From NCBI GenBank assembly GCA_026413865.1, contig JAOAKB010000003.1, positions 1-32,479 of the forward strand: a stretch of DNA of 32,479 nt, read 5' to 3'. Position 1 is the stretch's first letter; every line of letters starts with the position of its first letter. The notes under the pieces were generated by a model. That model did not search any database. It saw nothing but the letters and a program-made list of their open reading frames with translations, and had not been told where the DNA came from. Below are positions 1 to 32,479 of this stretch, one piece after another. The DNA is from Nitrososphaeria archaeon. GTDB lineage: Archaea > Thermoproteota > Nitrososphaeria > JACIWG01. The position numbers were made by a program, and so were the translations under genes.

Positions 1-1074
1 GAACTAGGGGGAGCAAATGTTTTAAAATATATCGAGGCAGGAGAAGAAGAGGGGTACCATAAAAAGTCAACATGTTCATCGAGACGAAGATGGTATGAGC
101 TAAAGGAGATAAGTGGTGATTTAGCTTGTATGATGAGTTTAGATGATAGGTTTGTTTTCTGGTATAATAACATCAACAGTTTTATTGATGCTAGATTATA
201 CGGTATAACGCTTAAGAAAAAGGTTGACTATTTAGCTTTAGGTGCCATTTTAAATTCAACACTTTCCATATTATTTGTTGAATTGTTTGGGCGAGTTAAT
301 CTAGGCGAAGGTGCCCTTGATGTCAAAGTTTATGAGTACGCTCAGATACCTACCATTAATTTATTCGCACTTAATTCCTGTAAATTAAAAAGACTTAAAG
401 AAATATTTCTAAAATTATCAAAGCGTGATATAAACTCGATATTTGAAGAACTTGGTACAAACTCTCCAGAAGAGGTTTCTTTAGATAAGGTTAAAGCAGA
501 GAGAAGGGAACTTGATAGGATTGTTATGGGGGAAATTTTAGGTTTAACTGAAGAGGAACTGTTAGATGTTTATAAGGCAGTAATAGATTTGATTAAATTT
601 AGGATAGAGAAGGCAGAAAGCGTTGAAAGAAAAGGAAAACGTAAAAGATCTGAAATAGATGTTATTACAGAAGATGTTTTTAGGGAAGTAGGCTTAACTT
701 CTCTTCCAAAATTTCCAGAATCCTATATAAACTCATTTGATGTAAAGGAGGTTAAAAAGGTTCGCTTAGGAACAAAATGTGAAATAAAAACTACTTTAGA
801 TGGTATCTGGTTAAATATTGATGGAGAAATGATACCTTGTTCCTCTTATGAGGAAGCTAAGTTGGTGTGGGGGGGGGTACAAGTTGGAAAAGAGGAAGTG
901 CCAATTCCTTCAAGCAGTGAAAAAATGGTCTATGCTGTAAACTTGTTCGAAAAAGAATTCAATGAAAGAATTAAAGCCTTAGATTCATGGCTACAACAAA
1001 ATATACCAAATCAAAAAGAAAGAAAAGCTATCAAGGAAAAGGTAATAGAAAGGATGTTGAAATCAAAAATTTAG
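1..1074 (+). CDS. N-6 DNA methylase, C-terminal part (cut by the left edge)
   Basis: The reading frame is open from base 1, so this is the last 357 codons of a longer gene and no true start is visible. The segment resembles the region after the catalytic domain of large Eco57I/type I-like adenine methylases: an SSRRRWYEL stretch near residue 28, a helix LALGAILNSTLSILFVELFG near residues 77-97, then GEGALDVKVYEYAQIPTI, which matches the usual 'GGGALK...YELK.LP' pattern. The NPPY catalytic motif would lie upstream, outside the window. The likely role is DNA adenine methylation, perhaps within a restriction or defence unit of the element. A run of nine G lies in frame near the end. The family call rests on pattern memory. 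Confidence 0.68.
   Translation, partial: ELGGANVLKYIEAGEEEGYHKKSTCSSRRRWYELKEISGDLACMMSLDDRFVFWYNNINSFIDARLYGITLKKKVDYLALGAILNSTLSILFVELFGRVNLGEGALDVKVYEYAQIPTINLFALNSCKLKRLKEIFLKLSKRDINSIFEELGTNSPEEVSLDKVKAERRELDRIVMGEILGLTEEELLDVYKAVIDLIKFRIEKAESVERKGKRKRSEIDVITEDVFREVGLTSLPKFPESYINSFDVKEVKKVRLGTKCEIKTTLDGIWLNIDGEMIPCSSYEEAKLVWGGVQVGKEEVPIPSSSEKMVYAVNLFEKEFNERIKALDSWLQQNIPNQKERKAIKEKVIERMLKSKI
869..877 (+). repeat. Run of nine G inside the methylase gene
   Basis: Nine consecutive G occur in the methylase coding frame, giving Trp-Gly-Gly. This is unusual in so AT-rich a region. A gain or loss of one G would remove about the last 65 codons. It could be a slippage site or a sequencing artefact. 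Confidence 0.6.
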
Positions 1075-1170
1075 CTTCCAAAATAAAGGATTTGACTTAA
1101 CTATTGTCAATAGGATAAATTACATAAAAGGTATTAGAAGTGACCACAACAATTTTTTAGATAATTAAAT

Positions 1171-1240
1171 AATACGCAAAAATTAAACACTCTCATATAT
1201 TTTTAATATGTTCTTCTAGAAAAGGAAATACGCAAAAATT
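1171..1240. repeat. Pair of 14-base direct repeats in a convergent intergenic region
   Basis: AATACGCAAAAATT occurs at 1171-1184 and again at 1227-1240, 56 bases apart, between the convergent methylase and the minus-strand gene ending at 1272. The rest of this intergenic stretch (1075-1271) shows no gene. The repeat could be a protein-binding iteron, a recombination scar or a terminator-associated sequence; nothing decides between these. Confidence 0.5.
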
Positions 1241-1271
1241 CTAACCTATCACATAATCAAAGCAACCTTTC

Positions 1272-1853
1272 TTAAAACTCTAGTGGACTTTTTTCTTTTT
1301 TTGGAGGCCCAAAAAGCCAACTGATATCTTCTGCAATAAGGTCTGTTATATCTTTGTCCTGCCATTTTGGCCAACTCCTTTTTATAATAGGCTCAGGTCT
1401 TCCTTCATAAACTGGAACCCCTATCACACGCATAAGATGCTTCTGGTCCCTAGTTTTAATATACTTATTCAAATGGTATTCGAGATACACGCTATAGGCT
1501 AAAGGGTTAATGTTCTTGTTTGGAGCCACCATATACTCTATTTCTCCTTTCTTATTCACGCCGATTTCAGGATATAATGTTGAAAAGTCAGACTTTCTTG
1601 AACCTTCTCGTCTACTTATTTTTTCAATAAAGAATTTTAGCACTTCAGCAATAGGCTCTCTTCTTCTCTTCAACTTCACTTCAGCTATTTTTCTACCTAA
1701 TCTAACAATATGCTCCAACTCTATCAAGGATGAAGGTTCATAAAAAGTCATGATAGGATAATTGTGATAAATTCCTCGTTCCATAACTTTTGTTGTATCA
1801 ACCTTGTTAATCAAACACATTACACATTTATGTTTAGGAATACTATTAAACAT
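1272..1853 (-). CDS. Unrecognised protein with an N-terminal CxxC, 193 aa
   Basis: I do not recognise this protein. It opens with an ATG, is rich in Lys and Arg, and has a KHKCVMCLINK stretch at residues 8-18 whose two cysteines could be half of a metal site, though no second pair follows. A basic segment (VKLKRRREP) lies near residue 60 and a conserved-looking SWPKWQDKDITDLI near residue 165. There is no signal peptide or membrane segment. The leader upstream holds two perfect inverted repeats, so the gene is probably regulated. It converges on the methylase gene. A DNA- or RNA-related role within the element is a guess from context. Confidence 0.6.
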   Translation of the reverse strand: MFNSIPKHKCVMCLINKVDTTKVMERGIYHNYPIMTFYEPSSLIELEHIVRLGRKIAEVKLKRRREPIAEVLKFFIEKISRREGSRKSDFSTLYPEIGVNKKGEIEYMVAPNKNINPLAYSVYLEYHLNKYIKTRDQKHLMRVIGVPVYEGRPEPIIKRSWPKWQDKDITDLIAEDISWLFGPPKKEKSPLEF

Positions 1854-1885
1854 TCTCTTTCACTTTAAACAAAAGATATTATAAA

Positions 1886-1927
1886 TTTTAGGCTTACCTA
1901 AAAATATATAGAACATTTTGTTCTATA
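1886..1927 (-). promoter_or_regulatory. Promoter with two inverted repeats before the 193-aa gene
   Basis: Two perfect inverted repeats lie next to each other: TTTTAGG-CTTA-CCTAAAA at 1886-1903, and TATAGAAC-ATTTT-GTTCTATA at 1907-1927. TATA-like runs overlap both. They sit 33-74 bases upstream of the minus-strand ATG, where an archaeal promoter and operator would be expected. Confidence 0.5.
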
Positions 1928-2132
1928 AAGAATAGTTTTGTTTAAAATAACAATTTTAAGCATTTTTTTGCCTTAAGAAGGCTCTTTTCCTCAGCTAATT
2001 TGCCAAAAAGGTCATGGCCTAAAAATTGATTTTCTATTACTGCCTTCTATACACATTTTTATTAAAACATAGGTTCCTATAAAAATTGATCTGTTAAGTG
2101 ATAAAAGAATCGCAAATATATTCAATATGAAA
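1928..2132. other. Intergenic stretch with a possible coding remnant
   Basis: No complete gene is visible. On the minus strand, 1942-2046 is an open frame of 34 codons reading KAVIENQFLGHDLFGKLAEE and onward to a stop at 1942-1944. The composition looks protein-like, but there is a stop just upstream and no usable start codon. It may be the tail of a decayed gene, or chance. Confidence 0.25.
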
Positions 2133-2360
2133 TTATTCAATTCTTAAATCATATTTCTTAATAAAGTCAGCAACATTCTTCAAGAATTCGCTTTCTGAAA
2201 TGCCAAGTTTTTTCGCATAAAATGAAATCTCCTTCTTAACGTTATCATCCTCAATCATGCTAATTCTACTTTCATGCTCATTAAGAATTTCAACCAATTG
2301 ATTAAGTAAAATAAATAACCTTTCATGCAACTGTGCCAAATCTCCTTCCAATAACAACAA
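2133..2360 (-). CDS. Small helical hypothetical protein, 75 aa
   Basis: I do not recognise this protein. Residues 1-45 show a heptad-like run of Leu and Ile with charged spacers (LAQLHERLFILLNQLVEIL), suggesting a coiled coil. The C-terminal half (KEISFYAKKLGISESEFLKN) reads like a helix-turn-helix-sized helical segment. It is the last of a set of minus-strand genes that begins with the RHH-type gene at 3014 and is probably co-transcribed with them. A role in dimerisation or DNA binding is possible but unproven. Confidence 0.5.
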   Translation of the reverse strand: MLLLEGDLAQLHERLFILLNQLVEILNEHESRISMIEDDNVKKEISFYAKKLGISESEFLKNVADFIKKYDLRIE

Positions 2361-2376
2361 CGATTTTCTTACTTCA

Positions 2377-2574
2377 TCAAGATTTCTGATAAGGTATCAC
2401 CTCTTTAAAGAACAGATAATAGTCAAACCACAATCTGAAAAGTTCAATATTAGACAGACAAAAAGTTTTACCAACCTGATACAATGACATAGCAATCCAA
2501 ACAAATAGAATCTCTAAGCAAACATCATTTTTCCTAAAGTGTTCAAGGATATTTTTGATAGTCAATTTTTTCAA
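2377..2574 (-). CDS. Small hydrophobic hypothetical protein, 65 aa
   Basis: I do not recognise this protein. The TTG start at 2572-2574 overlaps the TGA stop of the upstream 147-aa gene (TTGA), an arrangement also seen at other gene joints in this window and suggesting translational coupling. Residues 19-55 are rich in Leu, Ile, Phe, Trp and Tyr, enough for one or two weak membrane segments. The overlap favours a real gene, but the short length and lack of homology keep confidence low. Confidence 0.35.
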   Translation of the reverse strand: MKKLTIKNILEHFRKNDVCLEILFVWIAMSLYQVGKTFCLSNIELFRLWFDYYLFFKEVIPYQKS

Positions 2575-3014
2575 CCATTCTCCGCCTTGCTTTCACTTTC
2601 TTCTTTTAACTCAGCCGACTGTTGAAGAGGATAAACCTTGTTGATTATTATCACTGGATTATATTGATGAAACTCTAACACTTTTAAAGTTACTAAGATT
2701 TTAAAGTACTTTTTTACAGTTCTTTCATCCTCCACCTGCAAAAGATTCCTTATTAATTGCTCTATCTCAGACCTAATATATTGTGGCTGAGCTTTTTCTA
2801 GGTCCTTAAAATATTGTATTAGATAGTCTACTTTATCTTTCGTGTGTTTTTGTAAGAATTTGATGTTGGTGTATGTTGCAGGCAGGGAGGCAAAATATGT
2901 TCTTAGAGCATCCTCCATAAGTTCCCCTAAACTAATGTCTCTATCAAATGAAATATGCTTGGCTCTATCATAAAGTTCTTTGTCTATCCTGACAAAAATC
3001 CCTCTTTTTACCAC
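2571..3014 (-). CDS. RHH-like DNA-binding protein with a helical C-terminal domain, 147 aa
   Basis: Residues 1-45 have the ribbon-helix-helix (CopG/Arc) layout: a short beta strand (GIFVRIDKELYDRAK), then two helices with SLGELMEDALRTYF. The C-terminal half (EQLIRNLLQVEDERTVKKY, then FKILVTLKVLEF) resembles a small winged-helix unit, so the protein may have two DNA-binding parts. Translation begins at a GTG. Just upstream is an array of GATATC repeats of the kind that RHH repressors bind cooperatively, so autoregulation is likely. It heads a small set of minus-strand genes with the 65- and 75-aa proteins. Probable role: copy-number or transcription control of the element. It could instead be an antitoxin, but no toxin is recognisable nearby. 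Confidence 0.65.
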   Translation of the reverse strand: MVKRGIFVRIDKELYDRAKHISFDRDISLGELMEDALRTYFASLPATYTNIKFLQKHTKDKVDYLIQYFKDLEKAQPQYIRSEIEQLIRNLLQVEDERTVKKYFKILVTLKVLEFHQYNPVIIINKVYPLQQSAELKEESESKAENG

Positions 3015-3050
3015 CTAGAACACCTTCTAAATAATAGAATATATTGCAAT

Positions 3051-3130
3051 TTGATATCTTGATATCACCATCTGATATTTTGATATCAAAATACATATAA
3101 TAATATAATAAGAATTTGTAGTTTGATATC
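3051..3130. promoter_or_regulatory. Array of GATATC operator-like repeats before the RHH gene
   Basis: Five near-identical hexamers occur: GATATC at 3053, 3061, 3082 and 3125, and GATATT at 3074. The first four form two tandem pairs, each with 8-base periodicity (TTGATATCTTGATATC and TGATATTTTGATATC). The pairs are exactly 21 bases apart, and the last copy lies 43 bases beyond the preceding one, so all could face the same side of the helix. TATA-like sequence (TATATTCTATTATT on the minus strand) lies between the array and the GTG at 3014. Confidence 0.65.
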
Positions 3131-3133
3131 AAA

Positions 3134-3155
3134 ATGCAAATTCCATCTTTTGCAT
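3134..3155. repeat. Inverted repeat ATGCAAA...TTTGCAT
   Basis: Seven-base arms ATGCAAA (3134-3140) and TTTGCAT (3149-3155) flank an 8-base spacer, and a third copy of ATGCAAA lies at 3210-3216. It adjoins the GATATC array and may be another binding site. The rest of 3156-3267 shows no gene. Confidence 0.4.
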
Positions 3156-3267
3156 GAGACAATTTTAAGGTTTCCTTAGGTATTATGTTGGGCCCCCTGC
3201 TCCTGCAACATGCAAAAACAACAAATTTGATCGACTCTAGAAAAGTATTTATGTTGAAATTTTTTGC

Positions 3268-3600
3268 TTATCCTTTCAATACTTCAGTCTTGAAAGAGAA
3301 GTGGTTTTCTGGCGGCCCCATGTGGTTTAGGCTAAAGTCTGAACTTTCAGGAAGCCTGTAGGTGTTTGCTTCAATCAAGTCCAAGAGGACCATAAAACAT
3401 TTTTTTACAATTGATTGACGTGGTTTTCTCAGACCTTTTACCCAATAATAAACTGCTGTTGGAGTAACATTCAAAAGTTTGGCAATATAGCCGTAGCTTA
3501 AGCCTAGTTCTTCATAAGCAAATTTGACAGAAGTCATGAACGCATTAACAGTCTTGTTAATGTCAGCATTAACAATTTTATTAACATTTGGGTTTATCAT
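3268..3600 (-). CDS. Small HTH protein, 110 aa
   Basis: Residues 33-61 (GLSYGYIAKLLNVTPTAVYY, then WVKGLRKP) form a clear helix-turn-helix of the XRE/resolvase-like type, with a basic end. The N-terminus (VNKIVNADINKTVNAF) is repetitive because the underlying DNA is a series of CATTAAC/GTTAATG half-sites. The C-terminal 30 residues look disordered. The ATG overlaps the TGA of the integrase remnant immediately upstream (ATGA), so the gene was probably coupled to an integrase. The likely role is control of integration or of element genes, inferred from the domain and position. Confidence 0.62.
   Translation of the reverse strand: MINPNVNKIVNADINKTVNAFMTSVKFAYEELGLSYGYIAKLLNVTPTAVYYWVKGLRKPRQSIVKKCFMVLLDLIEANTYRLPESSDFSLNHMGPPENHFSFKTEVLKG
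3543..3587. promoter_or_regulatory. Series of CATTAAC half-sites within the HTH gene start
   Basis: Alternating half-sites CATTAAC (3543), GTTAATG (3556), CATTAAC (3567) and ATTAACAT (3580) lie in the first 20 codons of the HTH gene. They form overlapping perfect palindromes: CATTAACA-GTCT-TGTTAATG at 3543-3562 and GTTAATG-TCAG-CATTAAC at 3556-3573. The 11-13 base spacing suits one site per helical turn. It may be an operator for the HTH protein itself. Confidence 0.4.
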
Positions 3601-3761
3601 GCTTGTTCACCTGATAGAATATTGGCCTGGTGCGGCGGGCGGCCGTTAATGTCCAGGATAATGTCCTCCAGGTCCCTGCCACTAAAGTGGACATAGCGTC
3701 TAGCCATCTTGGAGCCTTGAACCCATCCAGCATAAAGGGAAAGTTTTGTTTTCTTAAGCCT
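3597..3761 (-). pseudogene. C-terminal remnant of a second tyrosine recombinase
   Basis: This frame has no start codon of its own at the expected place and is preceded by an in-frame TAA. It encodes the last 54 residues of an integrase: LYAGWVQGSKMARRYVHF followed by SGRDLEDIILDINGR. This lines up with the end of the intact integrase nearby (KYGWSGGSRMPEVYVHL, SSRDLDDKL), including the catalytic Tyr in RRYVHF and the G-W and R-D-L-[ED]-D positions. The upstream catalytic Arg and HxxR boxes are absent. Its TGA overlaps the ATG of the HTH gene. This is probably a relic of an older integrase gene; a functional short peptide is unlikely. Confidence 0.7.
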
Positions 3762-3826
3762 TTAACCAGATTGGTTATTTGTTGCAGAACTACACAATTG
3801 TCTTCTTTTCTATATATGGGATATGT

Positions 3827-4063
3827 ATGGGAAACCTAGATTCCTTAATAAAGGACCGAAAGCTCCAGTCTACAAATGGCGCTCAAACCAATATGCTCCA
3901 AGGACTTTCTTTAAATGGGGCACAAGCAAAGGAAGAATTCATTACAATAAAGGAGAGCAAAGATAGTATCTTGGAAGAATATGTTATAATTCCAAAAAAA
4001 TTGTGGGAAGAAATATTAAAAAAAGTGGATGAGTTAGAGAAAAGAATTTTGAGCCTTACTTAG
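3827..4063 (+). CDS. Small hypothetical protein with a C-terminal coiled coil, 78 aa
   Basis: I do not recognise this protein. The start chosen is the in-frame ATG at 3827 (MGNLDSLIKDRK); a longer frame from 3779 adds a hydrophobic stretch whose DNA overlaps the integrase remnant's former reading region and is less likely. The C-terminal half (IPKKLWEEILKKVDELEKRI) is a strong amphipathic helix with heptads. The gene is the only plus-strand one between the two integrase loci and overlaps the tail of the integrase by 30 bases on the opposite strand. The YVIIPKKLWEEILKKV pattern resembles small antitoxin-like or regulatory proteins of archaeal elements, but this is speculative. Confidence 0.45.
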   Translation: MGNLDSLIKDRKLQSTNGAQTNMLQGLSLNGAQAKEEFITIKESKDSILEEYVIIPKKLWEEILKKVDELEKRILSLT

Positions 4064-5245
4064 TAGCTCCTTTAACTCCATTAGCTCTCTTTTTAACGCC
4101 TCTAATTCAATACTTCTTTTTTCTAGCTCTATTTTATCTAATGGTGTTCCACATCTTCCACAATATCTTTGTCCAGGAGAATTTTTTTCACTACATTTTG
4201 GACATATTATTGGAGAAAATTTAGGCTTAGGTGTCTCAAGAACCTTTCCAGTATAGATTCTAGCAAGCTTATCATCTAAGTCTCTGCTGCTTAAGTGCAC
4301 GTATACTTCTGGCATCCTACTGCCCCCACTCCAACCATATTTTATTCTCATTTCAGGTTCTGTAAGATATTTTGCTGCCTCAGTTGCACTACCATGTCTT
4401 AGCATATGATTGTGAACTCTCTTCTTTATACCCGCTTTTATGGCTATTTTCTTTAGGATCCTGTTCCATAATATATATGATAGTCTTAGGCCTCTGCGGT
4501 TTGTGGCATAAGATGGCCAAAGTGGTTTACCTGGTTCATCTCTGAAAGGATGTACTTCCATATACATTGCTAATATTGGTGCTGACGAAATAAGTCTAAC
4601 CAATCTTTCTCCAGTTTTACCTTTTACCCTAATCCTTGCGCCTAGACTATCGAAGGAAACATCATCTGTGTTCATTGAAAGAAGTTCCGCAGCCCTAAGG
4701 CCTGCCTCAAATCCTACAGCAAGCATAGTCTTGTCTCTTAAATTTTCTGCGGCCTCAATCATCTTCTGGAGTTCCTGAGGTGTGAGAAGCTCTGGCATGC
4801 TCCTCTGATTTGGCTTACTGCTCTTTTTAATCCACTTTACAAGATCAGGCCAAGGAGTGTCCTTGTCTACGTTACCATAGTAGAGGTACTTGTAGAATCT
4901 TTTTATTGCAAAACCATAGTCTTCAACAGTCCTATAAGCATACTTTTCTCTTGCTGAAGCCATAAAATGTTCTATATCCTTTCTAGACGCTTCTCTAAAG
5001 TTTTTGCCAAGTTGTTCCCTGAACACTCTTAAATGGAACAGGTATTTGGCTAGTCTTCCTACACTAACACCTTGGCTTCTTAGATGGTCAATAAACTCCT
5101 TAATAGCTTCCTTGTCTTCCTTAGAAATGCTACTGGACTGCTCCAGCAACTTTAAAGCGTTATTATACTTAGCATCATAGTAGTATATTTGGTTAACAAT
5201 ATTATTGCTGGCCATACTATTAGATAGAATATGTTGGCGAACCAT
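4034..5245 (-). CDS. Tyrosine recombinase/integrase with a C-terminal zinc ribbon, 403 aa
   Basis: This enzyme cuts and rejoins DNA for integration and excision. Residues 42-130 form the SAM-like core-binding domain. The catalytic domain follows, with Arg184 (AGLRAAELLS), a Lys in the beta hairpin near 208-210, HNHMLRH at 278-284 (His280, Arg283) and the nucleophile Tyr315 (VYVHLSSRDLDD). Residues 348-365 are a zinc ribbon, Cys348-x2-Cys351 and Cys362-x2-Cys365, and a coiled-coil tail ends the protein. The set appears complete. The start codon lies 12 bases from the tRNA 3' end, the classic position of an integrase beside its attachment site. The ribbon and tail are beyond the minimal recombinase and may help target or multimerise. 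Confidence 0.92.
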   Translation of the reverse strand: MVRQHILSNSMASNNIVNQIYYYDAKYNNALKLLEQSSSISKEDKEAIKEFIDHLRSQGVSVGRLAKYLFHLRVFREQLGKNFREASRKDIEHFMASAREKYAYRTVEDYGFAIKRFYKYLYYGNVDKDTPWPDLVKWIKKSSKPNQRSMPELLTPQELQKMIEAAENLRDKTMLAVGFEAGLRAAELLSMNTDDVSFDSLGARIRVKGKTGERLVRLISSAPILAMYMEVHPFRDEPGKPLWPSYATNRRGLRLSYILWNRILKKIAIKAGIKKRVHNHMLRHGSATEAAKYLTEPEMRIKYGWSGGSRMPEVYVHLSSRDLDDKLARIYTGKVLETPKPKFSPIICPKCSEKNSPGQRYCGRCGTPLDKIELEKRSIELEALKRELMELKELLSKAQNSFL

Positions 5246-5257
5246 ATTCTAGGAAAG

Positions 5258-5335
5258 TGGTGCGATCGCCGGGATTTGAACCCGGGTTACCAGCTTGGAA
5301 GGCTGGTGTCCTAGACCAGACTGGACGACGATCGC
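5258..5335 (-). tRNA. tRNA-Gly (anticodon UCC), CCA encoded
   Basis: Read on the minus strand, the acceptor stem GCGATCG (from 5335) pairs with CGATCGC. The D arm is GTCC...GGAC, the anticodon arm CCAGC-CTTCCAA-GCTGG gives anticodon TCC, and the T arm is CCGGG-TTCAAAT-CCCGG. The discriminator is A at 5261 and CCA is encoded at 5258-5260. The body is 75 nt with no intron. The integrase gene begins 12 bases beyond, so the 3' part is the probable attachment site of the element. Confidence 0.96.
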
Positions 5336-5370
5336 CCATCACCAGTTTACATCACTTAACCTATTAAAAT

Positions 5371-6060
5371 TTAATCATATTTATTACTTAAATTTTTTTC
5401 TACTTCATAAAGTAGTCTTGCTGTTACTACATGTGCATCAAGGGAATAATTGCTAATAGAAAATATATGATTCATTAATAGCTTATGTTCATCTTTAAAT
5501 GTTCCCTTTGCAAAACCTCCTACCACGAAAACAGGTCTCTCAAATTTTAATCCAAAAAGTGCCACTTTTTTAAAATTACTTTTTTCCCCTAAACGTGATA
5601 ATCCAATAACAGTAGAAGGTTTGATTTTAGAGAGTAGGTCTTTTAACGTACCCTTGTACAATTTTAATAAAACTTTTTCTCCATTTTTTATAATATTCTC
5701 AGAATATAGTTTTTCAATTAATCCTACAAATCTTTCGTAAACCCTTGGTAATCGAACGTTTCTTCCTATTTCTATTATTTTATCATCTAAGGTGTGAACA
5801 TAAACTGTTATTTTATTTTCAAAATATAATGGAATACTCGTTGCCTCAAGTAATGAGAAATGTGCAATGTCTGGCCTACCTCTTTTTTCATGATCATTTA
5901 ATTTTAAAATGGCTTTATGATGATAACTTTGGTCTAAAAGCACCTCTGACGGCTTCTTCTTTCTTTTTTTACAATAGTTTATTATTATTCTATCATCTCT
6001 TATCTCTAAGGGTATTGTTTCTAATGCAGTTTCTGCTAATATAAAAATTGGATTTATCAT
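5371..6060 (-). CDS. nep1: rRNA pseudouridine N1-methyltransferase Nep1
   Basis: Nep1 (Emg1) is a SPOUT-class enzyme that methylates a pseudouridine of 16S/18S rRNA and aids small-subunit assembly. The hallmark KRGRPDIAHFSLL lies near residues 59-71, followed by VYVHTLDDKIIEIG. The C-terminal knot region includes IGLSRLGEK and VFVVGGFAKGTF. The 229-aa length is normal for archaeal Nep1. The ATG at 6060 follows a T/A-rich box centred about 24 bases upstream, so the mRNA is probably leaderless. The gene is divergent from rnp4 and shares the same AT-rich promoter box. Confidence 0.93.
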   Translation of the reverse strand: MINPIFILAETALETIPLEIRDDRIIINYCKKRKKKPSEVLLDQSYHHKAILKLNDHEKRGRPDIAHFSLLEATSIPLYFENKITVYVHTLDDKIIEIGRNVRLPRVYERFVGLIEKLYSENIIKNGEKVLLKLYKGTLKDLLSKIKPSTVIGLSRLGEKSNFKKVALFGLKFERPVFVVGGFAKGTFKDEHKLLMNHIFSISNYSLDAHVVTARLLYEVEKNLSNKYD

Positions 6061-6109
6061 AGTAATCTTTTTCTAACATTTTTATTTAACTTTATCTAAT
6101 TTTTTTGGG
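6061..6109. promoter_or_regulatory. Shared divergent promoter of nep1 and rnp4
   Basis: A single AT-rich box, ATTTTTATTTAAC around 6079-6090, lies about 25 bases from both the nep1 ATG (minus) and the rnp4 ATG (plus). Neither start has an obvious ribosome binding site. This fits two leaderless transcripts from one back-to-back TATA region. Confidence 0.5.
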
Positions 6110-6418
6110 ATGAAAAAGATTAAAAGATTACAGAAAAGGATTGCATTAGAAAGGATACAAATCCTTTTTTCAAATGCTATACACTATTCGACTATTAATA
6201 AAGAAATAGGACAAAGGCAATTAGAACTTATAAAAAGACTATCTTTAAAATTTAATTTACGTTTACCGTATCCTTATAAACTCTTCTTTTGTAAAAGGTG
6301 TAAGGCTCCAATATTCCCTGGTATTGACTCTAAAATACGGATTTTAAATATACCTAAGTTGCATGTTAAAGTCGTTTGTTTAAAATGCAATAACGTATAT
6401 AGATTTTTTGTTGACTAA
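6110..6418 (+). CDS. rnp4: Ribonuclease P protein component 4 (Rpp21/Rpr2 family)
   Basis: Rnp4 is a zinc-binding protein of archaeal RNase P, which trims the 5' leader of tRNA precursors. The basic helical N-terminus (KRLQKRIALERIQILF) is typical, and the zinc ribbon appears as FFCKRCKAPI near residues 60-68 and VVCLKCNNVY near 87-96. The 102-aa length is standard. The start ATG at 6110 has no ribosome binding site but sits about 25 bases from a TATA-like box. The gene overlaps the L31e stop by four bases on the opposite strand. Confidence 0.88.
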   Translation: MKKIKRLQKRIALERIQILFSNAIHYSTINKEIGQRQLELIKRLSLKFNLRLPYPYKLFFCKRCKAPIFPGIDSKIRILNIPKLHVKVVCLKCNNVYRFFVD

Positions 6419-6681
6419 GGTAATGTAATTAATATTTTTCCATCTTCTTGTTTCCTAACTTTAATTAATATTTTGCGTGGCGGTTTTCTTATTCCCCTTT
6501 TCCAAATCTTCTGATTTATTATCTGATCTACAACTATATTTGCTTCCTCACCCTTCACTCTCTTTAAAACTTCTTCTTTTAAGACTGAAATTGCTCTTTT
6601 GGCTCTTTTATTTATTGCTGTTTTATATGCTTTCCATAATGGTACAGTAAAAACTATTTCATCCACCTTATTTTCTGACAT
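6415..6681 (-). CDS. rpl31e: 50S ribosomal protein L31e
   Basis: This is a small archaeal/eukaryotic large-subunit protein near the exit tunnel. VFTVPLWKAYKTAINKRAKR at residues 11-30 and the C-terminal PPRKILIKVRKQEDGKI are characteristic. The 88-aa length is normal. A GGTGAG ribosome binding site precedes the ATG at the right distance. It is the last gene of the S19e-PDCD5-L39e-L31e cluster, a conserved archaeal order. Confidence 0.92.
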   Translation of the reverse strand: MSENKVDEIVFTVPLWKAYKTAINKRAKRAISVLKEEVLKRVKGEEANIVVDQIINQKIWKRGIRKPPRKILIKVRKQEDGKILITLP

Positions 6682-6692
6682 ATTATCTCACC

Positions 6693-6848
6693 TTAGAGTT
6701 TTAATTTATTTCTTCTCCAATGTCTACGTTGAGGATTTGTTCTTACCTTCATTTTAGTTTTTAATACCACCCAAGTTGGTACTCCCTGGGCTTTAGTGTA
6801 TTCAACTAAAAGTCTATGTTTTAATCCCTTACCTTTTATAGCACCCAT
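6693..6848 (-). CDS. rpl39e: 50S ribosomal protein L39e
   Basis: This 51-aa basic protein has the L39e signature: MGAIKGKGLKHRLLVEYTKA, then the C-terminal RTNPQRRHWRRNKLKL, with the invariant N-P-x-R-R-x-W-R-R pattern. It lines the peptide exit tunnel. The gene lies between PDCD5 and L31e in the same operon, 3 bases downstream of PDCD5. Residues 20-35 (AQGVPTWVVLKTKMKV) fit the family's central segment. Confidence 0.95.
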   Translation of the reverse strand: MGAIKGKGLKHRLLVEYTKAQGVPTWVVLKTKMKVRTNPQRRHWRRNKLKL

Positions 6849-6851
6849 ATA

Positions 6852-7124
6852 TTAAACCCTCCTTATCCTAAATTCCCTCCTTTCCCTTTCTGCAATGTTA
6901 CTTAATATTTCTTTAATCTCCTCATCAGTTATTTGTCTTTTTAATTTTCCTGATAATACCAATTGAACTATCTGATTCTCAACAAATTCTGCAACTTCTG
7001 GTTTAACCATTCTAACATTATTCAAACGTTGTCTTGCCTCTGGAGTTAAAAAAGTTCTAATGATTCTAAGTTTAAGTTGTTTCTCTTCCTCCTTTGAAGG
7101 TTGGCTTGGTGCATAAGCACACAT
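6852..7124 (-). CDS. PDCD5/TFAR19-family DNA-binding protein
   Basis: This family of small helical proteins in archaea and eukaryotes binds double-stranded DNA in archaea; its precise role is uncertain. The core LRTFLTPEARQRLNNVR-like block (here IRTFLTPEARQRLNNVRMVK) and VENQIVQLVLSGKLKRQITD are diagnostic. I chose the ATG at 7124 because the earlier GTG (7133) is part of a GGTGAT ribosome binding site. The protein is then 90 aa. It lies between S19e and L39e, the usual archaeal arrangement. Confidence 0.9.
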   Translation of the reverse strand: MCAYAPSQPSKEEEKQLKLRIIRTFLTPEARQRLNNVRMVKPEVAEFVENQIVQLVLSGKLKRQITDEEIKEILSNIAERERREFRIRRV

Positions 7125-7133
7125 ATTAATCAC

Positions 7134-7592
7134 CTAAAGATATTTTTTTAATTCGGGTTTGTCATTTGCAAGTGATTCAAGTATTTCTTGACTTAATCTG
7201 TCTATCAGACTTCTTCCTTTGCTTGTTAATATTCTTCCTTTTTTCTCTAATTTGGTGACTAAGCCTGCATTTTCCAATTGTTGTAAAACTTTCCGTATAC
7301 CACATCCTCCTGCATCCCTATGGTGTCTTATTGTATGTTTGCTACTTCTTGCACCACCATACATGGATTTAAGCTCATTTACTCCAACAGGCCCATATAA
7401 GTATATCTTTCTTAAAAGTGAGGCTGCCCTAAAGTACCACCAATTTTTGTCATAAGGTGGTCTTTCTCTGTGTGCACCTGTCTTCACATAGAAAGCCCAT
7501 TCTGGTGGTGTCACTTGAGTTACATTATTCTTAATATACTCTGCTAATCTTTTTATTAATAGATCTGCTGGTACTTCGTATGCCGTTGTCAT
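7134..7592 (-). CDS. rps19e: 30S ribosomal protein S19e
   Basis: S19e binds near the head of the small subunit and is needed for its maturation. Recognisable blocks are PPEWAFYVKTGAHRERPP near residues 29-46, WWYFRAASLLRKIYLYGPVG near 51-70, and SSKHTIRHHRDAGGCGIRKV near 83-102. The 152-aa length is normal. It is the first gene of the minus-strand ribosomal cluster and faces away from atpA. Its ATG is preceded by a short leader and AT-rich boxes. Confidence 0.95.
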   Translation of the reverse strand: MTTAYEVPADLLIKRLAEYIKNNVTQVTPPEWAFYVKTGAHRERPPYDKNWWYFRAASLLRKIYLYGPVGVNELKSMYGGARSSKHTIRHHRDAGGCGIRKVLQQLENAGLVTKLEKKGRILTSKGRSLIDRLSQEILESLANDKPELKKYL

Positions 7593-7709
7593 TTAGCTCA
7601 CTATGCATTAAAGCCCTTGGTTATTTAATATTTATTACTTTCTTTCCCTATCCCTAATAAATAAAATTAACCTTTAAAACGGGTACTTTCTAAATAGTGG
7701 TGGTAAGAC
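7593..7709. promoter_or_regulatory. Divergent promoter region of rpS19e and atpA
   Basis: No gene fits here. For atpA, CCTTTAAAAC near 7671-7680 is a good TATA box, and GTGGTGGTAAG just before the ATG at 7710 is the ribosome binding site. For rpS19e, AT-rich runs such as TATTTAATATTTATT (about 7621-7635) lie 30-45 bases upstream on the other strand. Confidence 0.45.
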
Positions 7710-9500
7710 ATGCTGAAACAAAAGTTAAAATTTGGTATAATCAAAAAAGTTGTTGGACCTGTTATCTTTGCAGAAAGCATGGAAAATATCACAATGTATG
7801 AAATGGTAAAAGTTGGACTAGATAAAATAATAGGTGAGGTTATTCGAATAGAAGGTGACAATGCCGTAATACAAGTTTACGAAGACACAACAGGTGTCTC
7901 ACCAGGGGAACCGGTGGAACCAACAGGCTCATTACTTTCTGTCGAATTGGGTCCTGGTCTTTTAAATCAAATTTTTGATGGTATTCAAAGGCCATTAACA
8001 GTCTTAGAGAAGGATTCAGGTTTTTTCATAAAAAGGGGTGTCTATCCTGATTCCTTGCCAAGAAATAAAAAATGGCACTTTATTCCAATCAAAAAAGTAG
8101 GTGATGAAGTTGTTGCTGGCGACATACTTGGATACGTTAAAGAGTCTCCTCTTTTGGAAAGGCATGCTATAATGGTTCCTCCACAAATAAAAAATGGCCA
8201 GATTTCCTATATTGTTGAAGAAGGCGATTATACTATAGATGAAACAATTGCAAAAATAGATTGCGGCAGTAATAATGTGGTCGAAGTGAATATGGTTACT
8301 AAATGGCCGATTAGAAAGCCAAGACCAATTAAAAGACGTGTAAGTACGTATCTTCCTCTTATAACCGGTCAAAGAATAATTGACGCTTTATTTCCTATAG
8401 CAAAAGGTGGTACTGCTGCAATTCCAGGTGGATTTGGTACTGGAAAAACTGTTATGCAACACCAGCTTGCACAGTGGGCTGATGCTAATGTGATTGTGTA
8501 TATAGGTTGTGGGGAAAGAGGTAATGAAATGGCAGAAGTTCTAGAAAGATTTCCTGAATTAAAGGATCCCTGTTCAGGTTTACCATTAATAAATAGAACT
8601 ATTTTAATAGCAAATGTAAGTAATATGCCAATAGCTGCAAGAGAAGCCAGCATTTATACTGGAATGACAATAGCAGAATATTATAGAGATATGGGATATG
8701 ATGTAGCCTTAATGGCTGATTCTACTTCCAGATGGGCTGAAGCCTTAAGAGAAATATCAGGTCGTCTTGAGGAAATGCCTGGAGAAGAAGGCTATCCTGC
8801 TTATCTTTCATCAAGAATTGCCGAATTCTATGAAAGAGCAGGTCGATGTGAAGTTTTAGGTTCAGATGAAAGGTATGGTTCTATATCAGTTATTGGTGCT
8901 GTATCTCCTCCAGGTGCAGATTTTTCAGAACCTGTAACTCAAAGTACACTTAGGGTAGTTAAGGTTTTTTGGGCTCTAGATACCAGTTTAGCTCAAAGAA
9001 GACATTTTCCAGCAATAAATTGGCTAACTAGTTATAGTCTATATAAAAATGATTTAGATTTATGGTTTGCTAAATATTTTCCTAATTGGTCAAGTTTAAC
9101 GAAAGAATTTATGCAAATTTTGCAAGAAGAAGAGGAATTAATTGAGATTGTACGCCTTGTTGGTCCAGATGCACTTTCCGAATTTCAAAAACTCGTACTA
9201 GAGTATGCGCGTAAAATACGAGAAGATTATCTAATGCAACACGCATATTCACCCGCGGACTCTTATTGTGCCCTAAAGAAAAATTATTATATGATGTGTC
9301 TTCTTTCATATTTTTATAATGAGTCAAAAAAGCTAGTAGACAGAGGTATACAAGTAAGTAAAATAAATTCTCTACCTTCAGTTCAAGAATTGAGTAGAAT
9401 GAAATTTGTTTCTAACGAAGAATTTGAAACATTTTACTTAAATCTTCTGGAACGCTTAAAAAAGGATCTATCCTCATTAGTTGAGGGTGTTAAAAGTTGA
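7710..9500 (+). CDS. atpA: A-type ATP synthase catalytic subunit A
   Basis: This is the catalytic subunit of the membrane ATP synthase/ATPase and hydrolyses or makes ATP in the A3B3 head. The P-loop [10 protein letters not shown] lies near residues 237-246, ahead of a typical [17 protein letters not shown] block and [20 protein letters not shown]. The long non-homologous region (about 115-185) seen only in A subunits is present. The 596-aa length is standard and there is no intein. It is the first gene of an A-B-D set. The other subunits (C, E, F, H, I, K) are not in the window. Confidence 0.97.
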
Positions 9501-10903
9501 CAGCAAAAACTATAATTGCAAGGGAATTTAAAACTGTTAATGGAATTTCAGGCCCTCTTTTATTTGTTCAAGGAACAAGAAATGTAGCCTATGGTGAATA
9601 TGTAGAAATTATTGCTCAAGATGGTTCAGTAAGGCATGGTCAAGTTCTAGAAACTTCATTCGAAATGGCAGTAGTACAAGTCTTTGAAGGTACAGGAGGT
9701 TTAAGTAGGGAACATACTATCGTACGCTTCACGGGTGAACCATTAAGATTTTCAGTTTCAACAGATGTGATTGGAAGAATGTTTAATGGTTCGGGGAAGG
9801 TTATTGATGGTGGACCACCAATTATTCCTAAAGAAAAATTAGATGTTAATGGATCCCCTATAAATCCAAAATCAAGAGCATATCCTACAGACTTCATTCA
9901 AACAGGAATTTCTGCAATAGATGGCATGAATACACTATCAAGAGGTCAAAAATTACCTCTTTTTTCCGGTAATGGTCTACCACATAATGAAATTGCAGCT
10001 CAAATTGCAAGGCAAGCAAAAGTCAGAAAAACCGAAGAAAAATTCCTTTTAATATTTGCTGCACTTGGTATAACTGTTGATGAAGCAAGATTTTTTATAA
10101 ATTCATTTGAAGAAAGCGGTGCTTTAAGTAGGTCTGTTTTATTTATAAATTTAGCTCAAGATCCTGCTATTGAAAGAATTTTAACACCAAGACTTGCATT
10201 AACTACAGCAGAATATTTAGCTTTTGAAGAAGATTATCATGTTTTAGTAATAATTACAGATATGACCAACTATTGTGAAGCCTTAAGGGAAATTTCTGCG
10301 GCTAGAGAAGAAGTTCCAGGACGAAGAGGTTATCCTGGTTATATGTATACAGATCTTGCTTCAATATATGAGAGAACAGGCCGTGTTCTTGGGAAATTGG
10401 GTTCAATTACTCAAATGCCAATTCTAACTATGCCCAACGATGACATTACTCATCCTATTCCTGACTTGACTGGATATATAACAGAAGGGCAAATAATAGT
10501 AGACCGCGCTTTGCATAGACGGGGTATATATCCTCCTATAGACGTTTTGCCCTCACTATCAAGATTAATGAAAGAAGCAATAGGCCAAAATAAAACAAGA
10601 GATGACCATAGAGAACTCTCTGACCAATTATATTATATGTACGCAGAAGGAAGAAGTTTACGTGAGCTAGTGGCTGTTGTAGGTGAAGAAGCTTTAACAG
10701 AGCGTGATCACATGTATCTAAGGGCTGCGGACCGATTTGAAAGAGAATTTGTGTCGCAAGGCAGATATGAAGAAAGAAGTATTGAACAAACATTAGATAT
10801 TGGATGGGATATTCTGTCGTCTTTCCCAGAAAGCGAATTGAAAAGAATTAGCTTAAATACAATCCAAAAGTACCATCCAGCTAAAAGATCTAAAGTGTCA
10901 TAA
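9497..10903 (+). CDS. atpB: A-type ATP synthase subunit B
   Basis: The non-catalytic B subunit alternates with A in the head and binds nucleotide without a P-loop. Seen here are [17 protein letters not shown], the [17 protein letters not shown] block, [20 protein letters not shown] and the [20 protein letters not shown] region. The 468-aa length is normal. Translation starts at a TTG that overlaps the atpA stop (TTGA), so the two subunits are probably made by coupled translation in matched amounts. Confidence 0.97.
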
Positions 10904-10904
10904 T

Positions 10905-11540
10905 ATGCCTCAATTAAAGGCTACTCGAAGTGAACTTCTAAGGCTAAAAAAGAGATTACAAGCTGCAAAAAGAGGGCAAGAACTTTTACAGCAAAAACTT
11001 GATGTCTTACTAATTGAACTGTCGAAGTACGTAAGAGAATATGTTGAGCAATCTAAAAAAGTCTCCTTCTCTCTAAGAGAAGTTTATAATGCCGTAATGA
11101 CTATTAAAGTTTTCTCTAATCAGCAGAGCTTCTATAATTTTGTAAACTTAATGCGAGGTGCTTTAGAAGCTGAGGTTACATTTAACTCTGTTATGGGCAT
11201 ATCTTTTCCACAAATTGTTATCTCTCAAAAGAATTCTTTTACAAATTTTTATTCCACTGTTTTAAATCTTCTTCCTACATCAGAAAATGTGTTCTACGAA
11301 ACAGAAAAGGTTATTACCGCGCTAATAAAGTTAATTGAGCTTCAACAGATAATTTTAGCATTAGCGGAAGCAGTTCGATCAACAAAAATCCGAGTTAATT
11401 CACTAAAATATTATGTAATCCCTTCAATGGAAAGGGCTATACTATTCATCTCACTTCGAATAAGTGAAATGGAACGAGAAGAATTCTATAGAATTAAAAA
11501 GATTAAAAGTAAAATTTCAAAATCCGAGATGTCTCTTTGA
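10905..11540 (+). CDS. atpD: A-type ATP synthase subunit D
   Basis: Subunit D is the long antiparallel coiled-coil central stalk that turns within the A3B3 head. The N-terminal ATRSELLRLKKRLQAAKRG and the C-terminal RVNSLKYYVIPSMERAILFI match the family ('RRVNALE...IP....I'). The 211-aa length is normal. The gene follows atpB by one base, and its stop overlaps the TTG start of ksgA. Confidence 0.95.
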   Translation: MPQLKATRSELLRLKKRLQAAKRGQELLQQKLDVLLIELSKYVREYVEQSKKVSFSLREVYNAVMTIKVFSNQQSFYNFVNLMRGALEAEVTFNSVMGISFPQIVISQKNSFTNFYSTVLNLLPTSENVFYETEKVITALIKLIELQQIILALAEAVRSTKIRVNSLKYYVIPSMERAILFISLRISEMEREEFYRIKKIKSKISKSEMSL

Positions 11541-12298
11541 GCGGAGGTAGAAGATTAGGACAAAATTTTATTGTAAATCCTTTTTATATAGCACGTTTAC
11601 TTCTATTATCTGATATTAAATCAGATGATATAGTGCTTGAAATCGGAACAGGTTATGGAGAGTTAACTAAAAAATTATGTGAAAAAGCGAATATTGTTAT
11701 TTCTTATGAAATAGATAAAAAATTATTTAAAAATAGTCAAAAGAGGCTTACCAAATATAATAACTTAATATTGATTAATGGTGATGCCTTAAAGACAAAT
11801 TACATGTTTAATAAAGTTGTATCAAATTTACCCTTTTATATTTCTAAAAGATTTATATATTGGCTTATAACAAAATCCTTTACTTCTGCAACCGTTACAT
11901 TACAAAAAGATTTTGTTGAAAAATTAATTGCCCAACCTTCATCAAAAAATTATAAAGCTATTTCAGTTATAGCTCAACTTGCTTTTAAAATAAATATTTA
12001 TGATAAGATTCCTCCTACAGCCTTTTATCCTATTCCAAAAGTTTTTTCTTACATTGTAAAATTTGAACCAAAAAATCAATTTGTATTGAATGATAGTTTA
12101 ATTAAAATTATAAATTTTATCTTCACATTTAGAGGAAAAAAAGTAAGAACAATGATAAAGCATTTAAGTAAAAACAACTTTTATAATGTAGAAAGAGAGT
12201 GTAAAAATTTAAATATAAATGTGAATGTAGAACACTTTACACCCCAAGAATGTCTTTATATAGCAAAAATTTTATTAAATCAAAAACTTTTTTCATGA
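11537..12298 (+). CDS. ksgA: 16S rRNA adenine dimethyltransferase KsgA/Dim1
   Basis: The enzyme dimethylates two adjacent adenosines near the 3' end of 16S rRNA using S-adenosylmethionine. Motifs seen: LGQNFIVNP at the N-terminus, VLEIGTGYGELTKKL (SAM site, about residues 34-48), and the catalytic NLPFYIS near residue 97. The 253-aa length is close to the family's. The TTG start overlaps the atpD TGA (TTGA), and the stop overlaps the next gene's ATG (ATGA), so it is translated within the ATPase operon. Confidence 0.93.
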   Translation: MSGGRRLGQNFIVNPFYIARLLLLSDIKSDDIVLEIGTGYGELTKKLCEKANIVISYEIDKKLFKNSQKRLTKYNNLILINGDALKTNYMFNKVVSNLPFYISKRFIYWLITKSFTSATVTLQKDFVEKLIAQPSSKNYKAISVIAQLAFKINIYDKIPPTAFYPIPKVFSYIVKFEPKNQFVLNDSLIKIINFIFTFRGKKVRTMIKHLSKNNFYNVERECKNLNINVNVEHFTPQECLYIAKILLNQKLFS

Positions 12299-12834
12299 AC
12301 ATGTACTTGCCTGCAGAAGATACCTTTTTACTGATAAGAGGGCTAGATTCATATAATAATTTAGGTAAGGTTTTAGAAATCGGTCTTGGATCCGGAAAAG
12401 TTGCAGAATTGATTAATGAAAGATCAGAATTTTATGTTGGTTGTGATATAAACTTTAATGTTTTAAAAGAATTTAAAACCAAAAATGTATTTAATTTAAA
12501 AATTGATCTTGTTTGCTGCGACTCTGCCTCATGCTTTAGAAGCCTTTCTTTTGATACTATTATTTTTAATCCCCCTTATCTTCCATCAGAATCAATTGAA
12601 GATATTACAATTGATGGTGGGTATGAAGGTTGTGAGGTTACCATAGCTTTTTTAAAAAACTCTTTTAGGCTATTAAAGGTTAATGGTTTAATCTTTTTTA
12701 TTGCATCAACACTTTCAAATTTATCTAAAATTACCAGTTTTTTGAAGGAAAACAATTTTAGTTATGAAGAAATATTAAGAGAAAAATTTTTGTTTGAGCA
12801 TATCATACTCTATAAATGTATGAAGTTAGCGTGA
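12295..12834 (+). CDS. Mtq2/HemK2-type protein methyltransferase (probable release factor glutamine methylase)
   Basis: Archaeal and eukaryotic relatives methylate the GGQ glutamine of release factor aRF1/eRF1. The protein begins MYLPAEDTFLLIRGL, has the SAM-binding VLEIGLGSGKVAEL near residue 25 and the substrate motif IIFNPPYLPSE near residue 84. At 179 aa it is short, lacking the bacterial PrmC N-terminal domain, as expected for the Mtq2 group. I chose the ATG that overlaps the ksgA stop (ATGA). Substrate identity is by family only. Confidence 0.85.
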   Translation: MNMYLPAEDTFLLIRGLDSYNNLGKVLEIGLGSGKVAELINERSEFYVGCDINFNVLKEFKTKNVFNLKIDLVCCDSASCFRSLSFDTIIFNPPYLPSESIEDITIDGGYEGCEVTIAFLKNSFRLLKVNGLIFFIASTLSNLSKITSFLKENNFSYEEILREKFLFEHIILYKCMKLA

Positions 12835-13917
12835 TCTTATTTCAACTATATCACCATCTTCTAGTATAAAATATCTGCCAACCTTTAATTCTTCTCCATT
12901 TCTATTAAGCTTTGCATATTGGAAATTTTTAGCCATTTCCTTATGAATAATTTTTGCAACATCTATTACTGCCTTCCCTTTTTCAATCAACAAAGGTCGT
13001 TCTGCTACAATTCCATCTTTTCTCCTTGTATAAATTCTTATTATTCCAAGTATTTCAAGAATTTTTTTTAAAAATTCTTTTTTCTCAAAAAATATATTTA
13101 GATTACATATTCCTGTATAATATTTTTTTATTTCTTTCTCTTGTTCTATGTTATTGCATAAAATTATTGCAGGTTTGCTAACTTGTCCAAAAATAGCAGT
13201 CTCCAAATCTTCTAAAGTTGTTTCAATTGATACTTTTATAATTCCATTAACTATATTGTATTCTCTAAGAAAATTTTTTATTTCCTCTTCTGTAATGAAC
13301 TTTGATTTGCCAACAATTCTAATCCCCCCTTCTGTGGTTCTTTCGATTTTAACCTCTTTTTTTCTGGCATTTATTATTATATTATTCTGTTCAAGCCATG
13401 AAATTAATTCGTTGAAATAGCTTGCATAGTTCGTTTTGGGTAAAATTATTAAAAATAAGTCTGCATTATAAAGGAGATTGCTGAATTTTTTTTGCTTTTC
13501 TTCGCCAATTGATTTATCGAATGGACACAAGAGTATCTGCAAAAGTATTGAATCAATCTTTAGTGTGCCAATCTGAGGTCTTGTATATACATCAAACTGA
13601 TCGACCTTTAATCCTATAACTTTTTCAAAAAATTCTAATGTATCATAAAAAGTTCCTAAAATTGTAACCTGTATGTCTCCCTCTTTTTTTACACTCCAAA
13701 TGTTAATTACTTTTCCATGTTTTTTCTTTTTATTCTCAATTTCTTCTTCGAGCTTTTTTATTTGTCTTTTTATCTGTACTTCTAGTCTTTCAGTAGCTTT
13801 ATGCTTTGGAAATGAGCTATAAAATTGTTTAAGTAGCTCAAGTTTTTCTTCTGGCTCTTTAGCCATCATTGCTTTAGCCCATATTGCCTTTGCTTTTGCA
13901 GGTAAGTTTGTAACCAT
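12826..13917 (-). CDS. DRG-like protein with degenerate GTPase domain and a C-terminal TGS domain
   Basis: The layout follows developmentally regulated GTP-binding (DRG) proteins. A basic N-terminal coiled coil (FPKHKATERLEVQIKRQIKK, residues 36-55) precedes a GTPase-like fold. However, the P-loop position reads VTILGTFYDTLEFF (residues 84-97) with no GxxxxGKS, the DxPG position reads LLCPFDKS, and the NKxD position reads LCNNIEQE. Residues about 305-363 form a TGS domain ending YFILEDGDIVEIRSR. It probably cannot bind GTP normally and may act as an RNA or ribosome adaptor. The ATG at 13917 has a GGGGG ribosome binding site; it overlaps the trmJ end by 44 bases. An earlier TTG at 13950 is less likely. 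Confidence 0.8.
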   Translation of the reverse strand: MVTNLPAKAKAIWAKAMMAKEPEEKLELLKQFYSSFPKHKATERLEVQIKRQIKKLEEEIENKKKKHGKVINIWSVKKEGDIQVTILGTFYDTLEFFEKVIGLKVDQFDVYTRPQIGTLKIDSILLQILLCPFDKSIGEEKQKKFSNLLYNADLFLIILPKTNYASYFNELISWLEQNNIIINARKKEVKIERTTEGGIRIVGKSKFITEEEIKNFLREYNIVNGIIKVSIETTLEDLETAIFGQVSKPAIILCNNIEQEKEIKKYYTGICNLNIFFEKKEFLKKILEILGIIRIYTRRKDGIVAERPLLIEKGKAVIDVAKIIHKEMAKNFQYAKLNRNGEELKVGRYFILEDGDIVEIRSR

Positions 13918-14635
13918 CGTTTTCCCCCTTTTGTAAAAATGCTTTATCAATCCTACTGAATGCTGTTAATAGTAATCTTGCCTCTTTGTCACTGAGCACA
14001 CTCTTTCCTATAAAGTTTCTAAAGGCTCTAGTTATCAATCTGATTTTATGTGGTGGAAGATTTGTCCTACTAACTAATATTTTTAATTTTTCTATCAATA
14101 ATTCTTTAGTCTTCTTATCTGCCATCTTAAACTTGCCCTCTTTTTTATATGCAATCTTTTGGAAAATTTCATAAAAGATAATAGTTCCTGCCATAGCCAC
14201 ATTTAATGTAGGGTATTCTTGACTCGAAGGAATAGTTACTACTGCATCACATTCTTCTAACTCTTGATTTGATAAGCCATGACTTTCTCTTCCAAGTAAT
14301 ACTGCTACCTTTCCTTTTGCATTTGAAATTATGTTAGCTAATTGAGCCGGTGTAATGGTTATCCTTAACACATTTGTTGAACGCTTAGCAGATATCGCTG
14401 TAGTTCCATAAATTAAGTTAAATCTTTTCTTCACCTCTTCAAATGAAGTTAAAATTTTTGCATTATCTAATATATCTTGTGCATTTGCAGCGATTTTTCT
14501 GGCAAACTCTCCTATCTCGTCTTTTGGCCTAATAAGGTAAAGTTCTTTTAATCCAAAATTTTTCATAGCCCTTGCTACTGCACCAATATTTCCTTGATTT
14601 TCAGGTTCAATCATAATGATTGCAATTTCTGGCAT
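13874..14635 (-). CDS. trmJ: tRNA 2'-O-methyltransferase TrmJ (SPOUT family)
   Basis: TrmJ methylates the ribose of nucleotide 32 in the tRNA anticodon loop. Diagnostic blocks are MIEPENQGNIGAVARAMKNF (residues 8-27), LIYGTTAIS near 93, VAVLLGRESHGLSNQELE near 129 and IPSSQEYPTLNVAMAG near 155, which together make the SPOUT knot and SAM site. The 253-aa length matches the family, including a helical C-terminal extension. It is the first of two overlapping minus-strand genes and is divergent from L10e. Confidence 0.9.
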   Translation of the reverse strand: MPEIAIIMIEPENQGNIGAVARAMKNFGLKELYLIRPKDEIGEFARKIAANAQDILDNAKILTSFEEVKKRFNLIYGTTAISAKRSTNVLRITITPAQLANIISNAKGKVAVLLGRESHGLSNQELEECDAVVTIPSSQEYPTLNVAMAGTIIFYEIFQKIAYKKEGKFKMADKKTKELLIEKLKILVSRTNLPPHKIRLITRAFRNFIGKSVLSDKEARLLLTAFSRIDKAFLQKGENDGYKLTCKSKGNMG

Positions 14636-14706
14636 ATTCCCCTAATTAGAATTGTCCTGGTACAATAATTTAAATATTGGTGCTACATCGGGGGGAGTGA
14701 TTGATA
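14636..14706. promoter_or_regulatory. Divergent promoter of trmJ and rpL10e
   Basis: AATTTAAATATT at 14667-14678 is a near-palindromic TATA region usable in both directions. The plus strand then has GGGGGAGTGAT (14691-14701), a strong ribosome binding site that sets the L10e start at the ATG at 14707 rather than the TTG at 14701. Confidence 0.5.
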
Positions 14707-15216
14707 ATGCGTGGGAAAAATTATCGCCATCCTACAGGAATGCCATATACCAGAAGGGAATTCGTAGGTGGTGTACCGCATCCTAAAATAGCAAAGTTTT
14801 CTTTAGGTAATCCTAATGGTGATTATGATGTTGAACTTCAACTAATTTCTTGTGCAAATGTTCAAGTGAGGCATAATGCTCTTGAAGCAGCAAGGGTTGC
14901 TGCAAACAAAAAGATACAAGAAATCGGAGAATCTAACTACTATTTATTAGTTAAAAAATATCCGCATGTCATACTAAGGGAAAATAAGATGATTGCAACA
15001 GCTGGTGCTGACCGTCTTCAAGAAGGTATGCGCCGTGCTTTTGGAAAACCAGTTGGTTTAGCTGCACGAGTAAAAATAGATGATATAATTATGTTGATAA
15101 GAGTTAAATCCAGTAATATTAATAAGGCAAAAGAAGCATTGGAGGTTGCTTCTTCTAAGCTACCAATGAAAACTAAAATAAATGTTGTTGAACTAAAAAA
15201 ACTTTCAACCAATTGA
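14707..15216 (+). CDS. rpl10e: 50S ribosomal protein L10e (uL16)
   Basis: This is the archaeal/eukaryotic form of L16, which sits at the central protuberance by the A and P sites. Diagnostic blocks are NYRHPTGMPYTRREFVGGVP near the start, VRHNALEAARVAANKKI near residues 55-71, and GADRLQEGMRRAFGKPVG, then AARVKIDDIIMLIRV. The protein is 169 aa from the ATG, a usual size. It is a single gene convergent on the flavoprotein, with a 12-base tail overlap. Confidence 0.95.
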   Translation: MRGKNYRHPTGMPYTRREFVGGVPHPKIAKFSLGNPNGDYDVELQLISCANVQVRHNALEAARVAANKKIQEIGESNYYLLVKKYPHVILRENKMIATAGADRLQEGMRRAFGKPVGLAARVKIDDIIMLIRVKSSNINKAKEALEVASSKLPMKTKINVVELKKLSTN

Positions 15217-16515
15217 ATCCATTATCTTCTTCGCTACCATCACTATAGGTGCTATTGGTTCACCTAAAAAAGGTGAATAAGAATTACAAAAATATGCTAT
15301 CTCATCAATTTTAACTTCCTTAATGATTGCTAGTGCCAAAAAATTTCCCCATGTTGCGGCTCTTTTACAGATCAGCTGTGCTCCTATAAGTTTCTTATTT
15401 TCTCTATCAAATATTAGCTTAATGTAAGCTTCATCTTTATTAAAAACAGTGTCTATCACTAAAATCTCCTTTTTAAAATTTTTTGCCTCTCTACACGTTA
15501 TCCCTATTGAAGCTATTTCGGAACCAAAAATTTTAGCGCATATATTGCTGATAATCTTTCCAATTTTTTCATTCCCTCCTGCAGCATTTTTTCCTGCAAT
15601 TTCTCCACCTTGAAGTGCCAAAGTAGTGGTCTGTATTAGTGTTTTTTCGTTTGTTATAAAATTTGTGTATTCAACACAATCTCCAGCAGCGTAAACATCT
15701 TCTTTTTTTGTCTTCATTTCCTCGTTTACAATAATACCTTCATATTTGCCTAAAGGTATTCCCGCCTCTTTTGCTAAGTCTGTGTTTGGTTTTACACCTA
15801 ATGCTAAAATTAGGTAATCGCATGGTATTATCCCTTTTTCTGTTTCTATCGCTTCCACTTTCCCTTTTCCATAAAATTCTTTAACTTTATTCTCAGTAAT
15901 AACCTCTATTTCACTTTTTTCTATCTTTTCTCTAATAATTTGTCCAAAATTTTCATCAAAGATTTTATATAAAACCTCTTTTTCTGGTGATACTATAACA
16001 ACCTTGCATCCTTTCTTTAATAATACTTCTGAGGTCTCTAGTGCAACAAGTCCCCCTCCTATTATTACAACTTTCCTATTCTTCATTATATTTTCTTTTA
16101 TCCTTATGGCATCTTCTATTGTTTTTAGTTCAAATATATTATTAAGTTCGCGTCCTTTCACATTTAATTTTATAGGCATGGTGCCCGTAGCTATTATTAT
16201 TTTAGTAAAATTTAATACTCTCTCATGTTTTTCTGGGCCTAAAAAGATTATCTTTTTATTGTTTAAATCGATTTTTTTTACAAAAGAAGACAAGTGTACA
16301 TTTATTCTATTTTTAATGAGATAGTCAACTGTTGGAACCATATCATAATAATTTCTTATATTATCCGAAATTATATAAGGTAAATTTCCTCTCAAATAAC
16401 CAGCATGTTTTTCTTTTTCTATTAGAATTATCTCATTTTCTTGATTTTGTTTCCTTGCATTTAATGCGGAAGATACACCCGCTATACCCCCTCCAACTAT
16501 TATTATTCTCTCCAC
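15205..16515 (-). CDS. FAD/NAD(P)H-dependent oxidoreductase of the CoA-disulfide reductase/NADH oxidase family, redox Cys replaced
   Basis: The N-terminal FAD fold is RIIIVGGGIAGVSSALNAR, the NAD(P)H fold VVIIGGGLVALETSEVLLKK near residue 160, and the second FAD motif ending DVYAAGDCVEY near residue 285. A dimerisation domain follows. Family members carry a redox cysteine at about position 43 in SFxxCxxPY. Here the aligned segment is GYLRGNLPY, with Gly at position 43, so CoA-disulfide or NADH-to-water chemistry through that Cys is unlikely. The GTG start (16515) fits a TATA-like ATTTAATT 26-33 bases upstream; a TTG at 16542 is the alternative. The substrate is unknown; a ferredoxin or rubredoxin reductase-like role is possible. 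Confidence 0.85.
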   Translation of the reverse strand: MERIIIVGGGIAGVSSALNARKQNQENEIILIEKEKHAGYLRGNLPYIISDNIRNYYDMVPTVDYLIKNRINVHLSSFVKKIDLNNKKIIFLGPEKHERVLNFTKIIIATGTMPIKLNVKGRELNNIFELKTIEDAIRIKENIMKNRKVVIIGGGLVALETSEVLLKKGCKVVIVSPEKEVLYKIFDENFGQIIREKIEKSEIEVITENKVKEFYGKGKVEAIETEKGIIPCDYLILALGVKPNTDLAKEAGIPLGKYEGIIVNEEMKTKKEDVYAAGDCVEYTNFITNEKTLIQTTTLALQGGEIAGKNAAGGNEKIGKIISNICAKIFGSEIASIGITCREAKNFKKEILVIDTVFNKDEAYIKLIFDRENKKLIGAQLICKRAATWGNFLALAIIKEVKIDEIAYFCNSYSPFLGEPIAPIVMVAKKIMDSIG

Positions 16516-16580
16516 AGCTAATTTTATAAGACAAATGTTCAATTAAATCTTTTTTTATTTAACCTACTATATGGCTCTTG
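16516..16580. promoter_or_regulatory. Divergent promoters of the flavoprotein and YchF-like genes
   Basis: ATTTAATT on the minus strand (16541-16548) and TTTTATTTAAC on the plus strand (16553-16563) each lie 25-29 bases from a start codon (GTG 16515, ATG 16581). Neither start has a ribosome binding site, so both mRNAs are probably leaderless. Confidence 0.45.
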
Positions 16581-17783
16581 ATGCTAGTTGGAATTATTGG
16601 AAAAACAAATGTTGGTAAAAGTACTTTCTTTAGTGCTGCAACATTATTAAATGTACCTATTGGAAATTATCCTTTTACTACTATAAATCCCAATATTGGA
16701 ATAGGCTATTTTAGAACAAAGTGTGTGTGTAAAGAATTAGGTGTAAAAGATAATCCAACTACATCAATATGCTTAGATGGAGTTCGTTTGATCCCAGTAA
16801 AACTTATGGATGTAGCTGGCCTTGTTCCCGGTGCTGCCTCTGGTCGTGGTTTAGGAAACAAATTTCTTGATGATCTTAGACAAGCTGATGCTTTAATTCA
16901 TGTTGTGGATGCAGCTGGTTCCACAGATATTGAAGGTCATCCAGTAGCACCAGGTTCTCATGACCCCCTTGAAGATATACAATTTGTTGAAAATGAGCTT
17001 GATTTATGGTTCCAGAATATTTTAAAAAGTGATTGGCAAAGGATTTGTAAAGTAGGTGAATCCAATTTCGAAAACAGCATTAATCAACTTCAACAAAAAT
17101 TATCCGGTCTCTCAATAACAAGAGCATATATATATAAAGCGATAGAAGATTGTGGTTTATTAAATAAAAAATTTTCTAGTTGGAATGATCAAAATATCAT
17201 GATGTTTGTTCGCCGTCTTAGAGAGTTGTCTAAGCCTATAGTAATTGCAGCAAATAAAATTGACCTCTTTCCAGCATCTTTAAATTATGAAAAAATTAAA
17301 TCGACGGGTAGACCTTGCTTACCATGCTCCGCTGAAGCGGAATTAGTATTAAGAAGGGCGTCCGAAAAAAAGTTAATAGAATATGTACCCGGTAATTCTG
17401 ATTTTAAAATAGTATCTTCCCAATTAAATGAACAGCAGAAGAAAGCCCTAGAATTGATAAGAGAAAGAGTTCTAAGAAAATGGGGTACTACAGGTGTCCA
17501 AGATATTATTAATTTTACATTTAAAGAGATGTTGCAGCTAATCACAGTTTATCCTGTTGAAGATGAAAATTCACTTTCTGATAAAAAGGGAAATGTATTA
17601 CCTGAAGCTTATCTGATAAAAAAGGGTTCTACAGCTAAAGATTTAGCATATAAAATACATAGTGATCTAGGTGAAGGTTTCCTATATGCGATAGACGTCA
17701 AACGTAATATGCGAATAGGCGCTGAACATATTCTTTCTGATGGAGATATTATAAAAATAGTATCAAGCAGGGCTAGAGGCTAA
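16581..17783 (+). CDS. YchF/Ola1-like Obg-family GTPase with a TGS domain
   Basis: This is a translation-associated P-loop NTPase. G1 is IIGKTNVGKST near residues 5-15, followed by the family hallmark NYPFTTINPN. G3 is MDVAGLVPGAASGRGLGNKF, and G4 is AANKIDLF, with the NKxD of a true GTPase rather than the NMxE that gives Ola1 its ATP preference. The C-terminus is a TGS domain (AYLIKKGSTAKDLAYKIH ... HILSDGDIIKI). The 400-aa length is normal for archaeal members. The ATG at 16581 lies 25 bases after a TATA box, supporting a leaderless start. Confidence 0.9.
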   Translation: MLVGIIGKTNVGKSTFFSAATLLNVPIGNYPFTTINPNIGIGYFRTKCVCKELGVKDNPTTSICLDGVRLIPVKLMDVAGLVPGAASGRGLGNKFLDDLRQADALIHVVDAAGSTDIEGHPVAPGSHDPLEDIQFVENELDLWFQNILKSDWQRICKVGESNFENSINQLQQKLSGLSITRAYIYKAIEDCGLLNKKFSSWNDQNIMMFVRRLRELSKPIVIAANKIDLFPASLNYEKIKSTGRPCLPCSAEAELVLRRASEKKLIEYVPGNSDFKIVSSQLNEQQKKALELIRERVLRKWGTTGVQDIINFTFKEMLQLITVYPVEDENSLSDKKGNVLPEAYLIKKGSTAKDLAYKIHSDLGEGFLYAIDVKRNMRIGAEHILSDGDIIKIVSSRARG

Positions 17784-18377
17784 TGCCTCTTTTAAGGGGT
17801 AATTTAAGACTTTAATTTTTCTCACGTTAGCATATCTTATCTTAGTAATCTTTTTTGCTTCTGTTAAAATTTCTGAGGCAATCTTACCCAAAACTGCCTC
17901 TAGAACAAGTTGATCAAAGGTTAGCTTTTCCGCCTTTTTACTTATTATCTCATCCATTATTTTTCTAATAGTTTTCTTTTTTGAAGTGTTGACTCTACTT
18001 GAAGTATAAACTATAGCAAAAATTCTCATCTTTGCTTTATCCTTTGTTTCCAAATTTTTATAAAAGTCAATTATCGAAGTTCCTTTTCTTATAAGACTTT
18101 TTAAAGTTTCACGTGCAAGTTCATATTGTTTTACTTCAGTTTTTGCAACCCCTCCGATTATCTCCTTTATTTGAAATTTTAACTTGATAGAATATTGTTC
18201 CTCATTTTCTCCAAGTATATCAAACAGAGTAGTCTCAACACATCTTCCTATTGCATTTTCTATGTTTGTTACGGGTATACTTGCTATTATTTTATTTCCA
18301 AATATAGCTGGTGCTTCAACTGAAATCCAAGTCTTTTCTTTCCATTTGTCCTTTACCTTTATTCCCTTTTTTGGCAT
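17763..18377 (-). CDS. rps3ae: 30S ribosomal protein S3Ae (eS1)
   Basis: eS1 sits on the small-subunit platform near the mRNA exit. Seen are KVKDKWKEKTWISVEAPAIF at the N-terminus, GRCVETTLFDILG near residue 43, and RKIMDEIISKKAEKLTFDQL near residue 141. At 204 aa it is near the family length. The ATG at 18377 is preferred because AGGTGG just before it is the ribosome binding site; the GTG at 18386 is part of that site. It is the last gene of the kae1 operon and overlaps the tail of the YchF-like gene on the other strand. Confidence 0.92.
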   Translation of the reverse strand: MPKKGIKVKDKWKEKTWISVEAPAIFGNKIIASIPVTNIENAIGRCVETTLFDILGENEEQYSIKLKFQIKEIIGGVAKTEVKQYELARETLKSLIRKGTSIIDFYKNLETKDKAKMRIFAIVYTSSRVNTSKKKTIRKIMDEIISKKAEKLTFDQLVLEAVLGKIASEILTEAKKITKIRYANVRKIKVLNYPLKEALASSPA

Positions 18378-18378
18378 G

Positions 18379-19902
18379 CTATCCACCTAAAATTTCTCTA
18401 TATTTTTCTCTTACTATGGCTGGCCAATTTTCTTCTTTAAAACCTTTTTCTGCAAGGAATGCTGCAACCCATCTAGATACACCTAAACCTGTACAGCCTG
18501 TCCAAATTTCTAAATCCACTTCACTTTTAATTTTGAAGGAATCAACAAACTTTTTCTTATGAACAAAGCAACCTGCAACCTCAAGCCATTCAGAAGTCTC
18601 TCTTGGTCCCCTATATGGTAAGTATATCTCAATGTCATACGCCGGCACTTCCTTGCTATTATATGGGTCAAATTTTGCTGAACTTTCCTTCACATAAAAA
18701 GGTGCTGCAGCTGTCACTCTCCATTCTAAATCTAATATTTTATCTGCTACATTAATTCCTCTTTCTACAATTTCGTCTCTGATATTAACAACTTGTTCAG
18801 GAAGGCCCAGATAGGTTAATTCAATGCGCTGGAATTCTGTCACTCTAACGAGTCCTTCTACTCCCCCACCTTCCCATCTATATGTGTAGCCTGATGCATC
18901 ATAGTATTTAAGAGGTAATGTATCTGATTTATGTGTTATAACACTATAGTAGTACCAGAATGGTTCGCATTGTGCAGGCGCTAATACGTAAGCTGGATCT
19001 TTCAAAACCTTTTTTAATTCATCAATAGGTACTTCCTTTTTAAGTTTATATTCCAGTTTAAAATTGTCAAAGGCCTCAGGCTCTCTAGGCGGTGGACACA
19101 CATAGAACATACCTTCAGGTATACTATCAAAATATCCAGGCATCTTTCTCATGACTTCAAATGGTATTAACTTTGGTAGAAGAAAAGGCTTAAATCCTCC
19201 TTTCTTAGCTATTTCCTCAATTAGGATAGACTTTATTGTTTCAAAAAGGGCCGCGTATTTACTTGTGTATATAAATTGTCCCCTACCAGGAAACTGTACA
19301 ACCCACCCAAGCTCTAACCCAGTAATAAGGGGATCCCCATTAAATTCAATTCTTTTTTCTATAGATCTTCTAACTATTGGTTGAATTTGCTCGTAGGACA
19401 CATGTTTTTCTTTTGATACTTCTTCAATTAAATTAATTAGTCTATCAATTAAATTTCCTCTAAGATCCGCTTCTTCTAAATCCTCTAATTGTACTATCGT
19501 CCTATCTTTTTCAGAAATTATCTCCTTAACTTTAGGCATTGATTTAACTTTATTTACCGCTATCTCGTCTATATATTCAAATAATATGATTTTAAAATTT
19601 TTAGCTAACACCTTCCTAATTCCTATTTTTAATTTTTCTCCAAGCTCTTTAGCAAAAACTTTCTTTAATCTCAAAATGCCTATATGTGAACGAACTAAGT
19701 TTCCTGAATAAAGTACAACCTTTAATATATTTTCTGTCACTTTCCACTCTCCTATAAAACATGCATTCTCAGGGTCTTTTTCAGCGCCCTTTATTAAAAT
19801 CATTTTACTTTCATCTAGTTTTTCTTGTATTGTATTTTCTATTCTTTCATCGCTCTTGCTTAATATAAAGTAACCTTCAGTTTCTGTTTGTATTTTTCTC
19901 AT
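18379..19902 (-). CDS. serS: Serine--tRNA ligase, type 2 (methanogenic type)
   Basis: This enzyme charges tRNA-Ser. It is the rare zinc-dependent form, not the common SerRS. Zinc ligands fit Cys312 (APAQCEPFW), Glu361 (QRIELTYLG) and Cys470 (EIWTGCTGLG); the 49-residue gap between the first two equals that in the Methanosarcina enzyme. Class II motif 2 is present as YRWEGGGVEGLVRVTEFQRI. The N-terminal 170 residues are the distinct tRNA-binding domain of this type. The length of 507 aa is normal. The start overlaps pcc1 by 26 bases. Confidence 0.95.
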   Translation of the reverse strand: MRKIQTETEGYFILSKSDERIENTIQEKLDESKMILIKGAEKDPENACFIGEWKVTENILKVVLYSGNLVRSHIGILRLKKVFAKELGEKLKIGIRKVLAKNFKIILFEYIDEIAVNKVKSMPKVKEIISEKDRTIVQLEDLEEADLRGNLIDRLINLIEEVSKEKHVSYEQIQPIVRRSIEKRIEFNGDPLITGLELGWVVQFPGRGQFIYTSKYAALFETIKSILIEEIAKKGGFKPFLLPKLIPFEVMRKMPGYFDSIPEGMFYVCPPPREPEAFDNFKLEYKLKKEVPIDELKKVLKDPAYVLAPAQCEPFWYYYSVITHKSDTLPLKYYDASGYTYRWEGGGVEGLVRVTEFQRIELTYLGLPEQVVNIRDEIVERGINVADKILDLEWRVTAAAPFYVKESSAKFDPYNSKEVPAYDIEIYLPYRGPRETSEWLEVAGCFVHKKKFVDSFKIKSEVDLEIWTGCTGLGVSRWVAAFLAEKGFKEENWPAIVREKYREILGG

Positions 19903-20149
19903 TTTCTTTCACCATCATCACTTGCAAACTTAAGCCTATATATTCGAGACCCTCGCGTAATGTAGATATTAATGTTTCTATATCATTTTCTGTGGAAACA
20001 GAAAAGACAAGTTCATCTTTTTCTATAAAAAATTTTAAAGAAATGTTTTCAGGAATATTCACATTATCTGGGTTCAAAGATTTAAAAAGTGTATCAATTA
20101 CTTTATAATCCTCAGTTTTTACTTGAATCCTCACTTCTATTTTTTTCAT
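19877..20149 (-). CDS. pcc1: KEOPS complex subunit Pcc1
   Basis: Pcc1 is the dimer-forming subunit of KEOPS, which makes the t6A37 modification in ANN-reading tRNAs. The 90-aa protein has the small alpha-beta fold: KKIEVRIQVKTEDYKVIDTL, then SLKFFIEKDELVFSVSTEND and a closing helix ETLISTLREGLEYIGLSLQV. Two other KEOPS genes, kae1 and bud32, head the same operon, which strengthens the call. It overlaps both the RecJ-like gene (38 bases) and serS. Cgi121 is not in the window. Confidence 0.85.
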   Translation of the reverse strand: MKKIEVRIQVKTEDYKVIDTLFKSLNPDNVNIPENISLKFFIEKDELVFSVSTENDIETLISTLREGLEYIGLSLQVMMVKENEKNTNRN

Positions 20150-21548
20150 AATTTATGCCTTCAACTAATTTAGCAATAAATTTTTCATATTGTTCTATTG
20201 AAATTCTAGCGCCTGCTGCTGCAGAATGTCCTCCACCACTACCATTTAGTTCTTTTGCAATTCTATTAACTATCATACCTATGTTCAAATCCTTAATCTT
20301 CTCTCCCCTCCTGATGGAAATTTTCAAGTCGTTTTCTTTAGTCTTTGTTCTTACAATAACTACTTTATCTCTAAAAAGAGGCGAACTTGAAATTATTGAT
20401 GCAATCGCACCTAACATTTTTTCATCAACAATATCGTCCCCTATCACATTTACAATATTACCTTGATAACTCATTCTTTTTACGTCAGAGTTTATGATTT
20501 GAAGATATTGTGTGATCCTCTTCCTATATTCAGCCAATATTTTCTCACCCATATAATATGCTTCATTTCTGTCTCCCAAACAAACTAATATTCCTATACT
20601 TGGCTTACCACTTCTTCCACAAGCATTTAGAAAGGATCCATATTCTCTTGCATCTCTTAAAATTGTTCCCTCTTCTTCCTTTAGAATTGTATAAATTGTT
20701 CCAAATAATTCTTCTATCGCCTCACTTTTAGCACCATTTTTTGTTAAATAGGGAATAAGAATCTCAATAAGTTTCATTTTTTCTTCATAAGATAGTTCTG
20801 CTATAGTTCTCCATTTTTCTCCATCTTTCAGTTTAAAATTGGATGACATTAGCGCCGCTAGACAAGCATCAGGATTTCCAGATAACAAGGGTATGAAAGG
20901 CATATTTGTAGATGCAATTGCTTCATGTATAGGCTTCGTCTCCCTTCCATAAAATATAAGATCCTTCTCCTCTTTAATTAATCCATGCATCTTAGCATCT
21001 TTTAAAATAATCTTTTGATTTATTCCTATTAAACTTCTTGATGGCCCTTGATCTTGTCTATCGGCAAGCGCACCAACAATTGCCAATACTGCACTGTCTC
21101 TATTGGAACTGTTTATTCTTTTAGCTACAACATAAGCGACTCCTGCACCTGATATCTCTGTCCCTCCATCAATTCCGTACGCATGAGGATTAAGTACTCT
21201 TATATGTTCTAATTCTTCTTTGCTACTTTGATGATGGTCAAGAATAATCCATTTATTTTCTAACTCCTTATTCAATATTTCTACGTATCCCATTCCAATA
21301 TCCGCAAATATATAAAAATCATAATCCTGATTTCTCAAGTTTGTTATAATATTTTGATTTAGTTCACTGATTGTCCGTATTATAGCTCTTCCCTCTTCTC
21401 TAAATATACTTTTTCCAATAATACTTCCAGCCGTTAATCCATCCGCATCAAGATGGCAGCATACTATTATCTGCTTCCCTTCATCTATAGCATTTTCAAT
21501 AAGTTCTGTAATAGAATCACTTTTTTCTCTAAATTCTTTAAAGTCCAT
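20112..21548 (-). CDS. RecJ-like DHH nuclease (archaeal GAN/RecJ family)
   Basis: This is a phosphoesterase of the single-strand DNA exonuclease group, whose archaeal members associate with GINS or degrade DNA or RNA from one end. Motifs: HLDADGLTAGSII near residues 32-44, YDFYIFADIGMGY near 74, IILDHHQSSKEEL near 99, and the DHHA1 GSGGGHSAAAGARI near the C-terminus. The 478-aa length suits archaeal members. It follows rpS15 in the kae1 operon. The substrate and polarity cannot be read from sequence. Confidence 0.9.
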   Translation of the reverse strand: MDFKEFREKSDSITELIENAIDEGKQIIVCCHLDADGLTAGSIIGKSIFREEGRAIIRTISELNQNIITNLRNQDYDFYIFADIGMGYVEILNKELENKWIILDHHQSSKEELEHIRVLNPHAYGIDGGTEISGAGVAYVVAKRINSSNRDSAVLAIVGALADRQDQGPSRSLIGINQKIILKDAKMHGLIKEEKDLIFYGRETKPIHEAIASTNMPFIPLLSGNPDACLAALMSSNFKLKDGEKWRTIAELSYEEKMKLIEILIPYLTKNGAKSEAIEELFGTIYTILKEEEGTILRDAREYGSFLNACGRSGKPSIGILVCLGDRNEAYYMGEKILAEYRKRITQYLQIINSDVKRMSYQGNIVNVIGDDIVDEKMLGAIASIISSSPLFRDKVVIVRTKTKENDLKISIRRGEKIKDLNIGMIVNRIAKELNGSGGGHSAAAGARISIEQYEKFIAKLVEGINYEKNRSEDSSKN

Positions 21549-21555
21549 TTTTATC

Positions 21556-22005
21556 CTATTCTAGCTGTGCAACATGTGGTTTATATTTCCAACTTTTATC
21601 AAGTAAGCCTGTTCTTTTATAATACTTTGAAAGTCTATGAATTCTGGCCTCTACAAGTTCCAATGATCTGATATTTTTTCCATCCTTTTTATGCTTCTTT
21701 AAGTGTTGCTGCAAATTTTCTGCTTTTCTAATAAGGTTTTCCAAATCATAAGGAATTTTTGGCATAAGATTATGTTCCTTTAATATTTCACAAATATTTT
21801 TCCCAGTTACTTGTTTCTGAAGAGGTATTCCATATTCATCCCTAAGTCGCACACCTATCTGACTCGGTGTAAGTCCCTCATTTGCCATTTTTATTATAAG
21901 TAATGTCACTTCTTCTGGTGTATAAGTCACCCAAGGTGGACTAAGTTTATATATTGGTCTAGTCGAATGTGATTTTCCATCTTTGTGCGAGTATTGTCTA
22001 GTCAT
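21556..22005 (-). CDS. rps15: 30S ribosomal protein S15 (uS15)
   Basis: uS15 is an early rRNA-binding protein of the small subunit. The archaeal N-terminal extension reads RPIYKLSPPWVTYTPEEV, then GLTPSQIGVRLRDEYGIP near residue 44, and the C-terminal SLELVEARIHRLSKYYKRTG. The ATG at 22005 has GAGTG seven bases upstream; a TTG at 22011 would add two residues. The protein is 149 aa. Confidence 0.95.
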   Translation of the reverse strand: MTRQYSHKDGKSHSTRPIYKLSPPWVTYTPEEVTLLIIKMANEGLTPSQIGVRLRDEYGIPLQKQVTGKNICEILKEHNLMPKIPYDLENLIRKAENLQQHLKKHKKDGKNIRSLELVEARIHRLSKYYKRTGLLDKSWKYKPHVAQLE

Positions 22006-22032
22006 GTTCAAGCACTCTTTAGTTAGATATAT

Positions 22033-22605
22033 TTAAATATATTTATATAATTTTATCCAATTTCCTAATGCTTTAAAAGCTTTTCCTCTATGTGACCATA
22101 AACACTTTTCTTCTAAACTCATTTCAGCAAAAGTCCTTTCTTCATTTTCTGGTATAAATATTGGATCAAATCCGAAACCATGGGTTCCTGTCATTTTATA
22201 CGAAATTTTACCATTACATTCTCCTCTAAATATTTTGATTAACCTATCTCTTCTGAAGCCTACAATCGATACAAATTTTGCTCTCCTCTCATTTTCATTT
22301 TCAAGCAATTTTAATATCCCAATGCATCCAATTTTTTTGTACACATATGAAGAGTATGGTCCTGGGAAACCGTTTAGTTTTTCTATAAACAATCCCGAAT
22401 CCTCTATTACTATAGGATATAATGTTTTACCAATCTTTTTAAGTGCATAGAGTACAATTTCTTCTAATGTATCAGACTGGATTTCAACTTTTTTTATTTC
22501 TGTTTTATCAACCAATATTTTAAAATTAGAAAGCACATGTTGTGCCTCTAAAATTTTATTACTATTGTTGGTTGCAAAAAAAATTTTTTTATCAAAATGT
22601 TGCAT
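22033..22605 (-). CDS. rdgB: XTP/dITP pyrophosphatase (Ham1/RdgB)
   Basis: This enzyme removes non-canonical purine triphosphates (ITP, dITP, XTP), keeping inosine and xanthosine out of nucleic acids. Motifs: FFATNNSNKILEAQHVL near residues 8-24, VIEDSGLFIEKLNGFPGPYS near 65-84, THGFGFDPIFIPE near 138, and WSHRGKAFKALGNW at the C-terminus. The length of 190 aa is standard. The gene overlaps bud32 by 14 bases. Confidence 0.95.
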   Translation of the reverse strand: MQHFDKKIFFATNNSNKILEAQHVLSNFKILVDKTEIKKVEIQSDTLEEIVLYALKKIGKTLYPIVIEDSGLFIEKLNGFPGPYSSYVYKKIGCIGILKLLENENERRAKFVSIVGFRRDRLIKIFRGECNGKISYKMTGTHGFGFDPIFIPENEERTFAEMSLEEKCLWSHRGKAFKALGNWIKLYKYI

Positions 22606-23215
22606 ATCTACCCCTCTTTTCTATTTCTTTTACGTTCTCTAATATCTTACTTGCCAAGGTATATACACTTGAATATCCAACAATAACTTTTCCAAATATT
22701 TCTTCAAAATATTTAGGATGGGCACTCTTTATCACCTGTTTTAAAAGATGAATATCAACTGCTTTGTCCTCTATTCGTTGGGAGTAAAAAGTCAGTCCAA
22801 AGTCTATTGCATATAGTTTATCTTCTTTAACAATAAAATTTGAAGTTGTAGGGTCTCCATGGATTATATTATGTGTATGCATTGTTGCTAACTTTCTGCC
22901 TAATTCATAAAATAAATCATAACACCTCTTTATATCGTTTTCTACAATATCCTTTATCCTTTCACCATTAATATATTCCATAACAATTTCTCCTTTAAAG
23001 GGATCTGAAAAGTAAATTATTGGGGTTAAAACACCAAATTTTTTTACCAAATTTATATAATACGTTTCTCTTATTGTCCTAATTCTTCTTATTTTTAAGT
23101 CTAATTCTTCTCTCCAATAAGGTTTAGGTCTTCTAACCTTCCTAATTACCTCTAACCCATGCCACAAGGAAAGATATATGTTTGCTTCAGCACCAATTTT
23201 TATTAGTCTCTCCAA
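22592..23215 (-). CDS. bud32: KEOPS complex kinase Bud32
   Basis: Bud32 is a small atypical kinase/ATPase that partners Kae1 in t6A synthesis. It lacks the glycine loop as usual, begins with GAEANIYL and has RKVRRPKPYWREELD, the catalytic HGDPTTSNFI near residue 120 and AIDFGLTFYS near 136. Here it is a separate gene, not fused to Kae1 as in many euryarchaea; the two overlap by 13 bases. The TTG start at 23215 is the only one that retains the conserved N-terminus. The length of 207 aa is normal. Confidence 0.93.
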   Translation of the reverse strand: MERLIKIGAEANIYLSLWHGLEVIRKVRRPKPYWREELDLKIRRIRTIRETYYINLVKKFGVLTPIIYFSDPFKGEIVMEYINGERIKDIVENDIKRCYDLFYELGRKLATMHTHNIIHGDPTTSNFIVKEDKLYAIDFGLTFYSQRIEDKAVDIHLLKQVIKSAHPKYFEEIFGKVIVGYSSVYTLASKILENVKEIEKRGRYATF

Positions 23216-24201
23216 GTTACATCAACCTCATCTATCCTCCACGACTGTCTAACAACACTATCTTTTATCTCCACAAGATTTTTTGTCTTATATTGTAAAA
23301 GTCCAACTAAAGCTATTTGTGCACCACAATCCCCACTGAATTCTCTAGGAATAACATGAAATTTAGAATTATGAACCTCACAAAGACTTTTTATCATTTC
23401 TTGCAATCTAAGATTGGCTGCTACTCCCCCTGTTAAAAGGACTTCCTTTTTCTCAGAAAATGCTAATAATCTTTCTGTGACTTCTGTCAACATTGCAAAC
23501 GCTGTCTCTTGTACAGAATAGCATACATCCTCTTTACTATAACCTTTTTTTATTAAGTTTTTTGCATAAGTTAAAAGTCCAGAAAATGAGACATTATTAC
23601 CTTTTACACTGTAAGGCATTTGTAAATATTTTTTGCCTTTACTTGCTAATTCCTCAATATATTTTCCAGCAGGCGAATTAAATCCTAATTCTCTACCTAA
23701 TTGATCAAAAAGCTGTCCCAATGTTATATCTAGTGTTTCTCCAAATATTCTCCATTTTTTTAACAAGTATGTCGAAACAAGTGTATGTCCACCAGAAACT
23801 AAGACAACAACTGGATCATTTGTTTTTGCAAAAAAGTTTGCTAATTCAATATGTCCTATTGCGTGGTTTACTGCTGTTAAAGGTTTATTGTAATAGTTGG
23901 CTAAAGTCCGTGCCACGACCGCTCCAACCCTAAGGCATGGACCAAGTCCTGGGCCTGCTGAAAAAGCAATTACATTAATATCTTTTATATTAACTCTACT
24001 TTTAACTAAAGCATCCTGTAAAACCTTTTTCGCTTTTCTCAAGTGATGCTGAGCCGCTTCATAGGGGTGAATTCCCTCTCCAGGTGGTGGTACATAAACC
24101 TCTTTTTCATTTGATAATATCTTGTTCTCAGTTAAAACTGCTACAGAAAAGGTATGGGCCGTAGATTCTATTCCTAAACATAATAATCTGTTTTCATTCA
24201 T
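23203..24201 (-). CDS. kae1: tRNA N6-threonylcarbamoyltransferase Kae1
   Basis: Kae1 is the catalytic subunit of KEOPS and transfers threonylcarbamoyl to A37 of tRNA. The ASKHA fold begins CLGIESTAHTFSVAV. Metal-binding His113 and His117 lie in NHAIGHIE, with VVLVSGGHTLV following and VLLTGGVAANLRLQEM near residue 255. The length of 332 aa is standard. It is the first gene of an eight-gene minus-strand operon with bud32, rdgB, rpS15, the RecJ-like gene, pcc1, serS and rpS3ae. Confidence 0.96.
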   Translation of the reverse strand: MNENRLLCLGIESTAHTFSVAVLTENKILSNEKEVYVPPPGEGIHPYEAAQHHLRKAKKVLQDALVKSRVNIKDINVIAFSAGPGLGPCLRVGAVVARTLANYYNKPLTAVNHAIGHIELANFFAKTNDPVVVLVSGGHTLVSTYLLKKWRIFGETLDITLGQLFDQLGRELGFNSPAGKYIEELASKGKKYLQMPYSVKGNNVSFSGLLTYAKNLIKKGYSKEDVCYSVQETAFAMLTEVTERLLAFSEKKEVLLTGGVAANLRLQEMIKSLCEVHNSKFHVIPREFSGDCGAQIALVGLLQYKTKNLVEIKDSVVRQSWRIDEVDVTWRD

Positions 24202-24257
24202 CTTCTCAATCTAAGTAGTTAAACTTTATTTATGCTTTATTACCCAAGTTATTTTCA
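24202..24257. promoter_or_regulatory. Divergent promoters of the kae1 operon and the exosome superoperon
   Basis: CTTTATTTAT (24224-24233) lies about 27 bases before the plus-strand ATG at 24258, and AAGTTTAACTAC on the minus strand lies 15-25 bases before the kae1 ATG. Both genes lack ribosome binding sites, consistent with leaderless mRNAs. Confidence 0.45.
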
Positions 24258-24707
24258 ATGACAAAGGAAACATTAAAGGGTCTTAGTATAGAAATAAGTT
24301 TTCTGGTTCATGCGACAGAAGACGAAAAAAAACTATTTGAAGCTATAAAATCTATTTTTAATTTGGATCCTGAAAATTTTGCTCAAAATGTCTTTGAAGG
24401 CCACTATGGTAATCCAATATATAAATATACTGCAATTATAAAAGGTAACCTCACACAACATGTTCTGAGAATAATTTTTGAACGTCTAGATATGGCAGAC
24501 AAAAATGTTCTTACAAAAAGTATAGAGGAAAGAATAGACGAGCACAAAAACTTGTATTTAAGAATAGAAAAATCTAGCTTATTCAAAAAATTTTTTAGAC
24601 TCGGAACATCAAATGTAATATATTTAAAGCTTATTCCTAAGAATAAAAAGATAGGGAACATAAAAAATTTTTATGAAAATTTAATAATTGGATTAGAAAA
24701 TTGTTAA
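24258..24707 (+). CDS. RNA-binding protein of the COG1325 type (exosome-associated by context)
   Basis: Archaea keep this small protein upstream of the exosome genes. The layout agrees: IEISFLVHATEDEKKLFEAI at residues 10-29, FEGHYGNPIYKYTAIIKG near 55-72, then a helix (HVLRIIFERLDMADK) and LYLRIEKSSLFKKFF near 109. These form an alpha-beta RNA-binding fold. The 149-aa length is usual. A direct biochemical role is not established; the exosome link is by context. Its ATG follows a TATA-like box by about 25 bases. Confidence 0.82.
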   Translation: MTKETLKGLSIEISFLVHATEDEKKLFEAIKSIFNLDPENFAQNVFEGHYGNPIYKYTAIIKGNLTQHVLRIIFERLDMADKNVLTKSIEERIDEHKNLYLRIEKSSLFKKFFRLGTSNVIYLKLIPKNKKIGNIKNFYENLIIGLENC

Positions 24708-24710
24708 GAA

Positions 24711-24720
24711 AGATTTAAAT
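24711..24720 (+). promoter_or_regulatory. TATA box for the candidate small RNA
   Basis: AGATTTAAAT ends 20 bases before the TTGGGGGATGA start of the candidate RNA, placing the expected transcription start near 24742. It lies directly after the stop of the preceding gene, so it cannot serve that gene. Confidence 0.5.
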
Positions 24721-24740
24721 GGTTAATAGGCAATAATTGT

Positions 24741-24810
24741 TTGGGGGATGAAGTGTATCGCCGTCCCAGTCTGAGCTAAAAAAGCTTTGAAGAACCAATA
24801 ACACTGACCT
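24741..24810 (+). ncRNA. Candidate C/D-box-like small RNA upstream of psmA
   Basis: Between the RNA-binding gene and psmA is a GC-richer island of about 70 bases with its own TATA box and a T-rich end (CCTTTTAATTT). It contains a near-consensus C box GGGATGA (24745-24751), a D'-like CTGA (24771-24774), a C'-like TTGAAGA (24787-24793) and a D-like CTGA (24804-24807). The C'-to-D guide spacer is 10 bases, as usual, but C-to-D' is 19, longer than typical. It could instead be a structured leader of psmA. No open frame of note crosses it. Confidence 0.42.
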
Positions 24811-24835
24811 TTTAATTTGATAAAAAAATAAAAAG

Positions 24836-24843
24836 GTTTAAAC
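24836..24843 (+). promoter_or_regulatory. Probable TATA box of psmA
   Basis: GTTTAAAC within an A-rich run (AAAAAGGTTTAAAC) predicts transcription from about 24864. That leaves a leader of about 25 bases holding the AGAGGTGA ribosome binding site. Confidence 0.45.
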
Positions 24844-24888
24844 GTAGCCACTATGACTACTATTTGGAAAGAAAAGAGGTGAAGGCAT

Positions 24889-25617
24889 ATTTTCGGTCCA
24901 TCTGCTGGATATGATAGAGCGTTAACGATATTTTCGCCTGATGGAAGACTATATCAGGTAGAATATGCACTAGAAACCGTTAGGAGAGGTACAATTGCTT
25001 TAGGTCTAAAAGGTGTAGACGGTGTTGTTTTAGTAGTTGAGGAGAGGATCCGTAAGCTTCAGTCTCCTACCTTATCTCAAAAAATATTTCAAATTGATGA
25101 TCATATAGGTGCTGCTGCAGCCGGCTATGTTCCTGACGCAAGGGTCTTAGTAGATCGTGCAAGAATTTTTTCTCAAAGTAACCGTTTACTTTATGACGAA
25201 GATGTTGATGTTGAATCAGTTGCAAAATACTTAGGTGATCTAACCCAAGAATTTACACAATATGCTGGTGTTCGCCCATTTGGCGTTTCTCTTATAATTG
25301 CTGGTGTTGATAAAAAGGGGCCTTCAGTATTCTTAGTTGATCCGAGTGGAAGTTATCTACAATATGAAGCGGTCTCAATCGGTGCTGGATCTGAGCAAGT
25401 TACTCAATTTTTAGAAAACAATTTTAATCCATCGATGACATTAGATGATTTATGCGTTTTAGGTGTTAAATCAGTTTATTTAGTTAGCGAAGATAAAGTT
25501 GGTATTGGCCATATAAGAATGGCTGTTGTTGATACTAAAACTAGAAAGCTCAGACGATATACTGAAAGCGAAATATCTAAATTTGCAGCTTTAGCAAAAG
25601 AAAAGTTTGGACAATAA
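24889..25617 (+). CDS. psmA: 20S proteasome alpha subunit, apparent ATT start
   Basis: Alpha subunits form the outer rings and gate of the archaeal proteasome. The frame encodes [40 protein letters not shown], then [20 protein letters not shown] and a normal C-terminus, 242 aa in all. The universal first residue before [10 protein letters not shown] falls on ATT at 24889. In frame upstream are only CAT, AGG and then a TGA stop, and the next in-frame ATG is 182 codons inside. A strong ribosome binding site (AGAGGTGA) lies at the right distance before the ATT. Initiation at AUU, or a single-base error for ATG, is implied. It begins the psmA-SBDS-exosome operon. Confidence 0.92.
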
Positions 25618-25628
25618 AAGGGATATTA

Positions 25629-26324
25629 ATGAGCAGCAAATTTACGTGCGTTAGATTGACGATAGATGGGGAAAGATTCGAACTTCTCGTTCGTCCAGAT
25701 CAAGCCTTAAACTATAAGATGGGGAAACAAATAGAACTTTCACAAATAGTTGGTATAGAGGAAATTTTTTCAGATGCCACTAAAGGTCTGCGAGTATCAG
25801 AAGAAAAGCTACAAAAATTTTTTAGGACAACAGATTTCTATAAGATTGCAGAGATTATATTAAAAAAGGGTGAACTACAACTTACGTTAGAGCAAAGAAG
25901 AAAGCTTATAGAAGAAAAGAAAAAAGCCATAATTTCTATATTATCGAAGAATTTTGTTGATCCTAGAACAAATACTCCACACCCTCCAACAAGATACGAG
26001 CAAGCATTGGAAGAAGCACATGTGTCAATTGATCCTTTTAAGTCGCCAGAAGAACAATTACAGAATATAGTTGATGCTTTACGACCTATTCTTCCACTTA
26101 AATCACAAAATTTAATTTTGAAGATAAATATTCCATCAAAATATTCTTCAAAATCTATTGGCTTACTCAAATCGTTTGGTAAATTTTTAAAGGAACAATG
26201 GCTCCCAGATGGAAGTTATATTGTTGAACTCGAAATCCCCGTTGGTCTTCATTCATCTTTAGTTGAAAAAGTTGGTTCATTAACCAAGGGAGAAGCTGAA
26301 ATTACAATTGTTGCGCGGAAGTGA
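25629..26324 (+). CDS. Ribosome maturation protein SBDS (Sdo1)
   Basis: SBDS works with an EF2-like GTPase to release anti-association factor aIF6 from new large subunits. The N-terminal FYSH domain shows [17 protein letters not shown], then [20 protein letters not shown] and [20 protein letters not shown] three-helix domain includes [20 protein letters not shown], and the ferredoxin-like C-terminus begins near residue 157. The 231-aa length is standard. The gene sits between psmA and rrp4, the conserved archaeal order. Confidence 0.95.
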
Positions 26325-26330
26325 GATCAT

Positions 26331-27008
26331 ATGGTTTTAGTTAGAACAAAGGTTTTACCTGGTGATTTATTACATGATTCTTATCAAGGACAACCCCCTC
26401 CGCATACATATAAATTAGGTAATAAATTGTTCTCTTTAAAAGTTGGTCTAGTTGAAATTGAGGGCAAAGAGGTAAAATTAATACCTTTAGCAGGTCCATA
26501 TATTCCAAGAGTTAATGACTTTGTTATTGGCAAAATTATAGATTTTGATGCTTTTTCATGGGATGTTGATATAAACTCGATTTATACTGCACACCTTCCA
26601 GCACAAGATGTATTTGGTAGAGACTTTTCACCACAAACACACTCCCTTACATCACAGTTCAAAGTTGGTGATATTTTGGCTGCCAAAATAGTATCATATG
26701 ATCGCACAAAGGACCCAGTATTGACTGTAAGGGATCATGGTTTAGGTAAAATAATAAATGGAGAACCAGTAAAGCTTTCCCCATCAAAGATACCTAGATT
26801 GATTGGAAAAAAGGGTTCAATGGCTAAAATTATAGAAAGTAAGACAAAAACAAAACTTATTATAGGCCAAAATGGAATCATTATTGTTCAAGGACCTTCC
26901 GAAGGTATAGTATTAGCTGCGAAGGCTATCCGTTTAATTGAAGAAAAAGCTCATGTACCATCGTTAACAAATATGATAAACGATCTATTAACAAAAGAGA
27001 GTGGTTAA
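26331..27008 (+). CDS. rrp4: Exosome RNA-binding cap subunit Rrp4
   Basis: Rrp4 sits on top of the exosome ring and feeds RNA into it. The N-terminal domain carries [20 protein letters not shown], the S1 domain spans [20 protein letters not shown] to [15 protein letters not shown], and a KH domain with the GxxG loop as [16 protein letters not shown] begins near residue 155. The length of 225 aa is normal. GTGAGATC precedes the ATG. Confidence 0.95.
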
Positions 27009-27009
27009 A

Positions 27010-27729
27010 ATGGGTAAATTGATAGATGAAAATGGTATAAGATTAGATGGAAGAAGATGGGATGAAATAAGACCTATAACAATTGAAATAGGGGTAATTA
27101 AAAATGCTGATGGCTCAGCATACATAGAATTTGGTAAGAATAAAATTATTGCAGCAGTATACGGCCCAAGAGAAGCCCATCCTAAACATCTTGCTTTACC
27201 TGATAAAGCTATTGTAAGATGCCGTTATCATATGGCTCCCTTTTCTACAGAAGAAAGAAAATCGCCACAACCTTCAAGAAGAGAAATAGAAATCTCGCTT
27301 GTCCTAAGAAGAGCAATGGAAAGTGCTATCTTTTTAGAGGAATATCCTAGATCAATAATTGACGTGTTTGTAGAAGTTTTACAATCAGACGGTGGCTCAA
27401 GATGCGCTAGTATTACTGCGGTTTCGGCAGCTTTGGCTGATAGTGGTATTTCCATGAGGGATCTTGTAGTGGGTTGTGCGGTTGGAAAAATTGATGGTCA
27501 AATTGTGCTAGATTTAAGTGATTATGAGGATAAGGAAGGCGAAGGTGATATGCCAGTAGCCTATATGCCAAATCTTGACAAAATTGTTCTCTTACAATTT
27601 GATGGCATATTTTCAGAAGAAGAGTTCAAAAAAGCAATTGACTTAGCTATTTTAGGTAATAAAAAGGTATATGAAATACTTAAAAAAGCTCTGATTGAAA
27701 AATATTTTAGTATGGTGGATGAAAAGTAA
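27010..27729 (+). CDS. rrp41: Exosome catalytic subunit Rrp41
   Basis: Rrp41 is the RNase PH-like phosphorolytic subunit that degrades RNA 3' to 5' and can add A-rich tails. Seen are [19 protein letters not shown], the RNA-binding [20 protein letters not shown], and the catalytic acid region [19 protein letters not shown]. The length of 239 aa is standard. The start is the ATG at 27010, one base after the rrp4 stop; the upstream GTG at 27001 is less likely. Confidence 0.96.
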
Positions 27730-28550
27730 TGTCAATCAAAAAATCTCCTATAATAGAAAATTTAAGAAAAACACAAATGATTGAATTACTGTCAAAAGAG
27801 AAACGTTTAGATGGGCGTTCCTTAATAGACTTTCGTCCTATAATAATAAAGGTTGGCGTAATACAAAAATCAAATGGCTCTGCAGAAGTTTCCATAGGCA
27901 ATACAAAGGTTGTAGCGGGAGTAAAAGTTGAAACTGGTTCTCCTTTTCCAGATACGCCTGATCAAGGTCTTTTAGTTGTTAATGCAGAATTTCTACCATT
28001 CTCTTCAGCATTAATTGAACCAGGCCCCCCAGACGAAGATGCGATCGAAGTTTCTAGAGTGGTCGATCGTGGTATTAGAGAATCACAAATGATAGATCTA
28101 AATGCTTTAGTGATAGAAACTGGAAAATTAGTTTATTGTGTATTTGTGGACATAAGTATATTAAACATGGACGGTAACATATTTGATGCCGCTTTTCTTT
28201 CAGCTGTTTCTGCTCTTTTAACAACAACTTTTGAAAGGAAAACGGTTAAAGGAGATGGAAATATTGAAGTTCAAAAATGTAAGTTGCCAACACGTTGTAT
28301 CCCAATATCAATTTCCTCTATTACTATAGGTGACAGTATACTTATTGATCCTACTGAAGAAGAAGAGTCAGTGCAAGATTCGAGACTAACCTTAACCTTT
28401 AATGATGAAGGTTATCTTTGTGCTGGACAAAAAGGTGGTTCTATGGGTATATCACGGGAGCAATTATTTAAAATAGTAGAACTTTCTAAGGCTAAGGCTG
28501 AGGAACTAAGAGTGCTTGTAAAAAAGGTGATAGAAAATGCCCAAATCTGA
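27729..28550 (+). CDS. rrp42: Exosome structural subunit Rrp42
   Basis: Rrp42 pairs with Rrp41 in the hexameric ring, is itself inactive but completes the active site. It shows KRLDGRSLIDFRPIIIKVGV, NAEFLPFSSALIEPGPPDED and VVDRGIRESQMIDLNALV; the acidic catalytic signature of Rrp41 is replaced by DPTEEEESVQDSRLTLTF, as expected. The length of 273 aa is normal. The ATG overlaps the rrp41 stop (TAATG). Confidence 0.96.
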   Translation: MSIKKSPIIENLRKTQMIELLSKEKRLDGRSLIDFRPIIIKVGVIQKSNGSAEVSIGNTKVVAGVKVETGSPFPDTPDQGLLVVNAEFLPFSSALIEPGPPDEDAIEVSRVVDRGIRESQMIDLNALVIETGKLVYCVFVDISILNMDGNIFDAAFLSAVSALLTTTFERKTVKGDGNIEVQKCKLPTRCIPISISSITIGDSILIDPTEEEESVQDSRLTLTFNDEGYLCAGQKGGSMGISREQLFKIVELSKAKAEELRVLVKKVIENAQI

Positions 28551-28746
28551 AATAAATATGACAAAGGGGTTAGGTGCAAGATATGGTGCTACTGTAAGGA
28601 AACGTGCATCAAAGACTCTAAGTGTGCTAAGACAAAAGAGAATCTGTCCCTCTTGCGGTTCAAAAAAATTCAGAAGGAAGGCTGCAGGTATTTGGTTCTG
28701 TAAAAAATGTAACTATACTGTTGCTGGCGGTGCATATGATTTATAG
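28537..28746 (+). CDS. rpl37ae: 50S ribosomal protein L37Ae
   Basis: This small zinc-ribbon protein of the large subunit has KGLGARYGATVRKRASKTL, then ICPSCGSKKFRRKAAGIWFC and KKC. The four cysteines are arranged C-x2-C and C-x2-C, followed by a VAGGAY ending. At 69 aa it is slightly short but typical in archaea. A GGTGAT ribosome binding site lies within the end of rrp42, which the gene overlaps by 14 bases. Confidence 0.93.
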   Translation: MPKSEINMTKGLGARYGATVRKRASKTLSVLRQKRICPSCGSKKFRRKAAGIWFCKKCNYTVAGGAYDL

Positions 28747-28766
28747 TATCTTCTGGTGAATATAAT

Positions 28767-29132
28767 ATGAGCGAAGAAATCCCTGCTTGGCTAAAAGAAC
28801 GTTTAGCTAGATTCGAGGAAATGCAAAGGAATCTGCAAGCGGTCCAAATTCAAAAAAAACAGATTGATTTAGAAATTTCAGAAATTGAACGTGCGTTAGA
28901 AGAATTAAAAAAAGCTGCACCAGAAGATACAGTTTATAAGTTTACGGGTCAAATTCTGATAAAAGTTAGCAAAGACGAGCTTATTAAAGAATTAGAAGAA
29001 AAGCTTGAATTAGATAAAACAAGAATGACTATTTTAGCGAAGCAAGAAGAGAAGCTAAAACAATCTCTTACAGACTTGCAGAGTAAGATAAGTAGCGCTC
29101 TCTCAGGACACTCAGAGCTTAAAGAAAGCTAA
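28767..29132 (+). CDS. pfdB: Prefoldin subunit beta
   Basis: Prefoldin captures unfolded proteins and passes them to the thermosome. The protein is two long coiled-coil helices around a beta hairpin: LARFEEMQRNLQAVQIQKKQ, the hairpin DTVYKFTGQILIKVSKDELI near residues 52-72, then EELEEKLELDKTRMTIL-like helix and QSLTDLQSKI. The length of 121 aa is standard. GGTGAAT precedes the ATG. The usual position after L37Ae is kept. Confidence 0.92.
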   Translation: MSEEIPAWLKERLARFEEMQRNLQAVQIQKKQIDLEISEIERALEELKKAAPEDTVYKFTGQILIKVSKDELIKELEEKLELDKTRMTILAKQEEKLKQSLTDLQSKISSALSGHSELKES

Positions 29133-30128
29133 ATGTTTCCTAATTTAGAAGACATCTTTAAAGGTAATAATGTATGCATTCTAGCCCATAGATTAGCTGA
29201 TATTGATGCCTTATGTTCCTCTATTGCTTTAGGTAATTTTTTTAAAAAAAATAATGCGTCCAAAATAAATTTCTTTTTTCCTGAGGGTTTAGATTCTTTT
29301 GCTGAAAATCTAAGAAAATTTTTGGGTATTGAGTTATCTGGGCCTGAATGTTTTAAATCTTTTGATTTAATAATCGTTGTAGATACGGGCTCTCCTAAAC
29401 TTTTAGGTGATTACTATTATCTTGTAAAAAATTCTTCTTGTCAGAAAGTATTGATTGATCACCATCCTTTAGCTGAAGAGAGTATACAATTTTATACGCA
29501 TTATTATGTTGATACTGAATATTCCTCAACTTGTGAAATGGTCCTATCACTTTTGCTAAACTTAGGCTTTACCTTTGATCCTATAACATCAAATTTACTT
29601 CTTCTTGGAATTTTGTTTGATACAAAACATTTGATATTAGCAAATGAAAGAACAATAAAAAATGTGTGCTTTTTAATTGACAAGGGTGCAAAACTAAATT
29701 GGGGCCAAGATTTTCTTCTACAAAAAAAGGATAGGTCTGAAGTAATTGCTAAACTAAAATCATTTTCTAGACTAAATGTGTACGAATTTGATAGCTTTAT
29801 AGTTGGTATAGTAAGAATAGGATCTTTCCAAGCTTCAGTAGCTAAATTTTTGGTAGATTCAGGCTGTGATCTTGTTCTTGCATATAGTTTTGATGATATG
29901 ATAAAAGGTAGTTTAAGATGTTCAGATACCCTATGCAAAAATAATGCCATCTCACTGGGCATTATTGCGGAAAGTTTAGCTAAAAAATTTAATGGAATAG
30001 GTGGCGGTCATAAATGTGCTTCCTCCTTTAATCTGAATTGTAAGGATGAACAACTTTTCTTATCAACCTTTTTATCATTGCTTGAGACTATATTCTTCAC
30101 AAAGGCTAAAAAAATTTCATTAAAATAA
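29133..30128 (+). CDS. DHH-family phosphoesterase (NrnA-like)
   Basis: This is a manganese-dependent phosphoesterase that in relatives cleaves short oligonucleotides or nucleotide phosphates. Motifs: LAHRLADIDALCSSIALG near residues 17-34, VVDTGSPK near 86, LIDHHPLAEE near 106, a second metal acid in LGILFDTKHL near 165, and the DHHA1 motif GIGGGHKCASSF near 289. It differs from the RecJ-like protein in the window in size and DHHA1 details. The ATG follows the prefoldin stop directly, so it is part of that operon. The exact substrate is unknown. Confidence 0.86.
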   Translation: MFPNLEDIFKGNNVCILAHRLADIDALCSSIALGNFFKKNNASKINFFFPEGLDSFAENLRKFLGIELSGPECFKSFDLIIVVDTGSPKLLGDYYYLVKNSSCQKVLIDHHPLAEESIQFYTHYYVDTEYSSTCEMVLSLLLNLGFTFDPITSNLLLLGILFDTKHLILANERTIKNVCFLIDKGAKLNWGQDFLLQKKDRSEVIAKLKSFSRLNVYEFDSFIVGIVRIGSFQASVAKFLVDSGCDLVLAYSFDDMIKGSLRCSDTLCKNNAISLGIIAESLAKKFNGIGGGHKCASSFNLNCKDEQLFLSTFLSLLETIFFTKAKKISLK

Positions 30129-30158
30129 TTATCCTTTTATATTGTGCCTTTAACGCAT

Positions 30159-31022
30159 ATGGAAACGTTGACAGAGATAATAAGGTTCATAAACTTTAGT
30201 TTTTCATATTCAGGATCCAACAGTCCTATTTTAAAAAATATAAACCTGTTGATTGAAGAAGGTGATTTTGTTCTTTTGGTTGGGCCTAGTGGTTGTGGGA
30301 AATCGACTCTGTTAAGATGTATAAACGGGTTAATTCCTCACCTTTATAATGGTGTCTATGAAGGTGAAGTAATTGTTGACGGTGAACCTGTAAAAAATAA
30401 AAGTGTAAATGAATTAGCTACAAAAGTTGGCTTTGTTTTCCAAAACCCAGAAAACCAGATATTTATGTTTTCTGTAGAAAAGGATATTGTTTTTGGTTTA
30501 GAAAATATTGGACTTGACAAGACTGAAATTGATGATAGACTTAGTTGGGTTTTGCGAGCTCTAGATATCGAGCATCTAAGATACAAGCCTCCATATGAAT
30601 TATCTGACGGCCAAAAACAAAGGGTCGCAATTGCAGGTGTGCTTGCAATGAAACCTAAAATATTAATTTTAGATGAACCTACTTCCTTACTCGATCCTCG
30701 AACTGCCTTAGAATTCATATCATTACTTAAAGAATTAAATAGAAAATTTGGCTTAACAATTATAGCAGTAGAGCATCGTATTGATCTTTTGACAAATGTA
30801 GCAAACAGGATGGTCGTAATGGATAAAGGGGAAATTGTCTTTAATGGTTGCTTAAAAGATGTTATAGAAAATAAAAATCTTAATCTACATGGTGTTAATG
30901 TTCCACCAGTTATAGCATTACAAAATTACTTAAGAAATGAAGGGTTTATTTTTGACGCATTTTACTTAAACGTTAAAGAATTTTCTAAAGAAATAAAAAG
31001 GAGGTTATTAGAAATTGATTGA
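30159..31022 (+). CDS. ECF transporter ATP-binding protein (first)
   Basis: This is one of the paired ATPases of an energy-coupling factor transporter for vitamins or metals. Walker A is VGPSGCGKST near residues 42-51, the Q loop FQNPENQIF is typical of ECF, the signature is LSDGQKQRVAI, and Walker B ILILDEPTSLLDP is followed by VEHRID. The ATG at 30159 lies about 22 bases after TTTTATATTG, suggesting a leaderless start; a GTG at 30144 is the alternative. The protein is 287 aa. Confidence 0.9.
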   Translation: METLTEIIRFINFSFSYSGSNSPILKNINLLIEEGDFVLLVGPSGCGKSTLLRCINGLIPHLYNGVYEGEVIVDGEPVKNKSVNELATKVGFVFQNPENQIFMFSVEKDIVFGLENIGLDKTEIDDRLSWVLRALDIEHLRYKPPYELSDGQKQRVAIAGVLAMKPKILILDEPTSLLDPRTALEFISLLKELNRKFGLTIIAVEHRIDLLTNVANRMVVMDKGEIVFNGCLKDVIENKNLNLHGVNVPPVIALQNYLRNEGFIFDAFYLNVKEFSKEIKRRLLEID

Positions 31023-31836
31023 AGTTGAATCATTATATTTTAAGTATCCTTTAGCAAATGATTATGTTTTAAAAGACATAAATCTAAAAATAGGGCTTGG
31101 CGAAGTAGTTGGGATAATGGGTGGTAATGGTTCTGGCAAAACCACTCTTATAAAGCATTTTAACGGCCTACTTAAACCAACAAAAGGATTTGTTAGAATT
31201 TTTGGAAAAGACACGCGTGAAGAATCAGTAGCTTATTTTTCTAAAAAAGTTGGCCTTGTCTTCCAAAATCCTGGTCATCAAATTTTCTCTGACACAGTAT
31301 GGAATGAAATTGCATTCGCTTTAAAAAATTTTGGATTCGAAGAAGAAATTATAAATAAAAGAGTCAAGTGGGCGTTAGAATTTTTTAATTTAACACAATA
31401 TAAAGATATGTCACCATTATTATTGAGTGGTGGGGAAAAAAAGAGATTATGCTTGGCCTCAGTTCTTGCTTGGAATCCAGATTTTATAATACTTGATGAA
31501 CCCACAGTAGGTCAAGATTTTCTTCAAAAAGAGAAGCTTATAGAAATTATTAAAATGCTTATAACCCAAAATAAAACAGTCATAGTAGTATCACATGATG
31601 TTGAATTTATATGGCTTTTACAGCCTAGACTAATACTGATTTCTAATGGAACAATTGTTAAAGATGGCGATTGCAAAAGTATTTTTAAAGATAATTCTAT
31701 TTTAGAAAAGTGTGGTATAACAAAGCCTCAGCTTGTTGAATTATATGATGAACTTTATCCTTTAATAGAACAACCGCCTGTTGATGTAATAGAAGCGTAT
31801 TCAATGATACTGAAATTGTTAAGGGGGTTAAAGTAG
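31015..31836 (+). CDS. ECF transporter ATP-binding protein (second)
   Basis: This is the second ATPase of the heterodimer. Walker A is GGNGSGKTT near residues 37-45, the Q loop is FQNPGHQIF, the signature is LLSGGEKKRL, Walker B is FIILDEPTVGQD, and the switch is SHDVEF. The signature loops of the two ATPases differ (LSDGQ against LSGGE), so they are likely non-equivalent sites. The TTG start at 31015 is set by AGGAGGT six bases before it. The gene overlaps its neighbour by eight bases. Confidence 0.92.
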   Translation: MIEVESLYFKYPLANDYVLKDINLKIGLGEVVGIMGGNGSGKTTLIKHFNGLLKPTKGFVRIFGKDTREESVAYFSKKVGLVFQNPGHQIFSDTVWNEIAFALKNFGFEEEIINKRVKWALEFFNLTQYKDMSPLLLSGGEKKRLCLASVLAWNPDFIILDEPTVGQDFLQKEKLIEIIKMLITQNKTVIVVSHDVEFIWLLQPRLILISNGTIVKDGDCKSIFKDNSILEKCGITKPQLVELYDELYPLIEQPPVDVIEAYSMILKLLRGLK

Positions 31837-31837
31837 A

Positions 31838-32479
31838 ATGTTTTGGTTAGCAGAGGGTCTTGTATATAGACGGCAAGAAAGTATAATACATTCCCTTGAT
31901 CCTAGAGTAAAATTAATTATATCATTTTCCCTTTTTATTCTCTCTCTCTTTAGTAGCACCATTTTTGAATTTATTATATTATTATCTGCAATCTTTCTAC
32001 TAGGCGTTTTATCCAAGGTTTTAAGAAGGATGATAAAAACTATAACTTTCTCCCTTACATTTGTGATTATGATATTTGTAATAAATTTACTAGTGGGCTA
32101 TGACCTAATTTTTTCGATAGTCATCTCATTGCGTTTTATTGCAATTATTTCATCTTCTTCAATTTTTTTCTTAACATCTTCTCCTGACGAGCTTGATCTT
32201 GTTATGCGTTCTCTACACTTGCCATATGATTTAATATTTGCTTTTGTCACAGCAGTACGTTTTGTGCCAGTAATATTACTTGATGCTATACAAATAATTG
32301 ATTCACAACGTTCTAGAGGTCTTGAAATAGAAAAGGGGAACATATTTAAACGTATACGTAATTATATTCCTATTTTAATTCCATTGATTGTACAATCAAT
32401 CATTAGAAGTGAGGAGCTTGCTGAAGCTATGGAGTCAAGAGCTTATGGCTTCTCGAAAAAAAGGACTTCATATTATACA
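31838..32479 (+). CDS. ECF transporter transmembrane protein EcfT (cut by the right edge)
   Basis: This is the T component that links the ATPases to substrate-binding S components. The frame starts at the ATG at 31838, preceded by AAGGGGGTT, and is open for 214 codons to the window end. Membrane segments include LIISFSLFILSLFSS, FIILLSAIFLLGVLS, FSLTFVIMIFVINLLVG and LRFIAIISSSSIFFL. Cytoplasmic coupling motifs are DSQRSRGLE and MESRAYGF, matching the family's two Ala/Ser-Arg-Gly-type motifs. The S component, which would name the substrate, is not in the window. Confidence 0.9.
   Translation, partial: MFWLAEGLVYRRQESIIHSLDPRVKLIISFSLFILSLFSSTIFEFIILLSAIFLLGVLSKVLRRMIKTITFSLTFVIMIFVINLLVGYDLIFSIVISLRFIAIISSSSIFFLTSSPDELDLVMRSLHLPYDLIFAFVTAVRFVPVILLDAIQIIDSQRSRGLEIEKGNIFKRIRNYIPILIPLIVQSIIRSEELAEAMESRAYGFSKKRTSYYT

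Follow-up and report, generated by a model that had tools for sequence, protein, structure and literature searches.

Two papers on the DRGs describe these GTPases as highly conserved and their activity as a requirement in yeast (PMC8629797, PMC3510508). According to the first of these, a review, the G motifs show high conservation across DRG homologues, and a single copy may be present in archaea (PMC8629797). A gene on contig JAOAKB010000003.1 of a Nitrososphaeria archaeon, the 32,479 nucleotides of which are referred to here as the window, raises the question of what a DRG might do when its GTP-binding site has been lost. The initial annotation described its product as a DRG-like protein with degenerate GTPase motifs. 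A search of open-licence papers returned no report of degenerate archaeal DRGs.

The reading frame and its products

Shown in Table 1 are the coordinates of the gene, its parts, and its neighbors. The minus-strand frame runs uninterrupted for 363 codons from an ATG at position 13917 to a stop codon at 12826-12828. An in-frame TTG is found at 13950, and the conserved start is that at 13917. The N-terminal part displays the highest between-protein identity among the domains, and its PKHK.T sequence is conserved in both degenerate and intact members of the lineage described below as type II. The S5D2L domain is present between the G3 and G4 places, where the insertion is correctly positioned in the model and in the alignments; the Pfam family MMR_HSR1_Xtn (PF16897) matches residues 197-260 with an E-value of 9.7e-7, which is under the curated cut-off.

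Table 1. Features of the window discussed in the text.
Feature	Residues	Position	Strand	Basis or remark
Degenerate type II DRG gene		12826..13917	-	363 aa; stop codon included in span
N-terminal helical (HTH-type) part	1-67	13717..13917	-	model helices 7-18, 22-35, 40-67
First G-domain part	80-183	13369..13680	-	model, alignment
G1/P-loop place, GTFYDTL	88-94	13636..13656	-	model, helix 1 from residue 90
G3 (DxxG) place, LLCPF	129-133	13519..13533	-	alignment
S5D2L-like insertion between G3 and G4 places	184-245 (approximate bounds)	13183..13368	-	sub-threshold MMR_HSR1_Xtn, model, analogy with Rbg1
Second G-domain part, least conserved	246-290	13048..13182	-
G4 (NKxD) place, NNIE	255-258	13144..13155	-	alignment
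TGS domain, one loop shortened	291-363	12829..13047	-	Pfam TGS, 46.3 bits, 4.3e-12 (cut-off 22.2)
KsgA-like gene (presumed)		11537..12298	+	named from sequence
HemK2/MTQ2-family methyltransferase gene		12250..12834	+	convergent, 9-base overlap; TIGR00537 98.3 bits (cut-off 87)
TrmJ-family RNA methyltransferase gene		13874..14635	-	upstream, 44-base overlap; TIGR00050 211.8 bits (cut-off 167.15)
uL16/L10e-like ribosomal protein gene (presumed)		14701..15216	+	named from sequence
YchF-related GTPase gene, P-loop and TGS intact, not a DRG		16578..17783	+	PRK09602/NF007171 572.5 bits (cut-off 387)

Overall fold and descent

An AlphaFold2 model of the window protein, calculated with an alignment of 64 sequences, has a pLDDT of 91.6 and a pTM of 0.73. 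Its top Foldseek matches are Rbg1 (5.8e-23), the Rbg1-ribosome complex, and Rbg2, followed by YchF proteins. A second structural aligner gives Z-scores of 19.0 for Rbg1 (rmsd 6.6 over 281 residues), 15.6 for Rbg2, and 14.1 or less for YchF proteins. The overlay on Rbg1, the best match among solved structures, indicates that the GTPase fold has been kept. According to the initial annotation, the N-terminal helix and the whole fold align with DRG GTPases, and this holds for most of the length; the superposition on Rbg1 spans model residues 74-363, and the N-terminal helices, which lie outside of it, are tentatively assigned to the HTH by a sequence match from residue 25 onward and by the predicted helices given in Table 1.

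The sequence comparisons lead to the same relatives. With phmmer, the window protein matches yeast Rbg2/Rbg1 from residue 25 to its end (4.1e-8), and a profile of 14 sequences matches Rbg2 at 1.3e-34 over residues 37-358, whereas the best YchF type is reached at 2.1e-9 and over the TGS domain only. The homology to Rbg is both better and longer than that to other Obg-family members, which points to descent from a DRG. The YchF model PRK09602 covers the TGS part alone with 23.1 bits against a cut-off of 387, and the protein thus falls outside the YchF/OLA1 family.

A model of an intact relative, L079 (pLDDT 88.8), served as a control. Strand 1 is formed by residues 82-88 in both models, and helix 1 begins at residue 94 in L079 and at residue 90 in the window protein. 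The gap between strand and helix is accordingly five residues in the former versus one in the latter. Because in the model the turn that would hold the phosphates is cut from five residues to one, the P-loop is absent as a structure, and not merely as a motif.

Loss of the GTPase motifs

The Pfam GTPase domain MMR_HSR1 has no match in the window protein up to an E-value of 1. It is matched in 53 of the 64 aligned sequences. Those without it number 11, namely the window protein plus ten degenerate relatives, and these ten, when scanned separately, gave no match up to an E-value of 0.1. In the alignment with intact relatives, the GTFYDTL sequence of the window protein stands at the place of GxxxxGK[S/T], LCPF at that of G3 (DLPG in type I proteins and EAPS in L079), and NNIE at that of NKID. 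The P-loop, DxxG, and NKxD motifs are therefore degenerate, as first annotated, and the protein lacks the intact G1, G3, and G4 motifs of a DRG GTPase. As judged from its sequence and the predicted structure, the window protein is a pseudo-GTPase relative of the DRG/Rbg GTPases, that is to say, a DRG by descent without the defining GTPase motifs.

Purifying selection acts on the gene, which is not decaying. Its dN/dS values, calculated by the NG86 method against three congeners, are 0.117, 0.084, and 0.098, and in each comparison the second G part has the highest value. Full-length open frames are found in these three congeneric genomes (77-87% identity) and in one confamilial genome (59%), and no internal stops occur among the listed matches in the genomes of relatives. 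An intact P-loop hidden in another frame by a sequencing error, considered at the outset, is not borne out by the open frames in these four relatives.

A distinct lineage with repeated loss of G1

By sequence, the window protein falls into a separate archaeal DRG lineage, the sampled members of which mostly keep G1 elsewhere. It is referred to here as type II, a name coined in this work for proteins with the N-terminus [V/P]TNLP...PKHKGT; type I denotes the canonical DRG. One search for related loci kept the best 80 of 571 confirmed matches, a set skewed to the query, and the survey as a whole covered archaeal relatives. Across all loci retrieved, removal of identical proteins left 153 distinct ones, 15 of type I and 138 of type II. 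The state of G1, as read by pattern matching within residues 61-130 of the trimmed proteins, is intact in all 15 type I proteins and in 83 of the 138 type II proteins; 14 others carry arginine in place of lysine, and the survey of archaea for the degenerate form yielded 41 type II proteins without G1. These 41 comprise 32 from Nitrososphaeria, eight from Sulfolobaceae/f26, and L144, and both G3 and G4 are absent in every one. The G3 glycine is found in 15/15 type I proteins versus 5/83 G1-bearing type II proteins, and 63 of the latter 83 have NKxD or TKxD. Given the rarity of the G3 glycine and the incomplete G4, the lineage was moving away from the textbook site ahead of the full losses.

In a careful tree of 56 rows, calculated as were all trees with the G-motif columns included, the 22 G1-less rows require three changes, and a single change sufficed in 0 of 200 bootstrap trees. 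They comprise two clades, one of 17 Nitrososphaeria rows (100/97) and one of four Sulfolobaceae rows (100/100), with L144 standing on its own. A single loss for all degenerate forms was rejected, the one-clade tree having a p-AU of 9e-5 in a comparison that involves long branches and a group defined by the trait itself. The tree points to at least three losses of G1: in Nitrososphaeria, in Sulfolobaceae, and in one relative of the Thermofilaceae. The replacement of lysine by arginine requires two further changes.

Several of these proteins deserve mention in their own right. L144 (genome G090, family f34) reads GYPGPGRE where its relatives have GLPASGKT, and as it is 67% identical to a G1-bearing relative, its loss is recent. 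The GxxxxGRS forms, with arginine for the P-loop lysine, are L089, L099, L102, L106, L107, L113, L116, L120, L121, L125, and L130 from Bathyarchaeota, L126 and L128 from Methanodesulfokora, and L167. Their G3 place reads EAPA or EAPP in 14/14, and NKxD or TKxD is kept in 10/14; they may be intermediates on the way to the loss or have a modified nucleotide site. The shortest degenerate forms, L010, L012, L188, and L189 of family f6, measure 322-324 residues, and their deletions lie in the G parts, with the N-terminal part and TGS domain largely kept.

The only DRG found in the genome

Among 110 genomes of the class searched at an E-value of 1e-30, 71 have type I, 32 have type II, none has both, and seven have neither. 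Type I is distributed over families f3, f4, f9, and f58, and type II over f1, f2, f5, f6, f7, and f8 (31 genomes) plus f57 (genome G280). The degenerate state was confirmed for 30 of the 31, with L177 and L181 counted through their identical counterparts L134 and L075, respectively; the one remaining is G023, whose type II gene is divided between two contigs. The copy in G280 is intact, identical to L133, and groups with Desulfurococcales/Sulfolobales forms; as contamination amounts to 4% in this MAG, the gene may have been transferred or may be a contaminant. Two of the seven genomes with neither type, 96-98% complete, belong to f3, which from its genome type we take to be a family of ammonia oxidizers. 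Three further genomes of f2, namely G029, G274, and G276 (genus g19; 72-74% complete), likewise have neither type at 1e-30, perhaps through total loss of DRG or through incompleteness.

Across 250 genomes of the phylum, type I was detected at 1e-110 in 40, all in f3 or f9, and in 12 the type II profile found nothing stronger than weak matches (8e-10 to 2e-4, or about 1e-11). Each of the 12 named genomes reached through the loci has one long DRG-family match. The genome of the window is a draft of 102 contigs that is 77% complete, and no second, intact DRG was found in it or in its relatives, including the single-contig genomes G010 and G211. From the class, phylum, and named-genome counts, no GTPase-competent DRG was found in the lineage of the window, and the genome of the window yielded no DRG-family gene other than the window gene. 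The canonical gene of the type I loci (L017-L025 and others, from f3, f4, f9, and f58) resides elsewhere in the genome and never occurs together with type II. Eight of these loci (L017-L021 and L023-L025), 5.5-7 kb in length, are devoid of window-type neighbors, as expected if a different gene had taken over rather than the resident one having changed in place.

Conservation of the individual domains

The identities of the separate domains were compared at a matched whole-protein identity of 0.30-0.45, using 385 degenerate Nitrososphaeria pairs and 1927 G1-bearing type II pairs. In this bin the values for degenerate versus G1-bearing proteins are 0.579 versus 0.554 for the HTH, 0.384 versus 0.369 for S5D2L, 0.407 versus 0.460 for TGS, and 0.236 versus 0.386 for the first G part. 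In the 0.45-0.65 bin, the TGS identities are 0.496 versus 0.557 and those of the first G part 0.386 versus 0.460. Constraint has gone from the G domain and has been largely retained on those domains whose counterparts in Rbg2 contact the ribosome and tRNA (PMC8040806). Residues such as Trp 74 and Arg 339 are invariant in 32/32 degenerate Nitrososphaeria proteins and are not so in the intact ones.

The TGS domain was initially called intact. The domain and its fold are indeed kept (Table 1), but one loop has been shortened and the WGxS stretch is gone. This loop measures 12-14 residues in the 32 degenerate Nitrososphaeria proteins, as compared to 15-16 in 78/83 G1-bearing type II proteins and 15 in 15/15 type I proteins; it is not shortened in the eight degenerate proteins of the Sulfolobaceae type. 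The WGxS stretch, absent in the degenerate Nitrososphaeria proteins, is also missing in 34/83 G1-bearing type II proteins and in 14/14 of the forms with arginine.

The gene neighborhood

The neighbors of the DRG gene look translational. Homologues of the gene taken to be KsgA-like adjoin the DRG gene in relatives, and those of the presumed uL16/L10e-like gene lie near it. The neighborhood set consists of 96 loci with unequal flanks and with some genomes represented twice (L008/L059, L011/L060); TrmJ is matched in 19 and adjacent in 17. In the five f1 loci, that of the window included, it lies upstream on the same strand and overlaps or abuts the DRG gene. In nine others (L011 and L060 represent one genome) it is the immediate neighbor in divergent orientation, and in two Baldrarchaeota it follows an intact type II gene on the same strand. 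One Bathyarchaeote has it in convergent orientation, and in two loci it is 4.3-4.4 kb away. The link with trmJ is genuine, yet weak. The reported cotranscription with trmJ finds its counterpart in family f1, where the genes overlap or abut and are co-directional, but not in other degenerate relatives, where they are divergent, or in Baldrarchaeota, where the neighbor is an intact DRG. A general trmJ operon is unsupported, given the varied side and orientation. The occurrence of trmJ beside intact type II genes makes the linkage look like an old neighborhood that predates the loss. In the Baldrarchaeote L104, KsgA, HemK, an intact type II DRG, TrmJ, and uL16 are found in one stretch, such that the window gene seems to sit where an intact type II gene formerly did.

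Three other observations pertain to the window. A serine-tRNA ligase of the MJ type is encoded at 18379-19902 on the minus strand (TIGR00415, 6e-126; PRK00960, 7.1e-151; both under their cut-offs), which to our knowledge is unexpected outside the methanogens. A run of genes at 25629-28550 on the plus strand presumably encodes proteins resembling SBDS, Rrp4, Rrp41, and Rrp42 of the exosome, as named from sequence. No plasmid match was obtained for window positions 1-25000.

Proposed role

We propose, with slightly better than even confidence, that the window protein is a nucleotide-free pseudo-GTPase DRG that replaces, rather than accompanies, a GTP-driven DRG and that acts at the ribosomal A site. 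In the yeast Gcn1-disome structure, the TGS domain of Rbg2 contacts helices 5/15 of the small subunit, its G and HTH domains contact the stalk base, the sarcin-ricin loop, and H89, and its S5D2L domain contacts the A-site tRNA (PMC8040806). By analogy with Rbg1 and Rbg2, the window protein would occupy the factor-binding site of the archaeal ribosome, with its TGS domain toward the small subunit, its HTH and G-fold toward the stalk base and sarcin-ricin region, and its S5D2L domain toward the A-site tRNA. It might thereby steady the A-site tRNA and help slow or stalled ribosomes through. Lacking a GTP cycle, it would act as a nucleotide-free wedge, going on and off by virtue of its affinity or of changes in the ribosome. 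The retention of the non-catalytic domains by selection favors such an A-site factor. The nucleotide-free role in tRNA or ribosome work suggested by the initial annotation would likewise agree with the sequence and the model.

There are points against this proposal, the chief of which comes from yeast. There, GTPase-inactive Rbg1 fails to rescue growth and a GTPase-domain mutant shows reduced ribosome binding (PMC8629797), and the GTPase activity is termed "absolutely required" (PMC3510508). Given this need, the loss of GTP could have meant the loss of the ribosomal role, and a GTP-less lineage must have another way onto and off the ribosome. It can be speculated that clade-fixed residues such as Trp 74 and Arg 339 could contribute to it. 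In addition, the TGS domain is somewhat less conserved than in the intact forms, and its loop is shortened in 32/32 degenerate Nitrososphaeria proteins.

The most serious alternative, albeit an unlikely one, is that the protein no longer uses the DRG site on the ribosome and has taken up a different task connected with translation, for instance in ribosome assembly or hibernation, or presents tRNA as a partner of TrmJ. The proximity of trmJ in 17/96 loci and its overlap in the window, the altered TGS loop, and the invariant residues are in keeping with this, but the side and orientation of trmJ vary, it also lies beside intact DRGs in Baldrarchaeota, and the HTH and S5D2L domains are conserved at least as well as in intact forms. 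It is improbable that the remodeled G-fold retains some unconventional mode of binding for a nucleotide or other ligand. Although the fold is kept and structural positions such as Pro 114, Gln 127, Pro 132, and Asp 153 are conserved in degenerate and intact forms alike, in the model a helix takes the place of the P-loop turn, G3 and G4 have disappeared along with G1 in all G1-less proteins, and the P-loop place has no common motif across the clade. The initial annotation also drew attention to a YchF-type GTPase nearby. That gene is real, and it belongs to a different subfamily, so it is not an intact twin. A GTPase acting in trans, for example this one at 2.7 kb, could supply the switch in a complex for which the window protein is the scaffold, but this seems quite improbable, as TGS matches indicate that the YchF-type gene is also present where the DRG is intact. 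Finally, a sequencing error or decaying pseudogene, to which the draft state of the genome might have pointed, is ruled out for practical purposes by the full-length frames in relatives, the dN/dS of 0.08-0.12, and the spread of degenerate forms over f1, f2, and f5-f8.

The sole DRG-family gene found, without a GTP site and under strong selection, amounts to a natural test of the need for GTP in this family, which eukaryotes share. The retention of a sole DRG with the GTP site dropped at least three times separates the ribosomal role from the contribution of GTP. Tentatively, and with somewhat less than even confidence, we suggest that archaeal DRG function has no need of GTP: the HTH, S5D2L, and TGS domains would form a clamp that reads tRNA and the ribosome, the GTP cycle would be a dispensable timer, and a nucleotide-free protein would be the sole DRG in whole lineages, including the Sulfolobaceae. 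The losses in the latter family include Metallosphaera and Aramenus, which are cultivable archaea, and thus the question moves into organisms that can be grown.

Comparison with known systems

The YchF/OLA1-type GTPases share the G-fold and the TGS domain with the window protein, but the sequence match is confined to TGS and the structural score is lower. Rbg1/DRG1 and Rbg2/DRG2 (PDB 4a9a, 7rr5, 7nrc) have the same order of domains, namely an HTH (a predicted one in the window protein), a G domain split by S5D2L, and a C-terminal TGS. Their identity with the window protein in the structural alignment is 21-23%; the latter differs in having no P-loop, G3, or G4, and in its shortened TGS loop. 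The G1-bearing type II proteins of Desulfurococcales, Thermoproteales, Baldrarchaeota, and Thermococcus share the TNLP/PKHKGT N-terminus and the domain order, occur as the lone DRG in each of the 12 named genomes, and in Baldrarchaeota have a neighborhood similar to that of the window; unlike the window protein, they keep GxxxxGK[S/T] and, for the most part, NKxD. The degenerate type II proteins of Sulfolobaceae/f26 are likewise without G1, G3, and G4 and have kept the other domains, but theirs is a separate loss, and they retain a TGS loop of normal length with the WGxS stretch.
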